From: Oscillospiraceae bacterium
Lineage (GTDB): Bacteria > Bacillota > Clostridia > Oscillospirales > Ruminococcaceae
Direction of reading: 5' to 3'
DNA: 58,821 nucleotides
NCBI GenBank assembly: GCA_017545185.1
Contig: JAFWQJ010000025.1
Location: forward strand, 1 to 58,821
How positions within the stretch are numbered: the stretch's first letter is position 1; every line of letters begins with the position of its first letter. The notes beneath the pieces were generated by a model that saw only the letters and a list, made by a program, of their open reading frames with translations, was not told the DNA's origin and searched no databases. Both the position numbers and the translations under genes were made by a program. Positions 1 through 58,821 of this stretch are shown here, piece by piece.

Positions 1-1473
1 ATAGACTTCCCTGCTCGGGATCGTGTACTCGTCGCTTGCGTTTTCGCTGCGGAGCGCCTGACGGTAATAGTAGCCGATCCAGTCTGCGATCATCTGGTGA
101 CCGCCGTTGCCCGGGTGGATGTTATCGCCGCTGCCGTACTGTGAATCCCAGTTGACGCTGCCGCTGCGGAGTGCATTTCTGCCGCTGATGACCGGAAGAT
201 CGTAGTTCTCGCCGACCTTCGCCATCCAGTCCTCATTCGTGTCGTAACCCTTCTGGCAGAGCGTGATCAGCACGACAGCCGGTTCATTCTCCTGCATCAG
301 GCACTTTTTCACAAGTGCTTCGTAGGACTTCTGGAAACGCTCGCTGCCCTGGTCGTTGACGGCGAACTCGATGAAGATGATCTCGCAGCCCTTGGAGAAG
401 ATGTCGTTATCCACGCGCATGTTTCCGACGACCGAGGACGTACCGGCAAGGCCCGCGTTCACAAACGAGACATTGTTGCCGGAACCGAACGTATTTTTGA
501 AATAGTTGCCGGAAATATTGACAAAGCTCTTGTCCGGGGAGCTGGACGAGCCGCCCTCGGTGATGGAGCCGCCGATATAGCCGATCGAGACCTTTTCGCC
601 TCTCTGTGCCTTCGCGATCTTCTCGCGGATGCGGTAGGTATTGCCGAGGCGGAGCAGGCTGCCCTGCAGCGTTTTCAGATCGTTGCCGGTCGCCTTTTCC
701 TGATAGTTGTCCCAGTCACCGACGATCTCGGTCTGCGGCTTGGCAGGCGGGAACAGGATAAAGTTTTTCAGCAGGGACAGGTCAACCGCATTGATGACCT
801 GATTCTCGTCAAAGTCCGCACCGGCTTCAACGGTCTCCTCCTGACAGGACAGATACTTTGCGAGATAAACGCAGTCCGCCATATCGACGGTCATGTCGCC
901 GTTGGCATCGCCCTTTTTGATCGAAGCCGGAGAGCCGTTCACGGTGACGGAATCCACATAGAAATCGCAGAGGGATTCGGTCGTCTCGACGTAAATGCTC
1001 ATGTCGGTCGCGCCGTCCGGCACCTCAAAGGATGTGTTTTCCAGCTTGCACCACGATTCGCTTTCGACCGACGCGACTGCGATATCGACATATTTCGTGG
1101 TTCCGCCGACGGAGCACTGCATCGAAAGCTTCATCTCGACCGCTTCACCGGTCGCCTGATACACGGCCGCCGAAACGCTGTAGGTCTGGCCGGCACTCAT
1201 CAGCGAAGAAACGTCACGGCTCGCGCCGTTCCATGATGCTGTACGTCCGCTGACGAACAGCGCGCAGTTCGTGGTGTTATGCTGGTCGGATGTCCACTGT
1301 ACCTCTGCGCCGCCTCTGCCGGTGAAACTGTCGTTTGTGGTCTCAAAGTCCGCATAGAGCAGCTTGGCAGCCGATGCCGGCAATACAGGGAACAGTGCTG
1401 CCGTCGAAATTGCCGTTACAAATCCGAGCGTCATCGAAAGCAGCTTTTTTCCTTTTGTTTGCATTCTTTTCAT
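1..1473 (-). CDS. Secreted SGNH/GDSL esterase with internal dockerin (3' end outside window)
   Basis: The gene starts at the ATG at 1473 and runs off the left edge with 491 residues visible. A signal peptide with a basic start and hydrophobic core ends at about residue 36 (ASA-A). Residues 38-180 form a beta-rich module like CBM4/9/22. Residues 187-240 are a type I dockerin with two EF-hand-like repeats (DANGDMTVDMAD and DFDENQVINAVD). From about 296 an SGNH hydrolase follows: Ser303 in GGSITEGG, Asn373-Asp374 in AVND, and a D450-x-x-H453 catalytic pair. Such enzymes deacetylate plant polysaccharides such as xylan, but the substrate here is inferred. The dockerin lies between the binding and catalytic modules instead of at the C-terminus. 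It would attach the enzyme to a scaffoldin outside the cell. The C-terminus cannot be seen. Confidence 0.85.
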   Translation of the reverse strand, partial: MKRMQTKGKKLLSMTLGFVTAISTAALFPVLPASAAKLLYADFETTNDSFTGRGGAEVQWTSDQHNTTNCALFVSGRTASWNGASRDVSSLMSAGQTYSVSAAVYQATGEAVEMKLSMQCSVGGTTKYVDIAVASVESESWCKLENTSFEVPDGATDMSIYVETTESLCDFYVDSVTVNGSPASIKKGDANGDMTVDMADCVYLAKYLSCQEETVEAGADFDENQVINAVDLSLLKNFILFPPAKPQTEIVGDWDNYQEKATGNDLKTLQGSLLRLGNTYRIREKIAKAQRGEKVSIGYIGGSITEGGSSSSPDKSFVNISGNYFKNTFGSGNNVSFVNAGLAGTSSVVGNMRVDNDIFSKGCEIIFIEFAVNDQGSERFQKSYEALVKKCLMQENEPAVVLITLCQKGYDTNEDWMAKVGENYDLPVISGRNALRSGSVNWDSQYGSGDNIHPGNGGHQMIADWIGYYYRQALRSENASDEYTIPSREVY

Positions 1474-1911
1474 AGAAACCTCCCTTTGTGTTTCCGGCGT
1501 TCGCATCGCCGGTCTGAAGTCCCCCATGTACGGTTTTGCGTACAGATTTTGATGACAGAAACCGGAACCTGTACACAGCTTTTACCTTTTCAGTATAATC
1601 CTTTTCAGACATCATGTCAAGTATATAAAATGCTGATTTACTGTACAATCTTCATTTTTTATACCGTTTTCACTAAAATTGACCGGATGCCGTTTGATTC
1701 ATTCGGATTTTTGCAGTCCGGTTTAGGGCAATTTTGTCCTGAAACCGCCGATCCTGTACGAACATCTTTGCGGGATCATGCAGACTTTTCCGTGATTCTG
1801 CACAATCATATAGGTAAAATATAAAAATATATAAAGTCGTGAACGAAAAACGTGCTTTCGTTTGTTTATATAATGATAGCATATCCCGAACCAGACCCTA
1901 AGGAGGTACCA
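1474..1911. other. Divergent intergenic region between the esterase and the ECF operon
   Basis: A 438-base gap with no convincing gene. It holds the minus-strand promoter of the esterase (1592-1620) and, toward the plus-strand operon, a TATAAT at 1869-1874 and an inverted repeat AACGAAA-N7-TTTCGTT at 1842-1862. That repeat, preceded by GTG and containing GAAC, could be an ECF-type -35 region or an operator for autoregulation. Confidence 0.5.
1592..1620 (-). promoter_or_regulatory. Sigma-A promoter of the SGNH esterase gene
   Basis: Reading on the minus strand, TTGACA (1615-1620) and TATACT (1592-1597) are separated by exactly 17 bases and lie about 120 bases upstream of the ATG at 1473. Confidence 0.75.
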
Positions 1912-3669
1912 ATGAACGAACAGGAATACCGGCGGGCTGTCCGGCAGATCCGCTGGACGGATGCCAAACGGAAAGAGATCGAGACGATCCTCTCAAGACC
2001 GTTTGCTGCATCCGCAGAAGCAAATGACTGGCCGGAGACCGCAGAGCATCACAAAATTGTTGTCACACATGACAGCGCAAAGCGAACGGAGGAGAAAGAG
2101 ATGAAACAGCACAAATCCAGAAAGCTTCTGCTATTCGGAATTGCGGCAGCAGTCCTCGCGACCGGCGGCGCCGTTGCGGCAGTCGCAGGCAATGTCCGCA
2201 ACAGGACGAAAACGGTTGATATCACGCATGAAAACGGCACCGTTCTGCACCTGACGGATGAAAACAATACTCCCTATTATAAATGTAAGGACACGATCCA
2301 GTACAGTCTCAACAGATATGACGACCCAAAGACCTATGTAACCCCGGTTGAGGGCGGCTGCTTCTATTATCAGGAGACAGTCAATCACGAGGAAGAGGAT
2401 TATGTGCTGATGTATTCCGATTTTGCGTCCGGTCAGTCCGTTCCGGTTTGCGCAAAGCCGAACTGCAAGCATGACGGCAGCGAGTTCTGCACGGCATCCT
2501 CCCGCGTGTATGCGCCGTCACATCTGGAATATCATGACGGTTATCTCTATTCCATGACAACCAAATTCCTGCATCCGGAAAACCGTGATATGAGCTGTTC
2601 CGATCTCGGCATTCACGGTATGGTCAGCCGGGAAAACGACGCTGAATTTCATCCGCTTCCCCCGGAGGAAGGCAGACAGGTCCTGCTGCGGTATTCGCCG
2701 GACGGAACCCAGATCGAGGAGCTGCATGATTTCGGAACCGGCATCGGCGTCAGCGACTGCCTCTATCACCGCGGTTATATCTGGTGCATCGTGCAGCTTC
2801 AGAACTCCGGCGAATCCAGTGAAAACGCGATCACAGGCGACTTTGCCAATTTCGTCAACGGCGGCTGGCAGCTCTGGGGCTATGAGCTTTCGACCGGCAA
2901 GCTGGTCTGTCTCTCCAACGGCATGACACTGCCGGATAAAAACCATGTGAACAACAAGCCGATAGACTTTGTTGCATCCGGTGACTATTTATATCTCTCC
3001 CGCGACACCTTTGACTGGTCGGGTTCAACGGGCAATGTTGTCCGCATCTCGCTGCTGACCGGCAAGGAAGAACCCGTTGTTTCCGGTGATGATTACGCAG
3101 GCGGACTGACACAGAATAAAGCATTCTGCTACAGCACGCGGAAGATCAAGGGCGTTCAGCTCAATCAGTTTTACACGACCGATCTTCTGACAGGCGAAAA
3201 AACAGAGCCCAAAGCCATTCTTAAAAATCTGACCGGAGAAAACGGCATCAAGCTGCTTCTGTACCCTTTTATGGACAATGCGTATATTTACCTCAGCAAA
3301 GAAATGGCAAGAATTCCCGGCGAAAGCACCAAAGCGGATATTGACGACGAATCTGAACCGAGCGGGATCTGTGTCTATGATTTCGACCTGAATATGATCG
3401 CGCAGTCTGACATTATTCTGAATATGATCGACGATATGGCTCCTGACACGAAACCCGGTGTCATCAGACTCACGGGGCAGCAGCTTATCTGTGAATATCA
3501 GGATATGCTTTATATTCAGGAATACGAATTCAAACTGGACGAAACGACCGGACTGGAAGCTGCCGGCAGCGAAAAGAACAACAGATGCACGATCAAGCGT
3601 TTTCCGGTTTCCGATCTGCTGAACGGCGGAGACGCGCATTACGAAACGGTGTGTTCCTATGAGTATTGA
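1912..3669 (+). CDS. Membrane-anchored propeller-like protein, probable anti-sigma partner
   Basis: 585 residues. ATG 1912 is chosen because AAGGAGG (1900-1906) sits five bases upstream. Residues 1-60 are a charged cytoplasmic segment. One transmembrane helix (LLLFGIAAAVLATGGAVAAV) follows at about 65-87, and the remaining 500 residues are extracytoplasmic. That part shows repeated beta-strand blocks (GGCFYYQE, GDYLYLS, DNAYIYLS) suggesting a beta-propeller, plus a Cys/His motif CAKPNCKHD often seen in clostridial lipoprotein or DUF5050-like propellers. The stop overlaps the ECF sigma gene by 11 bases, so the two are translationally coupled. Topology and coupling suggest an anti-sigma factor that senses something outside the cell, although no standard zinc anti-sigma motif is visible. 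The sigma-binding role is inference. Confidence 0.6.
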   Translation: MNEQEYRRAVRQIRWTDAKRKEIETILSRPFAASAEANDWPETAEHHKIVVTHDSAKRTEEKEMKQHKSRKLLLFGIAAAVLATGGAVAAVAGNVRNRTKTVDITHENGTVLHLTDENNTPYYKCKDTIQYSLNRYDDPKTYVTPVEGGCFYYQETVNHEEEDYVLMYSDFASGQSVPVCAKPNCKHDGSEFCTASSRVYAPSHLEYHDGYLYSMTTKFLHPENRDMSCSDLGIHGMVSRENDAEFHPLPPEEGRQVLLRYSPDGTQIEELHDFGTGIGVSDCLYHRGYIWCIVQLQNSGESSENAITGDFANFVNGGWQLWGYELSTGKLVCLSNGMTLPDKNHVNNKPIDFVASGDYLYLSRDTFDWSGSTGNVVRISLLTGKEEPVVSGDDYAGGLTQNKAFCYSTRKIKGVQLNQFYTTDLLTGEKTEPKAILKNLTGENGIKLLLYPFMDNAYIYLSKEMARIPGESTKADIDDESEPSGICVYDFDLNMIAQSDIILNMIDDMAPDTKPGVIRLTGQQLICEYQDMLYIQEYEFKLDETTGLEAAGSEKNNRCTIKRFPVSDLLNGGDAHYETVCSYEY

Positions 3670-4168
3670 GATGCAGCGGGAGAGTATCGCACTGTATGCA
3701 TTTCAGAAGTTCGGAGACACCGCACTGCAGGCCGCGTTCTGCTTCTTAGGGAGCAGGCCGGATGCGGAGGACATCGCGCAGGAGGTTTTCTTCGCGCTCC
3801 ACCGGGAGCCGCGGGAATTTGAGAACGACGAGCACCTCAAGGCGTTCATCCTGCGCGCGGTCATCAACCGCTGCAAGAATCTGCGGAAAAGCATCCGCTA
3901 CCGAATGCATATCAGTCTCGATGATGCAAGGGAAGCTGACCTTGCCGATGAGCAGGACGGATCGTCCGAGATCATTGACATGATCCGGGCACTGCCTGCG
4001 CCGTACAGTACAGTCGTGTTCCTGCATGACTGTGAGGGCTACACGATCCGCGAGATCGCGGAAATGCTTGGCAAAAAGGAAAACACGGTCAGTACGCAGC
4101 TCCGCCGGGGACATGAGCGTCTGCGCATGGAGATCGTCAACGCCGGCATTACAAATTATTCTCTCTGA
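3659..4168 (+). CDS. ECF-type RNA polymerase sigma factor
   Basis: 169 residues, normal for the sigma-70 ECF group. Region 2 is seen at about residues 10-75 (RPDAEDIAQEVFFALH is the typical region 2.2-2.3 signature). Region 4 at about 110-160 holds the helix-turn-helix (YTIREIAEMLGKKENTVSTQLRRGHERL). The ATG overlaps the upstream propeller gene by 11 bases. The ABC transporter genes follow at once, so the operon pairs a signal-responsive sigma factor with an exporter. In most ECF pairs the anti-sigma gene follows the sigma gene. Here the candidate partner comes first. Confidence 0.9.
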   Translation: MSIEMQRESIALYAFQKFGDTALQAAFCFLGSRPDAEDIAQEVFFALHREPREFENDEHLKAFILRAVINRCKNLRKSIRYRMHISLDDAREADLADEQDGSSEIIDMIRALPAPYSTVVFLHDCEGYTIREIAEMLGKKENTVSTQLRRGHERLRMEIVNAGITNYSL

Positions 4169-4183
4169 ACGGAAGTGATTGAC

Positions 4184-5068
4184 ATGCCGAACAAACTCGA
4201 AATCAAACACCTGACCAAGCTCTACGGCGATTTCCGTGCGCTGGACGACGTCAGCTTTACGCTGGAGCCCGGCGTGACAGGTCTGCTCGGTGCGAACGGC
4301 GCGGGCAAGTCCACGCTGATGAAGCTGATGACAGACTATATGAAGCGCACAAGCGGCGATATCCTCTGGAACGGTACGGATATTCTGAAAATGGGCAGCA
4401 AGTGGCGTGAGCTGGTCGGATATACCCCGCAGCTGCAGGGACTCTACGAGGACTTCTCCGCAAGACGCTTCCTCTATTATATGGGAACGCTGAAGGGCAT
4501 GAAGCGGAAGGATATCAAGGAGCAGACCGAGCAGATGCTGGAAGCCGTCAACCTCTCCGATGCGGCGCACAAGAAGATCGGGACGTTCTCCGGCGGTATG
4601 CGGCAGCGCGTGCTGCTGGCATCCAGTATGCTCGGCAGACCGCAGGTGCTGATCCTCGACGAACCGACGGCCGGTCTTGATCCTGAAGAACGCATCCGCA
4701 TCCGCAATGATATCGCAGAGCTGGCAAGAGACCGCATCGTGCTGCTGGCGACCCATGTTGTCAGCGATATCGCCTGCATTGCACAGAATGTGCTGCTTAT
4801 GCGAAAGGGAAAAGTCATTGCATTCGATACGCCGTCCGGAATGCTGGCCGACGCGGAGGGAAAGATCGGCGAATTTTCCGGGACTTATGATGAGATCCGG
4901 GCGCTGCAGAAGGAATATCCGAACGGCGAGATCGCGCAGTACAGGGACGGCTTTGTGCTCCGGGTCGCGGAGGACCCTCTGCCGGAAGGCTGCAGACCTG
5001 TCCGCGACGCGATCACATTGGAGGACGTCTGTCACCTGTACCTGAAAGGAGACCGCGAATATGGCTGA
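4184..5068 (+). CDS. ABC transporter ATP-binding protein
   Basis: 294 residues. An in-frame GTG at 4175 exists, but ATG 4184 has GGAAG (4171-4175) at proper spacing and is preferred. Walker A GANGAGKST, signature FSGGMRQRV, Walker B VLILDEPTAGLD and the switch His in LLATHVVSD are all present, so the ATPase should be active. The class resembles ATPases of CcmA/NatA-type exporters of peptides, antibiotics or ions. It overlaps the following permease gene by 8 bases, which marks that gene as its partner. The substrate is unknown. Confidence 0.92.
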   Translation: MPNKLEIKHLTKLYGDFRALDDVSFTLEPGVTGLLGANGAGKSTLMKLMTDYMKRTSGDILWNGTDILKMGSKWRELVGYTPQLQGLYEDFSARRFLYYMGTLKGMKRKDIKEQTEQMLEAVNLSDAAHKKIGTFSGGMRQRVLLASSMLGRPQVLILDEPTAGLDPEERIRIRNDIAELARDRIVLLATHVVSDIACIAQNVLLMRKGKVIAFDTPSGMLADAEGKIGEFSGTYDEIRALQKEYPNGEIAQYRDGFVLRVAEDPLPEGCRPVRDAITLEDVCHLYLKGDREYG

Positions 5069-7136
5069 GCTGAAAAGACTGCTGCTCAGCCCGAAGCAAA
5101 TCATCACGCTGCTGATGCTGGCGGTCATCAATCTGGCTCTGTTTTCCGGCTACTGCAGAAATGTGCAGGAGGAACAGAATGCCTATGTGAATATTCAGAC
5201 GAAAAGCCTGCGCACGCTGGTCAAACAGGTCAGTGAAGTCGAACACGAGGATACGCTGACATACATGAAAACGGGGTATTATGAATACCTTGATTACGTG
5301 CAGGAGCAGTCCGTGAAGCAAAGTCTCCTCGGGAAGCTTTCGGCAAAGAGCAGCTTTGTAACGCGCAATCTCGAAAAGACAGCGAAGGATTACGGAAAGC
5401 TGAAGGGGGTTCAGCTGGCAGACGGCGAAAACACGGGGATCAAGGCGGTCATGGATTACCGCGTAACGGATTATCTGCTGCTGATCGCACCGCTGCTTCT
5501 TGTACTGGAGCTTGCCGGTGATGCGGATTCCGCGATCGGTGCCCTGACGAGAACGACCAAACGCGGACGGGTCCCGCTTTGCATCATGCGGATCCTGTCG
5601 CTGATGATCCTGTCGGCGGCCTCAGTACTTCTGCTTTACGGCGGAAATATCCTGTATGCGGCCAAAACCTTCGGCGATCCCCTGCTGCACCGTGCGATTC
5701 AGTCTGTTCCGGCATTCAAATACTGCACACTGCGGATCACAGTCGGCGGCTATTATGCAGCAGCCGCACTGATGAAGCTTGCAGCCGTCACGGCTGTTTC
5801 GCTGACGGTATGGATTCTGTTTTCGCGGTTATACGCAGTGCTCAGCTGGCTGATTACCGTTCCCCTGCTGGCGATCCAGTATCTGCTCAGCACGGCGATC
5901 GTTCCGACGTCAGCACTCAATCATCTGAAATTCATCAACGTATTCACTGCGCTGGAATCGGATGTATTCTTCACGCAATACTGCAACCTCAACTGGTTCG
6001 GTCATCCGTCCGGGATCATGACGGATATCATTCTGGCCATGATCCTGATGCTCGCCGTTCTGACGGCACTGGCGGTCTGGATGATCGGTGTGCTTCGTCC
6101 CTTGCGGGCGGGTCAGCAGCTGGAAGCCGTCAAGGACCGCATCGTCAGGCGCATGTCGCGGTTTATGCCGGTGCATTCGCTGTTCGGCGCCGAGGGCTGG
6201 AAGCTGCTGTTTGCAGAGCGCGCGCTCCTGACTGCTGCGGTCTGCGCGGTATTCAGCGTCATGCTTTTCAGAAGCATCCATTTCTATCAGCAATCGGTTG
6301 ACGTCCAGAAGTTCTATACAAAGTATTCCGGCGAGATCACGCAGGAGAAGATCGACAAGGCACAGAAGATGCTGCTCGGCGAGGAGGATAAGCTCGATCA
6401 TGACAGCCAGTCCTTCCGGCTCTGCATGGCGAACGGCGGGTCAGAAGACATGAAAAACATGATCCGCATGCACATTCAGCAGGACTGGATGTACATGGAG
6501 CGGTACGAGGAATTTCTGGAAATGATGACAACGACCCGAGAGGCTGCGGAAAAAGGCGGCTTCAAGCCGTATCTTGTCAATGACGACTCATACAGGATCA
6601 TGATCACGGAGAATGCCTCAGAACGCCGCTGCTGTATGCTCCTGCTGCTGTTCCTGATCTTTTCGTTCTACGCGGTCGGCGCATACGACAACCGCTGGGA
6701 TACCAGACTGCTGCTGCGAAGCACCAGAAACGGCAGAGCCCGTATGCTGACGGCTCAGATCGCATGGACGAGCCTGCTGACTGCGCTGGCCGTGACCGCC
6801 TTCCACGGGATCTGCCTGTTCCGGCTCCATCAGGAGGTCGGGTTTACATACCCCGAAGCGATGATGCAGAATCTTGAGATGTTCCGGGGCATCGGCTTCC
6901 GGACGACGCTCGGCGGCTGCATTGCCCTGCTGATGATACAGCGATTTCTCGCTGCTGCAGCGGTCAGTGCGATCATCATGACGATCAGCAGGTGCAGCCG
7001 GACACCGCAGCGTGCGCTGCTGATTTCCATGATCGTTTTTGTCCTGCCGACGGCACTCGCTGAGAGCGGTTTATCCGTCATGCAGCGGTTTGATTTTGTA
7101 CGTTTTATGTCATGCTGCAAAAGTGTAATCAATTGA
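5061..7136 (+). CDS. Large ABC transporter permease
   Basis: 691 residues, ATG 5061 with AAAGGAG (5045-5051). The N-terminal helix (residues 8-28) is followed by an extracytoplasmic loop of about 100 residues. Then comes a membrane block at about 135-360, a second helix near 390 and an extracytoplasmic segment of about 120 residues, followed by further helices to the C-terminus. This is two ABC-2-like halves, each with a helix, a large outside loop and a helical bundle, fused in one chain. No family was firmly recognised. The partner ATPase is encoded just upstream with an 8-base overlap. A strong hairpin terminator follows the stop. Confidence 0.75.
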   Translation: MAELKRLLLSPKQIITLLMLAVINLALFSGYCRNVQEEQNAYVNIQTKSLRTLVKQVSEVEHEDTLTYMKTGYYEYLDYVQEQSVKQSLLGKLSAKSSFVTRNLEKTAKDYGKLKGVQLADGENTGIKAVMDYRVTDYLLLIAPLLLVLELAGDADSAIGALTRTTKRGRVPLCIMRILSLMILSAASVLLLYGGNILYAAKTFGDPLLHRAIQSVPAFKYCTLRITVGGYYAAAALMKLAAVTAVSLTVWILFSRLYAVLSWLITVPLLAIQYLLSTAIVPTSALNHLKFINVFTALESDVFFTQYCNLNWFGHPSGIMTDIILAMILMLAVLTALAVWMIGVLRPLRAGQQLEAVKDRIVRRMSRFMPVHSLFGAEGWKLLFAERALLTAAVCAVFSVMLFRSIHFYQQSVDVQKFYTKYSGEITQEKIDKAQKMLLGEEDKLDHDSQSFRLCMANGGSEDMKNMIRMHIQQDWMYMERYEEFLEMMTTTREAAEKGGFKPYLVNDDSYRIMITENASERRCCMLLLLFLIFSFYAVGAYDNRWDTRLLLRSTRNGRARMLTAQIAWTSLLTALAVTAFHGICLFRLHQEVGFTYPEAMMQNLEMFRGIGFRTTLGGCIALLMIQRFLAAAAVSAIIMTISRCSRTPQRALLISMIVFVLPTALAESGLSVMQRFDFVRFMSCCKSVIN

Positions 7137-7139
7137 CTG

Positions 7140-7183
7140 AATCGACCGGATTCTTCTGACAGTTCAGAATCCGGTCGATTTTG
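7140..7183 (+). terminator. Terminator of the ECF/ABC operon
   Basis: A perfect 15-bp stem (7140-7154 with 7166-7180) with an 11-base loop, followed by a short T-rich stretch, four bases after the permease stop. Confidence 0.8.
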
Positions 7184-7275
7184 ATAAAAAACTGTCAGGA
7201 GCACCAAAAACCGATAGCGTTTCCTCTGTAATGCACAAAAAGTTAGACAAAAATTTATCTTTCTTCGCAAAAGTG

Positions 7276-7304
7276 TTGATTTTTTCTCGGAATTGTAGTA
7301 TAAT
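7276..7304 (+). promoter_or_regulatory. Sigma-A promoter of the repeat-protein gene
   Basis: TTGATT (7276-7281) and TATAAT (7299-7304) with a 17-base spacer, 45 bases upstream of the start codon. Confidence 0.85.
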
Positions 7305-7348
7305 GGGATACGTAGAAAAATAACTGCCTTCCGGAGGTATTGATTAAC

Positions 7349-9271
7349 ATGCATGTAGTCCTGATTTCTGATAAAAAGGCAAATCCGCCCATGATCCACG
7401 CATCTGAAAATCAGCGCAGAACCCCTTGCGGGATCTACTACACCCGACCCGAAAACGTCAAGATGTATCCGACGATCGGTGAGATGTCCGATGTGATGCA
7501 GATCACCTGCGAAAAGTGCAAAACTGTCATCGCAAAGCATCTGATCCGTGAATCCAACAAGGAAATGGCGGCACAGCTTAAGGAAGAGCAGCGTATGCTC
7601 AAGCGCGAGCGTGCAAACTCCAAGCATCACGGCAGCATGGAGCCGCCTGCACCTGCACAGGATTCCAAGAGCAGCGGCGGTTATATTCCGCCGTCCATGC
7701 GGAAGTCCATGTCTCAGGCACAGGCACCGATCGACACGCCTCCGCCTCCGCCGCCGGCTCCGATCTCGATCCCGGCACCGAATGTTTCTCCATCTGCACC
7801 TGCAGCAACAACTGCAGAGGATGCACTTTCTCAGTTCGCGATCCCGGTTCCGAACGCACCGCAGCCTGCCGTCCGTTCGATGCCGCAGCCTGCAGCGCCG
7901 GCACCCGCGAATGATGTCCTGTCTCAGTTTGCGATTCCGGGCACTGCTGCCGTTCCGACGGCTCCCGCTGCACCGGTCGTTCCGCAGCCTGCAGCAACGG
8001 CACCTGCAAACGATGTGCTCGCACAGTTTGCGATCCCGGGCACCGCTGCAGTCCCGACGGCACCTGCAGCTCCGGCCGTTCCGCAGCCCGCAGCACCGGC
8101 ACCTGCAAACGATGTGCTTGCACAGTTTGCGATCCCGGGCACCGCTGCCGTCCCGACGGCTCCCGCTGCACCGGTCGTCCCGCAGCCTGCAGCACCGGCA
8201 CCGGCAAACGATGTGCTCGCACAGTTTGCGATCCCGGGCACCGCTGCCGTTCCGACGGCACCCGCTGCACCGGTTATTCCGCAGCCCGCTCCGCAGGATG
8301 ATCTCCTTGCACAGTTCTCCATGCCGAAGCCGGGTACCGGAACTGTCATGGATAAGCCGGAGGATATTCTTGCAGGATTTGCCGGTCAGGCACCGAGTGC
8401 CGCACCGGTCGTTCCGCAGCCCGCAGCCCCGCTCGGCTCTGTTGAGGACAGCCTGAACGATCTGCTCCTGATGCCTTCCGGTGCAGGTGCGCCGAAGCTT
8501 CAGCAGCCGTCTACCCCGACCTTCGATACCGTTCCGGATGTGAGCGAGATCCCGACTGTTCCGACAGCACCGGTTATGAATGCACCGGTTCCGTCGCTGA
8601 ATGTTCCGCCTGTCCCGCCTGCTCCGCCTGTGCCGCAGATGCCGGTTCCTCCGACGGTTCAGCAGCCTTCTGCGCCGTTCCTCAATGCAATGCAGAATGC
8701 AGCAGCGCATCAGCCGGTCCACAACAGCCTGTTCTCTGCACCGTCCAGAAAGCCGGTTCAGAATCCGAATACACCGATGCCGCTGTTTGTCGGCTACAGT
8801 GCAGACGGACGTCAGGTATTCCAGACCTACGACGCACTCGGCAATCCGATCCCGATCACCGAGCCGGTCTACAGTGCACCGCCTGAGCAGCCGAAATACA
8901 ATCCTGCTGCAGAGGCCAGCGCCATGATGAACCATGCAATCCAGAATAACGGACCTGTCATGGATATGGATGAGCTGATGAAGTCCATGGGCATTGAAAC
9001 ACCTGCCGAACGGAAGAAGAAGCTCGATTCCGGCAAGCCGATCAACTTCACGGAGTACAAGATGCCCGAGAAGAAGACCAAAAAACGGGTTCCTGCCTCT
9101 GCACAGTCCTCTCCGATGCCTGTGCTTGAGGATATGGGCGGTCCTGTTTCTGCTGCAGAGGCTAAGCGACGCAAGAAGGTCGATAAGATCAACAAGGAGT
9201 TTGAAAAGCAGCTCCGTTCCCGCGGCATTGACCCGATCACCGGCGGCCTGATCCTGGATAACAAGAAGTAA
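7349..9271 (+). CDS. Pro/Ala-rich protein with repeated DxLxQF motifs, unknown function
   Basis: 640 residues. ATG 7349 follows GGAGG (7333-7337) with 11 bases; the TTG at 7340 lies too close to it. No signal peptide is visible, so it is probably cytoplasmic. The N-terminal 80 residues are a small folded region with Cys residues (TPCGIYYT, ITCEKCKTV), then a charged helix (EMAAQLKEEQRMLKRE). About residues 130-450 are low-complexity Pro/Ala with a short motif recurring six times: EDALSQFAIP, NDVLSQFAIP, NDVLAQFAIP three times and DDLLAQFSMP. Degenerate copies follow (EDILAGFAGQ, EDSLNDLLLMP). The C-terminal 170 residues hold a conserved-looking segment (FVGYSADGRQVFQTYDALG), a helix (DMDELMKSMGIETPAERKKKLD) and a basic tail. 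It looks like a scaffold with many binding sites for one partner. No family was recognised. The N-terminal Cys pairs could bind zinc. Confidence 0.8.
   Translation: MHVVLISDKKANPPMIHASENQRRTPCGIYYTRPENVKMYPTIGEMSDVMQITCEKCKTVIAKHLIRESNKEMAAQLKEEQRMLKRERANSKHHGSMEPPAPAQDSKSSGGYIPPSMRKSMSQAQAPIDTPPPPPPAPISIPAPNVSPSAPAATTAEDALSQFAIPVPNAPQPAVRSMPQPAAPAPANDVLSQFAIPGTAAVPTAPAAPVVPQPAATAPANDVLAQFAIPGTAAVPTAPAAPAVPQPAAPAPANDVLAQFAIPGTAAVPTAPAAPVVPQPAAPAPANDVLAQFAIPGTAAVPTAPAAPVIPQPAPQDDLLAQFSMPKPGTGTVMDKPEDILAGFAGQAPSAAPVVPQPAAPLGSVEDSLNDLLLMPSGAGAPKLQQPSTPTFDTVPDVSEIPTVPTAPVMNAPVPSLNVPPVPPAPPVPQMPVPPTVQQPSAPFLNAMQNAAAHQPVHNSLFSAPSRKPVQNPNTPMPLFVGYSADGRQVFQTYDALGNPIPITEPVYSAPPEQPKYNPAAEASAMMNHAIQNNGPVMDMDELMKSMGIETPAERKKKLDSGKPINFTEYKMPEKKTKKRVPASAQSSPMPVLEDMGGPVSAAEAKRRKKVDKINKEFEKQLRSRGIDPITGGLILDNKK
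7907..8302 (+). repeat. Tandem 99-bp coding repeat, four units
   Basis: Units start at 7907, 8006, 8105 and 8204, exactly 99 bases (33 codons) apart. Each encodes ANDVL(S/A)QFAIPGTAAVPTA followed by Pro/Ala linker. The last unit is degraded at its 3' end. Near-identical DNA between units indicates recent expansion. Confidence 0.95.
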
Positions 9272-9273
9272 AC

Positions 9274-9308
9274 AAAAAAGCAGCGGCATATTCTGTCGCT
9301 GCTTTTTA
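9274..9308 (+). terminator. Terminator after the repeat-protein gene
   Basis: An 11-bp stem (9275-9285 with 9297-9307) built on GCAGCG, with a run of T on its right arm. Only about 20 bases separate it from the next start codon, so read-through into the protease gene is possible. Confidence 0.8.
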
Positions 9309-9329
9309 TACAACAAAGGAGGTAATGAC

Positions 9330-10349
9330 ATGAACGAACCCGAACAGACAATCCTGCCGGCAGAGGAGACGCAGACAGACCTGAAACACGAAGCGCGCAA
9401 GGCATACACGAGAGCATTGCTGAACATTGCGGTATTCTGGGCCATTTCTATCGGACTGCAAATGATTTTTAAACAAATCCTGCCGAAGGATGCGCCGAAA
9501 TATGTCTCGGTGCTCCTGACATTCGCGCCGATGTATTTCATTGCGTTTCCGATCTATCTGCTGATTTCCCGGAAACTGCCGGCTTCTCCGCCGGAAAAGC
9601 ACAGAATGCATATCGGACAGATCCTGCTTGCATTCCCCTGCTGCGAATTTATCGCCATTGCAGGCAATCTTGTCGGAACGATCATCAATCTGATCCTGTT
9701 CCTGATACTCGGAAAGCGCACAGATTCCACCATGCTGCTGGAAGGCGTTTTCGGAGAAGCATCATGGGCGTTTATCATCGCAGCGGTCATTTTTGCACCG
9801 GTCGTCGAAGAAATCATGTTCCGAAAGGTTCTGATCGACCGCACTCGAAAATTCGGCGAGCTCCCCGCGATTCTGATTTCCGGGGTGATGTTCGGCCTGT
9901 TCCACGGCAATTTCACGCAGTTCTTTTATGCGGCCGGACTCGGTATTCTGTTTGCATGGATCTACGTCCGCACCGGAAAGATCATCCACACGATCGCGCT
10001 GCACTGTTTGGTGAATTTCTGGGGCAGTGCGCTCCCGCTGATCCTGATGCAGGGCATTGACAAGAATGTCATCAAGGAAATGCTCGTCAATCAGAATTAT
10101 TCGGTCATGATCGAGAATATCCGCCAATTCATTCCGTTTGTTCTCCTGGTCATCGTCAACTGGTGCCTTGCATTGGCCGGTCTGATCCTGCTGATTGTGA
10201 ATCGGCAGCGGATCACGCTGCAGCCTGCAGAAAAAGAACTGCCGAAAAATCAGCGCTTTTCAGCGGCTGTGTGCAATTACGGTTTTCTGATTTTGCTTGC
10301 AGCCTGCGTTTTTGAATTTGTTTATCAGATTCTATTCAGCAAACAATAA
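9330..10349 (+). CDS. CPBP family intramembrane glutamic protease
   Basis: 339 residues, ATG 9330 after AAAGGAGG. Eight or so membrane segments. The C-terminal half holds the CPBP (Abi, CAAX protease-like) motifs: EE in VVEEIMFRKV with the arginine three residues on, the first His in GLFHGNFTQFF, and the last motif IIHTIALHCLVNFWG. These residues form the active site in the family. Bacterial members process membrane peptides or help in self-immunity to bacteriocins. The role here is unknown. It lies 20 bases after the terminator of the repeat-protein gene, with no clear promoter of its own. Confidence 0.9.
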   Translation: MNEPEQTILPAEETQTDLKHEARKAYTRALLNIAVFWAISIGLQMIFKQILPKDAPKYVSVLLTFAPMYFIAFPIYLLISRKLPASPPEKHRMHIGQILLAFPCCEFIAIAGNLVGTIINLILFLILGKRTDSTMLLEGVFGEASWAFIIAAVIFAPVVEEIMFRKVLIDRTRKFGELPAILISGVMFGLFHGNFTQFFYAAGLGILFAWIYVRTGKIIHTIALHCLVNFWGSALPLILMQGIDKNVIKEMLVNQNYSVMIENIRQFIPFVLLVIVNWCLALAGLILLIVNRQRITLQPAEKELPKNQRFSAAVCNYGFLILLAACVFEFVYQILFSKQ

Positions 10350-10397
10350 AAAACAGCCCGGATACGGTTTGACGACCGCTTCCGGGCTGCTTTTTAT
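10347..10397. terminator. Bidirectional terminator between the protease and aminotransferase genes
   Basis: AGCCCGGA and TCCGGGCT arms flanked by A-rich and T-rich runs serve both converging genes. The stop of the plus-strand gene is at 10349 and of the minus-strand gene at 10406. Confidence 0.85.
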
Positions 10398-10405
10398 TTT
10401 GCAGT

Positions 10406-11608
10406 TTATTTGCCGTAAGCCTCTGCAAGCTTTTTGAACGCAGGCAGGCTGCGCTCGATCATTTCAGTCGTAACGCAGTATGCGATGCGGATGTAACCCT
10501 CGCAGCCGAACGAATCCGACGGCACGAGCAGCAGCTCAAAGTCACGCGCCTTCTTGCAGAATGCGTTTGCATCCGGTTCAAGCGCCTGCACCCAGAGGTA
10601 GAATGCACCGTCCGGATAAATGCAGCGGTAGCCGTATTCTGTCAGCGACTGATACAGCAGATCTCTGTTCCGTTTGTAGACCGAAAGATCAGAGGTCGCG
10701 GCAACATTCTCTGCCACGACGCGCTGTGCAAGGCTCGGTGCGCATACAAATCCAAGTGCTCTGCCGGAGCCGCAGACCGCCGCATACACAAGGCGGTTGT
10801 CCTTCATTTTCGGGGAAACGACGATGTAGCCGATACGCTCACCCGGCAGGGAAAGCGACTTGCTGTAGGAATAGCATACAAACGTGTCATCGTAGAGATC
10901 GGGCAGATACGGCACCTTTGTCGCATCATCGTAGACCAGCTCACGGTAGGGCTCGTCTGCGATCAGATAGATCGTGTGCCCGTATTCCGCTTCCTTCGCG
11001 CGCAGAATATCACAGAATCTGCGGAGATTTTCTTCGGTATACACAACGCCGGTCGGGTTATTCGGCGTGTTGATGATGACTGCCTTTGTCTCCGGTGTGA
11101 TGAGCTGCCCGAATGCCTCAAGGTTCATCTGGAAATTATCAAGGTCTGCCGGGACGACCGTCAGCTTTGCGTTTGCTGCCTCGACAAACACGCGGTACTC
11201 CGGGAAGAACGGGGCAAAGGTCATGCAGGTGTCGCCCGGGCAGAGGACTGCGTGGAGCGTCACGGTCAGGGAGGCTGCCGCGCCGCAGGTCATGTAGATA
11301 TCCGCTGCGGAGACCTTCGTGCCGAACTGCGAATTGATGCGGTTGGCGATTGCCTGACGGGTCCCCTCTGCACCGATCGCGGAGGTGTAGCCGTGAAGCT
11401 GTACGGAATCGACCTCATCCATCAGACGGCGGATCGAGCCGTGGACGGAATCCGGTGCCGGAACGCTCGGGTTACCGAGGCTGAAATCAAACACGTTCTC
11501 TCTGCCGATCTCCTTGGAGCGGCGCAGGCCGTATTCAAAGGTCTCGCGGATCACGGACGGTGCCTGTCCGAGCGCGAGCATGGATTTCTGAAAAGGCTGA
11601 TATTCCAT
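10406..11608 (-). CDS. Class I/II pyridoxal-phosphate aminotransferase (aspartate aminotransferase-like)
   Basis: 400 residues, usual length for fold type I aminotransferases. Visible landmarks: the substrate-loop glycine region (DFSLGNPSVPAP), NTPNNPTGVVY with the Asn that contacts the cofactor, the Asp and Tyr in IADEPYRELVY, the Schiff-base lysine in YSYSKSLSLPGERIGY, and a C-terminal Arg in GYIRIAYC that binds the substrate carboxylate. The reaction is amino-group transfer between an amino acid and a 2-oxo acid. The preferred amino acid cannot be told from sequence. The gene has its own promoter and is not in an obvious operon. Confidence 0.93.
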   Translation of the reverse strand: MEYQPFQKSMLALGQAPSVIRETFEYGLRRSKEIGRENVFDFSLGNPSVPAPDSVHGSIRRLMDEVDSVQLHGYTSAIGAEGTRQAIANRINSQFGTKVSAADIYMTCGAAASLTVTLHAVLCPGDTCMTFAPFFPEYRVFVEAANAKLTVVPADLDNFQMNLEAFGQLITPETKAVIINTPNNPTGVVYTEENLRRFCDILRAKEAEYGHTIYLIADEPYRELVYDDATKVPYLPDLYDDTFVCYSYSKSLSLPGERIGYIVVSPKMKDNRLVYAAVCGSGRALGFVCAPSLAQRVVAENVAATSDLSVYKRNRDLLYQSLTEYGYRCIYPDGAFYLWVQALEPDANAFCKKARDFELLLVPSDSFGCEGYIRIAYCVTTEMIERSLPAFKKLAEAYGK

Positions 11609-11657
11609 AATGACTCCTCTTTTCTTTTATGCTTTACAGTGATTGCTGCATATCAAT

Positions 11658-11686
11658 ATTTTACCAGAAAAACGTCTTTTTGTCAA
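11658..11686 (-). promoter_or_regulatory. Sigma-A promoter of the aminotransferase gene
   Basis: On the minus strand TTGACA (11681-11686) and TAAAAT (11658-11663) have a 17-base spacer, about 50 bases before the start codon at 11608. The -35 box lies just beyond the stop codon of the upstream lipoprotein gene. Confidence 0.8.
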
Positions 11687-11693
11687 CTGCGGT

Positions 11694-12113
11694 TTACTTC
11701 CGCTTTTCCAGCATACTGACCTTCATCACAAGGAAATCGTTTTCCTCCCCGTGATGCATCCGCTGCTGGATCTCAAGCGTACCCTCGACCGTGACCTTAT
11801 CGTAATCCGCAAAGCCGCTGTAGTCATTCCAGTCCAACTCGATGCCGGTGCCTTCTCCCCCGCCCTGCGGCTCTGCATAGATCGAATAGAATGTCTCGCC
11901 GTCGTCATCCTGCGAAGGATACAGCGTTCCGACCATGTGATAGGTCTCTCCGACATGTGCTTCCGGGTCGCCGTAGATCTCCACGATCGTGTCATACAGC
12001 GACACGCTTTTTACGTAGATCATGTCCGATTCGGCGTTTTTATTCGGTTCCGTGCAGCCGCATAGCAATGCACCGCACAGCAGCAGCGGAAGGATTTTTG
12101 TATACCGTTTCAT
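11694..12113 (-). CDS. Small lipoprotein, unknown function
   Basis: 139 residues with a lipoprotein signal: basic MKRYTK, hydrophobic core and lipobox LLCGC, so Cys20 would be lipidated and the protein held on the outer face of the membrane. The mature part is acidic and beta-rich (SLYDTIVEIYG, TYHMVGTLYPSQ, DKVTVEGTLEI) and resembles an OB-fold-like small domain. No known family is claimed. It lies 30 bases after mgtE on the same strand and is probably co-transcribed with it. Confidence 0.8.
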   Translation of the reverse strand: MKRYTKILPLLLCGALLCGCTEPNKNAESDMIYVKSVSLYDTIVEIYGDPEAHVGETYHMVGTLYPSQDDDGETFYSIYAEPQGGGEGTGIELDWNDYSGFADYDKVTVEGTLEIQQRMHHGEENDFLVMKVSMLEKRK

Positions 12114-12143
12114 ATTACCCTCATTTCAATAAAATGCACGGCA

Positions 12144-13568
12144 TTACGCCAGATGCAGGATATTCAGCAGCAGCAGCCAGCTCATGCCGTAATAGGCAAC
12201 CACAGCCACAAGGTCATTGACCGTTGTGATCAGCGGGCCGGATGCGACTGCCGGGTCAATTTTCATCTTTTTGAAAAACAGCGGGATCAGCGTTCCGACT
12301 GCACTGGACACCAGCATGGCCAGCACGAGCGAAAGCCCGATACAGCCGGATACCGAGAAAGCAAATACGGCCGTTTTCTGCTTGAACAGCATGATATACA
12401 GGCCGATCGCGGCAAAGGAGATCGACCCGAGCAGAACGCCGTTGCAGAGGCCGACGCGCATTTCCTTATACACAAGTCTGCACTTCTGCTGGAAGCTGAG
12501 GTTTTCATCCGTCAGCACGCGGATCGTCACTGCAAGCGACTGTGTACCGACATTACCGGCCATGTCAAGGATCAGCGACTGGAACGCCATGATCAGCGTC
12601 AGCTGCGCGACGACCTTTTCAAAAACGCCGACAACGCTTGAAACCAGAATGCCGAGCCCGAGCAGGATCAGCAGCCATGGGATCCGCTTTTTCAGACTCT
12701 GCGGCAGCGTCTCGTTCAGATCCTCCTCTGCGGTCAGACCTGCAAATCTTGCATAGTCCTCGCCCATTTCGTCATCGACTGCTTCGATGATATTCTGCGA
12801 TGTGATGACGCCGAGCAGCTTGTTGGAATCGTCCAGCACCGGAATGATATTCTCCGAATAATCCTTCAGCTTTTCGATACAGTCAGCGGTCTGCTCGTAT
12901 GCGTAGACATAAGGGAAGGACGCCGCGATCAGCTCCTCAAGCGGACGCCCGCTTCTGGCGGTTATGAGATCCTTCAGATCGACCGCGCCGCAGAACTCCT
13001 CTGCTTCATCCACAACGAACAGCGTCGCGATATTGTCATTTTCCTCTGCCTGCCGGATCAGCTCATTCATGGCCTGCTTGATCGTCATGTCCTCGCGGAT
13101 CACGATGCAGTTTGTCGTCATGCGGCTGCCGATCTCGTCCTCGTCAAAGGATGCGATCAGCTGGATCTCCTTTTTGATATCCGAGGACAGCATGTCGATA
13201 ATGAGCGAACGCTTCTCCTTGTTGATGCTCCGCAGCGTTTCAACGGCTGTATCCGTATCAAGCTTTGAAACGATCGCTGCTGCTTTTCGGATATCCATTT
13301 CATTGAGGAATGCGCCTGCATCCTCCTCATCCAGAAACTCAAAAATTTCAGCGAGCGCGTCCGCGGAGCATACGCGGTAAAAGCGCTTGCGCTCCTGCAC
13401 GGACAGCGTCCCGATAACATTTGCGATATCGCTGCCGTGATAATCCTCGAGCTTGGACATGATCGCTTTCGGCGTGTCACTGCTCCGGATGATCGCGGTA
13501 ATTTCTCCGGTATAATCCGGCTTCATGGCTGCGGTCTCCTCCGCAGTCAGCATCTCCTTATTATCCAT
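12144..13568 (-). CDS. mgtE: Magnesium transporter MgtE
   Basis: 474 residues. ATG 13568 with GGAGG eight bases upstream is chosen over an in-frame start 20 codons earlier that has no ribosome binding site. The layout is that of the MgtE channel: a cytoplasmic N domain of repeated helices to about residue 130 (DYHGSDIANVIGTLSVQERKRFY), two CBS domains at about 135-255 that sense Mg2+, a connecting helix, then five membrane helices in the last 180 residues. The conserved pore-lining helix contains LILDMAGNVGTQSLAVTIR and the C-terminal segment NDLVAVVAYYG. The preceding 240-base leader contains a small ORF and hairpins, suggesting control after initiation. No recognisable M-box was found. Confidence 0.95.
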   Translation of the reverse strand: MDNKEMLTAEETAAMKPDYTGEITAIIRSSDTPKAIMSKLEDYHGSDIANVIGTLSVQERKRFYRVCSADALAEIFEFLDEEDAGAFLNEMDIRKAAAIVSKLDTDTAVETLRSINKEKRSLIIDMLSSDIKKEIQLIASFDEDEIGSRMTTNCIVIREDMTIKQAMNELIRQAEENDNIATLFVVDEAEEFCGAVDLKDLITARSGRPLEELIAASFPYVYAYEQTADCIEKLKDYSENIIPVLDDSNKLLGVITSQNIIEAVDDEMGEDYARFAGLTAEEDLNETLPQSLKKRIPWLLILLGLGILVSSVVGVFEKVVAQLTLIMAFQSLILDMAGNVGTQSLAVTIRVLTDENLSFQQKCRLVYKEMRVGLCNGVLLGSISFAAIGLYIMLFKQKTAVFAFSVSGCIGLSLVLAMLVSSAVGTLIPLFFKKMKIDPAVASGPLITTVNDLVAVVAYYGMSWLLLLNILHLA

Positions 13569-13593
13569 GGGTTCGTCCTCCGTTTCATTTGAT

Positions 13594-13668
13594 CGGAGCG
13601 ATGCTCCGTAAACTGGCGTGAGGGACAAATGGGCATAATAATCCCGTGTTGCCGAAGGACAGCACGGG
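13594..13668 (-). promoter_or_regulatory. Two leader hairpins upstream of mgtE
   Basis: A compact hairpin CGGAGC-GAT-GCTCCG (13594-13608) lies just upstream of the mgtE ribosome binding site. A larger one (13643-13668, CCCGTG with CACGGG arms, extendable by an AT-rich outer stem) begins right after the small leader ORF stop. Neither is followed by a T-run, so translation control or a pausing role is as likely as transcription termination. Confidence 0.5.
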
Positions 13669-13677
13669 CAGGAAATA

Positions 13678-13782
13678 TTATATCACGAAAAACAAAGCCG
13701 AAAACAGGTTGCGGCGTTTATTTCTTGTCATACAACAGTTCCGTAATCGTCCGTTTGACCCGCTACAATCGCCGTTAGCCAC
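13678..13782 (-). CDS. 34-residue leader ORF upstream of mgtE
   Basis: Starts at GTG 13782, eight bases after a full AGGAGGT (13791-13797), and ends in TAA at 13678. It lies about 25 bases downstream of the predicted transcription start, inside the mgtE leader RNA. The peptide begins MANGDCSGSNGRLRN, has a Cys-Cys pair, a basic patch (TRNKRRN) and a hydrophobic end (LFSALFFVI). The good ribosome site and position argue that it is translated, in the manner of leader peptides that control Mg2+ transporters such as MgtL of Salmonella mgtA. No similarity to MgtL is claimed. The stop codon falls in the extended base of the next hairpin, which would let ribosome position alter folding. Confidence 0.55.
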   Translation of the reverse strand: MANGDCSGSNGRLRNCCMTRNKRRNLFSALFFVI

Positions 13783-13816
13783 CTGTTTTCACCTCCTGAA
13801 ATCTGAGTTCTATTCC

Positions 13817-13845
13817 ATTATAGCATAAGGACGGATAAATGTCAA
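13817..13845 (-). promoter_or_regulatory. Consensus sigma-A promoter of mgtE
   Basis: Minus-strand TTGACA (13840-13845), 17-base spacer, TATAAT (13817-13822): a perfect consensus. The predicted start near 13808 gives a leader of about 240 nucleotides before mgtE. Confidence 0.9.
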
Positions 13846-13853
13846 TAAAACCG

Positions 13854-13896
13854 CAGAAAAAAACGCAGCCCCGTACCATCGGCACAGGGCTGTGTC
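13854..13896 (-). terminator. Terminator of the arabinose operon
   Basis: On the minus strand, ACACAGCCC and GGGCTGCGT arms are followed by seven T, a few bases after the araA stop at 13907. Confidence 0.85.
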
Positions 13897-13906
13897 TGAT
13901 TCTGCA

Positions 13907-15340
13907 TTATGCGCGGTAAATGATATCGCCGAGCATCAGGTCGCGCTCCAGACCCTCACAGGTCGTGGATGCATTGATCGGGACAAGCTCGATCTTCATG
14001 ATGCGGGCAAAATCGCGGATCGCTTCGTCCGTGATATCAAACGAGAGAACAGTATGATGTGCGCCGCCTGCGATGATCCAGCATTCCAGTCCCTTGAGGA
14101 AGGACGGCTGCGGCTTCCACATGGCGCGGGCGACCGGCAGATTCGGCATGGACTGGAACGGTTTTTCGCAGGTGACATCCTGCACGATCAGGCGCAGTCT
14201 GCCGCCGGCGTCGATCATCGAAAGCACCTTTGCCGCACCGGCTCTGCCTTCAAACACGATGCGGGCAGGCGGTTCCTTGCCGCCGATGCCGAGCGGATGC
14301 ACCTCAATGCGCGGGCGGTCTGCTGCGATGCAGGGATCGACCTCCAGCATGTGTGCGCCGAGAATCAGCTCGTGCTCATAGTCGTAGGTATAGTCCTCCA
14401 TGAAGGATGCCTGTCCGTCCGGATACATCGCCTTGATGACCGCGACCAGACCCGCGGTTTTCCAGTCACCCTCCGCACCGAAGCCGTAGCCTTTGTGCAT
14501 CAGATGCTGCGTTGCAAGACCCGGAAGCTGCTTCATGCCGTAAAGATCCTCGAAGGTATTGGAAAATGCCTTTGCACCCTCACGGACAAGGATCTTCTCG
14601 ATCGCGATCTCCTCGCGTGCCTGATAGCGGATCGGCTCGATATCCTTCTGATCGAAGTCATAGAGCTTTTCGTATTCCGCGACCAGTGTGTCGATCTCCG
14701 CCTCAGTCACTGCGTCCATTTCTTTGACCAGATCGCCGACTGCCCATGTGTTGACCTGCCAGCCGAGCGTCATCTGCACACCGACCTTATCGCCCTCGGT
14801 CACAGCGACCTGACGCATATTGTCGCCGAAACGGACGATCTTCAGGTCACGGCTGAACAGAGCGCCGATCGCGGCACGCTGCCAGTCACCAATCTTCTGC
14901 TGGACGGCGGGATCCTGCCAGTGACCCGCCACGACTGCACGCGGCAGGCGCATTCTTGCGCCGATGAAGCCGTGCTCACGGTCGCCGTGTGCGGACTGAT
15001 GCAGATTCATATAGTCCATGTCGATCGCGTCATTCGGGATCGCTGCATTGAACTGCGTATGGAAATGCAGCCACGGCTTCTGCAGCAGGTTCAGACCGTT
15101 GATCCACATTTTCGACGGAGAGAACGTGTGGCAGAACGTGATAATACCGGCACATTCATCGTCAAAATTTGCCTCGCGGACAAGCTTCACGATCTCGTCA
15201 TTTGATTTTGCGGTCAGCTTGTATTCCACCGGGAACGGCAGCTTCAGACCGGCTACGATCTCTTTGGAATCTGCCTCGACCTGCCGGAGCGTTTCCTCTC
15301 CGTACATCTTCTGTGATCCGGTAACAAACCAGAATTTCAT
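13907..15340 (-). CDS. araA: L-arabinose isomerase
   Basis: 477 residues, close to the family length. Start ATG 15340 after AAGGAAGG; upstream in-frame codons have no ribosome site and lie in the kinase gene. It converts L-arabinose to L-ribulose with a Mn2+ ion. Metal and catalytic landmarks are visible: TFCHTFSPSKMWI and HFHTQFN in the N-terminal half, EGDWKTAG with the conserved Glu, MEDYTYD with the second Glu, GAHMLEVDP, and two His in the C-terminal half (IEVHPLGIGGKEPPAR and GGAHHTVLS). It is the last gene of an import-and-catabolism operon. L-ribulose-5-phosphate 4-epimerase (araD) is not in this window. Confidence 0.96.
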   Translation of the reverse strand: MKFWFVTGSQKMYGEETLRQVEADSKEIVAGLKLPFPVEYKLTAKSNDEIVKLVREANFDDECAGIITFCHTFSPSKMWINGLNLLQKPWLHFHTQFNAAIPNDAIDMDYMNLHQSAHGDREHGFIGARMRLPRAVVAGHWQDPAVQQKIGDWQRAAIGALFSRDLKIVRFGDNMRQVAVTEGDKVGVQMTLGWQVNTWAVGDLVKEMDAVTEAEIDTLVAEYEKLYDFDQKDIEPIRYQAREEIAIEKILVREGAKAFSNTFEDLYGMKQLPGLATQHLMHKGYGFGAEGDWKTAGLVAVIKAMYPDGQASFMEDYTYDYEHELILGAHMLEVDPCIAADRPRIEVHPLGIGGKEPPARIVFEGRAGAAKVLSMIDAGGRLRLIVQDVTCEKPFQSMPNLPVARAMWKPQPSFLKGLECWIIAGGAHHTVLSFDITDEAIRDFARIMKIELVPINASTTCEGLERDLMLGDIIYRA

Positions 15341-15356
15341 GTTAAAACCTTCCTTC

Positions 15357-16949
15357 TCAGAGTTCACTGACGGCAGCCCGTTCTGCTGCAAGTCCTGCAC
15401 AATATACGTCCATATATCTGCCGATCCCGTCAAGATCGGACTGCTTCGGGGAAACGGTGATTCCCTGCATATCTGCAAACACATGACGGTTCAGATACTC
15501 GGAAAGCGTTTCCGCACGGTTTTCCCGCACCATATACGCGGCCAGCAGCGCAATGCCCCATGCACCGCCCTCGCCTGCCGACTGCATCAGCGTGACATCC
15601 GCATTCAGCACCGCAGCCAGAACCGGCTGAGTCACCGACGGATTCTTGAACAGTCCGCCGTGCGCGTAAATGCGGTCAAGCTGCACATGCTCCTCACGGA
15701 TCAGGATATCATTGCCGAGTTTCAGCGTCGCCATGCAGGAATACACCAGACTGCGCATCAGATCGGCTGCGTTGAACGGCGTATCCGGCGAGCGCATCAG
15801 CAACGGTCTGCCGCCTGCAAGTCCGGTGATCTGCTCTCCGGCAAAGTAATTGTAGGAGATGACGCTGCCGCAATCGGGACTTCCCTCTGCCGCAAGCGAA
15901 TAAAGCAGATCGTAAAGCGCACCCTTTGACAGCTCTTTTCCGGCAGCTTTCATCACCTGACCGAACATATTGACCCATGCGTCCAGATCGGATGAGCAGT
16001 TGTTGCAGTGCACCATTGCGACCGGATCGCCGGCCGGTGTTGTCACAATGTCGATCTCCCGGTGCACGGCACAGAGATTCCGTTCCAGCACGATCATCGA
16101 GAAGATCGAAGTTCCGGCAGACACATTGCCGGTTTTCGGCGTGATGCTGTTCGTCGCGGCCATACCGGTCTGCGCATCGCCCTCCGGCGGGCAGAACGGT
16201 ACGTCTGCCTGAAATGTTCCTGTCGGGTCAAGTAGTTTGGCACCTGCTTCCGTCAGTGTACCGGCGATCTCACCGACCGGTACGATCTCCGGCAGAATAT
16301 CGGTAAGACTCTGCTGAAACGGCGTATCAGCGGTCATATCCGCAAAGATACCGCACATTTTCGCATCATAGCCGCCGGTACCCGGGTCGATCGGGAACAT
16401 GCCGGATGCATCACCGACGCCGAGCACCTTTTTGCCGGTCAGCAGCCAGTGTACATATCCGGCGAGCGTCGTCAGGAAACGGATCTGCCCGACATGTGCT
16501 TCTCCGTTCAGGATCGCCTGATACAGATGCGCAATGCTCCACCGCTGCGGAATGTTGAACGCGAAAGCGTCCGTTAGCTTTTCCGCGGCTTCTTCGGTCA
16601 TGGTATTGCGCCATGTCCGGAACGGCGCCAGCAGATTGCCGTCCGCATCAAATGCAAGGTAGCCGTGCATCATAGCCGAGATGCCGAAGCCTGCACAGGT
16701 CGTCAGCTTTTCGCCGTAGGTCTCCTCAACATTCTTCATCAGATCGGCAAAGCACGCCTGAAGCCCCTCTCGGACCGCATCCAGCGAATACGTCCAGACG
16801 CCGTCCGCAAGCTGGTTGCACCAGTCATGGACACCGGATGCAAGCGGCTGATGATCCGGCCCCGTCAGCACCGCCTTGATGCGCGTGGAACCGAACTCAA
16901 TGCCGATACAGGTGTTCCCGTTATGAATCGCATTTTCTGTATTATTCAT
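15357..16949 (-). CDS. FGGY carbohydrate kinase, probable L-ribulokinase
   Basis: 530 residues, ATG 16949 after AAGGAG. The N-terminal phosphate motif is IGIEFGSTRIKAVLTG, the middle has TGNVSAGTSIFSM (second phosphate site), and the C-terminal adenosine motif is YAHGGLFKNP. These mark the FGGY sugar kinase fold. The place between the importer and araA, 16 bases before araA, makes L-ribulose the expected substrate. The sequence differs from E. coli AraB and may be nearer the xylulokinase branch used in clostridial arabinose operons, so no symbol is assigned. It lies three bases after the permease gene. Confidence 0.85.
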   Translation of the reverse strand: MNNTENAIHNGNTCIGIEFGSTRIKAVLTGPDHQPLASGVHDWCNQLADGVWTYSLDAVREGLQACFADLMKNVEETYGEKLTTCAGFGISAMMHGYLAFDADGNLLAPFRTWRNTMTEEAAEKLTDAFAFNIPQRWSIAHLYQAILNGEAHVGQIRFLTTLAGYVHWLLTGKKVLGVGDASGMFPIDPGTGGYDAKMCGIFADMTADTPFQQSLTDILPEIVPVGEIAGTLTEAGAKLLDPTGTFQADVPFCPPEGDAQTGMAATNSITPKTGNVSAGTSIFSMIVLERNLCAVHREIDIVTTPAGDPVAMVHCNNCSSDLDAWVNMFGQVMKAAGKELSKGALYDLLYSLAAEGSPDCGSVISYNYFAGEQITGLAGGRPLLMRSPDTPFNAADLMRSLVYSCMATLKLGNDILIREEHVQLDRIYAHGGLFKNPSVTQPVLAAVLNADVTLMQSAGEGGAWGIALLAAYMVRENRAETLSEYLNRHVFADMQGITVSPKQSDLDGIGRYMDVYCAGLAAERAAVSEL

Positions 16950-16952
16950 AAG

Positions 16953-18029
16953 TTACTCCTTGCTGCCGGCAGCAGCGGAAAGGTTCGCACGCTTCCGCCG
17001 TGCAATGATGACACTCTGGATGATCAGGAACAGGCAGAGCATTGCAGCGATCGTAATGCCTGTCCACCATGCCTGATCGAGGCCGATCGAGGACACGATA
17101 TTCTGGATCAGCGCAAGCGACATTACACCGAACAAAGTGCCGATGATATTGCCGACGCCGCCTGTCAGCATCGTTCCGCCGATGATCGAGGACGCGATCG
17201 CGTTCATTTCCATACCGGCTGCATGGGTCGGAGAACCAGAGCCGACATGCATGAAATACACAAAGCCGCCGATACCGGCAAGAATGCCGCAGAGCAGATG
17301 CGAAAGGAAAACCGTCCGCTTGACGTTGATGCCGAGCATCAGTGCACTCTGTCTGTTGCCGCCGACTGCATAGAAATTGCGGCCGGTCCTTGTCCATTTC
17401 AGCACAAAGAACAGGATCGCAACGATCAGCAGCGCGACTACGACACCGATCTCAATATACGCGTCGATATAGTCGCCGCGCTTATTGTAGGAGCCGAGGA
17501 ACGGGATAATAATGCGCGCATCCTTCAGCCTCAGAAAGCCCTCGTGCGTAACATTGAACTGCTTGGTATTGACGATCGTTGTCATGCCGCGGGCAAAGAA
17601 CATGCCGGCCAGCGTCACGATAAACGGCTGAATATCCAGATATGCAACCAGATATCCCTGGACCAGACCGAATGCAAGGCCGATCCCGAGTGCCAGCAGC
17701 AGCGATCCGAACACGCTGCCGCCGTGATAATCAAGGTAAACCGCACAGCTCATGCTGACCAGCGCGGTCACACCGCCGACGGAAATATCAATGCCGCCGG
17801 TGATCATCACAAGGGTCATGCCGCAGGAAAGAATGATCAGCGCGGCATTTGCATTCAGAATGTTGAACAGTGTCTGCGGTTTCAGAAAGCCCTTCTGCAG
17901 GACAATCATCGCAAACAGATACATCAGGACAAATACGATGATCGTGATCGACATCAGCAGATTCGTATCTGTCATACTTCTGAGCCGTCCGAGCGGTGCG
18001 GTGCGGCTCTTTGCTGCATGATTTGCCAT
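16953..18029 (-). CDS. Sugar ABC transporter permease, YjfF-like
   Basis: 358 residues. The second of two close ATG codons (18029) is chosen, as AAGGAGG lies seven bases upstream; the first ATG is only one base from it. About eight to ten membrane helices. Family landmarks of the RbsC/AraH permease group are GGIDISVGGVTALVS and the C-terminal GGTMLTGGVGNIIGTLFG. Together with the preceding permease it forms a heterodimeric channel as in the E. coli YtfT-YjfF galactofuranose importer. Confidence 0.9.
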   Translation of the reverse strand: MANHAAKSRTAPLGRLRSMTDTNLLMSITIIVFVLMYLFAMIVLQKGFLKPQTLFNILNANAALIILSCGMTLVMITGGIDISVGGVTALVSMSCAVYLDYHGGSVFGSLLLALGIGLAFGLVQGYLVAYLDIQPFIVTLAGMFFARGMTTIVNTKQFNVTHEGFLRLKDARIIIPFLGSYNKRGDYIDAYIEIGVVVALLIVAILFFVLKWTRTGRNFYAVGGNRQSALMLGINVKRTVFLSHLLCGILAGIGGFVYFMHVGSGSPTHAAGMEMNAIASSIIGGTMLTGGVGNIIGTLFGVMSLALIQNIVSSIGLDQAWWTGITIAAMLCLFLIIQSVIIARRKRANLSAAAGSKE

Positions 18030-18062
18030 GCTCATCCCTCCTTCGCACGTATTGTTTTCCGG

Positions 18063-19160
18063 TCAGGCAGACGGAACTGTCTGCTTGGTATTCCGCAGCT
18101 TTTTCACAAATGCGGAAAGCTTTTCTCTGACAGTCGGCGCACTCAGCACGACCAGCACGATGACCACGATCGCCTTATAGGCAGAAAGGGAATCGGACTG
18201 GATGTCGAACTTGTACAGCGTCGTTGTCAGGAACTGGATCACATACGCACCGAGGATAGATGCAGGCATGTTGAATTTGCCGCCGCCCAGCGCATTTCCG
18301 CCGAGTGCGACTGCAAGGATCGCGTCCATTTCAATGTCCTTCGCGATCACGGAATAGTTGATCATACCGAGACGGGCGACCTTGATAAAACCGGAGACCG
18401 CAACGCAGAGTCCGAGCAGAACATAGGTCACAAGCTTGATGAGCTCCGGATTCAGGCCGTTTAAGCGGGAGGTCTTTTCATTGATGCCGACCGACTGCAC
18501 ATAAAGCCCGAGATTCGTGAATTTCAGCAATGCCCATGTTACAATGAAGCACCCGACTGCAAAGAAACACGGTGCCGGGATCGGGATGCCGGGCAAAAAG
18601 TTGCCGAATGCCTTGAATCCGGCGTCGGATGTGACAGGCAGCTCATTGTGATTGATCCATGCCGCGATCGAACGGCCTGCCGTAAACAGAATCAGCGTGG
18701 CGACCATTGGCTGGATCTTGAAAAACGCGACCAGTGCGCCGTTGAATGCGCCGAAGATCATCGCGACGACACAGGCAACAAGAACTGCGACAATGATCGG
18801 GGCCTGGAGGCCGTCCGTGCTTTCGCCGGTCCCGCAGAGGATACGGAGGATCACGCTGCCCGCGATCGCGATCGCCGCACCGACGCTGATATCCTGTCCG
18901 CCGGATGCTGCCGTCACCAGCGTCATGCCGATCGCCAGAATGGCAAGCTCGGTGCCGTAGTCAATGATCGTGATCGGATAGCCCTTCAGCACGGGATTGC
19001 CCGCGCTGTTATAGCCGAATGTAATGCGGAAAAAAGAGGGGTCAACGATCAGATTGAAGATCGCCAGAAGCAGCAAAGCCGCGATTGGAATCACGATCTG
19101 ATGCCGCAGCAGTCCGGAAAGGAATGACTCCCCTTTTCCCGGAGCAGATTTCGCTGTCAT
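18063..19160 (-). CDS. Sugar ABC transporter permease, YtfT-like
   Basis: 365 residues, with a multi-helix RbsC-type fold: TAASGGQDISVGAAIAIAG in the core and GLNPELIKLVTYVLLGLCVA in the coupling region. The start overlaps the ATPase stop by four bases (ATGA). Two distinct permeases in one operon set this system apart from ribose or xylose importers with one permease, and match the Ytf furanose-type importer. Confidence 0.9.
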   Translation of the reverse strand: MTAKSAPGKGESFLSGLLRHQIVIPIAALLLLAIFNLIVDPSFFRITFGYNSAGNPVLKGYPITIIDYGTELAILAIGMTLVTAASGGQDISVGAAIAIAGSVILRILCGTGESTDGLQAPIIVAVLVACVVAMIFGAFNGALVAFFKIQPMVATLILFTAGRSIAAWINHNELPVTSDAGFKAFGNFLPGIPIPAPCFFAVGCFIVTWALLKFTNLGLYVQSVGINEKTSRLNGLNPELIKLVTYVLLGLCVAVSGFIKVARLGMINYSVIAKDIEMDAILAVALGGNALGGGKFNMPASILGAYVIQFLTTTLYKFDIQSDSLSAYKAIVVIVLVVLSAPTVREKLSAFVKKLRNTKQTVPSA

Positions 19161-20668
19161 TCCTTTTCACCTCCTGCAATGGTATTCATAATGGTATTCT
19201 GTGTCAGCTGATCGCCGGTCAGCTCACCGACCTGCTTCCTGTCACGCATGACGATCAGACGGGAGCAGGTACGGAGCATTTCGTCTGTTTCAGAGGAAAT
19301 GAACGTCACGCTCATGCCTTCGGAAGCGAGCTTCAGCACCAGCTTCTGAATATCGATCTTTGTGCCGACGTCGATGCCGCGGGTCGGTTCATCGAGAATC
19401 AGATATTTCGGATGCGTCAGCAGCCAGCGTCCAAGAATGACCTTCTGCTGGTTGCCGCCCGACAGCGATTTGATCGGCGTATTGACGGAAGCGGTCTTGA
19501 CGTCAAGAAGCTTGATGTATTCATCCGCAAACTTGATCTGCTGTGCCTTTGAGAACGGCTTGAAGAAGCCTGTCTTGACCTGCAAAGCAAGAATGATGTT
19601 CTCGCGGACGGACAGATCGCCGATGATGCCGTCGCGCTTTCTGTCCTCTGCCAGATACCCGATGCCGTTTTTCATGGCCTCGATCGGCTTGGTGATCTTC
19701 ACGGACTTGCCGTCCATTCTGACCTCACCGCCCGTGACCTTGTCCGCACCGAAGATCGCTCTGACAGATTCGCTGCGGCCGGAGCCGAGCAGTCCGGTAA
19801 AGCCGTTGACCTCGCCGCTGCGGATATAGAAATCAAACGGCTCAATGCCTTCTGAACTCGACAGGTTTTTGACCTCATAGACCGGAGCAGCCTTGCCTTC
19901 GCTGTAGACCGGAATATCATTCTTGATATCCGCCATGTCGTCCAGCTCCTTGCCGAGCATCTTGGAAACGAGCTCGACACGCGGCAGGTTTTCGATCGCG
20001 TATTCACCGACCAGCTTGCCGTCCCGCAGAACTGTGATCTTGTCGCAGACCTCATAGACCTGATCGAGGAAGTGCGTAACGAAGATAATGCCGACGCCGC
20101 GCTTCTTGAGATCGCGCATCAGCTGAAACAGTTTTGCGACTTCGGATTCGTCCAGCGACGAGGTCGGCTCGTCGAGAATCAGCACGCGGCAGTCCATGTC
20201 AACCGCTCTCGCGATCGCAACCATCTGCTGAACTGCGATCGAGCAGCTTGCAAGCTGCTGCGTCGGTTTGACGCGGATCCCGAGCGAATCCAGAAGCTTT
20301 CCTGCCTGCTGATTCATATTCCGCCAGTTCAGAAGCTTCTCCTCACCGCGCCCGAGAAAAATGTTTTCCGCAACGGAAAGATTCGGGCAGAGCGAAATCT
20401 CCTGATAAACGGTACTGATGCCCGCTCGCTGCGCTTCCTGCGGCGAACGGATCTGGACTGTCCCTTTTCCCTCGATCTGAATCTCACCGGCATCCATCGT
20501 ATAAACACCGGTCAGCACCTTGATCAGAGTTGATTTTCCGGCGCCGTTTTCGCCCATGAGCGCATGGATCTCCCCTTTACAAAGCCGGAAGTCCACGTTC
20601 TGGAGTGCCTTGACGCCCGGGAAGGATTTATAGATTCCGTGCATTTCCAGCACAGAGCCCTCACGCAT
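19157..20668 (-). CDS. Sugar ABC transporter ATP-binding protein, YtfR-like
   Basis: 503 residues with two ABC domains. The ATG at 20668 starts MREGSVLEMHGIYKSFPGVKAL; AGAGGGTG is upstream. The first half has Walker A GENGAGKST, Walker B VLILDEPTSSLDE and His in FVTHFLDQ. The second half has a degenerate Walker A (TGLLGSGRSE), signature LSGGNQQKV and LILDEPTRGIDVGTK, the normal asymmetry of monosaccharide importers. It would power import by the two permeases. Confidence 0.94.
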   Translation of the reverse strand: MREGSVLEMHGIYKSFPGVKALQNVDFRLCKGEIHALMGENGAGKSTLIKVLTGVYTMDAGEIQIEGKGTVQIRSPQEAQRAGISTVYQEISLCPNLSVAENIFLGRGEEKLLNWRNMNQQAGKLLDSLGIRVKPTQQLASCSIAVQQMVAIARAVDMDCRVLILDEPTSSLDESEVAKLFQLMRDLKKRGVGIIFVTHFLDQVYEVCDKITVLRDGKLVGEYAIENLPRVELVSKMLGKELDDMADIKNDIPVYSEGKAAPVYEVKNLSSSEGIEPFDFYIRSGEVNGFTGLLGSGRSESVRAIFGADKVTGGEVRMDGKSVKITKPIEAMKNGIGYLAEDRKRDGIIGDLSVRENIILALQVKTGFFKPFSKAQQIKFADEYIKLLDVKTASVNTPIKSLSGGNQQKVILGRWLLTHPKYLILDEPTRGIDVGTKIDIQKLVLKLASEGMSVTFISSETDEMLRTCSRLIVMRDRKQVGELTGDQLTQNTIMNTIAGGEKE

Positions 20669-20693
20669 TTCAATCACCCTCTTCTCACTGTAG

Positions 20694-20742
20694 AAAAAGG
20701 GCGCAGGAGACATACATATCTATATGCCGCCAGCGCCCTTTT
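20694..20742 (-). terminator. Attenuator-like hairpin between binding-protein and ATPase genes
   Basis: AAAAGGGCGC (20695-20704) pairs with GCGCCCTTTT (20733-20742), and on the minus strand the stem ends in T residues. It lies inside the operon, after the binding-protein stop. Such partial terminators, or the mRNA ends they make, keep the binding protein more abundant than the membrane subunits. Confidence 0.75.
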
Positions 20743-20785
20743 CGCTAATTGGTTCCCCCTAAGTGACGTTGATTCTTTTTATTTA

Positions 20786-21781
20786 TCAGCCCTGACCGAT
20801 ACCGTACTGATCGACATCAGCCTGCGTGATCGTGGCAGCATCAAAGCCCTTTTCTTCCATGATGATCTTCTTCGGAGAAACGGTCTCGCCGTTTTCAAGC
20901 TTCGTAATGATCTCACGGATGTAAGAAGCCTGGAACGGGTTGCACTGACCGTCATAGTTCCAGTTCTTGTCGAGCAGCTCTTTCAGTGCCCACTTGTTGC
21001 AGTCAAAGCCCATGACGATGACATCCTTGCCGACGCCGTGGGAGATGTTTGCCTTATCGAGTGCCGCCACAGCACCTTTTGCCATGTCGTCGTTCTCTGC
21101 GTAGATGACGTTGAAGCTCTTGCCTGCGTCGATCGCGGACTGCACGATCTGCTGTGCCTTTTCAGCGTTCCATTCAGCAGTCTGCTGGCTGACGATCGTC
21201 CAGCCGAGATCCTTTGCCGCCTGATCCAGAGCACCCGATCTGCCGATCTGTGCATCGGAACCCATAACGCCCTGAATGTGAATGACCTCGTACTTGTCAA
21301 GGTTCTGACCCTTCAGCCACTCGACAGCCGTTTCGCCTTCCTTCGCCATATCGGAGACGACCGATGCTTCATAAAGGTCATCGGAAGCATCAACGGTACG
21401 GTCGAACAGGATCACCTTGACGCCGGCCTTTTTTGCATCCTGAAGCACGCCGTCCCAGCCGGCCGTTCCTGCTGCTGAAAGCAGAAGATAATCGACCTCG
21501 TCCTGAATGAACTTCTGTGCAAAGTCGATCTGCTCATCGTTCTTCAGGCTGTACTTGAACTGTGCGTCAAAGCCGTTTGCCTCAGTAAACGTGTTCTGAA
21601 GATCGTTGACGTTTGCCGTGCGGTATCCGGACTCGTTCGGGTCATTGTTGATGACGCCGACCTTGATCAGTCCTTTCTTGCCGCCGCTGCCGCCGTTTCC
21701 GCCGGTCTGTCCGCAAGCTGTCAGTGCTGCACAGCAGATCACTGCTGCGGCTGCTGCCAAAAAGATTCTTCCTGCTTTCAT
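20786..21781 (-). CDS. Sugar ABC transporter substrate-binding lipoprotein, YtfQ-like
   Basis: 331 residues, ATG 21781 with AAGGAGTG. Lipobox ALTAC, so Cys23 is the predicted lipid anchor, followed by a Gly-rich linker. The rest is a type 1 periplasmic-binding fold: IKVGVINNDPNESGYR at the start, AAGTAGWDGVLQDAKKAGVKVILFDRTVD, and NVIYAENDDMAKGAVAALDKA. It resembles YtfQ of E. coli, which binds galactofuranose. With araA downstream, arabinofuranose or a related pentose is the likely ligand. First gene of the operon. Confidence 0.92.
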   Translation of the reverse strand: MKAGRIFLAAAAAVICCAALTACGQTGGNGGSGGKKGLIKVGVINNDPNESGYRTANVNDLQNTFTEANGFDAQFKYSLKNDEQIDFAQKFIQDEVDYLLLSAAGTAGWDGVLQDAKKAGVKVILFDRTVDASDDLYEASVVSDMAKEGETAVEWLKGQNLDKYEVIHIQGVMGSDAQIGRSGALDQAAKDLGWTIVSQQTAEWNAEKAQQIVQSAIDAGKSFNVIYAENDDMAKGAVAALDKANISHGVGKDVIVMGFDCNKWALKELLDKNWNYDGQCNPFQASYIREIITKLENGETVSPKKIIMEEKGFDAATITQADVDQYGIGQG

Positions 21782-21830
21782 AAATTTTCACTCCTTCTGA
21801 TATCCTTAACAGGCTCTCCCAGCCCGTTAA

Positions 21831-21870
21831 CTTGTAATTACATTATAAACAATATGTTCGTACATTTATA
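21831..21870 (-). promoter_or_regulatory. Promoter and AraR-like operator of the arabinose operon
   Basis: A minus-strand TATAAT (21842-21847) overlaps a box CTTGTAATTACATTATA (21831-21847). A second box, ATATGTTCGTACATTTA (21852-21868), sits where the -35 should be. Both resemble AraR operators (ATTTGTACGTACAAAT in Bacillus). No good -35 hexamer is seen, so the promoter may need an activator such as the AraC-type protein encoded upstream. Confidence 0.6.
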
Positions 21871-21900
21871 CCGATAAAATCAACCAATATGTAGAAAATT

Positions 21901-22617
21901 TTATGCCGTTGTCTGATTATCCGGACAAATATTAACATCCGCCTGAAATTTCCGCGGAGTTTGTCCGGTCTGCTTTTTGAAGATCTGACTGAAATACCGG
22001 TAATCGCGGAAGCCGACCTCATAAGCGATCTCGCAGATCAGCTTTGAGGTGCTGCAAAGAAGCTCCTTCGCTTTTCTGATCCTGATTTCTGTCAGATACT
22101 CCGTGAAATTCCGCTTCATTTCCCGCTTGAACAGTGCGCTCAGATACGTCGGGCTCAGTCCGACATATTCCGCAGTTGTCTTGAGGGAAATGTCCTCGTT
22201 CATGTAATTGGCGTCCATATACGACTTGGCCTTTTTGACCAGATCATTGCCGTTTTCCGTCGCAGATTCGATCCGCCAGCGAATACACTGCTCAATCAGT
22301 GTATGCAGATACTCAGTTGTACTGTCAATTGTCTGCAGTTTCCCGGAGATCTCATCTATGGAACCGAACCGGGAAACAAACTGCTCGGCAGGGATCCCGA
22401 AATCGCTCGTGACGCGGCGTGCGGCGATATACACATCCATGCCAACATAAAGCCGCAGCATCAGCGATTTCATCTGACGGAAATGGACCTGTTCCAGATA
22501 TTCCTCGAGAACATCGCGGCAGCTTTCCAGCCTGCCGTACCGGAGCAGGCCGTCGATCTGTGCGGTATCCAGACGCCTGACATCACAATCATCCAATATG
22601 ACCGGTGCCTGTGTCAT
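21901..22617 (-). CDS. AraC family regulator, YesN-like without receiver domain
   Basis: 238 residues. The last 100 residues are a full AraC DNA-binding domain with two helix-turn-helix units (LKTTAEYVGLSPTYLSALFKREM and CEIAYEVGFRDYRYFSQIFKKQTGQTPRKF). The N-terminal 130 residues are helical and resemble the linker of YesN-type response regulators, but there is no receiver domain and no phosphorylation Asp. It follows the AraR-type gene by 30 bases on the same strand, and the arabinose operon starts 120 bases further on. Role as an activator of that operon is inferred. Confidence 0.85.
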   Translation of the reverse strand: MTQAPVILDDCDVRRLDTAQIDGLLRYGRLESCRDVLEEYLEQVHFRQMKSLMLRLYVGMDVYIAARRVTSDFGIPAEQFVSRFGSIDEISGKLQTIDSTTEYLHTLIEQCIRWRIESATENGNDLVKKAKSYMDANYMNEDISLKTTAEYVGLSPTYLSALFKREMKRNFTEYLTEIRIRKAKELLCSTSKLICEIAYEVGFRDYRYFSQIFKKQTGQTPRKFQADVNICPDNQTTA

Positions 22618-22647
22618 ATACCATCACCACCTGTTCGCCTCAGCCGG

Positions 22648-23733
22648 TCAGCGTTTTTCAAATGTTCTGACGGACTCTCTGACGATCAGCTCCGGATGGA
22701 AAATGACATCCTCGTGGGCGTCATCCGGTGCGCTCATCTGCTCGATCAGCTTTCTGGCCACACGTTCGCCGAGCACCTTATGCGGGTGATGTACGGTCGT
22801 CAGCGGCACATCGCAGAGCGTGGAGAACTTGGAATCGTCGATGCCAACAACCGAAACGTCATCCGGCACCTTGATATCGTTCTCACGGCAGAAGCGCAGC
22901 AGGTTGACCGCAAGCTCGTCGTTGTAGCAGACAATTGCTGTCGAGTTGACCAGCATTTCCAGGAGCTTTGTCCGTGCATATTTGAAAATGTAGCTCTTTT
23001 CCGCGGTCGCAAACCACAGAACATCTTTTTCCGCAGTACGGATATTGTGCGCGATGCAACTCTTCATGAAGCCGCCGTAGCGCTTGTGTCCCTGAATGTC
23101 ATCCAGCGCAAAAATGCCGGAGATCCGCTGATGTCCGCAGTCAAACAGATAATTTGTGACGATCTCGCCGGCCGCCTCATCGTCCATTGCGACATACGGA
23201 AAATCGGACCACGGATATTTTGCGTTGAAAAACACCAGCGGGATGTGCTGTTCCTTGATCTCACGGTACAGCTGCATGTTCGGATTCGGCAGTGCGCTCT
23301 TGGACGGCTCGACGATCAGTCCCTGCACGCCGTTCGCGATCATTGTACGGAGCGCCTGTGCTTCCTCGTAGACCTGATTGTGCGTGGTCGAAAGCTGCAT
23401 GACGATCCCGGCGTCATTGAGCACGCGTTCGATGCCCGTCACGATCTGCGGGAAAATATAATCGCTGAAATACGTCGAGATCACACCGACGCGCTTCGGC
23501 TGTTCCGACTGCTGCACTGCAACATTCTTCACATAGGTGCCGCTTCCGCGCACACGGGAGATGACATTTTCGTTTTCCAGACATTTCAGCGCCTGACGGA
23601 CAGTTTGTCTGCTTACGCCGTGAATTGTACACAACTCTTTTTCAGACAGAAACCGGTCGTTCGGCTGCAGATGTTCCTTCGCGATATAGTTTTTTCCCCA
23701 TTCAACAATCGCAAGATACTTGTATTCTTCCAT
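22648..23733 (-). CDS. araR: AraR-type transcriptional repressor (GntR-LacI fusion)
   Basis: 361 residues. Residues 1-70 are a GntR winged helix (FLSEKELCTIHGVSRQTVRQALKCLENENVISRVRGSGTYV in two parts). Residues 75-361 are a LacI/GalR-type sugar-binding domain (KRVGVISTYFSDYIFPQIVTGIE, VPDDVSVVGIDDSKFS, TTVHHPHKVLGERVARKLIEQM). This exact fusion defines AraR, which releases DNA on binding L-arabinose. AraR-box-like repeats lie in its own promoter and before the transport operon, so autoregulation is expected. The call is strong; the ligand is inferred from the neighbours. Confidence 0.9.
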   Translation of the reverse strand: MEEYKYLAIVEWGKNYIAKEHLQPNDRFLSEKELCTIHGVSRQTVRQALKCLENENVISRVRGSGTYVKNVAVQQSEQPKRVGVISTYFSDYIFPQIVTGIERVLNDAGIVMQLSTTHNQVYEEAQALRTMIANGVQGLIVEPSKSALPNPNMQLYREIKEQHIPLVFFNAKYPWSDFPYVAMDDEAAGEIVTNYLFDCGHQRISGIFALDDIQGHKRYGGFMKSCIAHNIRTAEKDVLWFATAEKSYIFKYARTKLLEMLVNSTAIVCYNDELAVNLLRFCRENDIKVPDDVSVVGIDDSKFSTLCDVPLTTVHHPHKVLGERVARKLIEQMSAPDDAHEDVIFHPELIVRESVRTFEKR

Positions 23734-23779
23734 ACGAATACCCCCTGTTCTGAGGATCAGCAGGCTATACTGACCCTTA

Positions 23780-23857
23780 AGATGTATTTATTATAGCATA
23801 TATTTTGTTGTTTGTAAATACATCTTTCAGTACAAATTCACAATTTGTACATACATC
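23780..23857 (-). promoter_or_regulatory. araR promoter with AraR-box repeats
   Basis: Minus-strand TTTACA (23813-23818), 17-base spacer, TATAAT (23790-23795). The -35 lies inside a box TTTGTAAATACATC (23811-23824). A near-identical box ATTTGTACATACATC is at 23843-23857 and a reversed half box GATGTATTTA at 23781-23790, overlapping the -10. TACAAATTCACAATTTGTA (23831-23849) is palindromic. Confidence 0.8.
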
Positions 23858-23894
23858 CAAAAATCCGTTATCTGTTTTGTGCAGACTGCACAAC

Positions 23895-23938
23895 AGTAAA
23901 CAGGCTGCCCGGTTTGACCCGAACAACCTGTTTTTTCT
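23895..23938 (-). terminator. Hairpin terminator downstream of hemW
   Basis: AACAGGCTG...CCCGG and matching arms form an imperfect stem between the araR promoter region and the hemW stop (23938). The T-run is strong on the plus strand and weak on the minus strand, so function for hemW is moderate. Confidence 0.55.
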
Positions 23939-25032
23939 TATGATATCCCGGAAAGCAGCCTGACAAGCACCGCATTCGATACCAGCCAGCCCTCCGGCGT
24001 CATGCAGAGCCGGTTGTCTTTTTTCCGGATCAGCCGCGGCATCAGCGGCTCAGCATTTCGCAGCAGCCTTTCATTTGATACAGACAATGCAGACAAATTG
24101 ATGCCTTCCGCCAAACGCATACCAAGCATGATGCGTTCTGCTTCGGTATCTGCGTGCGGTTCTGTGATCTCTGCGGACTGCAGCGGCGCGGTACAGAATG
24201 CATCGAGGTCAGGCGGAACTGCATACCGCTTTCCGCCGTAACAGGAATGCGCTGCAGGGCCGATGCCGTAATACGGATGCAGCCGCCAGTATTTGCAATT
24301 GTGACGGCTCTCAAAGCCGGGCCTTGCAAAATTTGATATCTCGTAATGTGAAAAGCCTTTTGTACTGAGTACCTCATGCATCTGCATCCAGCGGTCGGCG
24401 GATGCGTCGTCATCGAGCAGCTCCGGCGGATCGCTGCCGAACGGTGTATTTGGTTCGATTTTCAGCAGATACGAGGAAATATGCGTGACGGGCAAGTCGG
24501 CGGCCTGTTCCAGATCGGCAAGCCAGACAGCTTCCGTCTGCTGACACAGGCCAAGCATCAGGTCAACGCTGATGTTCCGGAACCCCGCATCACAGGCGCG
24601 CTGTACGGCAGCGATTCCCTGCTCCGGCGTATGCCGTCTGCCGAGAATGCGCAGCACTTCCGGATGAAAGGACTGTGTCCCGAACGAGAGCCGGTTGATG
24701 CCGATGCGCTGCCAGTCCCGGAGCTTGTTCTCTGTTGCGGTCAGCGGATTGACCTCAAGTGTGATCTCCGCATCCGCAGAAAGCACACATCGCTGCCGGA
24801 TCGCTTCCAGCATCCGTTCCAGATGTACCGAAGAAAGCAGCGAGGGCGTTCCGCCGCCGAAGTAGACCGTATCGGCGGGCAGATGCTCCGGCAATGCAGC
24901 CAGATTCCGGCAGACCGCATCCGTATAGCTTGCAGCTTTTCCGGCGTTGTACGCACCGGAATAAAAATCGCAGTACGGACATTTCTGTGAACAGAACGGC
25001 ACATGAATATAGATGCCGGCTTTCGCACTCAT
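23938..25032 (-). CDS. hemW: Radical SAM heme chaperone HemW
   Basis: 364 residues. The N-terminus has YIHVPFCSQKCPYCDFYS: three Cys in CxxxCxxC hold the [4Fe-4S] cluster that cleaves S-adenosylmethionine. VYFGGGTPSLL and NRLSFGTQSFHPEVLRILGRRHT are typical of the HemW/HemN group. HemW inserts heme into proteins and, unlike HemN, does not oxidise coproporphyrinogen. Length and N-terminus fit HemW. It overlaps the preceding zinc-ribbon gene by four bases and belongs to the lepA operon, a common lepA-hemW pairing in Firmicutes. Confidence 0.92.
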   Translation of the reverse strand: MSAKAGIYIHVPFCSQKCPYCDFYSGAYNAGKAASYTDAVCRNLAALPEHLPADTVYFGGGTPSLLSSVHLERMLEAIRQRCVLSADAEITLEVNPLTATENKLRDWQRIGINRLSFGTQSFHPEVLRILGRRHTPEQGIAAVQRACDAGFRNISVDLMLGLCQQTEAVWLADLEQAADLPVTHISSYLLKIEPNTPFGSDPPELLDDDASADRWMQMHEVLSTKGFSHYEISNFARPGFESRHNCKYWRLHPYYGIGPAAHSCYGGKRYAVPPDLDAFCTAPLQSAEITEPHADTEAERIMLGMRLAEGINLSALSVSNERLLRNAEPLMPRLIRKKDNRLCMTPEGWLVSNAVLVRLLSGIS

Positions 25033-25343
25033 TCCCGTTTGATCGCTTCGATCAGCCTGCCGAAGAACATATCAAAGACAAATCCCGCCGCAAATGCGAT
25101 CAGCAGCGGCAGAAGCCCGAACCAGAAGATCTGTGCTTTCGTTGTGTGTACAAAATAGGTAACGATGATCATGACCAAAGCGATCAGCCGCAGGACGGAA
25201 TTGACGATGAGCGACGCCTTTCCGTTGACGCATCTTCCGCCGCAGGCGGAACATGGCTTTCCTGCGCTGCTCATGCCGCCGCAGAGCGCCTTCTGCACCG
25301 GCGTAAAGGTTTTCTCCCCGCAGTAGGGGCAAATGTGCTTCAT
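25029..25343 (-). CDS. Small zinc-ribbon membrane protein
   Basis: 104 residues. ATG 25343 has AAGGAG nine bases upstream; an earlier ATG lies within the lepA stop region. N-terminal zinc ribbon CPYCGEK...CSACGGRC with four to six Cys in the first 40 residues, then two hydrophobic helices (VLRLIALVMIIVTYFV and FGLLPLLIAFAAGFVF). No specific family recognised. It sits between lepA and hemW, with a 13-base gap and a 4-base overlap, so it is co-translated with both. Confidence 0.8.
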   Translation of the reverse strand: MKHICPYCGEKTFTPVQKALCGGMSSAGKPCSACGGRCVNGKASLIVNSVLRLIALVMIIVTYFVHTTKAQIFWFGLLPLLIAFAAGFVFDMFFGRLIEAIKRE

Positions 25344-25356
25344 GGGAACTATCTCC

Positions 25357-27165
<1,809 letters not shown>

Positions 27166-27199
27166 TGGGATTCCTCCGTTCATCAATACATTCTTTTTT

Positions 27200-27228
27200 A
27201 TTATATCATAGTTTATCCGAAAAAGCAA
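27200..27228 (-). promoter_or_regulatory. Sigma-A promoter of the lepA operon
   Basis: Minus-strand TTGCTT (27223-27228), 17-base spacer, TATAAT (27200-27205), about 35 bases before the TTG start. Confidence 0.8.
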
Positions 27229-27326
27229 GACGGCAGCATGAATTTTCCGAACGGAGCCTGCAACATGCACAAGTATAAACAGCAATTTTCATTGAAATAT
27301 ACCAACTGTTATTTTTTGAAAATGCA

Positions 27327-27355
27327 TTGCAAAAATATCAAAAAAATGGTATAAT
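27327..27355 (+). promoter_or_regulatory. Sigma-A promoter of the SPFH operon
   Basis: TTGCAA (27327-27332), 17-base spacer, TATAAT (27350-27355), about 90 bases before ATG 27448. Confidence 0.8.
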
Positions 27356-27447
27356 ATATTTTGGAATTTGCTTTATCTGTGCAAACGGACAAAGGCATCC
27401 CGCCGAAAGGCGAACATTGAACCCGCAATATGAAAGGAGTAATTATT

Positions 27448-28773
27448 ATGGGCTTAATCATGGCTGCAGCACAGGCAATCGGCAATACGCTGAAAGATCA
27501 GTGGCTTGAGTATTTCATCTGCCCGTCTCTCCCCCCTGAAACACTGATGGTTCAGGGTCAGAAGGTGACCAAGGGCAACAACAAGGGCAATGACAATGTC
27601 ATCACGAACGGAAGCGGCATCGTCGTCGCAGACGGTCAGTGCATGATCATCGTTGAGCAGGGCCGCGTCATGGAGATCTGTGCGGAGCCCGGTGAGTATA
27701 CTTATGATATCGGCTCCCAGCCGAGCGTGTTCTCCGGCAAATTCGGCGCCGGTCTCGTTGCATCCTTCAAGCAGGGCTGGAACGACTTTAAGCACGGCGG
27801 CGACAAGGCTGTCGATCAGCGCGTCTACTACTTCAACACCAAGGAGATCATGGGCAACCTGTTCGGTACCCAGAACCCGATCCCGTTCCGCATCGTGGAC
27901 AAAAACATCGGCCTCGATCTCGATTCCAGCCTCCGCTGCAACGGTACTTATACCTTCCACATTGCTGACCCGATGATGCTGTATCAGTATGCGATCGGCG
28001 GCAATTTCAGCGGCGCATTCGCAAAGAGCACCAACGGTCTTGATACGCAGATGAGAAGCGAGTTCCTGAAGGCTCTGCAGCCGGCACTGGGCAAGCTCTC
28101 CGCACAGGGCATCCGCTACAGCGAGCTGCCTGCACATACCGATGAGCTCTGCGACGCACTGAATGAAGCACTGGCTGACCTCTGGAGAGGCAAGCGCGGT
28201 ATCGAGATCGGCGAAGTCGTCATCAACTCCGCAACGATCCCGCCTGAGGATCACGAGATGATCAAGCAGGCACAGCGCGCTGCGATCAACCGCGATCCGA
28301 GCATGGCAGCTGCAACAATGGTCGGTGCACAGGCGCAGGCAATGCAGGATGCTGCAAAGAATACCGGCGGTGCAGTCAATGCCTTCATGGGCATGGGCAT
28401 GGCACAGAACATGGGCGGCGTCAATACTTCCCAGCTTTTCGCAATGGGTCAGGGTCAGCAGGCTGCACCGGCAGCGCCGGCAGCTGCAGCACCGGCTGAA
28501 AACAGCTGGACCTGCTCCTGCGGTACGGTCAACTCCGGCAAGTTCTGCATGAGCTGCGGCAGCGCAAAGCCGGCTCCGGCAGAGGGCTGGACCTGCTCCT
28601 GCGGTACCGTCAATCAGGGCAAGTTCTGCATGGAATGCGGCAAGAGCAAGCCTGCAGGCGCTCCGCTTTATCGCTGCGACAAATGCGGCTGGCAGCCGGA
28701 GGATCCGATGAATCCCCCGAAGTTCTGCCCTGAGTGCGGCGATCTCTTTGATGAAAACGACGTTCAGAAGTAA
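27448..28773 (+). CDS. SPFH-domain protein with C-terminal zinc ribbons, YdjI-like
   Basis: 441 residues. ATG 27448 after AAAGGAG; the ATG at 27430 has no ribosome site. Residues about 40-290 are an SPFH (stomatin/flotillin-like) region of the type once annotated as virion core protein (NGSGIVVADGQCMIIVEQGRV, GLDLDSSLRCNGTYTFHIADP, GIEIGEVVINSATIPPEDHEMIKQAQRAA). An Ala/Met-rich linker follows, and then three zinc ribbons: WTCSCGTVNSGKFCMSCG, WTCSCGTVNQGKFCMECG and YRCDKCGW...CPECG. In Bacillus, YdjI has this layout and recruits PspA to stressed membranes with YdjG and YdjH. Homologues of both follow here. Confidence 0.88.
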   Translation: MGLIMAAAQAIGNTLKDQWLEYFICPSLPPETLMVQGQKVTKGNNKGNDNVITNGSGIVVADGQCMIIVEQGRVMEICAEPGEYTYDIGSQPSVFSGKFGAGLVASFKQGWNDFKHGGDKAVDQRVYYFNTKEIMGNLFGTQNPIPFRIVDKNIGLDLDSSLRCNGTYTFHIADPMMLYQYAIGGNFSGAFAKSTNGLDTQMRSEFLKALQPALGKLSAQGIRYSELPAHTDELCDALNEALADLWRGKRGIEIGEVVINSATIPPEDHEMIKQAQRAAINRDPSMAAATMVGAQAQAMQDAAKNTGGAVNAFMGMGMAQNMGGVNTSQLFAMGQGQQAAPAAPAAAAPAENSWTCSCGTVNSGKFCMSCGSAKPAPAEGWTCSCGTVNQGKFCMECGKSKPAGAPLYRCDKCGWQPEDPMNPPKFCPECGDLFDENDVQK

Positions 28774-28781
28774 TAACTGAC

Positions 28782-28810
28782 ATCAGGCGGGTTTCGACCC
28801 GCCTGATTGT
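28782..28810 (+). terminator. Intra-operon hairpin
   Basis: Perfect 11-bp stem (28782-28792 with 28797-28807) and a four-base loop right after the SPFH gene. It lacks a clean T-run, so partial termination or mRNA protection is likely and the next gene may be expressed less. Confidence 0.6.
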
Positions 28811-28836
28811 TAATCCGGTAAAAGGAGCCCGCAAGC

Positions 28837-29922
28837 ATGGCAGATCTGATCGAATACAAATGCCCCTCATGCGGCGGCAAGCTGGAGTTTGATTCCGCCG
28901 CACAGAAAATGAAATGCCCGTTCTGTCTCTCCGAATTTGACCCCGCCGACTTTCAGCAGCAGGATGACGAACTGGAACATAAGCCTGCTGAAAACAGTTC
29001 GGATTCCGCCGCGGACAATACAGACAGCGGCTGGACGCAGAGCGAAACTGAAGGACTGCGCGTCTATAAATGCCAGTCCTGCGGCGGCGAGGTCGTCGGC
29101 GATGAGACCATGGCCGCAGGCAAATGCCCGTACTGCGACAACCCTGTCATCATGACCGGACAGTTCAGCGGCGACCTGAAGCCCGATCTTGTCATTCCGT
29201 TCAAGCTGGACAAGGAAGCGGCAAAAAAAGCGCTCCTGCAGCACATGGAGGGCAAGCCGCTGCTGCCTAAGATCTTCAAAAGCGAGAATCACATCGACGA
29301 GATCAAGGGCATTTATGTTCCTGTCTGGCTGTTCAATGCCGAAGCGGATGCACAGTTCCGCTATGAAGCAAAAAAGATCCGCCGCTGGACGGATCAGCAG
29401 TATTCCTATACGGAAACGAGCGTCTTTCATGTTGACCGCGCCGGTACGATCTCCTTTGAGAATGTCCCGGTGGACGGCTCCTCCAAAATGGACAACACCT
29501 TAATGGAGTCTCTGGAGCCGTTTGACTGCAAGGCAGCCGTTCCGTTTCAGACGGCATTCCTCTCCGGCTATCTGGCAGACCGCTACGATGCGGACGGCAA
29601 AGCGTGTCAGCCGCGTGCAGACGAACGCATCCGGCAAAGCACCCGGCAGGAGTTTGCAAAAACTGTTCAGGGCTATGACGCCGTCAATACCGAGCATGAG
29701 GACATCCGTCTGACCGAAGGCAAAACGCAGTATGCGCTGTATCCGGTCTGGCTGCTGAACACCTCATGGAACGGAAACAAATATACCTTTGCGATGAACG
29801 GACAGACCGGCAAATTCGTCGGTGACCTGCCGTCTGACAAGGGCAAGGCATGGGCGATCTTCCTCGCCGTCACCGCTGCCGTCACGGTCGTCAGTTACCT
29901 GATCGGCATGATGCTGAAATGA
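28837..29922 (+). CDS. Multi-zinc-ribbon membrane protein, YdjG-like
   Basis: 361 residues, start ATG 28837 after AAAGGAG. Two TFIIB-type zinc ribbons are seen near the N-terminus (YKCPSCGGKLEFDSAAQKMKC...CPFC at 8-32 and YKCQSCGGEVV...CPYC at 77-101), joined by an acidic linker. A large soluble domain then starts at LKPDLVIPFKLDKEAAKKALLQH and includes IYVPVWLFNAEA and YALYPVWLLNTSWNG. One helix (AIFLAVTAAVTVVSYLIGMML) ends the protein. Proteins of this sort are often mislabelled as PriA-like or replisome organisers from the zinc ribbons. The layout and neighbours fit YdjG. Confidence 0.82.
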   Translation: MADLIEYKCPSCGGKLEFDSAAQKMKCPFCLSEFDPADFQQQDDELEHKPAENSSDSAADNTDSGWTQSETEGLRVYKCQSCGGEVVGDETMAAGKCPYCDNPVIMTGQFSGDLKPDLVIPFKLDKEAAKKALLQHMEGKPLLPKIFKSENHIDEIKGIYVPVWLFNAEADAQFRYEAKKIRRWTDQQYSYTETSVFHVDRAGTISFENVPVDGSSKMDNTLMESLEPFDCKAAVPFQTAFLSGYLADRYDADGKACQPRADERIRQSTRQEFAKTVQGYDAVNTEHEDIRLTEGKTQYALYPVWLLNTSWNGNKYTFAMNGQTGKFVGDLPSDKGKAWAIFLAVTAAVTVVSYLIGMMLK

Positions 29923-29937
29923 AAGGAGTGCTGACAC

Positions 29938-30327
29938 ATGGATATTTTTGTTCCGCTCATCATCGGACTTGTCGTCGGGCTGATCGTTCTGTTTTCGCTG
30001 CTGTCACAGCTGAAATCCGTCGCGCAGAAGCACACGGCTTCCGATTACATCACACAGCACAGCCTGCATCTCACGGTGCGCGATGACCGCTTCATCACAA
30101 AGCATACCGAACGGCAGATGATCCGGCAGGCACCGGCTCCCGGTGCAATGCCGCCGGGCGCACCGACATCCTCGCATCAGGGCGCCGGTCCCAAGCCCCC
30201 GCAGGGCGGTTTTTCGGTCACAAATATGCCGCAGCCGCCGCAGAGCAGCCATTCGGCAATGAGTGCACCGAAGCCTCAGCAGGGCGGCGGTCTGAACATC
30301 GTTGATACGCCGAAGCACGGCAAATAA
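29938..30327 (+). CDS. Small single-helix membrane protein, YdjH-like
   Basis: 129 residues, ATG 29938 after AAAGGAG, 15 bases after the YdjG-like gene. One N-terminal helix (VPLIIGLVVGLIVLFSLLSQL), a short cytoplasmic segment (SVAQKHTASDYITQHSLHLTVRDDRFITKH) and a Pro/Gly/Gln-rich disordered tail. N-terminal helix, size and gene order match YdjH, the membrane partner of YdjG in Bacillus. Assignment rests on context more than sequence. Confidence 0.7.
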   Translation: MDIFVPLIIGLVVGLIVLFSLLSQLKSVAQKHTASDYITQHSLHLTVRDDRFITKHTERQMIRQAPAPGAMPPGAPTSSHQGAGPKPPQGGFSVTNMPQPPQSSHSAMSAPKPQQGGGLNIVDTPKHGK

Positions 30328-30332
30328 CACAA

Positions 30333-30362
30333 AACTGCACCGGCTGAAAAGCCGGTGCAGTT
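30333..30362. terminator. Bidirectional terminator between the SPFH operon and dapB
   Basis: Perfect 13-bp stem AACTGCACCGGCT / AGCCGGTGCAGTT with GAAA loop, between converging stops at 30327 and 30374. Confidence 0.85.
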
Positions 30363-30373
30363 CTTATATCCTA

Positions 30374-31132
30374 TTATGCTTCTGCAAGCAGATCGGTCAT
30401 ATTGTAAAGCTTCGGTGCCTTGCCGATCAGGAACAGTGCCGCATTGACGGAGCCCTCTGCGAACACGCGCTTCGAGGAAGCGGTGTGCGTGACGGAAATG
30501 CACTCATCCGGACCCGCAAACAGAACCTCATGCTCGCCGACGATCGTGCCGCCGCGGATCGAATGCATACCGATCTCGGTCATTTCACGCTTTTTGCGGA
30601 CGCTGTGGCGGTCATAGACCAGATGCTTCGGCGGATCAGTCTCGTCGCAGATCGCATTCGCGATCATCAGAGCCGTACCGGAAGGCGCGTCGATCTTCTG
30701 ATTGTGGTGCTTTTCGATGATCTCGATATCGAACTGATTGCCGAGTACCACAGCAGCCTTCTTGGCCAGTGCCATGAGCAGCTGAATGCCGATCGACATA
30801 TTGCCGGAGGCGAACAGTGCAACATTTGCAGATGCTGCCTGAATCTTTGCAAGCTGCTCGTCGGAATAGCCGGTTGTTGCAAGCACGACCGGCGTACCGG
30901 TTTTCTGCGCATAATCGAGCAGACCGTCCAGGCAGCTCGGGTGACTGTAATCAATGATGACGTCCGGCTTTTCGGTCATCCTGGCCGGGCTGTCGTATAC
31001 AGGAAAGCTGAATCCGGCATCCGTCCGGATGTCGATGCCGCAGCAGACTTCGCAGTCATTCCGCTCCGCGATGCTGCTGACAAGCGTTCTGCCCATGTGA
31101 CCGGACACGCCGCTGATCGCAATTTGTACCAT
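30374..31132 (-). CDS. dapB: 4-hydroxy-tetrahydrodipicolinate reductase
   Basis: 252 residues, ATG 31132 after AAAGGAA. Nucleotide-binding GVSGHMGR at the N-terminus, the catalytic region EIIEKHHNQKIDAPSGTAL with the His-His and the Lys, and SIRGGTIVGEHEVLFAG in the C-terminal domain. It reduces the dapA product with NAD(P)H on the way to diaminopimelate and lysine. Last gene of the lysine-riboswitch operon, separated from dapA by a hairpin. Confidence 0.97.
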   Translation of the reverse strand: MVQIAISGVSGHMGRTLVSSIAERNDCEVCCGIDIRTDAGFSFPVYDSPARMTEKPDVIIDYSHPSCLDGLLDYAQKTGTPVVLATTGYSDEQLAKIQAASANVALFASGNMSIGIQLLMALAKKAAVVLGNQFDIEIIEKHHNQKIDAPSGTALMIANAICDETDPPKHLVYDRHSVRKKREMTEIGMHSIRGGTIVGEHEVLFAGPDECISVTHTASSKRVFAEGSVNAALFLIGKAPKLYNMTDLLAEA

Positions 31133-31155
31133 GTTACATTCCTTTCATTTCGACG

Positions 31156-31183
31156 ATGCCGCCTGAACCGGATCAGGCGGCAT
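31156..31183 (-). other. Intra-operon hairpin between dapA and dapB
   Basis: Perfect 11-bp inverted repeat ATGCCGCCTGA / TCAGGCGGCAT without a following T-run. Possible mRNA processing or stability element. Confidence 0.6.
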
Positions 31184-31195
31184 TCTCATTCCTGT

Positions 31196-32086
31196 TTACT
31201 TCAGGATCCCCTGCTTGGTCATTTCCGCAGTCAGGATCGCCTTGTTGCTGTCCGCCATATCGTAAAGCGGCAGACGACATGCACCGGCTGCAAAGCCCAT
31301 CTGGTTGACAGCTTCCTTGACCGGGATCGGGTTCGTCTCGCAGAACAGCGCATGGATCAGCTTCAGATACTTGAGCTGCAGAGCCGCAGCGGTCTTGAAA
31401 TCGCCTGCAAGCGCAGCAGCAGTCATGTCATGCGTTTCCTGCGGTGCGATATTCGACAGCACGGAGATGACGCCCTTTGCACCGAGGCTCATCATCGGAA
31501 CGATCTGGTCGTCATTGCCGCTGTAAACCGTGAGGTTATCGCCGCAGCGCTCGATCAGATTTGCCGTATAGGTGATGTTGCCGACAGCGTCCTTCATTGC
31601 GACGATGTTGTCGATCTCCGCCAGCTTTGCCGCGGTATCCACATCAATGCCGAGACCCGTGCGGGACGGAACATTGTAGAGAATGATCGGGAGCTTGGTG
31701 CTCTCTGCGATCGTCTTGTAGTGGACATACAGGCCGCGCTGGGTGGTCTTGTTGTAGTACGGCGTCACGAGCAGCAGTGCATCGGCACCGGCCTGCTCGG
31801 CCTCCTGCGAGAGCATCACGGCAGTTGCGGTCGCATTGCTGCCGGTGCCTGCAATGACAGGGACACGGTGATTCGTATGCTTCACAGCAAAGCGGATGAC
31901 ATCAATATGCTCCTGCTCGCTCAGCGTGGAGCTTTCGCCGGTCGTTCCGGCAATGACAAGCGCATCGGTACCGTTCTCGATCTGGTAGTCGATCAGTCTT
32001 GCCAGTTCTTCGTAATTGACGGTCCCGTCAGCATGAAACGGTGTCACAAGTGCAACAGCCGCACCGGTAAAAATAACAGGCTTCAT
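31196..32086 (-). CDS. dapA: 4-hydroxy-tetrahydrodipicolinate synthase
   Basis: 296 residues, ATG 32086 after AAGGAAGG; the 22 upstream in-frame codons run through the intergenic gap. Family motifs: GTTGESSTLSEQEH, YYNKTTQRGLYVHYK with the Tyr, YNVPSRTG, and the Schiff-base lysine in IVAMKDAVGN. It condenses pyruvate with aspartate semialdehyde made by the asd gene of the same operon. Confidence 0.97.
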   Translation of the reverse strand: MKPVIFTGAAVALVTPFHADGTVNYEELARLIDYQIENGTDALVIAGTTGESSTLSEQEHIDVIRFAVKHTNHRVPVIAGTGSNATATAVMLSQEAEQAGADALLLVTPYYNKTTQRGLYVHYKTIAESTKLPIILYNVPSRTGLGIDVDTAAKLAEIDNIVAMKDAVGNITYTANLIERCGDNLTVYSGNDDQIVPMMSLGAKGVISVLSNIAPQETHDMTAAALAGDFKTAAALQLKYLKLIHALFCETNPIPVKEAVNQMGFAAGACRLPLYDMADSNKAILTAEMTKQGILK

Positions 32087-32120
32087 AAGTACCTTCCTTT
32101 CTATATCCTGATCACAGGGG

Positions 32121-32534
32121 TTACAGCATATCCTCCGGCGGGAACTGTTCATCCAGCCAGCGAAGCAGCAGATTTTTTTCGTCCTCCGAAAAGCCGAAAA
32201 ACGCAGTCTGCGCAGGATCTTCCGAACAGCAGCCGATCAGCAGATCGCCGCAGACCGGGCAGCCTGTCAGATAAAAACAGGTCCCGATCCGGTTTACGGG
32301 CAGGCCGCGGTCACCGCTGCGCGCGTCGATCAGATAACAGAGTAGACGTTCTCCGGTCAGAGCATCCGGCCGGAACGGGATCCGCAGACGCTCCGTCACA
32401 TCGGTATGCAAAAGCGCCGCCGGCATCTCCTGCGGGATATCCCCGGCAGTAACGGCGACCGCCTCTCTGATGCCTTCTGCCGTCACGCGGATCAAATACT
32501 GCTGCGCATCCATGAAACAGCACTCCCCTGCCAT
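32121..32534 (-). CDS. Hypothetical protein in the lysine operon
   Basis: 137 residues from ATG 32534 (GAGGA seven bases upstream); ATG 32513 is a fair alternative. No family recognised. It has no signal peptide or membrane helix. A Cys cluster in CPVCGDLLIGCC could bind metal, and the C-terminus is an acidic helix (SEDEKNLLLRWLDEQFPPEDML). It lies between an unknown 200-residue gene and dapA with gaps of about 30 bases, so lysine should control it. Confidence 0.75.
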   Translation of the reverse strand: MAGECCFMDAQQYLIRVTAEGIREAVAVTAGDIPQEMPAALLHTDVTERLRIPFRPDALTGERLLCYLIDARSGDRGLPVNRIGTCFYLTGCPVCGDLLIGCCSEDPAQTAFFGFSEDEKNLLLRWLDEQFPPEDML

Positions 32535-32565
32535 ACAGCTTTCCTCTGCCGTATGATATGATTCA

Positions 32566-33168
32566 TCACAGTATTTTGATAAAGTTCCGGATCAGCTCGG
32601 ACGAACTGACCGGCTTTCCGACATTGCCGACCGCTTCCCCGACACCGAACCGGTAGACAGGCAGTCTCCCGGTGGGGTCCATTTCCCGGGCGGCATCCTG
32701 CACGGTATCGCGGTTTGCTTCATTCACGGGAATAAAAATACGGTCAGTCTCCTCCGTATCCGTCAGGACAAGCGTGACCGTGACGGCACGCTTTGAGCCG
32801 GTCACGGCAACATACTGCGGCTTGCGCGAAAGCAGAAACGCACGGTATTCCATGAGCGTTTCCTTCGCGCCGCACGCGATCAGCAACTCGCTCAATGCAT
32901 GGGCTTCCAGATCGGTCGCATCGTCATGCAGCACAAGCAGATAATCCCGCGGGCGGAACCCGAAGGTTCTGTCATGCAGGAACTCCCGCAGGGGCGTCCG
33001 CTGCTGATTGTATTCCTGAAAATACGCAGGAACGAACGGATAAAGAGGCGGTTCCTTCGGCGTATAGGTCTCAAATTCAATGCCGCCGCGGATCTTGCGG
33101 TCCACAGTCACATCTACCATTGCGATCTTGAATGCATCATTTGTCGGACAGACAAAAATATGCCGCAT
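32566..33168 (-). CDS. Hypothetical protein in the lysine operon
   Basis: 200 residues. ATG 33168 has AAGGAGG eight bases upstream; an in-frame GTG at 33177 is too close to it. No family recognised. Soluble and rich in beta strands: MRHIFVCPTNDAFKIAMVDV at the start, YLLVLHDDATDLEAHALSELL in the middle, YVAVTGSKRAVTVTLVLTD and DRIFIPVNEANRD later. It follows asd by 33 bases and shares its riboswitch. Its place suggests a link to lysine, diaminopimelate or cell wall, but nothing in the sequence proves that. Confidence 0.78.
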   Translation of the reverse strand: MRHIFVCPTNDAFKIAMVDVTVDRKIRGGIEFETYTPKEPPLYPFVPAYFQEYNQQRTPLREFLHDRTFGFRPRDYLLVLHDDATDLEAHALSELLIACGAKETLMEYRAFLLSRKPQYVAVTGSKRAVTVTLVLTDTEETDRIFIPVNEANRDTVQDAAREMDPTGRLPVYRFGVGEAVGNVGKPVSSSELIRNFIKIL

Positions 33169-33201
33169 CCGGAACACCTCCTTTCCGCAGATTCTCAGTT
33201 A

Positions 33202-34284
33202 TCAGTCAAAATAGCCCTTTGCCGCCAGCAGCTCCGCGAGCTCAACAGCACCGCCTGCTGCGCCGCGCAGCGTATTATGGGACAGGCAGACAAACTTGTA
33301 GTCGAACAGCGTATCCTCACGCAGTCTGCCGATCGAGATCGCCATGCCGCCTTCCATATTTCTGTCGAGTCTGGCCTGCGGACGATCCGGCTCCTCAAAG
33401 TAATTGAGGAACTGCTTGGGTGCGTGCGGAAGTGCGAGTCCCTGCGGAATGCCCTTGTACTCTGCCCATGCAGCCTTGATCTCATCCTCAGACGGCTTGT
33501 TCTCGAACTTGACGAACACAGCAGCCGTATGGCCGTCGGAGACCGGCACGCGGAGGCACTGAGTCGTGATCAGCGGGCTCTTTGCCTTGACGATCTCGCC
33601 GTTCTCGATCGAGCCCCAGATCTTCAGCGGCTCCTGCTCGGACTTCTCCTCCTCGCCGCCGATATACGGGATCAGATTGTCGATCATCTCCGGCCAGCGC
33701 TCGAAGGTCTTGCCGGCGCCGGAAATCGCCTGATAGGTGCAGGCCAGCACCTGCTTGATGCCGAACTTGCGCAGCGGATGCAGCGCCGGAACATAGCTCT
33801 GAATGGAGCAGTTGGACTTGACTGCGATAAAGCCGCGCTTCGTGCCGAGACGCTTTCTCTGGGAAGCGATGATCTCAAGATGCTCCGGGTTCAGCTCCGG
33901 AATGATCATCGGAACATCCGGCGTAAAGCGGTGAGCGGAGTTGTTGGAAACGATCGGGCACTCAGCCTTTGCATAGGCTTCCTCCAATGCGCGGAGCGCA
34001 TCCTTCTTCATATCAACGGCGCAGAAGCAGAAATCGACCTGCGAAGCGATCTTCTCGATATCCTCGCCTGCATCGTAGATCACAAGATCTGCAAACTTCT
34101 CCGGCATCGGCTGATCCTTGAATGCCCAGCGTGCGCCGACTGCCTCACGGTAGGTCTTTCCGGCAGAACGGGAAGATGCGGCCATGACCGTGACCTTGAA
34201 CCACGGATGATCCGCAAGCAGCAGCGCAAAGCGCTGACCGACCATGCCGGTTGCACCGATGATGCCTACACGAAATTCTTTCAT
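33202..34284 (-). CDS. asd: Aspartate-semialdehyde dehydrogenase
   Basis: 360 residues, ATG 34284 after GGAGG; earlier in-frame starts lie in the riboswitch expression region. NADP-binding GIIGATGMVGQRFALLL, catalytic Cys in VKSNCSIQSYVPAL, substrate-binding QAISGAGKTFERWPE and active-site His in RVPVSDGHTAAV. Length and motifs resemble the archaeal/fungal-type branch more than the E. coli type. It reduces aspartyl phosphate to the semialdehyde used by dapA. First gene of the operon asd, two unknown genes, dapA, dapB. Confidence 0.95.
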   Translation of the reverse strand: MKEFRVGIIGATGMVGQRFALLLADHPWFKVTVMAASSRSAGKTYREAVGARWAFKDQPMPEKFADLVIYDAGEDIEKIASQVDFCFCAVDMKKDALRALEEAYAKAECPIVSNNSAHRFTPDVPMIIPELNPEHLEIIASQRKRLGTKRGFIAVKSNCSIQSYVPALHPLRKFGIKQVLACTYQAISGAGKTFERWPEMIDNLIPYIGGEEEKSEQEPLKIWGSIENGEIVKAKSPLITTQCLRVPVSDGHTAAVFVKFENKPSEDEIKAAWAEYKGIPQGLALPHAPKQFLNYFEEPDRPQARLDRNMEGGMAISIGRLREDTLFDYKFVCLSHNTLRGAAGGAVELAELLAAKGYFD

Positions 34285-34345
34285 TGGAAAAATCCTCCAT
34301 TCTTTGATCTGTCTGTGCATGACTGCACAGAATGCTGCTGAGGCA

Positions 34346-34372
34346 GAAAAAAATCCGCCATAGTTTGGCGGA
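34346..34372 (-). terminator. Riboswitch-controlled terminator before asd
   Basis: Minus-strand TCCGCCA (34366-34372) and TGGCGGA (34354-34360) with a short loop, followed by seven T (34347-34353). It lies between the lysine aptamer and asd and would be formed when lysine is bound. Confidence 0.8.
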
Positions 34373-34427
34373 CATGTGCTCGTTGAACGGATTTGTATGC
34401 GCCTTCACCGGCGGAAAAATACAAAAA

Positions 34428-34619
34428 CCCGGTCAGCACTCCACAAAGCAGAAGCCTGCTCTGTGACAGTCACGCACTTGTTCAGTGCGCGCCCAGCCGC
34501 AGCGATGCCGTATCGCTTTTGGCTTCGGCGGTCTTGCCTTTTTTACCGGATTCTGGTTCGTTACCCCGGGTCGGCACCCTCATCCGGCAGGACTCATCAA
34601 GCCCGCGCCTCTGTCCGTG
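34428..34619 (-). promoter_or_regulatory. Lysine riboswitch (L box)
   Basis: On the minus strand the conserved aptamer parts appear in order: GGACAGAGGCGCGGG, TGATGAGTCCTGCC, AAAAAGGCAAGACCGCCGAAGC, GGCTGGGCGCGCACTGAAC, AAGTGCGTGACTGTCAC and GTGGAGTGCT. The five-way junction order matches the lysC leader of Bacillus. Downstream are a terminator and the diaminopimelate genes, so lysine binding should stop transcription of the whole operon. Confidence 0.93.
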
Positions 34620-34624
34620 TTCTT

Positions 34625-34653
34625 ATTTTATCACAATATATGGGATTTGTCAA
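34625..34653 (-). promoter_or_regulatory. Sigma-A promoter of the lysine operon
   Basis: Minus-strand TTGACA (34648-34653), 17-base spacer, TAAAAT (34625-34630), just upstream of the riboswitch. Confidence 0.88.
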
Positions 34654-34745
34654 CCCCTTTTTCAAGCATTTTTGTGTTTCTGTGCAGGACAAATGTATTT
34701 GACCGAAGCACAAGCATACATTTTTAGTCAGCATTCACAGAAGTC

Positions 34746-34774
34746 TTGACAATCCCCTGCGGATATGCTAGAAT
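34746..34774 (+). promoter_or_regulatory. Sigma-A promoter of the FTR-like/thioredoxin pair
   Basis: TTGACA (34746-34751), 17-base spacer, TAGAAT (34769-34774), about 50 bases before the start at 34823. Confidence 0.85.
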
Positions 34775-34822
34775 ATAACTGTCCGGAAACGGCAGGATAA
34801 CCGGTAAAGGAGCGTGAAAACC

Positions 34823-35020
34823 GTGAAGATCCGATTCAATGAAGATGCGAAAACCGTCGAGCGGATCCGTGAGGGTCTGAAGAAAAAGGACGGCTACTGT
34901 CCCTGCCGGCTGCAGCGGACGGAGGAAAATATCTGCATGTGTCAGGAGTTCCGCGACCAGATCGCCGATCCGGAATTTGAGGGCTACTGTCACTGCCGGC
35001 TGTACTACAAGGAGAAATAA
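34823..35020 (+). CDS. Mini ferredoxin:thioredoxin reductase catalytic-like protein
   Basis: 65 residues. GTG 34823 is preferred (AAAGGAG at 34806-34812); GTG 34814 is too close to that site. Three Cys pairs are arranged as in the catalytic subunit of ferredoxin:thioredoxin reductase: YCPCR, ICMCQEF and GYCHCRLYY. In that family the pairs supply four ligands of a [4Fe-4S] cluster and the redox disulfide. The protein is about half the family's usual length and has lost N-terminal sequence. Thioredoxin follows after 15 bases, which supports electron transfer from ferredoxin to that thioredoxin. Confidence 0.82.
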   Translation: MKIRFNEDAKTVERIREGLKKKDGYCPCRLQRTEENICMCQEFRDQIADPEFEGYCHCRLYYKEK

Positions 35021-35035
35021 AAGGAGGATACGATC

Positions 35036-35350
35036 ATGGCTGTGATCCATATTGATAACGCAAAGGATTTTGCGCCGGAAGTACTGAATGCTTCCGGCAA
35101 GGTGCTGGTTGATTTCTGGGCGTCCTGGTGCGGTCCCTGCATGATGATGGCGCCGGTGCTTGAGGAGCTGGACAAGGCTTATCCGGAGCTGAAGGTCGTC
35201 AAGGTCAATGTCGATGCTGCACAGGAGCCCGCCGTGCAGTTCGGGATCGACAGCATCCCGGCTTTTTTGCTGTTCGAGAACGGAAAGGTCATCAAAAAGA
35301 CGGTCGGCGCCATGCCGATGCAGGTGCTTGCAAAACAGCTTGGGCTGTAA
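35036..35350 (+). CDS. trxA: Thioredoxin
   Basis: 104 residues, the standard length. Active site WASWCGPCMMMAP, the cis-proline in SIPAFLLF and the final Gly-containing KKTVGAMP are all in place. ATG 35036 follows AAGGAGG. It is co-transcribed with the FTR-like gene, so its reductant in this cell may be ferredoxin-linked in place of or besides an NADPH thioredoxin reductase. Numbering as trxA is by family, not by proven orthology. Confidence 0.95.
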   Translation: MAVIHIDNAKDFAPEVLNASGKVLVDFWASWCGPCMMMAPVLEELDKAYPELKVVKVNVDAAQEPAVQFGIDSIPAFLLFENGKVIKKTVGAMPMQVLAKQLGL

Positions 35351-35371
35351 CTGATTTTCATGATATAGATG

Positions 35372-35410
35372 AAGGGCGTCAGCTGTTCTCAGCCGGCGCC
35401 CTTGCTGTAT
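35372..35410 (+). terminator. Terminator after thioredoxin
   Basis: AAGGGCG and CGCCCTT arms (35372-35403) with a structured loop and T-rich flank. It may also serve the converging PPOX gene. Confidence 0.6.
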
Positions 35411-35426
35411 TGTTTCGGAGACCGCA

Positions 35427-35828
35427 TTAACCGAATGTCACGGTTCTGGGCGGCTGGCTCATGTCCATGGATGCGAACACGGCTGTCGCATTCTTCATGT
35501 AGAGCACCTCGGTATAGTCGTCATCGACCTTGTACATGAATGCGAGATGCGGATATGCATCCAGCATGTGCTGCTTGGCCGCAATGCGCTCGTCGCGCAC
35601 CAGCTCGCAGGTGATGCGGATCCAGTTGCCGTCCTTGAACGCCGTGATCTCGACCTTCGGATTGATCTGGATCTGCTTGGAGACATTCTTGCTCTTTCCG
35701 GTCAGGATGTAGATCTTGTCCTCGAACAGGTCAACTGTGCCGAACGGACGCACACGCGGCTGATCGCCGTCCATTGTTGCGAGATAGTAGGTATCCGCAG
35801 CCTTGAGAAAATCGTATACTTCTTTCAT
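35427..35828 (-). CDS. Pyridoxamine 5'-phosphate oxidase family (flavin-binding) protein
   Basis: 133 residues with the split-barrel PPOX fold: YYLATMDGDQPRVRPFGTV at the start, IYILTGKSKNVSKQIQINPKVEI in the middle and ITCELVRDERIAAKQHMLDAYP later. Small clostridial members bind FMN or F420-like cofactors and reduce unknown substrates or act in stress. True pyridoxine oxidase activity is unlikely given the short length. Single gene with its own promoter. Confidence 0.88.
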   Translation of the reverse strand: MKEVYDFLKAADTYYLATMDGDQPRVRPFGTVDLFEDKIYILTGKSKNVSKQIQINPKVEITAFKDGNWIRITCELVRDERIAAKQHMLDAYPHLAFMYKVDDDYTEVLYMKNATAVFASMDMSQPPRTVTFG

Positions 35829-35872
35829 GATTGATCCTCCTTAATTCTGATCGGATCGTTCGATCCGCTTTT

Positions 35873-35901
35873 ATTATAGCATATTCCGCAATAAAATTCA
35901 A
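35873..35901 (-). promoter_or_regulatory. Sigma-A promoter of the PPOX gene
   Basis: Minus-strand TTGAAT (35896-35901), 17-base spacer, TATAAT (35873-35878). A GCGGATCG/CGATCCGC-like inverted repeat follows in the 5' leader. Confidence 0.82.
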
Positions 35902-36133
35902 TGGGGAGAATCTTAAAATTTTACGTGCACCGCCTCGTTTTTGCGCACAGCTGACGGAGTACGAAGCGAGGCGTGTATTCCGTTGATCGGGAGCGTCCCG
36001 TATAATGCGCCCGAAGGAAAACAGCACCGCTCCCTGCAAGGAAATCGCAATATTCTGCGTAAAGTCCGCAATGTGCGGCATGACTTTTCAACAGAAAAAT
36101 GCTATGATAAGTGCATGAAAGGGGGGCCATCCT
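35902..36133. other. Intergenic region before the AraC-type gene
   Basis: Together with the PPOX leader this is a 305-base gap. It shows no gene or strong repeat. The only signal is AAAGGGGGG just before ATG 36134 and a weak -10-like TATGAT near 36100. Confidence 0.4.
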
Positions 36134-36901
36134 ATGTTCCAGATCCACCGGATGGGCTGCGGCTGCCGACATGACAGCAGCTTTGTATTTGACCACCCGC
36201 AGGGCTATGACGGGTATCTGGTGCTGTTCATCAAAACACGCGCCGTGTTCCAGCTGAACGGTGAAACGGTCACCGCTGAGCCGGACTCGTTTATTATTTA
36301 TGACCGCCGCACGCCGCAGTATTACCGCGCGTGCGAAGACCGCTATATCAACGACTGGATCCTGTTCGACTGCACAGAGCCGCTCGCACCCGGCGTCGAG
36401 GTACGCTTCAATGAGCTGATCTATATCGGGGAGCAGATTAACATTTCCCAGTATTTTCAGCTTCTCGCAGACTGCCATTACCGCGGCACGAGCTCGCAGC
36501 CGGTCGGCCTGCTGATCCGTGCGATGCTGACCGAGGTATTCGGCAAAACGCAGATCGAACCCAATACGGAGCTGCCGCATTACCGCGAGCTGCTTGACCT
36601 GCGCAGACAGATCTATGCGCAGCCGTCCCGCGACTGGAGCACCGACCACATGGCCAAGCTCCTGAGCATCAGCACGCCGTATCTCCATGCGCTCTACAAA
36701 AAGGCGTTCGGCGTCACCTGCAATGCGGACGTCATCCAGAGCAGACTGGAACAGGCACAGCATTTCCTGACCAATTCCGGCATGACGATCGAGGAGACGG
36801 CGTTCTCCTGCGGGTACAGCAGCGTCGTGCATTTTTCACGCCAGTTCAAGCAGAAATTCGGCATCACGCCGTCTGAATGGCGCAAGCTGCGCGCCGGCTG
36901 A
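36134..36901 (+). CDS. AraC family transcriptional regulator
   Basis: 255 residues, ATG 36134 after AAAGGGGGG. Residues 1-150 are a cupin-like sensor region (GYDGYLVLFIKTRAVFQLNGETV, DSFIIYDRRTPQYY). The last 100 residues are the AraC DNA-binding domain with both helix-turn-helix units (MAKLLSISTPYLHALYKKAFG and EETAFSCGYSSVVHFSRQFKQKFGITPSEWRK). Many such proteins act on nearby sugar genes. The SDR and alcohol dehydrogenase genes downstream are separated by a strong terminator but could be its targets. Confidence 0.9.
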   Translation: MFQIHRMGCGCRHDSSFVFDHPQGYDGYLVLFIKTRAVFQLNGETVTAEPDSFIIYDRRTPQYYRACEDRYINDWILFDCTEPLAPGVEVRFNELIYIGEQINISQYFQLLADCHYRGTSSQPVGLLIRAMLTEVFGKTQIEPNTELPHYRELLDLRRQIYAQPSRDWSTDHMAKLLSISTPYLHALYKKAFGVTCNADVIQSRLEQAQHFLTNSGMTIEETAFSCGYSSVVHFSRQFKQKFGITPSEWRKLRAG

Positions 36902-36920
36902 CAGACAATAGAATATTTCG

Positions 36921-36962
36921 ATAGGATATGTTAAGAATCAAATAGCATATCCTATTTTTTTT
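36921..36962 (+). terminator. Terminator after the AraC-type gene
   Basis: Perfect ATAGGATATG / CATATCCTAT stem (36921-36930, 36946-36955) followed by eight T. Confidence 0.9.
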
Positions 36963-36974
36963 GCAAATTTCCTG

Positions 36975-36983
36975 TGATATAAT
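36975..36983 (+). promoter_or_regulatory. Extended -10 promoter of the SDR/dehydrogenase pair
   Basis: TGA-TATAAT (36975-36983) is an extended -10 element. A good -35 is missing because the upstream bases belong to the terminator T-run. Confidence 0.6.
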
Positions 36984-37013
36984 AAGGGCGAACAAACGGA
37001 GAGGAGTGGGCTT

Positions 37014-38039
37014 ATGCGGATCTTGCTGATCGGCGGAACCGGCACAATCAGTATGGCAGTCACCCGCCTGCTCGCATCGCAGCAGCATGAAGTGATTTTG
37101 CTGAACCGCGGCAGCCGCACCCGTGAGATCCCTGACAGCGTCCGCGTGATCACGGGAGACATCTCCGACGAAGCCGATATCCGGCAGAAGCTCAGCGGTA
37201 TGCACTTCGATGCCGTCTGCGAATTCATTGTCTTTACCCGCGAACAGGCTGAACGCGATGTCCGGCTGTTCCGCGGCCTGACGGATCAGTACATCTTCAT
37301 CAGCTCGGCCTCTGCGTATCAGAAGCCGCCTGCCGATCCCGTCATAACGGAGAGCACCCCGCTGGCCAATCCGTTCTGGCAGTATTCCCGCGACAAGATC
37401 GCGTGTGAGGAATACCTCATGCAGCAGTACCGCGAAAACGGATTTCCCGTCACGATCGTCCGCCCGAGCCACACCTATGATGAACGGTCGGTGCCGCTCG
37501 GCGTACACGGCAAAAACGGCAGCTGGCAGGTACTGAAGCGGATGCTCGAAGGCAAGCCGGTCATCATTCACGGCGACGGCACCTCACACTGGACGATCAC
37601 CCACAACACAGACTTCGCAGAAGCATACTGCGGTCTGATCGGAAATATTCACGCGATCGGGCAGGCTTATCAGATCATGTCCGAGGAACGCGTCACATGG
37701 AACCAGATCTATGAGATCATTGCCGATGTACTCGGATGCAGGCTCGATGCCTGTCACATCCCCTCCGATTTTCTCGCAGCCGTCAGCGACTATGACCTGA
37801 CCGGCAGCCTGATCGGCGATAAAGCATGCTCCGTGCAGTTTGATACTTCCAAGATCCGGCGGGCTGTTCCCGGCTTTACGGCGAAGGTGCGGGCGGATCA
37901 GGGCATCCGGCAGACTGTCGCACATATCCTGTCGCATCCGGAGCTGCAGATCCCGGATCCTGAATTTGACGCATGGTGTGACCGCGTGATTACCGCCTAC
38001 CGGAATCTCGAGGAGGAACTGAAACATGCTGAACTTTAA
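37014..38039 (+). CDS. NAD-dependent epimerase/dehydratase family (SDR) protein
   Basis: 341 residues, ATG 37014 after GAGAGGAG. Rossmann motif LLIGGTGTISMAVTRLLASQQHEVILLNRG at the N-terminus. YIFISSASAYQKP carries the Ser region, and the catalytic Tyr and Lys follow in QYSRDKIACEEYL. The overall plan is that of extended SDRs acting on nucleotide sugars or other sugar derivatives. The substrate is unknown. Its end overlaps the following dehydrogenase start by 14 bases, so the two proteins probably act in one path. Confidence 0.88.
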   Translation: MRILLIGGTGTISMAVTRLLASQQHEVILLNRGSRTREIPDSVRVITGDISDEADIRQKLSGMHFDAVCEFIVFTREQAERDVRLFRGLTDQYIFISSASAYQKPPADPVITESTPLANPFWQYSRDKIACEEYLMQQYRENGFPVTIVRPSHTYDERSVPLGVHGKNGSWQVLKRMLEGKPVIIHGDGTSHWTITHNTDFAEAYCGLIGNIHAIGQAYQIMSEERVTWNQIYEIIADVLGCRLDACHIPSDFLAAVSDYDLTGSLIGDKACSVQFDTSKIRRAVPGFTAKVRADQGIRQTVAHILSHPELQIPDPEFDAWCDRVITAYRNLEEELKHAEL

Positions 38040-39207
38040 TTTTTGCAGTCCGACGGAATTTGTTTTCGGCAAAGGCAGGGAAAACGAAACCGGTTATTAT
38101 GTCAGAAAATACGGCGGGAGCAAGGTGCTTCTGCATTACGGCGGCGGCTCCGCAGTCCGGAGCGGCCTGCTGGATCGCGTCAAGACTTCGCTGACCGCAA
38201 ACGGCATCGCGTTTGTTGAACTCGGCGGCGTCAAGCCGAATCCGCGTGATACGCTCGTCTATGAGGGCATCGAACTTTGCCGCAGGGAGCAAGTCGATTT
38301 CATCCTTGCAGTCGGCGGCGGCTCCTCCATTGATTCGTCCAAGGCGATCGCGATGGGCGTGCCCTATGAGGGCGATTTCTGGGATTTCTACGTAACGGGA
38401 AAACAGATCGAGAGGGCGATTCCTGTCGGTACCGTGTTGACGATCGCAGCTGCCGGAAGTGAGGGATCCGGCGATTCTGTGATCACGAAGGAGGCGGACG
38501 GACTCAAACGGGGAGCGGGTTCCGACTTGATCCGTCCGCGCTTCTCTGTGCTGAATCCGGAGCTGACCTGCACACTCCCCGCCTATCAGACGGCATGCGG
38601 TGCGACGGATATCATGGCACATGTTTTTGAACGCTACTTTACGAATACGACCGAGGTCGAGATCACGGACAGACTTTGCGAAGCTGTCCTGATGACCATG
38701 ATAAAAGAAACACCGCGCGTGATCGCGGATCCGAACAATTACGACGCCCGCGCCAATATCATGTGGGCAGGCATGGTCGCACACAACAACATTGTCGGCG
38801 TCGGCAGAGAGCAGGACTGGAACAGCCACGGCATCGAGCATGAGCTTTCCGCACTGTATGACTGCGCGCACGGTGCCGGTCTGGCGGTCATTATGCCCGC
38901 GTGGATGGAATATGTCTGCAAGCATGATGTGATGCGGTTCGCGCAGGCGGCTGTCCGCGTCTGGGGCTGCAAAATGAACTTTGCGGATCCAGAGGCAACG
39001 GCACACGAAGGTATTCAGCGATTCCGGAGCTTCCTCCGTTCGATCGGTATGCCGATCAATTTCGATGAGCTCGGCGCAAAAAAAGCTGATATCCCGAGGC
39101 TGGTACAGAGCTTCGGGATCGGCAGCGGCGAGACCGGCGGCTTTGTGCACCTGAAAGCAGAGGATATCACGAAGATCTATGAGATCGCCGCACACGCCGC
39201 GCTGTAA
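38026..39207 (+). CDS. Iron-containing alcohol dehydrogenase
   Basis: 393 residues, BDH/YqdH-like branch. GGGSAVRSGLLDRV and AVGGGSSIDSSKAIAMG form the nucleotide site. Metal ligands are seen in ATDIMAHVFERYF and HGIEHELSALYDCAHGAGLAVIMPAW, with several His and an Asp. It reduces aldehydes or ketones to alcohols with NAD(P)H. It overlaps the SDR gene by 14 bases, a strong sign of translational coupling. Whether it acts in fermentation or on a sugar-derived aldehyde is not known. Confidence 0.93.
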   Translation: MLNFNFCSPTEFVFGKGRENETGYYVRKYGGSKVLLHYGGGSAVRSGLLDRVKTSLTANGIAFVELGGVKPNPRDTLVYEGIELCRREQVDFILAVGGGSSIDSSKAIAMGVPYEGDFWDFYVTGKQIERAIPVGTVLTIAAAGSEGSGDSVITKEADGLKRGAGSDLIRPRFSVLNPELTCTLPAYQTACGATDIMAHVFERYFTNTTEVEITDRLCEAVLMTMIKETPRVIADPNNYDARANIMWAGMVAHNNIVGVGREQDWNSHGIEHELSALYDCAHGAGLAVIMPAWMEYVCKHDVMRFAQAAVRVWGCKMNFADPEATAHEGIQRFRSFLRSIGMPINFDELGAKKADIPRLVQSFGIGSGETGGFVHLKAEDITKIYEIAAHAAL

Positions 39208-39228
39208 CACAGCCAACTTCCTTTTCTG

Positions 39229-39337
39229 ACAATTCTGTTGCCTGAACTTGCAGAATTGTTATGAATCCCCATTCAAAAGCATAACACGTTTTCCGCAAGA
39301 CCGATGAGAGGGGGGAGTGCGGGAAACGTGTTGTGCT
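39229..39337. repeat. Two tandem hairpins downstream of the alcohol dehydrogenase
   Basis: ACAATTCTG/CAGAATTGT (39229-39259), then a 20-bp stem with a few mismatches or wobbles between 39278-39297 and 39318-39337 (AGCATAACACGTTTTCCGCA with TGCGGGAAACGTGTTGTGCT). No T-run follows, so these are not standard terminators. They could protect mRNA ends or be remnants of a small repeat. Confidence 0.65.
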
Positions 39338-39343
39338 ATCTAT

Positions 39344-39388
39344 ACGAAAAAACACCGCCTTTCCTTTGCTGTCCGGAAAGGCGGTGTT
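39344..39388 (-). terminator. Terminator of the GH30 gene
   Basis: Perfect 14-bp stem (39351-39364 with 39375-39388), with T residues on the minus strand. Confidence 0.85.
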
Positions 39389-39392
39389 CTGT

Positions 39393-41984
39393 TTACTTTT
39401 TCAGAATGATCTGTTTCAGGAGCGAGAGGTCAGCCGCGCTGAGTTTGCCGTCGCCGTCAAGGTCGCCGGCTTCCCAGTCAGTCACAGTCCCCTGCGTACA
39501 GAGGTACTTTGTCAGCATGACCGCATCCGCGACCGTGACGGAGTCGTCGCTGTTGACGTCTCCGCGCAGAGCCCCCGCCTGCGCCTCAATACCGTAGACC
39601 TCGATCTCCGCGATGTTGCAGCAGTAAACGCTGTCCGGATTGGACGAACTCTGCGGCGCACCGGAAGGCACTGCATATTTGATATAGCGCGCCGTGATGT
39701 TCTGCGTATCCAGCGGCACATACTGCATTCCGAAGCCCGGAACACCCGAGATCGTGTGCACGGTCTCCCAGTTTTCACCGTCCTTCGAGACCATGAACAT
39801 GCCGTCCGTGCAGCGGTACTCCTTGCCGGAGCGCGGGCAGTAGCCGATCGCCTGGAGCTGATACAGCCCGCCGAGATCGGCCTGCACCCAGCCGTCCCCG
39901 ACGCCGTCAAAGAAGCTGGACGAATTGCCGTCGAACGCCTTTTTTGCATCGTCTGAGGACTGATGCCACGGCTCGGAGCCCGAAACCTTAGACGGGTCAA
40001 CCGCGATCTTCTGATAATTTGTCATCGTACTCGGCGTGCCGTAGAGCTCGATCTCCGCGATGTTGCAGCAGTATACGCTGTCGCGGTTGTAGCTGTTCTT
40101 CGGTGCGCCGGACGGCACCGCGTACCGGACATAGCGTCCCGTTGCCTGTGCAGTCGGGATCACATAATGCATTCCGTAGCTCGGTTCACCCGGCACGGTA
40201 TAGACCGTTTTCCAGTCCGTTCCGTTTTCGGATACCATGAACATGCCGTCTCCGCAGCGGTATTCGTAACCCATGCGCGGGCAGTAGCCGATCGTCGTGA
40301 TATCGTAGACCTCACCGAGATCCGCCTGCACCCAGCCGTCACCGACACCGTCAAAGAAGCTGCCGCGGTTGCCGTCAAACACTTTGTCATAGCCGGAATC
40401 GACGGCTTCCTTCCACGGATCGGAGCCGGAAAGCACAGCGCGGCTCAGGTCGATCTTGTTTGCGCGCTCGGTCTCCCCGCCAATGCCGTCGATCAGATAG
40501 GTCGTGATCGAATTGGCAGGCAGCGTCACATTCAGCTGATTGCCCTGCAGCGCGGTCGTGCCGATATCCGCCCAGCTTTCGGAATTGCTGGTGCGGATGC
40601 CCTGTGCCGCCGTACCGACCTTCGAGAAGCCGGAGAGGTCAAAGGTATAATCCGCATTGCCGCCGCCCAGATTGAATACGACAATGACGACCCTGCCGTT
40701 TTCCTTATCGAATGCCGCCATGCTGCGGTTCGAGGAGTTGAGCATGATCATGCCGGGGCGGATATACCGCGAAAACTGCCCGAATGCGTAATATTTCTTC
40801 GAGAGGATGACCTCGTTCTTATCGTGATCCGCGACGGCAACGCCCCAGAATCCGGTGTTGATGTTCGGCATACCGGAATCCTTGTTGCCGTTGTAGCCGA
40901 CCGAACTGACATGGTTGTCGATCAGCTGCCAGAGGATCCATGCGGAAGCGTTCAGGCCGTTGCAGTCTGTAGTGATGCGCTCCGCAAGCCAGAGTGCGCC
41001 CTCCATATTGCCGGCATTCGTACCGGCTGTGCCCTTGCCGTCCACCTCGCTCATCCAGAGGTTCTTGCCCTCGGAAAGTGCCAGATTCTTGAGCTCGCCG
41101 CGCTTGCTGCCGCCGTAGGTATGCGTATCAATGCGGGAGATCGCCTGCTTGGCTTCGGTCGAGAGCATCTTGTAGGTGTCGATCTGCGAGTCGATCGAGG
41201 TCTCGTCGCAGGCGGAGATCATGATATTATCAAGGTTCCGCTTGTTCAGTGATTTTTTCAGTTCCGTGATGATCGTTGATTCGGAGCTGCCGGCGTCAAA
41301 ATGACAGCCCTCCTGCTTCGCACTGAATGCGCCCCAGAAATTTGTATACGGCTCGTTCATCGGGTCGATGCTCTGCACGGTGATGCCCCACTCGTTCTGA
41401 TAATGCGCGCAGACCTCTGCGAGATATTCCGCGAAATCATCGTAGCAGTCGTCCTTCAGGTTATTCTTGCCGGCATCCGTATTGCCGGTCGAGCAGCCGC
41501 TCTTGCACATATAATACGGCGGGGAATTGGAGAACATTTCGGTTATCATATCCTCCCCTGCCGCCTCGATGCAGCGGCGCAGAACATTCCGCTGATTCGC
41601 GTCCGCGTTCCAGTCGTAGGTCACCTGCCCGTTGTTCCAGACGGTATAGCCCGGCATATTGGAATCCGTGCGCGTGATGTGATGATGCGACGGGTCATCG
41701 CCGCCGCCGATGTTGAAGCGCGCGATATTCAGGTGCAGACCGTTCTCGCCGTAGAACAGATCCGCACATTTCTGGGAGAGTTCGTCGTTGTAGCCGACGC
41801 GGTTCGCCCACCAGCAGAGCGAGCTGCCCCAGCCCTCAAACACGCCGCCGTTGATCTCGTAGCGGTCAGACGGCGACAGCGTCACGGTCGTTGCAGCCGA
41901 GACCGGAAGCGCTGTGATCCCTGAACCCATGCAGGCGATCCCCATCGCGAGCAGAGCCGAAATGATCTTTTTCATTGATTTCAT
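39393..41984 (-). CDS. Secreted GH30 glycoside hydrolase with two F5/8-type modules and dockerin
   Basis: 863 residues, ATG 41984 with GAAGGGG five to six bases upstream; an in-frame GTG two codons earlier is less likely. Signal peptide to about residue 31 (PVSAAT). The GH30 barrel spans about 35-500: GWGSSLCWWANRVG near the N-terminus is typical of endo-beta-1,6-galactanase-like members, the acid/base Glu is in DPMNEPYTN and the nucleophile Glu in LWMSEVDGKG. Two F5/8 type C (discoidin, CBM32-like) modules of about 130 residues follow, each with FFDGVGDGWVQADLG and DSVYCCNIAEIE. A C-terminal type I dockerin (GDVNSDDSVTVADAVMLTKYL, GDLDGDGKLSAADLSLLKQII) ends it. Likely target: arabinogalactan side chains. 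Substrate is inferred. Confidence 0.88.
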   Translation of the reverse strand: MKSMKKIISALLAMGIACMGSGITALPVSAATTVTLSPSDRYEINGGVFEGWGSSLCWWANRVGYNDELSQKCADLFYGENGLHLNIARFNIGGGDDPSHHHITRTDSNMPGYTVWNNGQVTYDWNADANQRNVLRRCIEAAGEDMITEMFSNSPPYYMCKSGCSTGNTDAGKNNLKDDCYDDFAEYLAEVCAHYQNEWGITVQSIDPMNEPYTNFWGAFSAKQEGCHFDAGSSESTIITELKKSLNKRNLDNIMISACDETSIDSQIDTYKMLSTEAKQAISRIDTHTYGGSKRGELKNLALSEGKNLWMSEVDGKGTAGTNAGNMEGALWLAERITTDCNGLNASAWILWQLIDNHVSSVGYNGNKDSGMPNINTGFWGVAVADHDKNEVILSKKYYAFGQFSRYIRPGMIMLNSSNRSMAAFDKENGRVVIVVFNLGGGNADYTFDLSGFSKVGTAAQGIRTSNSESWADIGTTALQGNQLNVTLPANSITTYLIDGIGGETERANKIDLSRAVLSGSDPWKEAVDSGYDKVFDGNRGSFFDGVGDGWVQADLGEVYDITTIGYCPRMGYEYRCGDGMFMVSENGTDWKTVYTVPGEPSYGMHYVIPTAQATGRYVRYAVPSGAPKNSYNRDSVYCCNIAEIELYGTPSTMTNYQKIAVDPSKVSGSEPWHQSSDDAKKAFDGNSSSFFDGVGDGWVQADLGGLYQLQAIGYCPRSGKEYRCTDGMFMVSKDGENWETVHTISGVPGFGMQYVPLDTQNITARYIKYAVPSGAPQSSSNPDSVYCCNIAEIEVYGIEAQAGALRGDVNSDDSVTVADAVMLTKYLCTQGTVTDWEAGDLDGDGKLSAADLSLLKQIILKK

Positions 41985-42004
41985 ATACACCCCTTCTTTC
42001 TCTG

Positions 42005-42038
42005 TATGTTCAGCGGCACGCAGGTACGGCTGAACATA
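42005..42038 (-). promoter_or_regulatory. Inverted repeat in the GH30 leader
   Basis: TATGTTCAGC and GCTGAACATA, perfect 10-bp arms with a 14-base loop, between the promoter and the ATG. Either an operator or a 5' stabilising hairpin. Confidence 0.6.
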
Positions 42039-42051
42039 TTACAGTAATTAT

Positions 42052-42080
42052 AGTATAACATGTCTGTACAGGAGATGCAA
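42052..42080 (-). promoter_or_regulatory. Probable promoter of the GH30 gene
   Basis: Minus-strand TTGCAT (42075-42080), 17-base spacer, TATACT (42052-42057). A TATAAT (42047-42052) overlaps with poorer spacing. Confidence 0.55.
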
Positions 42081-42201
42081 TAGAAAAAATTGCTGAATAT
42101 ATGCACTATTGTAATGACTTTCCGGATTCCGGCATTATTCCGGAGAATCCGCCGCTTTTCCCGCATAAAATGTACAAACCCGGAAAAACAGCCGCAAACC
42201 G

Positions 42202-42230
42202 TTTACAAAACCGGGAAACTATGTTATAAT
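42202..42230 (+). promoter_or_regulatory. Sigma-A promoter of the MATE gene
   Basis: TTTACA (42202-42207), 17-base spacer, TATAAT (42225-42230). Confidence 0.85.
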
Positions 42231-42263
42231 ACAGTTTCGGGTAAACAGAAACGGAGGGATTCC

Positions 42264-43616
42264 ATGGCGGGAAGCAAGGATCTGACAGTCGGAGAGCCTT
42301 CACAGGTACTCCGGCGGTTTTGTCTGCCGCTGTTCGGCAGCATCATTTTTCAGCAGTTCTACAATCTCGCGGACAGCTTTGTCGCGGGCAAGTATATCGG
42401 ACAGGACGCGCTGGCGGCTGTCGGCAACAGCTATGAGATCACACTGATCTTTATTGCATTCGCATTCGGCAGCGGGATCGGCACATCGGTCGTGACGGCA
42501 AGGCTGTTCGGCGCAAAGCAATATGCCAGAATGAAAACCGCGGTCACCACGGCACTGATCGCGATCGGCACGGCCACGGCGGTGCTGATGCTGCTCGGTC
42601 TGCCGCTGAACCGTCCCCTGCTGCGGCTGATCCATACGCCGGACAATATCTTTCCGGATTCCGCTGCGTACATGACCGTCTATATTCTGAGCCTGCCGTT
42701 CGTGTTCTTTTACAATGCCGCGACCGGCATTTTCTCCGCGCTCGGCGATTCCAAAACGCCGTTCCGGTTTCTGGCAGCGTCGTCCACGGCGAATGTCGCA
42801 ATGGACATTCTCTTTGTGCGGTATTTTCAGATGGGTGTACCCGGCACGGCATGGGCAACGCTGATCTGTCAGGGCGTGAGCTGCGTGCTGTCGCTGTTCT
42901 TCTTACACAGAAGGCTGCGGACATTCCGCACAGCGCAGAAGGCCCCGCTGTTCTCCGTACACCTGCTGAATCAGATCGCGGTCATCGCGATCCCGAGCAT
43001 TTTACAGCAGAGCTTTATCTCGGTCGGCAATATCATCATCCAGCGCGTCATCAACGATTTCGGATCCGCCACGGTCGCGGGTTATTCCGCGGCGGTCAAG
43101 CTGAACAATCTCGTGATCACCTCGCTGACGACGATCGGCAACGGCGTCTCCAATTTCACGGCGCAGAATCTCGGCGCAAACAAAAAGGAACGTGTCCCGG
43201 AAGGCCACAAAGCTGCCTGCAAAATGGTCTGGTGCATTATGATCCCGTTCATGGTACTGTATTTCTTCGCTGGTGCGCCGCTGGTGCAGTTCTTCCTCAA
43301 AGAACCCGGCGCAGAGGCCGTCGGCACGGGTGTGCTGTTCCTGCGCATCGTCTCCCCGTTTTATCTGATCGCGGCACTGAAGCTCGTCTCCGACGGTGTG
43401 CTTCGCGGTGCCGGCATGATGCTGCAGTTCATGACCGCGACCTTCACCGATCTGGTGCTGCGCGTCGTACTCGCATGGGTGCTTTCCGTCCCGTTCGGCT
43501 CGCCCGGCATCTGGACAGCATGGCCGATCGGCTGGTGCGTCGCAACGGTCATTTCCGTCACCGCTTATATCCGCAGCTTCCGCAGAGGTCAGCAGGATAC
43601 AGTTGTACATACATAA
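42264..43616 (+). CDS. MATE family efflux transporter
   Basis: 450 residues, normal for MATE. ATG 42264 follows ACGGAGG; the 58 codons in frame before it span the promoter. Twelve membrane segments are expected. The N-terminal half has QQFYNLADSFVAGKYIGQDALAAVGNSYEI and the matching repeat in the second half is SFISVGNIIIQRVINDFGSATVAGYSAAVKL. MATE proteins export drugs or metabolites using Na+ or H+. Substrate unknown. Confidence 0.93.
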   Translation: MAGSKDLTVGEPSQVLRRFCLPLFGSIIFQQFYNLADSFVAGKYIGQDALAAVGNSYEITLIFIAFAFGSGIGTSVVTARLFGAKQYARMKTAVTTALIAIGTATAVLMLLGLPLNRPLLRLIHTPDNIFPDSAAYMTVYILSLPFVFFYNAATGIFSALGDSKTPFRFLAASSTANVAMDILFVRYFQMGVPGTAWATLICQGVSCVLSLFFLHRRLRTFRTAQKAPLFSVHLLNQIAVIAIPSILQQSFISVGNIIIQRVINDFGSATVAGYSAAVKLNNLVITSLTTIGNGVSNFTAQNLGANKKERVPEGHKAACKMVWCIMIPFMVLYFFAGAPLVQFFLKEPGAEAVGTGVLFLRIVSPFYLIAALKLVSDGVLRGAGMMLQFMTATFTDLVLRVVLAWVLSVPFGSPGIWTAWPIGWCVATVISVTAYIRSFRRGQQDTVVHT

Positions 43617-43629
43617 TGCGCATTTTGGC

Positions 43630-43658
43630 TTGACATTTGTCAGCCGGTATGTTACAAT
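43630..43658 (+). promoter_or_regulatory. Sigma-A promoter of the GH5 gene
   Basis: TTGACA (43630-43635), 17-base spacer, TACAAT (43653-43658), 31 bases before the ATG. Confidence 0.82.
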
Positions 43659-43689
43659 AATACCATAAAACGGAAAGGGAGATTTCATC

Positions 43690-44640
43690 ATGCTGTTTCA
43701 ACAGAGCTTTCACAAGGGGATCAACTTAGGCGGCTGGATGTCCCAGTGCGACTACACACAGCACACGCTGGATACATGGATCACAGAGCCGGATTTTGCG
43801 CAGATCGCTGCATGGGGCTTTGACCATGTGCGCATCCCCGTGGACTATAACATTTTTCAGGCGGCTGACGGCAGCTTTCTCGATGCAGGCTTTGACTGCC
43901 TGCAGTATGCTGCGGTGCTCTGCAAAAAGTATCACCTGAACCTGATCCTCGATCTGCACAAGACGGCAGGCTTCTCCTTTGACGAGGGCGAGACCGAGGA
44001 AGGCTTCTTTGACAGTGAGAGCTATCAGGAGCAGTTTTATCAGCTCTGGGAGGAATTTGCCCGCAGATACGGCAATGACCCCGAACATATCGCATTCGAG
44101 CTGCTCAATGAGGTCACCGATCAGTCCTATATTGAAACATGGAACCGCATTGCGGATACCTGCATCGATCGGATCCGGAAGTTTGCGCCGGAGACCTATA
44201 TTCTGGTCGGCAGCTTCAACAACAACGGCGCGAAGGAGGTCCCGTGCCTCGACCCGCCGCATGATGATAAGATCATCTACAATTTCCACTGCTATGAGCC
44301 GCTGCTCTTTACGCATCAGGGCGCGACATGGACTGTCCGCATTGACCCCGCTGCGCGTATGCGCTTCGAGGAAAGCGAGACCTCCGAAGCCTATTTCGAG
44401 ACGCTGTTTGCCGCCGCGATCCAAAAGGCGAAGGAGAACAACACCGTGCTTTACTGCGGCGAATACGGCATGATCGACGTTGCAAGGGCGGACGATTCGC
44501 TCAAGTGGTTCAAGGTCATCAACAAGGTCTTTGAAAAGTACGGCATCGGCCGGAGCGTCTGGACATACAAGGGACTGGATTTCGGTCTCACGGATGCGAA
44601 ATACGACGGCTGCCGCGACGAGATCATAAAATATCTGTAA
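43690..44640 (+). CDS. Intracellular GH5 family glycoside hydrolase
   Basis: 316 residues, a single catalytic barrel. It begins MLFQQSFHKGINLGGWMSQC with no signal peptide, dockerin or binding module, so it is cytoplasmic. GH5 landmarks: GFDHVRIPVDYNIF, the acid/base Glu in IAFELLNEVTDQ, YNFHCYEPLLFTHQG with the conserved His and Tyr, and the nucleophile Glu in VLYCGEYGMI. Members like this trim imported beta-oligosaccharides or glycosides. It has its own promoter and terminator, so no partner can be named with certainty. Confidence 0.92.
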   Translation: MLFQQSFHKGINLGGWMSQCDYTQHTLDTWITEPDFAQIAAWGFDHVRIPVDYNIFQAADGSFLDAGFDCLQYAAVLCKKYHLNLILDLHKTAGFSFDEGETEEGFFDSESYQEQFYQLWEEFARRYGNDPEHIAFELLNEVTDQSYIETWNRIADTCIDRIRKFAPETYILVGSFNNNGAKEVPCLDPPHDDKIIYNFHCYEPLLFTHQGATWTVRIDPAARMRFEESETSEAYFETLFAAAIQKAKENNTVLYCGEYGMIDVARADDSLKWFKVINKVFEKYGIGRSVWTYKGLDFGLTDAKYDGCRDEIIKYL

Positions 44641-44643
44641 AAC

Positions 44644-44683
44644 AAATGCCCGTGACCGGAACGAACCGGCCGCGGGCGTTTTT
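44644..44683 (+). terminator. Terminator of the GH5 gene
   Basis: AATGCCCG...CCGG and CCGG...CGGGCGTT arms followed by five T. Confidence 0.82.
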
Positions 44684-44746
44684 CATAAATCCGGGGTGTA
44701 CTGCTCGTGCACTGTTCACAAAAAATGTCTCCTTCGTACAAATCAC

Positions 44747-44775
44747 TTGCTTTTTTCCGCATCGTATATTATAAT
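44747..44775 (+). promoter_or_regulatory. Sigma-A promoter of the symporter gene
   Basis: TTGCTT (44747-44752), 17-base spacer, TATAAT (44770-44775). Confidence 0.8.
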
Positions 44776-44810
44776 AAAAGTATCTTGTAATTTGTAAGGA
44801 GGCAGACCCT

Positions 44811-46229
44811 ATGCTTGAATCCCTGAACCGGTTTCTCGGCCCTATCGACGATTTCATGTACTATCCGCTTCTGATCATCATTCTGGCAGCCGCCGGACTG
44901 TATTTCACGTTCCGGACGCGCTTTGCACAGATCAGGCTGTTCGGCGAGGCCTGCCGCCTCATCATGGAAAAGCCTGCCGGCGAACAGAAGGTCTCGTCCT
45001 TTCAGGCACTGATCGTTTCCACGGCGTCCCGTGTCGGCACGGGCAACATCGTCGGCGTTTCGACCGCGATCTGTCTGGGCGGCCCCGGTGCATGCTTCTG
45101 GATGTGGCTCATGTGCATCATCGGCGCGGCGTCCGCGTTCATTGAAAGTACACTCGCGCAGATCTTCAAACAGAAGGACAAGGAAGGCAACTGCTACGGC
45201 GGCCCTGCCTACTACATCGAACACGCGCTGCACAAGCCGCTGATCGCCGCAGTTTTCTGCGTGTTCCTGATCGTGACCTACGCGGTCGGCTTCAACCTGC
45301 TCTGCTCCTATAACCTGCAGTCTACCTTTGAGGTGTACAGCTTCTATCACCCGACAACGACACCGGTCATCATCGGTCTGGTGCTGGCCGTCACGGTCGG
45401 CTACTGCATCTTAGGCGGCGGCAAGCGCATCATCTCCATGACGGAAAAGATCGTGCCGGTCATGGGCATCCTGTACGTGCTGATCTCGCTGATCGTCATT
45501 TTTGCGCATATCACGCATATCCCCGCAATGTTCGCTGAGATTTTCAGGGACGCATTCAACTTCCGCGCGATCTTCGGCGGACTGAGCGGCTCCTGCATGG
45601 TCTACGGCATCAAGCGCGGCCTGTATTCCAATGAAGCGGGCGTCGGCTCAGCCCCGAACGCCTCTGCCTCTGCGGATGTCACGCATCCGGCCAAGCAGGG
45701 ACTTGTCCAGACCGTTTCCGTTTACATCGACACGATCCTGCTCTGCACGGCAACGGCGCTGATGTGCCTTTGCTCCGGCGTCAGCCACAGCGCAGACGTC
45801 GCAGGTCCTGCGTATGTGCAGAACGCGATCTCGACCGTATTCGGCAGCATCGGTCCGATCTTCATCACGGTCGCAATGGTGCTGTTCGCATTCACGACGC
45901 TGCTCGGCAACCTCTACTACGTGACCAATGCGCTGACCTATCTCAACAAGAAAAAGACCCCGTCGGAGAAGTTCATGCTGGGCTTCCACATCGTCTGTAT
46001 AGCCGTGATCTTCCTCGGGACGCTGATGCCGATGGATCTTGCATGGACGGCCGCGGATATCACCATGGGCGGCATGACACTCATCAATATCCCCTGCTGC
46101 TTCCTGCTGTCAAAGCACGCGATCGCCGCGCTGAAGGATTACGAAAAACAGAAAAAGGCCGGACAGAATCCGGTGTTCCGTGCGAAGGATATCGGGCTTG
46201 ATCCCGCTGACCTGAGCTTCTGGAAATAA
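44811..46229 (+). CDS. Sodium:alanine/glycine symporter (AGCS family)
   Basis: 472 residues, ATG 44811 after AAGGAGG. About eleven membrane helices. Family signatures: FQALIVSTASRVGTGNIVGVSTAI with the Na+/substrate loop, GGPGACFWMWLMCIIGAASAFIESTLAQ, and RGLYSNEAGVGSAPNASASADV. It imports alanine or glycine with Na+. Single gene between terminators. Confidence 0.95.
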   Translation: MLESLNRFLGPIDDFMYYPLLIIILAAAGLYFTFRTRFAQIRLFGEACRLIMEKPAGEQKVSSFQALIVSTASRVGTGNIVGVSTAICLGGPGACFWMWLMCIIGAASAFIESTLAQIFKQKDKEGNCYGGPAYYIEHALHKPLIAAVFCVFLIVTYAVGFNLLCSYNLQSTFEVYSFYHPTTTPVIIGLVLAVTVGYCILGGGKRIISMTEKIVPVMGILYVLISLIVIFAHITHIPAMFAEIFRDAFNFRAIFGGLSGSCMVYGIKRGLYSNEAGVGSAPNASASADVTHPAKQGLVQTVSVYIDTILLCTATALMCLCSGVSHSADVAGPAYVQNAISTVFGSIGPIFITVAMVLFAFTTLLGNLYYVTNALTYLNKKKTPSEKFMLGFHIVCIAVIFLGTLMPMDLAWTAADITMGGMTLINIPCCFLLSKHAIAALKDYEKQKKAGQNPVFRAKDIGLDPADLSFWK

Positions 46230-46234
46230 AACAG

Positions 46235-46270
46235 ATACCGCAGTTCCGGAAGGGGTCGGAACTGCGGTAT
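46235..46270. terminator. Bidirectional terminator between symporter and dockerin-protein genes
   Basis: Perfect 14-bp stem ATACCGCAGTTCCG / CGGAACTGCGGTAT with an eight-base loop between converging stops at 46229 and 46305. Confidence 0.82.
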
Positions 46271-46304
46271 TGTCATTCAGGTTACGAAAGAGAATGCGCT
46301 GATA

Positions 46305-48413
46305 TTACCAGCCCTGTCCGGGGGTGAACTCGCCCTGACTGCCGGATCCGGACGATTTCGTGCCGCCGGAGAGCGTCCCGCCGTAAGCTGCGGGCTGTCC
46401 GTCAAAGATCGTCTGGAAGTATTTTGCATCAGCGGAGAGCGTACCGCCGGTATAAAACGAGGCACCGGAGACATTGCCGCCTGCACGGAGCGTCGAGACG
46501 GATTTGCCCGCGATAAACGAGACAATGACCTTGCCGTCGCTGCCGACCAGCGTGATGCGCTCGCCCGCATTCACGGAGCCGCCGATCACAGAATAGGACG
46601 GCTGCGTGTCCATATAGTTTCTGCAGGTCGAGTTTTCGATCCAGACGCCGCTCTTGACACTGAGCGTACCGTTGCAGTCAAACGGTTCGTTGCCGTTCGT
46701 GATAACGATGCCGCCCGTGACGGTCAGATCGCCGTTGGAATCAATACCGTCGTGGTCGCCGCTGGTGACGCTGACCAGTGCAAGGCCGCCCTTGATCGTG
46801 ACGGAAGCGTCCTCTCTGCCGAAACCGCCGAAGCCGCCCTGATTCCAGCCCCCGCCGGGTCCGCCGCCCTGATTGCCGGAGCCGTCCTTGCCGCCGCCTG
46901 CGTTATAGCCGTCATCGGTCACATGTGTAATGACCGTGCCGCTGTTCTGGATGATATCCTTTGCTTCAAGACCCTCATAGCCCTTTGTGACGACGATCGT
47001 CACATCATCATAGCAGTCCGCGGCACCCTGCCCGACCGTCAGCGTATGATCGGAATGCGCGCCGTCATCGGCAGTCGAAAGAAGCATCGTGCCGCCGGTC
47101 AGCGTCATGTCACCGGAACAGTGCAGCGCATCGTCCGACGAATCTACCGTCAGCGTACCGCCGGTGACCGTCAGATTGCCCATGCTCAGCCATGTATCGC
47201 TGTTCTCAACATAAAGGCCGACCGCCTTGATGCCCTTTGCGGAGATATCGGTCTTGTTTGGATTGCCGTCGCCGCCCATGCCGCCGCCGGGACCGCCCCA
47301 GCCGCCTCCGCCGCCGGTGCTGCTGCCCGTATACGACGAGCCCTGATAGGTCTTGATCGTGACGTCGCCGCCGTTCATTTCAAAGAACTGCTCGGCCTGA
47401 ATGCCGTCTGCATAGGATTCGACCTTGACGGTGCCGCCGCTGATGCGGACAAAGCCCTTGCCGGAATCCGCGGTGTCGTTCGTGGACTTGATGCCGTCGC
47501 CTGCTTCCGTCTTGACCGTGACCTTGAGCGCATCATAACCGTCCTCTGCATCCGGCTCACCGATGCGGACGGAGTCCTTGCCGCGGATGCCGTCATCCTT
47601 TGCCGTGACGCGGATATCGCCGTTCCAGATCTTCAGGTCGTCCTTGCAGACGATGCCGTCGCCGCAGTTTCCGTTGACGATCAGCGTGCCCTTGCCCTTG
47701 ATCTTCATATCGTCAAGCGAATAGACCGCGCCGGTCGCTTCATCGGCATTTTTATAATCCGTGCCGTCGGAGATCGTGTTGACCGTGTCCTTCTTGACCG
47801 TCAGCACAAATTCATCGCTGACCGAACTGACATAGACCGGCGAATCCTTCTGGTTCGAGAGCGTCAGCCCGCGGAGATTCAGCGTGACCTGCGCCTCCGG
47901 ATATGCCGTTTCATCGACCTCGACCTTGATCTGGCCGTCCGCGCATTCGCCGTCCGCATCATATTCGCCGGGCTTTGTGATCGTGATATACGTGCCGTTC
48001 TCGACCTTCACGTTATCGGCCTTTGCTGCGTCCACAGTCTCCCCTGCTGCGTTTTTCAGCGTGACCGACGATGCCCCGAAGGTCATTGACACGACCGTGC
48101 CGTCACTGACCGGCGTTTCCGGATTATCCCCCGGATCGGGCTGCTGCGTTGCTGTGCCGACCGCCCGCTTGAAGAGCGTCAGATCGGCAGCATTCAGGAC
48201 GCCGTCGCCGTTGTAATCGGCAGCTTCGGCATCCGTGACCGTGCCCTCCGTGGTCAGGTACTTCGCAAATGCGACTGCATCGGCAATGTCCAGTCTGCCG
48301 TCGCCGTTGACATCTCCCTTGACCGCTGCAAAAACCGAGGCCGTCAGTGCCAGTGACACCGCACCGACCGTGACTGCGGCTGCTGCGCAGCGTTTCGCAT
48401 TTTTCTGTTTCAT
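46305..48413 (-). CDS. Secreted DUF4353-like protein with N-terminal dockerin
   Basis: 702 residues. ATG 48413 is spaced well from AAAGGA; ATG 48422 touches it. Signal peptide to about residue 30 (VFAAV). A type I dockerin follows at once (GDVNGDGRLDIADAVAFAKYL, ADYNGDGVLNAADLTLFKRAV), then a Pro-rich linker. The rest is a right-handed beta-helix-like, carbohydrate-binding DUF4353 region with repeated blocks such as GIRGKDSVRIG, GDGIKSTND, SYADGIQAEQF, SDDALHCSGD and GDHDGIDSNGD. Two Gly-rich stretches interrupt it. Repeated D-G-I/D-A-L turns could bind Ca2+. The dockerin implies cellulosome attachment. No catalytic residues were recognised. Confidence 0.85.
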   Translation of the reverse strand: MKQKNAKRCAAAAVTVGAVSLALTASVFAAVKGDVNGDGRLDIADAVAFAKYLTTEGTVTDAEAADYNGDGVLNAADLTLFKRAVGTATQQPDPGDNPETPVSDGTVVSMTFGASSVTLKNAAGETVDAAKADNVKVENGTYITITKPGEYDADGECADGQIKVEVDETAYPEAQVTLNLRGLTLSNQKDSPVYVSSVSDEFVLTVKKDTVNTISDGTDYKNADEATGAVYSLDDMKIKGKGTLIVNGNCGDGIVCKDDLKIWNGDIRVTAKDDGIRGKDSVRIGEPDAEDGYDALKVTVKTEAGDGIKSTNDTADSGKGFVRISGGTVKVESYADGIQAEQFFEMNGGDVTIKTYQGSSYTGSSTGGGGGWGGPGGGMGGDGNPNKTDISAKGIKAVGLYVENSDTWLSMGNLTVTGGTLTVDSSDDALHCSGDMTLTGGTMLLSTADDGAHSDHTLTVGQGAADCYDDVTIVVTKGYEGLEAKDIIQNSGTVITHVTDDGYNAGGGKDGSGNQGGGPGGGWNQGGFGGFGREDASVTIKGGLALVSVTSGDHDGIDSNGDLTVTGGIVITNGNEPFDCNGTLSVKSGVWIENSTCRNYMDTQPSYSVIGGSVNAGERITLVGSDGKVIVSFIAGKSVSTLRAGGNVSGASFYTGGTLSADAKYFQTIFDGQPAAYGGTLSGGTKSSGSGSQGEFTPGQGW

Positions 48414-48704
48414 GGTAACCATCCTTTCCGTGATTTGTTTCTGTTTTTCGGATACGGAACCCTTCCCTCATGTCACCATTATACTGCTGCTCGCTGAAAC
48501 AACGCTGAAAGCCGCCTGAACCTTTGGTGAAAAAGACGAACGCCGCATGAAAATATGCGGGATAGAATACCCGCCTGCTGCCTGCATTTCTAAAAAAACA
48601 TATAATTGAACAGGTTAAAACCGCAACAGATGCATGTTATGCGCAATATTTGAGCAGACAGTGTTGTGCAAAGTGCCGAAAATTGCCACAGCCCCGCGAA
48701 GGGC
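48414..48704. other. Intergenic region between dockerin-protein gene and thrS leader
   Basis: About 290 bases before the thrS promoter. It would hold the minus-strand promoter of the dockerin-protein gene, but no clear -35/-10 pair was found, and no gene is visible. Confidence 0.4.
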
Positions 48705-48734
48705 TTGACTTTTCCCGTCCGACTGCGGTATAAT
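48705..48734 (+). promoter_or_regulatory. Sigma-A promoter of thrS
   Basis: TTGACT (48705-48710), 18-base spacer, TATAAT (48729-48734). Confidence 0.8.
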
Positions 48735-48744
48735 ATAGCTAATC

Positions 48745-48967
48745 AAACGCTTTTGCGTCAAAAAGCAGAGGACAAGCCGCATGAGAGCGCTCACCTGACA
48801 GAGAGGATGCTGACCCGCTGAAAGGCATCCGGTGATCTCTTTTCCGGTACCACCGCTGCTGCATCAGCGAATGGGAATGAGGAAACGCTCGGGTGGAACC
48901 GTGCGCGTTTGTATACCGTACAGACACGTACCCCGAACAGGTCAGACTGTTCGGAGTGCGTTTTTTT
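48745..48967 (+). promoter_or_regulatory. T-box riboswitch of thrS
   Basis: The T-box sequence GGGTGGAACCGTGCG (48891-48905) is the hallmark that pairs with the tRNA acceptor end. Stem I arms (AGCAG near 48762 with CTGCT near 48856) enclose a loop with specifier ACC (48849-48851), a Thr codon followed by A. A terminator with CCCCGAACAG / CTGTTCGG arms and seven T (48925-48967) follows. Uncharged tRNA-Thr binding should favour the antiterminator and allow thrS transcription. Confidence 0.92.
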
Positions 48968-49008
48968 ATTGCAGTCCGAACCCGGAAATGAGAACGGAGG
49001 AATTCAGA

Positions 49009-50943
49009 ATGAAGATCCAATTTGCAAACGGCAGCTTTGAGAGCGCTGCCCCCGTCACGGTCTATGACGCGGCAAAGGAAGCCGGCGTCATCGAGAGAGA
49101 GCACATTGCTGCGATCGTCAACGGCCAGCCCGCCGACCTCACCGCAGAGCTCACCGCGGATGCCGATGTGCAGCTGCTGACCTTTGAGGATAAGGAAGGC
49201 CGCCACATCTTCAACCACACCGCTGCGCATATCCTCGCACAGGCGGTCAAGCGGCTGTATCCGGAGGTCAAGCTGACGGTCGGTCCGGCGATCGACCGCG
49301 GCTTCTACTATGATTTCGATACCGACAAGCCGTTCAATGCGGATACCCTGACGGCACTCGAAGCTGAGATGAAGAAGATCGTCAAGGAGAATCTGCGCAT
49401 CGAGCGCTTCACCCTGCCAAAGGACGAGGCTGTCAAATACATGGAGGAGCGCGGCGAATCCTACAAGGTCGAGCTCATCAACGAGCTGCCCGAGGGCGAA
49501 ACGATCAGCTTCTACAAGCAGGGCGAATACACCGACCTCTGCACGGGCCCGCATCTCTTCGCGACGGGTCTGGTCAAGGCGTTCAAGCTGACCTCCTGCA
49601 CAGGTGCTTACTGGCGCGGCGATCAGAACAACAAGCAGCTCACCCGTGTTTACGGCGTCGCATTCCCGAAGAAGGAACAGCTCAAAGAGCATCTCGATAT
49701 GCTGGAAGAAGCCAAGAACCGCGACCACAACAAGATCGGCCGTGAGCTCGGCTACTTCACGACCGTTGACTATATCGGTCAGGGTCTGCCGATCATGCTG
49801 CCGAAGGGCGCAAGAGTGATCCAGCTTCTGCAGCGCTGGGTCGAGGACTACGAGCAGGCAAAGGGCTGCCAGCTCACCAAGACGCCGCTCTTTGCAAAGC
49901 GCGACCTCTACAAGATCTCCGGCCACTGGGATCACTATCTGGACGGCATGTTCGTCATGGGCGATCCGTATGACGAGGAAAAGGAATGTTTCGCGCTCCG
50001 TCCGATGACCTGCCCGTTCCAGTATCAGGTATTCCTGAACAAGCAGCGTTCCTATAAGGAGCTGCCGATGCGCCTGACCGAGACCTCTACGCTGTTCCGC
50101 AACGAGGACAGCGGCGAGATGCACGGCCTGATCCGTGTCCGTCAGTTCACGATCTCCGAGGGTCACTTCATCATCCGTCCGGATCAGCTGGAGCAGGAAT
50201 TCAGCTTCTGTCTCGAAATGGCAAAGTATATGCTGGATACGGTCGGTCTGCTGGAGGACTGCACGTTCCGCTTCTCCCAGTGGGATCCGGCAAACCCGAA
50301 GAACAAGTACGAGGGCACCGCGGAGCAGTGGGAGATCGCACAGGCCGCAATGGCAAAGATCCTCGACGACCTCGGCGTGAAATACGAGATCGGCATTGAC
50401 GAGGCTGCGTTCTACGGCCCGAAGCTTGACGTTCAGTATAAAAACGTGTTCGGCAAGGAAGATACGCTGGTCACAATCCAGATCGACATGCTGCTGGCAC
50501 AGCGCTTCGGTATGTACTACATCGACAGCGACGGCCAGAAGAAGCTGCCGTACATCATCCACAGGACTTCGCTCGGCTGCTATGAGCGTACCCTTGCGTA
50601 TATGCTGGAAAAGTATGCCGGTGTGCTGCCGCTCTGGCTGGCACCGGAGCAGGTCCGCCTGCTGCCGATCGGCGAGGAGCATGTCGCGTATGCACAGGCA
50701 TTTGCCGACCGCCTGACCGAGGCCGGTATGCGCGTGACCGTCGATGCAGAGGACAGAAACATCGGCACGAAGATCAAGAATGCGCGCTTCGACCGCATCC
50801 CGTATATGCTCATCATCGGCGACAACGAGGTCAAAGACAGCGGCGTGACCGTCCGCTCCCGCAAGGAAGGCGAGCTCGGCTGCCTGCCGCTGGACGAGGT
50901 GTTCAATAAGCTCATCACCGAGGTCGCGACCAAGGCAAAATAA
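49009..50943 (+). CDS. thrS: Threonyl-tRNA synthetase
   Basis: 644 residues, the full family length. ATG 49009 after ACGGAGG. TGS domain at residues 1-62, editing domain to about 220 (HIFNHTAAHILAQAVK and GPHLFATG carry the His and Cys-type site), class II catalytic core to 530, anticodon domain at the end. Zn2+ ligands are in RPMTCPFQ (Cys), ISEGHFII (His) and YIIHRTSLG (His). Motif 3 reads GCYERTLAYMLEKY. It charges tRNA-Thr and is controlled by the T-box upstream. Confidence 0.97.
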   Translation: MKIQFANGSFESAAPVTVYDAAKEAGVIEREHIAAIVNGQPADLTAELTADADVQLLTFEDKEGRHIFNHTAAHILAQAVKRLYPEVKLTVGPAIDRGFYYDFDTDKPFNADTLTALEAEMKKIVKENLRIERFTLPKDEAVKYMEERGESYKVELINELPEGETISFYKQGEYTDLCTGPHLFATGLVKAFKLTSCTGAYWRGDQNNKQLTRVYGVAFPKKEQLKEHLDMLEEAKNRDHNKIGRELGYFTTVDYIGQGLPIMLPKGARVIQLLQRWVEDYEQAKGCQLTKTPLFAKRDLYKISGHWDHYLDGMFVMGDPYDEEKECFALRPMTCPFQYQVFLNKQRSYKELPMRLTETSTLFRNEDSGEMHGLIRVRQFTISEGHFIIRPDQLEQEFSFCLEMAKYMLDTVGLLEDCTFRFSQWDPANPKNKYEGTAEQWEIAQAAMAKILDDLGVKYEIGIDEAAFYGPKLDVQYKNVFGKEDTLVTIQIDMLLAQRFGMYYIDSDGQKKLPYIIHRTSLGCYERTLAYMLEKYAGVLPLWLAPEQVRLLPIGEEHVAYAQAFADRLTEAGMRVTVDAEDRNIGTKIKNARFDRIPYMLIIGDNEVKDSGVTVRSRKEGELGCLPLDEVFNKLITEVATKAK

Positions 50944-51046
50944 GCGCGGAGCCCGTGCCGAAGGCTGCCGGATGTTTCCGGCAGGAATCATGTAAGAATG
51001 TCAGAGCCTATATACATTATTTCTTGACAATCTTGGATTCTTGATA
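50944..51046 (+). repeat. Mosaic intergenic repeat, short copy
   Basis: Starts with GCGCGGAGCCCG, jumps to GAAGGCTGCCGGA, then ATCATGTAAGAATGTCAGA and TTCTTGACAATCTTGGATTC. The same blocks in the same order occur on the minus strand at 52068-52321, with an extra piece of about 130 bases between the first two blocks. This copy is therefore the same element with an internal deletion, in opposite orientation, on the other side of gene 51107-51973. Confidence 0.8.
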
Positions 51047-51065
51047 TTATTGAAAAGCACTGAAA

Positions 51066-51104
51066 AAGCACCCCTTTTGTACAGGCCGTACAGAGGGGTG
51101 CTTG
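51066..51104. terminator. Bidirectional terminator
   Basis: AAGCACCCC and GGGGTGCTT arms extended by TTGTAC/GTACAG, between thrS and the converging membrane-protein gene. Confidence 0.8.
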
Positions 51105-51106
51105 TG

Positions 51107-51973
51107 TTATCTGTAATTCAGGATCGCCTTGTTGCTGATCGGCGCATACCGATCTCCGCCGGTGCCGATTGTCACGGAATAGAGCTGCGCCTCAAAGGTA
51201 CCCTTCAGGTTCGGCGGAAGTGCTAAGAAGAAGCCTGCATCACCCTCGTAATAACGGGCTTCCTGAATAACGGTACCGTTCTTCATGATACGCATTGCCA
51301 TATTCGGGAACGGGCGGTCAAGCTTCTTCACGCGGACACAGCTCTGATTGAAACGCGGTTCCATGATCTCCGGGATCAGCGCGCCCCATGCGATCACATT
51401 CTCTCCGCATTCGGGGTCATATGGCTCAACAGAAACAGGCATTCCGGTCTCCGGTGAATATGTCACCGTATAAAGCCCCGGCAAAGACCGCTGAACCGGG
51501 ATCTGTGCGCCGCTTTCCGTGATGAGCGCATAGCGGTTCAGGAACGGAAACACACTGCTGTTCCGGAACTGTCTGACCCTGCACTGACAGATCTCGGTCA
51601 CGGGTTCGCTGTCATCATTCAGGATCGAGATCGCTTTCCGGATATCTCTGACAGGATTCACGCTCTCAACGCTATAAAGCATGGGCATGACGGTCGGACA
51701 GTTCCGAAAGACCATTCCCGACGTAAAAAGCAGTGCAACCCCGGCGCCGATCAGCCGCATCTTCCGTGAACGATCCTTCCGCTTTGACAGCAGAATGACC
51801 AGCGGCGGCAGGAACATCCAGAGAAGATAATAAAATGCTGACGCAATCATTATGCCGGCAACTGCTCGCCAGCTGAACACATCGACCTTGATCAGCAGCG
51901 GGAGTAAATACAGGACAAAACAAACGGTCAGCAGAAGAAATCCGACCGCATCAGACTGGTTGCGTCGCATCAT
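51107..51973 (-). CDS. Membrane protein of unknown function
   Basis: 288 residues, ATG 51973 after GAGGAAA. Three N-terminal helices (AVGFLLLTVCFVLYLLPLLI, AGIMIASAFYYLLWMFLPPLVILL, LIGAGVALLFTSGMVF), then an extracytoplasmic beta-rich region of about 190 residues (VFPFLNRYALITESGAQIPV, LPGLYTVTYSPETGMPVSV, EARYYEGDAGFFLALP). No family recognised. It is flanked by oppositely oriented copies of a mosaic repeat and has no functional link to thrS or corA that can be seen. Confidence 0.78.
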   Translation of the reverse strand: MMRRNQSDAVGFLLLTVCFVLYLLPLLIKVDVFSWRAVAGIMIASAFYYLLWMFLPPLVILLSKRKDRSRKMRLIGAGVALLFTSGMVFRNCPTVMPMLYSVESVNPVRDIRKAISILNDDSEPVTEICQCRVRQFRNSSVFPFLNRYALITESGAQIPVQRSLPGLYTVTYSPETGMPVSVEPYDPECGENVIAWGALIPEIMEPRFNQSCVRVKKLDRPFPNMAMRIMKNGTVIQEARYYEGDAGFFLALPPNLKGTFEAQLYSVTIGTGGDRYAPISNKAILNYR

Positions 51974-52316
51974 GATTCGTTTCCTCTTTTGTCAGTGTCT
52001 GATATCACACGGCATATAGCTTAGATTACAAACCAAGAATCCAAGAGCGGGAAGCTCCCGCCGGCATTCCTTATTAAGAATCCAAGAAGTCAAGGCAGTC
52101 AAGAAGTCAAGAAAACAAGGATATAGGATCTGACATTCTTACATGATCTCTTGCTGGGAACCTCCGGCAGCCTTCAGCAATGGGAGCAGTAACACCAAAG
52201 AAGCCGCTTTAGCGGCGTGTGTTACGCAAATTGGGGGGAGCTCCGCTCACCGCCCCCGGAGGGAAATGGAGGCGGGCACTGCCCGCCCAGAGGGAAACGC
52301 CAGCGCGGGCTCCGCG
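51974..52316. other. Repeat-filled gap between the membrane-protein gene and corA
   Basis: 343 bases with no credible gene. 52033-52045 and 52075-52087 carry CAAGAATCCAAGA-type motifs, 52085-52120 has short GTCAAG repeats eight to ten bases apart, and 52121-52316 is the main body of the mosaic repeat. Confidence 0.7.
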
Positions 52317-52321
52317 CTAGA
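52068..52321 (-). repeat. Mosaic intergenic repeat, long copy
   Basis: Read on the minus strand: GCGCGGAGCCCGCGCTGGCGTTTCCC (written here in two parts, GCGCGGAGCCCG and CGCTGGCGTTTCCC), a GC palindrome GGGCGGGCAGTGCCCGCC, CGGTGAGCGGAGCTCCCC, CACGCCGCTAAAGCGGCTTC, then GAAGGCTGCCGGA and ATCATGTAAGAATGTCAGA. The 27-base core 52121-52147 matches 50987-51013 with one mismatch in inverted orientation. The first part overlaps the corA stop codon. Confidence 0.82.
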
Positions 52322-53249
52322 ATTTCTTTTTGCGGAGAAGGATAAATGCAACGATCGACGTCAGGATCAGCGTAATGATGATCGAATAGACCCACGAGCT
52401 CTTGAACGGCAGCGTATCCGTGTTGATGCCGTAGAACGCAAAGATGATGTTCGGGATCTCGATGATGACCGTGATGATCGTCAAACGCCACATGACCGAG
52501 TTCTGGTTGTTCGCAATGACATACGAAAACGCGTCCATCATTGCGGAGATAACGCCGCTGTAAATGGTCGCCATTTCGACTGCCTGCCGGAACTCAATGC
52601 CGACATCGTCCATTAAGTCCTCGTCCTCGGGATAGAGCTTTAACGCTCTGCCGCGCTGGATCTTCTCGATCGTGACAAGATTCGCTTTCAGGGAAGTGGT
52701 GAAGTAAACGAGCGACTTCTCCAGTCCCATGAGCTGTACGATCTCCTGATTCTTCATCGCGCCGCTTAATTCCTGCTCCATGGAATAGGAAATTTTGTCG
52801 ATCTGTTTCAGGTAAAAGACGAAGCCCGCGGAGATCTGCATGAGCACCTGCAGGATGAACCGCGTCCGGAACTCCGTCTGGATATTGGAGATCTTGCCGT
52901 CAGCCATAGCCGCAAGCACCTGATTGCGCCGCAGCGAAATGGTAAAGACCATATCCGAGGTATTGATGATGCCGAGCGGGACGGTATAGAACTGATAGGT
53001 CTCGCTTTTTTCGAGTTTCTCCGCGACGGCGGTATCGACGATGACAAGCGTCTGGCTGCCCTCGCGCTCGATACGGGAGGATTCCTCCTCGTCAAGGCAG
53101 GAGCGAACAAAGCCGGTATCCAGCCCGAATTCCTCGGTCATTCTGCCGATCTCCTCCTGTGTCGGTTCGTAGACGGAGATCCAGCAGCCGGGCTCGGCCT
53201 GATCGACCGGGGTGATCCTGCCGTTGATCGTTTTGTAGATGTGGATCAT
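52317..53249 (-). CDS. corA: CorA family divalent metal transporter
   Basis: 310 residues, ATG 53249 after GGGAGG. A soluble N-terminal funnel domain to about residue 245 with a long helix (SGAMKNQEIVQLMGLEKSLVYFT), then two C-terminal membrane helices. The pore signature, GMN in nearly all CorA proteins, reads FYGIN here, a Met-to-Ile change. The C-terminal basic tail LLRKKKF is typical. It should import Mg2+ or a related ion. The change could alter selectivity. The last codons overlap the mosaic repeat. Confidence 0.9.
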   Translation of the reverse strand: MIHIYKTINGRITPVDQAEPGCWISVYEPTQEEIGRMTEEFGLDTGFVRSCLDEEESSRIEREGSQTLVIVDTAVAEKLEKSETYQFYTVPLGIINTSDMVFTISLRRNQVLAAMADGKISNIQTEFRTRFILQVLMQISAGFVFYLKQIDKISYSMEQELSGAMKNQEIVQLMGLEKSLVYFTTSLKANLVTIEKIQRGRALKLYPEDEDLMDDVGIEFRQAVEMATIYSGVISAMMDAFSYVIANNQNSVMWRLTIITVIIEIPNIIFAFYGINTDTLPFKSSWVYSIIITLILTSIVAFILLRKKKF

Positions 53250-53364
53250 GTGGGATGACCTCCCGCGTTATCATAAATTTGTTACAACTTACGGGAAAAG
53301 TTGCAAACAGATGACAGACTGTTCTCAATTCAGGGGCAAAGCGTTGACAGTTTGCGAAAAACAG

Positions 53365-53553
53365 TTGATTTTTCCGGAATCTTCCTGTATACTAAGGGCA
53401 AGAGAGGCAAGACCGGCACAGCGGGTCAGGAGCTGCAAAGGAAATGCCGATCTGTGTGTGGAAACGTGTTTCAATCGTGCATGTAAATGGTCCATTGTTT
53501 ACAACCTTCAAGAACTCGGCTCTGCTGCGCCCAACAGCGGAGCCCCTTTTTTG
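53365..53553 (+). ncRNA. Candidate small RNA with own promoter and terminator
   Basis: TTGATT (53365-53370), 17-base spacer and TATACT (53388-53393) face a 150-base region that ends in a strong terminator: GGCTCTGCTG (53518-53527) with CAGCGGAGCC (53535-53544) and six T. No credible reading frame with a spaced ribosome site lies between. It does not match 6S, SRP, tmRNA or RNase P RNA by eye. Divergent from corA. Confidence 0.4.
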
Positions 53554-53560
53554 CCCCGGC

Positions 53561-53673
53561 AGCCCGGGCGGGCGTTTCCCTCCGGAGACGGTGAGCGAAG
53601 CTCCCCCAATTTGCATAACGCACGCCGCTGATCGCGGCTTCTTTGACGTTACTGCTCCCAATCGCTAAAGTCC
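53561..53673 (+). repeat. Mosaic intergenic repeat fragment
   Basis: GCGTTTCCCTCCGG, CGGTGAGCGAAGCTCCCCC, AATTTGCATAACGCACGCCG and GCGGCTTCTTTGACGTTACT match the minus strand of 52174-52300 with scattered changes. Opposite in orientation to the copy on the other side of corA. Confidence 0.8.
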
Positions 53674-53708
53674 GCCACATATACAACGGAAACCTTATAT
53701 CGCTCCCC

Positions 53709-53800
53709 ACGGGCTTTAGGAATTGCCAGCGCGGGCTCCGCGCCACGCCGCGGGGCGGCTTCTTTGACGTAACTGCTCCCCGTGCTAAAGCTCGCCGTTT
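53709..53800. repeat. Rearranged mosaic repeat fragment
   Basis: GCCAGCGCGGGCTCCGCGCC is in the orientation of the 52068-52321 plus strand, but CGCCGCGGGGCGGCTTCTTT and GACGTAACTGCTCCC are in the other. The two pieces abut, so this is a rearranged copy. Confidence 0.7.
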
Positions 53801-53916
53801 TCCTCCCAGAAAGGGGAGATGTCAGCGACAGCTGACGGAGGGGTTCAAAAAGGAAATACCGCCGTTCTTCACTATTCATTATTCACTATCATTGCTCCGC
53901 GGCAAGCAGCGATCCC

Positions 53917-55089
53917 TCACCCGAAATACGCCCGGATCTCCGCTTTCTTCGCATTGACGGTGCCCTGGATCATCTCCTCGGAGCCGCCGCCTCTGCCGTT
54001 CAGTGCCGCATTGAATTCCTTTGCCCATGCGCGCAGCTTCACATTCGCTGAGCCGATGATATACCGGTAGCCGTCCGCGTCATTGCCCGTGAACGCCGCG
54101 CAGACCCCGCCGCAGAGCAGAACGCCCGCATTGACAAGATTCCGCAGGCTGTTGTTATCCAGCAGATCTTCAAATATCACAAGATTGCCGTCCGTTTTCT
54201 GCAGGGCGGCTGTTTTCATATCCAGCAGAGCCCGTCTAAGCTTTGCGGATTCCTCGCGCTCTGCCTGCGACTGCTTCATCAGTCTTGCGACCGCGTCGGC
54301 GGATTCGAGCTGCTTGCAGGAGAGCATATTCGAGATGCGCACGGTATTGTCCAGCCGCTTCTGATAATCGTCTCTTGCGTCCAGACCGCACAGCATCCGG
54401 ATGCGGACGCCGCCCTTCCAGTTCTCGCAGGACAGGATCTTGATGCCGCCGACCGCACCGGTCTGCGAAACGTGGGGCGCACAGCAAGCACAGACGTCCC
54501 AGCCCTCGATCGTCACGATGCGCACGCCCTCGGTGAGCTCCAGCTTGGAGCGGTATTCCATAGCCGCGCATTCCTCCGGCGTCGGATAAGAGACCGTGAC
54601 CGGCACATTCTCACCGACGACGCGGTTCGCGATGTACTCGACAAATTCAAGCTCGGATTCGGTCAGCACACCGCTGAAATCAACAGTCACGCCGTCCGTT
54701 CCGAGGTGGAACCCGACATTGTCATACCCGAACTGACTGTGTACAATGCCCGAGACAAGATGCTCGCCGGTATGGTTCTGCATCTTGCGGAAGCGTTCCT
54801 CCCAGTTTAATTCCGCGGCCAGCTCCTCGCCGACCGGCAGCGGGACGTCCGCAAAGTGCACGATCTCGCCGTCAATTTCCTGCACATCGCTGATAACTGC
54901 GTTCCCGAGATTTCCGGTATCGGCCGTCTGACCGCCGCCCTCAGGAAAGAATGCAGTCCGGTCGAGGATGACGCCGTAAGCGGCGCCGTCCTCTCTTTTT
55001 TTGGCATCGGCAAGCGGCTCACAGGAGAGCACGGTCGCCGTAAAACGACGCAGATAGGCGTCATTCTCGTATAGCTTTTCTGTTTTCAT
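53917..55089 (-). CDS. AlaX-like alanyl-tRNA editing protein with DHHA1 domain
   Basis: 390 residues, ATG 55089 after AAAGGAG; the 19 upstream codons span the promoter. Residues 1-90 resemble the C-terminal barrel of alanyl-tRNA synthetase (DRTAFFPEGGGQTADTG). The editing domain has HxxxH in QNHTGEHLVSG and CxxxH in DVCACCAPHVSQTGAVGGIKIL, the four zinc ligands. A coiled helix and a DHHA1 domain (GSANVKLRAWAKEFNAALNGRGGGS) complete an AlaX-L-type protein. It hydrolyses Ser or Gly wrongly attached to tRNA-Ala. Confidence 0.92.
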   Translation of the reverse strand: MKTEKLYENDAYLRRFTATVLSCEPLADAKKREDGAAYGVILDRTAFFPEGGGQTADTGNLGNAVISDVQEIDGEIVHFADVPLPVGEELAAELNWEERFRKMQNHTGEHLVSGIVHSQFGYDNVGFHLGTDGVTVDFSGVLTESELEFVEYIANRVVGENVPVTVSYPTPEECAAMEYRSKLELTEGVRIVTIEGWDVCACCAPHVSQTGAVGGIKILSCENWKGGVRIRMLCGLDARDDYQKRLDNTVRISNMLSCKQLESADAVARLMKQSQAEREESAKLRRALLDMKTAALQKTDGNLVIFEDLLDNNSLRNLVNAGVLLCGGVCAAFTGNDADGYRYIIGSANVKLRAWAKEFNAALNGRGGGSEEMIQGTVNAKKAEIRAYFG

Positions 55090-55136
55090 AGCAGTGATGC
55101 TCCTTTCGTGCAGCAGCACATTTCTTACTCTTATAT

Positions 55137-55165
55137 AGTATACCACAAATGAAACGGAACGTCAA
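55137..55165 (-). promoter_or_regulatory. Sigma-A promoter of the AlaX-like gene
   Basis: Minus-strand TTGACG (55160-55165), 17-base spacer, TATACT (55137-55142). Divergent from the promoter at 55204. Confidence 0.8.
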
Positions 55166-55203
55166 GCCTTTGTGAAAGTTGTGTGAAATCTTATATAATC
55201 CGC

Positions 55204-55231
55204 TTGACAAATTTCATAATGTGAGTATAAT
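55204..55231 (+). promoter_or_regulatory. Sigma-A promoter of the RHH-clpB gene group
   Basis: TTGACA (55204-55209), 16-base spacer, TATAAT (55226-55231), about 30 bases before ATG 55264. No CIRCE inverted repeat or CtsR-type GGTCAAA repeat is seen. Confidence 0.82.
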
Positions 55232-55263
55232 GTTATTAGACGATGAGAAAAGAGGTGTTCGGT

Positions 55264-55884
55264 ATGAAAAAGGCAGTTTACAGCCTTGTGCTGTCAGAGG
55301 ACGTCGTCGAGGCCGTTGACCGCATGGCGTATTCCCGCGGCACGAGCCGGTCAAATCTGATCAACCAGATCCTTGCCGAAGCGGTCGGATATGTCACCCC
55401 GGAACGCCGCATGGCGGATATCATGCAGACACTTTCCCGCCAGATGACGGGGCTGTTCCAATTGCAGGAGCAGGCCAGCGAGGGGATGCTGACAATCCGC
55501 AGCCCGCTGCGATACCGCTACAAGCCGACGATCCGCTACCGCGTAGAGCTCTACCGGCAGCCTGAACACGCGATCGGTGTGCTGCACGCTTCCTTCCGGA
55601 CGCAGAGCAAGGCACTGATCGACGATGCGACCGCGTTTTTCCGGACATGGGCAGCGCAGGAGCAGGCACACGGGCTCTGCAGCAAGGACGACTTCACGAT
55701 CAAGGACGGCACATGGAACCGGGTATTCCGGATGCGCGCACAAAGCCACGTATCTTCGGAGGAGCTCGGCGAAATGATCGGCCTGTACATCAAAAAGGCC
55801 GATGCCGCACTGAAAGCATATTTTGCAGCACTCCCCGATAAGGAGGCTGCCGAAAAGGCCGTCGCGGATTTCTTCCCGACATAG
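55264..55884 (+). CDS. Ribbon-helix-helix protein with extended C-terminal domain
   Basis: 206 residues, ATG 55264 after AGAGG; ATG 55243 has no ribosome site. Residues 1-40 read as a ribbon-helix-helix DNA-binding unit: KKAVYSLVLSEDVVEAVDRMAYSRGTSRSNL in two parts, strand then two helices. Residues 60-206 are an unrecognised alpha/beta domain (YRYKPTIRYRVELYRQPEHA, GLCSKDDFTIKDGTWNRVFRMRAQ, SSEELGEMIGLYIKKADAALKAYF). It is first in a run leading to clpB, and may regulate that run. Function unproven. Confidence 0.78.
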   Translation: MKKAVYSLVLSEDVVEAVDRMAYSRGTSRSNLINQILAEAVGYVTPERRMADIMQTLSRQMTGLFQLQEQASEGMLTIRSPLRYRYKPTIRYRVELYRQPEHAIGVLHASFRTQSKALIDDATAFFRTWAAQEQAHGLCSKDDFTIKDGTWNRVFRMRAQSHVSSEELGEMIGLYIKKADAALKAYFAALPDKEAAEKAVADFFPT

Positions 55885-55919
55885 GAGCCTGATTCCACTC
55901 AAAGAAAGGAGGGCGCACC

Positions 55920-56228
55920 ATGAAAGCGAGAATTGAGCAGCACAGGATCGGCTTCCGCATGATCTTTCTGCTGATCGTCCAGACAGTCTGTCTCGCGGCA
56001 TTGCCTGCGGGGACTGTCACGGTACAGCAGATCACCGGAACCGTTGTCTGCACGGAGCTATCCGAATCCCCTGCCGCATCGCAGGAGCAGTTTGCGGGCA
56101 TTCGCAGGCAGCAGCAGAATTACCTGCCCGTTCTTGTAACAGCAGCCGTCGTTCTGACGTCCTGCGCAGTCTGCGCCCTTCCTGCCGACCGCACACCGGT
56201 TCAGAACAAGGTTCGCATGGACGATTAA
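55920..56228 (+). CDS. Small two-helix membrane protein
   Basis: 102 residues, ATG 55920 after AAAGGAGG. One helix near the N-terminus (MIFLLIVQTVCLAALPAG) and one near the C-terminus (YLPVLVTAAVVLTSCAVCAL), with an outside loop of about 45 residues between. No family recognised. Sits 35 bases after the ribbon-helix-helix gene. Confidence 0.65.
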   Translation: MKARIEQHRIGFRMIFLLIVQTVCLAALPAGTVTVQQITGTVVCTELSESPAASQEQFAGIRRQQQNYLPVLVTAAVVLTSCAVCALPADRTPVQNKVRMDD

Positions 56229-56284
56229 ACCTCCCGGCACATCATGACAATGTTGATTTTGATATGCTGAGAGGAGAAAAATTT

Positions 56285-56662
56285 ATGTATCAGGAAGATT
56301 ATATCATCAGACAGATCCGGGAACTCGGCCGCATGATCGCGCAGTATGTATTCCGGATCGACACGCAGACCCATGACGAACTGCACTTCACAAATCCCGA
56401 AAAGGCCGAACAGACAAGCGAACTGCTCCGGAAGGTTGACCGCGGCGAGATCCGTACGGCGGAAGCTGAGCTTGACCGCATGACCGAAAGCCGCACGCTT
56501 GACGACCTGCTTGCCGGTATCGCTTTCTATACGCGCATCGGTGAAAAGAGCGAATGCTTCCTTGATGACCACGCTTATAACGATGTTGACCTGAAAATCG
56601 GGCTCCGCCGCTTTGCAGAACGCTTCGGCTCGAAGCATCTTGCAGAGCTTGTGATGCCCTGA
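56285..56662 (+). CDS. DUF6483-like protein
   Basis: 125 residues. ATG 56285 follows GAGGAG; the in-frame ATG at 56264 lies before that site. The start MYQEDYIIRQIRELGRMIA is typical of the clostridial DUF6483 group. All-helical, TPR-like arrangement (AEQTSELLRKVDRGEIRTAEAELDRM). Function unknown. It lies 23 bases before clpB and is likely co-transcribed. Confidence 0.75.
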   Translation: MYQEDYIIRQIRELGRMIAQYVFRIDTQTHDELHFTNPEKAEQTSELLRKVDRGEIRTAEAELDRMTESRTLDDLLAGIAFYTRIGEKSECFLDDHAYNDVDLKIGLRRFAERFGSKHLAELVMP

Positions 56663-56684
56663 CTGAATAAAGGAGGTTTGTACC

Positions 56685-58821
56685 ATGAATGCAAATCGTA
56701 TGACACAAAAGACGCTGGAATCCATGCAGAACGCGCAGTCGCTCTGCACGGGCTACCAGAACAATGCCGTCGAGCCGATCCACATTCTGACGGCACTGAT
56801 GCAGCAGCCGGACGGACTGATTCCCCAGCTGATGCAGCGGATCGGCGTACACGCGGAGGCGCTGGCCAATGCCGCAGAAAAGGCAGTCGCCGCACTCCCC
56901 CATGTGACCGGCTCCGGCAGACAGGCCGGCATGGTCTATGTTTCCAATGAGACCGAGCAGCTCTACAACAAAGCCGAGGAGATCGCCAAGCAGATGCAGG
57001 ACGAGTACATCTCGGTCGAGCATGTGTTCCTTGCGATGCTGCGCTCCGGCGACCGCACCGTCAAACAGCTGCTGACACAGTTCAACGTGACCGAAGCAAA
57101 GGTGCTTGCCGCATTGAAGGAGATCCGCGGCAATACGCGCATTACGAATGAGACACCCGAAGCGACCTACGACGTTCTGAAAAAGTACGGTCAGGATCTG
57201 ACCGAGCGCGCGAAGAAGCATCAGCTTGATCCGGTCATCGGCCGTGACGCGGAGATCCGCAATGTCATCCGCATCCTGTCCCGGAAAACGAAGAATAACC
57301 CTGTGCTGATCGGTGAGCCGGGCGTCGGCAAGACCGCGATCGCGGAGGGACTTGCCCAGCGGATCGCCCGCGGGGATGTTCCGGACAGCCTGAAAGACCG
57401 CACGATCTTCTCGCTCGATCTCGGCGCGCTGGTCGCGGGTGCCAAGTACCGCGGCGAATTTGAGGAAAGACTGAAAGCCGTGCTGCAGGAGGTCAAAAAG
57501 TCCGAGGGCAAGATCCTCCTGTTTATCGACGAGCTGCACACGATCGTCGGTGCCGGAAAGACCGACGGCGCCATGGACGCAGGCAATCTGCTGAAGCCGA
57601 TGCTCGCCCGCGGTGAGCTGCACTGTATCGGCGCGACCACGCTCGACGAATACCGCAAATATATCGAAAAGGATGCCGCGCTGGAGCGCCGGTTCCAGCC
57701 TGTGCAGGTCGGGGAACCGACCGTCGAGGACACGATCTCGATCCTCCGCGGCCTGAAAGAGCGCTATGAGGTGTATCACGGCGTCAAGATCCACGACACC
57801 GCACTGATCGCAGCCGCAACACTCTCGAACCGCTATATCTCCGACCGGTTCCTGCCGGATAAGGCAATCGACCTTGTGGACGAGGCCTGTGCGATGATCC
57901 GCACGGAAATGGATTCCATGCCGACGGAAATGGACGAGATCTCGCGTAAGATCATGCAGCTTGAGATCGAGGAGGCGGCGCTGAAAAAAGAAACCGATGC
58001 CGTTTCCGCATCGCATCTTGACGAGCTCCGCAAAGAGCTTGCCGAGCAGCGCGACCGCTTCGCCCAGATGAAAGCCCAGTGGGAAAACGAAAAGGGCGGA
58101 ATCAGCAAAGTGCAGGAGCTCCGTGCGCAGATGGAACAACTCAAGGCGGAGATCGAAAACGCAGAGCGGCAGTATGACCTGAACAAGGCCGCCGAGCTCA
58201 AATACGGCAAGCTGCCGGAGCTGCAAAAGGAACTGACCGCCGCGGAGAGCACCGCGCAGAACGGGTCTGCATCCAAGCTGCTGCGTGATGCAGTCACCGA
58301 GGACGAGATCGCAAGAATTGTTGCGCGCTGGACCGGCATCCCGGTCACAAAGCTCATGGAGGGCGACCGCGAAAAGCTGCTGCACCTTGACGATACGCTG
58401 CACAAGCGCGTGATCGGTCAGGACGAAGCCGTCGAAAAGGTCAGCGAAGCGATCCTGCGTTCGCGTGCAGGCATTCAGGACCCGAACCGTCCGATCGGCT
58501 CGTTCCTGTTCCTCGGCCCGACCGGTGTCGGCAAGACCGAGCTTGCAAAGACGCTCGCAGAGGCGCTGTTCGATGACGAGCGCAACCTCATCCGCATTGA
58601 TATGTCCGAGTACATGGAGAAATTCAGCGTCAGCCGTCTGATCGGCGCGCCTCCCGGATATGTCGGCTATGAGGAAGGCGGTCAGCTGACCGAAGCCGTC
58701 CGCAGAAAGCCGTACAGCGTGGTACTGCTTGACGAGATCGAAAAGGCGCACCCGGATGTGTTCAACGTGCTGCTGCAGATCCTGGAGGATGGCCGGCTGA
58801 CGGACAATACCGGACGGACGG
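56685..58821 (+). CDS. clpB: ClpB disaggregase (5' part; runs off the right edge)
   Basis: 712 residues are visible of a family length near 860. ATG 56685 after AAGGAGG. The N domain spans 1-140. The first AAA+ module has Walker A GEPGVGKT and Walker [12 protein letters not shown] coiled-coil M domain (about 400-515, [22 protein letters not shown] and following) marks ClpB rather than ClpC or ClpA. The second AAA+ module has [10 protein letters not shown] and [14 protein letters not shown]. With DnaK it resolubilises aggregated proteins. Unusual context with DUF6483 and a ribbon-helix-helix gene. Confidence 0.95.

Follow-up and report, generated by a model that had tools for sequence, protein, structure and literature searches.

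In Firmicutes, Mg2+ transporter genes are controlled in cis by the M-box (ykoK) riboswitch, RF00380. The window analysed here, a 58,821-nucleotide stretch of contig JAFWQJ010000025.1 from an Oscillospiraceae bacterium, carries an mgtE gene behind a leader of ∼240 nucleotides (from the expected transcript start, placed from the -10 box, to the mgtE ATG at 13568), and the locus raises the question of what governs mgtE where this riboswitch is missing. The initial annotation had seen no M-box in front of the gene, and neither the leader nor the rest of the window's genome yielded an RF00380 covariance-model match over the gathering score; in the control, the M-box search was positive in 2 of 14 genomes, those of B. 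subtilis and L. lactis. At E≤10 the leader drew four Rfam matches (best E 2.3), each scoring well short of its gathering threshold, and no known Mg2+ or Mn2+ riboswitch was matched there. The window's one Rfam match over threshold is a lysine riboswitch at 34426-34621 (minus strand, 94.7 bits). Phage records with DNA similar to the locus were sought, and none was found.

All parts of the leader, like mgtE itself, lie on the minus strand of the window (Table 1). mgtE is the sole PF01769 match in the window's genome; a CorA-family transporter is encoded within the same window at 52335-53186 (minus strand, 7e-44). The promoter, annotated from the start as a perfect sigma-A site, does match the consensus at every position; at a scan threshold of 9/12, shuffles of the 2.8-kb region contained a mean of 1.9 promoter-like sites. 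Just upstream of it, a strong terminator-like hairpin (13892-13866, minus strand) follows an ORF at 13907-15484, whose product presumably resembles arabinose isomerase. The leader had also been correctly described as holding a 34-codon upstream ORF (uORF) with a full Shine-Dalgarno (SD) site of its own. The uORF stop had been placed in the base of an extended hairpin; it falls in the 3' arm of an alternative rod, immediately 3' of the main hairpin in the predicted fold. The predicted minimum free energy (MFE) fold of the window's leader (-86.8 kcal/mol, z -2.67, equalled by 2 of 200 shuffles) pairs the mgtE SD and ATG with positions 13618-13631.

Table 1. Features of the mgtE leader and gene, numbered along the window.
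Feature	Position	Strand	Basis or remark
Sigma-A promoter, TTGACA-N17-TATAAT	13817..13845	-	12/12 consensus match; TG before the -10 box
uORF Shine-Dalgarno, AGGAGGT	13791..13797	-	Sequence; purine-rich SD kept in the leader alignment
uORF, 34 codons + TAA, GTG start, MANGDCSGSNGR...	13678..13782	-	GTG at 13782, TAA at 13680-13678; conserved in mgtE relatives
Region 1: uORF from its SD through codon 6; partner of region 2b (H1)	13765..13798	-	Swap tests
Region 2a (A): uORF codons 7-13; antiterminator with terminator 5' arm	13744..13764	-	Swap tests
Region 2b (S'): codons late in the uORF; complement of region 1, or part of the A-B rod	13693..13722	-	Pairing and folds
Region 3 (B): terminator 5' arm and loop	13654..13672	-	Pairing with region 2a
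Intrinsic-terminator-like hairpin B:C and U-rich tail	13634..13668	-	Hairpin 13668-13643; family-level control
Anti-SD strand D	13615..13631	-	Swap tests; pairing in the window's MFE fold
mgtE Shine-Dalgarno GGAGGAC and ATG	13566..13581	-	Paired with strand D in the MFE fold
mgtE	12144..13568	-	MgtE_N, CBS and MgtE domains

The reading frame noticed in the window is conserved. Relatives were taken from the best 80 of 366 MgtE protein matches, each with up to 1500 bases upstream, and searched with a pattern requiring D-S-x-G (or D-C-S-G) close to the start of an ORF. The pattern matched 66 of the 80 relatives and the window; of the other 14, 10 proved on looser inspection to have the uORF, with longer or deviating N-termini, and were kept out of the alignment, codon counts and pairing tests. 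Among these best 80 of 366 matches, the uORF thus stands before mgtE in 76 of the 79 relatives with upstream sequence. Four relatives are without it: one (L058) has no upstream DNA, and, judged by eye, two (L041, L060) lack the leader, their mgtE following closely on an ORF that contains a GGDEF-like stretch, while the last (L042) has a promoter near mgtE and no uORF.

The encoded peptide reads roughly M-[A/T/S]-N-[G/S]-D-S-[C/H/Y]-G-S-[N/D]-G-R and is variable beyond; conservation is concentrated in codons 1-8, around a near-invariant (G/S)-D-S (D-S-C is replaced by D-C-S in the window and the two relatives nearest to it). Asp occupies codon 5 in 66 of 67 uORFs and codon 4 in the other, and the start codon is GTG in 64 of the 67. 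Lineages diverge at the C-terminus in both sequence and length, giving uORFs of 26-44 codons. Since the uORFs had been selected through a motif near their start, the count of stops was limited to codons 13-25: in the uORF frame they occur there in 0 of 61 leaders, and in the two alternative frames in 26 and 33 (before codon 26, where the motif-based choice biases the count, the figures by frame are 0, 27 and 55 of 61).

How might such an ORF act? The initial annotation had suggested a peptide rich in Cys and Arg/Lys, with a hydrophobic tail, that could stall ribosomes in response to Mg2+. These residues are not conserved, and the stretch encoding them is an RNA strand that pairs with the uORF start region; stalling by a C-terminal peptide was therefore rejected, the C-terminus being variable and shaped by RNA pairing. 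An amino-acid attenuator was rejected as well, since by eye none of the 67 uORF peptides has repeated control codons for one amino acid. Of the early acidic or proline residues expected in the nascent peptide of a Mg2+-responsive, translation-aborting leader (mgtL/mgtQ type), these peptides show one Asp and no conserved Pro or Glu. In one nine-locus lineage (L070, L073, L077, L083, L089, L092, L100, L103 and L108), with the uORF motif GDSCGGKC, this motif is followed by a K-P-P-H stretch conserved in 9/9 loci, unlike the variable C-termini elsewhere, which could mark a second constrained site.

Between the uORF and mgtE lies a terminator-like hairpin that was absent from the first account of the locus. 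Hairpins of -11 kcal/mol or below with a U-run were found in 52 of 66 leaders, as against 8 of 132 shuffles, and the median distance from the uORF stop to the hairpin is 19 bases. In the window, the hairpin is followed by an interrupted U-run, ATTATTATG, and a simple terminator scan did not pick it up. Six of the 67 leaders, with no or only a weak terminator-like hairpin, were excluded from the pairing tests; five more, in which the hairpin starts before the uORF stop, were excluded from the folding and blocking counts and from the shuffle test of the rod, and one further leader with short upstream DNA was excluded from the block control.

The leader RNA can be divided into competing pairings, 1:2, 2:3 and 3:4, in which the uORF would span regions 1 and 2, and regions 3 and 4 would form the arms of the terminator. 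Region 1 can pair with the final ∼10 codons of its own uORF (region 2b). Codons 7-13 (region 2a, or A; GC GGG TCA AAC GGG CGA in many leaders) are complementary to the terminator 5' arm and loop (region 3, or B; GCCCGUAUGUGACC in several), a pairing that would exclude the terminator and serve as antiterminator. This A:B complementarity is weaker in the window, which has GGAC where its relatives have GGGC. Natural compensations in A:B occur as GGGCA/UGCCC in L049 and L052, GGGACA/UGUCCC in L076 and GGUACAAAC/GUUUGUAUC in L093 and L094.

Swap tests, in which a leader's own arms are compared with arms taken from other leaders, argue for both of these pairings. Across 61 leaders, A:B averaged -19.4 kcal/mol for own arms, -16.8 for swapped and -12.6 for shuffled arms (0/5000 permutations); region 1 against the whole inner stretch gave -26.2, -21.4 and -18.4, respectively (0/2000). 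When the leaders were reduced to representatives with MgtE identity below 90, 80 and 75% (44, 22 and 13 leaders), a procedure that thins out relatedness without modelling it, own pairs still beat swapped ones in 0/5000 permutations at each level for both A:B and region 1:2b. An earlier clustering by gapped uORF identity (10, 14 and 4 representatives) was poor and was replaced by MgtE identity; it had given 57, 294 and 1693 of 5000 for A:B, not significant at 4 representatives, and 4, 0 and 248 of 5000 for region 1:2b. By these computational tests, regions 1:2b and 2a:3 are shown to co-evolve. For the hairpin over the mgtE SD (D:E), the swap test lent support with 44 representatives (5 of 5000) and 22 (28 of 5000), not with 13 (433 of 5000), and no excess was seen in swap tests of region 1 with D or B. 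A three-way switch through an A:D pairing was considered and set aside: complementarity is visible, and swap tests were inconsistent (119/2000; 48, 1745 and 74 of 5000).

Folded alone, the stretch from codon 7 to the terminator arm forms a long rod with at least 8 A:B pairs in 59 of 61 leaders, and its inner part exceeds dinucleotide shuffles in stability (mean z -2.5, with 48 of 56 leaders below -1).

Codon usage in the uORF bears the mark of these constraints. At conserved N-terminal positions the codons are fixed to the rare synonyms AGT, GGG, TCA and CGA: of the 64 uORFs with Ser at codon 6, 61 use AGT (10% of the Ser codons of mgtE genes), Gly8 is GGG in 57 of 67 (10%) and, of the 49 with Arg at codon 12, 46 use CGA (5%), which implies that the nucleotides themselves matter. 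The antiterminator explains the choice at codons 8-12 and leaves the fixed AGT at codon 6 unexplained; the latter points to an RNA-level constraint at the N-terminus, for which a peptide sensor does not account either. At the amino acid level, pN/pS is below 1 in 35 close pairs, which are not independent of one another (0.33 for codons 2-8, 0.65 for the rest). Both peptide and RNA thus seem to constrain the uORF. The pN/pS values would also suit a functional small protein with merely incidental RNA pairing, a reading that we regard as very improbable given a C-terminal part that varies in sequence and length (26-44 codons) between lineages and RNA pairings that co-evolve.

The same rare codons could be taken as traces of a riboswitch-like RNA in which the conserved stretch around GUG..GACAGU and the rod would themselves detect Mg2+ or another ligand, with the uORF secondary; that rod and terminator are predicted without any translation fits such an RNA too. 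Against it, an SD, a start codon and an open frame to near the terminator are kept in the aligned leaders while the intervening sequence changes, and the conserved stretch is short and mostly accounted for by the antiterminator strand or the uORF start, so that little of it could serve as an aptamer. Direct sensing by the RNA therefore appears improbable to us.

Whether the pairings could act as a switch was assessed by folding 56 leaders with and without region 1 blocked. In free RNA extending to the end of the terminator, 1:2 formed in 36 leaders, the terminator in 49 and the antiterminator in 7. Blocking region 1 in the complete RNA raised the antiterminator from 7/56 to 30/56, with the terminator still present in 28/56; with more upstream RNA (55 leaders), the antiterminator formed in 27 under the region-1 block, in 10 when free and in 8 when an equal block was placed upstream. 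Before the terminator 3' arm is made, the antiterminator formed in 54/56 leaders with region 1 blocked and in 41/56 free; a repeat on truncated RNA with the control gave 53/55 blocked, 44 free and 42 with the upstream block. Since the rod already wins in 41/56 free truncated RNAs, the state without a ribosome is uncertain. A mask imitating a ribosome at the uORF stop gave the same outcome as no ribosome in complete RNA (antiterminator in 7, terminator in 47 of 56), and in truncated RNA the rod remained in 33/56. For the window itself, blocking region 1 switches the fold from 1:2 to the rod before the terminator 3' arm is present and does not flip the MFE fold of the RNA with a full terminator; in the truncated RNA, a small control block placed upstream also removed 1:2, and the antiterminator was not formed. 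In these models, the switch is weaker in the window than in its relatives.

We consider it probable that the mgtE leader is a ribosome-mediated transcription attenuator, in which the progress of a ribosome on the uORF decides whether mgtE is transcribed. At the level of sequence, the leader has an SD-led, in-frame conserved ORF, an intrinsic-terminator-like hairpin (at family level), an antiterminator and a 1:2 pairing that a ribosome could prevent; translation of the uORF, the switching and its sign we infer from these features. A ribosome held at the first uORF codons would cover region 1 only, permit the 2:3 rod to form as antiterminator and leave mgtE ON. One running on to the uORF stop would unwind region 2, so that the terminator 3:4 would form and mgtE would be OFF; the clearing of region 2 by full translation is reasoned here from the way in which ribosomes unwind RNA. 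With no ribosome, 1:2 and 3:4 would probably be favored and mgtE would probably, with some uncertainty, be OFF.

The range of the element and its tie to mgtE were examined with a uORF model built on sequence only and covering the first 60 bases of the element. Matches to this model turned up in 27 of the 396 genomes sampled for the family, 5 of 394 for the order, 8 of 391 for the class and 3 of 348 for the phylum; the samples overlap, each includes the window's genome, and the strict filters make these genome counts lower bounds. Each genome with a match has it in one place; in the window's genome, too, the model matches once, and no match lies upstream of the CorA-family gene. Found by the uORF model alone, 33 of 36 loci (L111-L146) have mgtE just downstream; 14 of the 36 are places used to build the model, and outside this set mgtE comes next in 19 of 22. 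The three loci without mgtE are one at a contig end (L123) and two weak partial matches (L141, L146). By eye, three loci of a distant family (L142, L143 and L144), which lie outside the pairing tests, share the uORF start, as MDAGDSCDKRGKR, and have a terminator-like hairpin in front of mgtE.

Which signal would such an attenuator read? From the gene controlled, and by analogy with the acidic-codon mechanism of Salmonella mgtQ, we infer low Mg2+: ribosomes may pause or abort at the near-invariant (G/S)DS when Mg2+ is low, as at the acidic codons of mgtQ. It is accordingly possible, and we put it forward tentatively, that in Clostridia the ribosome itself is the Mg2+ sensor, a low-Mg2+ abort at (G/S)DS opening region 1 and keeping the intrinsic terminator off, independently of the enterobacterial leaders and in place of an M-box. 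The same folds might instead answer to the general state of translation (initiation rate, amino-acid or ribosome-drug stress). The lack of a repeated codon for any one amino acid would agree with that, the GTG start in 64/67 suggests tuned initiation, and region 1 (-16 to +18) is about the size of an initiating-ribosome footprint. A signal so general sits poorly with an element that occurs once per matching genome and has mgtE next to it in 19 of the 22 loci outside the model's building set, and we think it rather unlikely.

The conserved family of candidate mgtE attenuators, with low Mg2+ as its putative signal, is real and, as far as searched, undescribed. In the open-licence literature searched, mostly through titles and abstracts, no report describes an attenuator or leader ORF upstream of mgtE in Firmicutes. 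The early suggestion of an unrecorded attenuator type at this locus survives in its conserved leader ORF and in the lack of a match to known Mg2+ or Mn2+ riboswitches, and fails in the Cys/Arg stalling mode that it assumed. If the proposed mechanism is correct, a group of gut and rumen bacteria would use an unrecorded regulator of a Mg2+ importer, suggesting that ribosome behavior has been recruited convergently to gauge Mg2+. Being short and clearly bounded, with natural compensations, the element is directly testable.

Among known systems, the M-box likewise controls Mg2+ transporter genes in cis and is absent from the mgtE leader. The mgtL and corA leaders of enterobacteria also have a leader ORF before a Mg2+ transporter gene; termination is Rho-dependent there and would be intrinsic in the mgtE leader. 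The trpL attenuator has a uORF, a competing antiterminator and intrinsic terminator, and regions 1:2, 2:3 and 3:4, a layout that the mgtE leader shares. Unlike trp-type attenuators, the mgtE leader has no run of control codons and precedes a Mg2+ transporter gene; its uORF covers regions 1 and 2, so that the uORF start region is itself region 1. The ilvB uORF of Corynebacterium, in the available part of PMC11109978, belongs to an attenuator with a competing antiterminator and intrinsic terminator, to which, as to trpL, the mgtE leader is alike. The same portion of that source describes an mgtE motif found only in Thioalkalivibrio and filed as a riboswitch candidate, also a structured leader before mgtE that includes the SD; it is set apart, by this description, by its taxon and by having no uORF described (PMC11109978). 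In the main texts of PMC8632094 and PMC2965389 the word mgtE is absent. Nearest in principle, together with trpL, are Salmonella mgtQ and mgtM/mgtP, which, in the accessible parts of PMC8092293 and PMC3641672, likewise combine a short ORF, alternative 1:2 + 3:4 or 2:3 stem-loops and a Mg2+ transporter gene. According to the part of PMC8092293 available, mgtQ needs acidic codons 2 and 5, which destabilise ribosomes, where the mgtE-leader uORF has an Asp at codon 5 in 66/67, and mgtQ acts on translation via the mgtB ribosome-binding site inside an operon. The leader described here differs from it (PMC8092293, same part) in serving mgtE, in its intrinsic-terminator-like hairpin and in belonging to another phylum, and the likeness is one of layout, with no sequence relation claimed.
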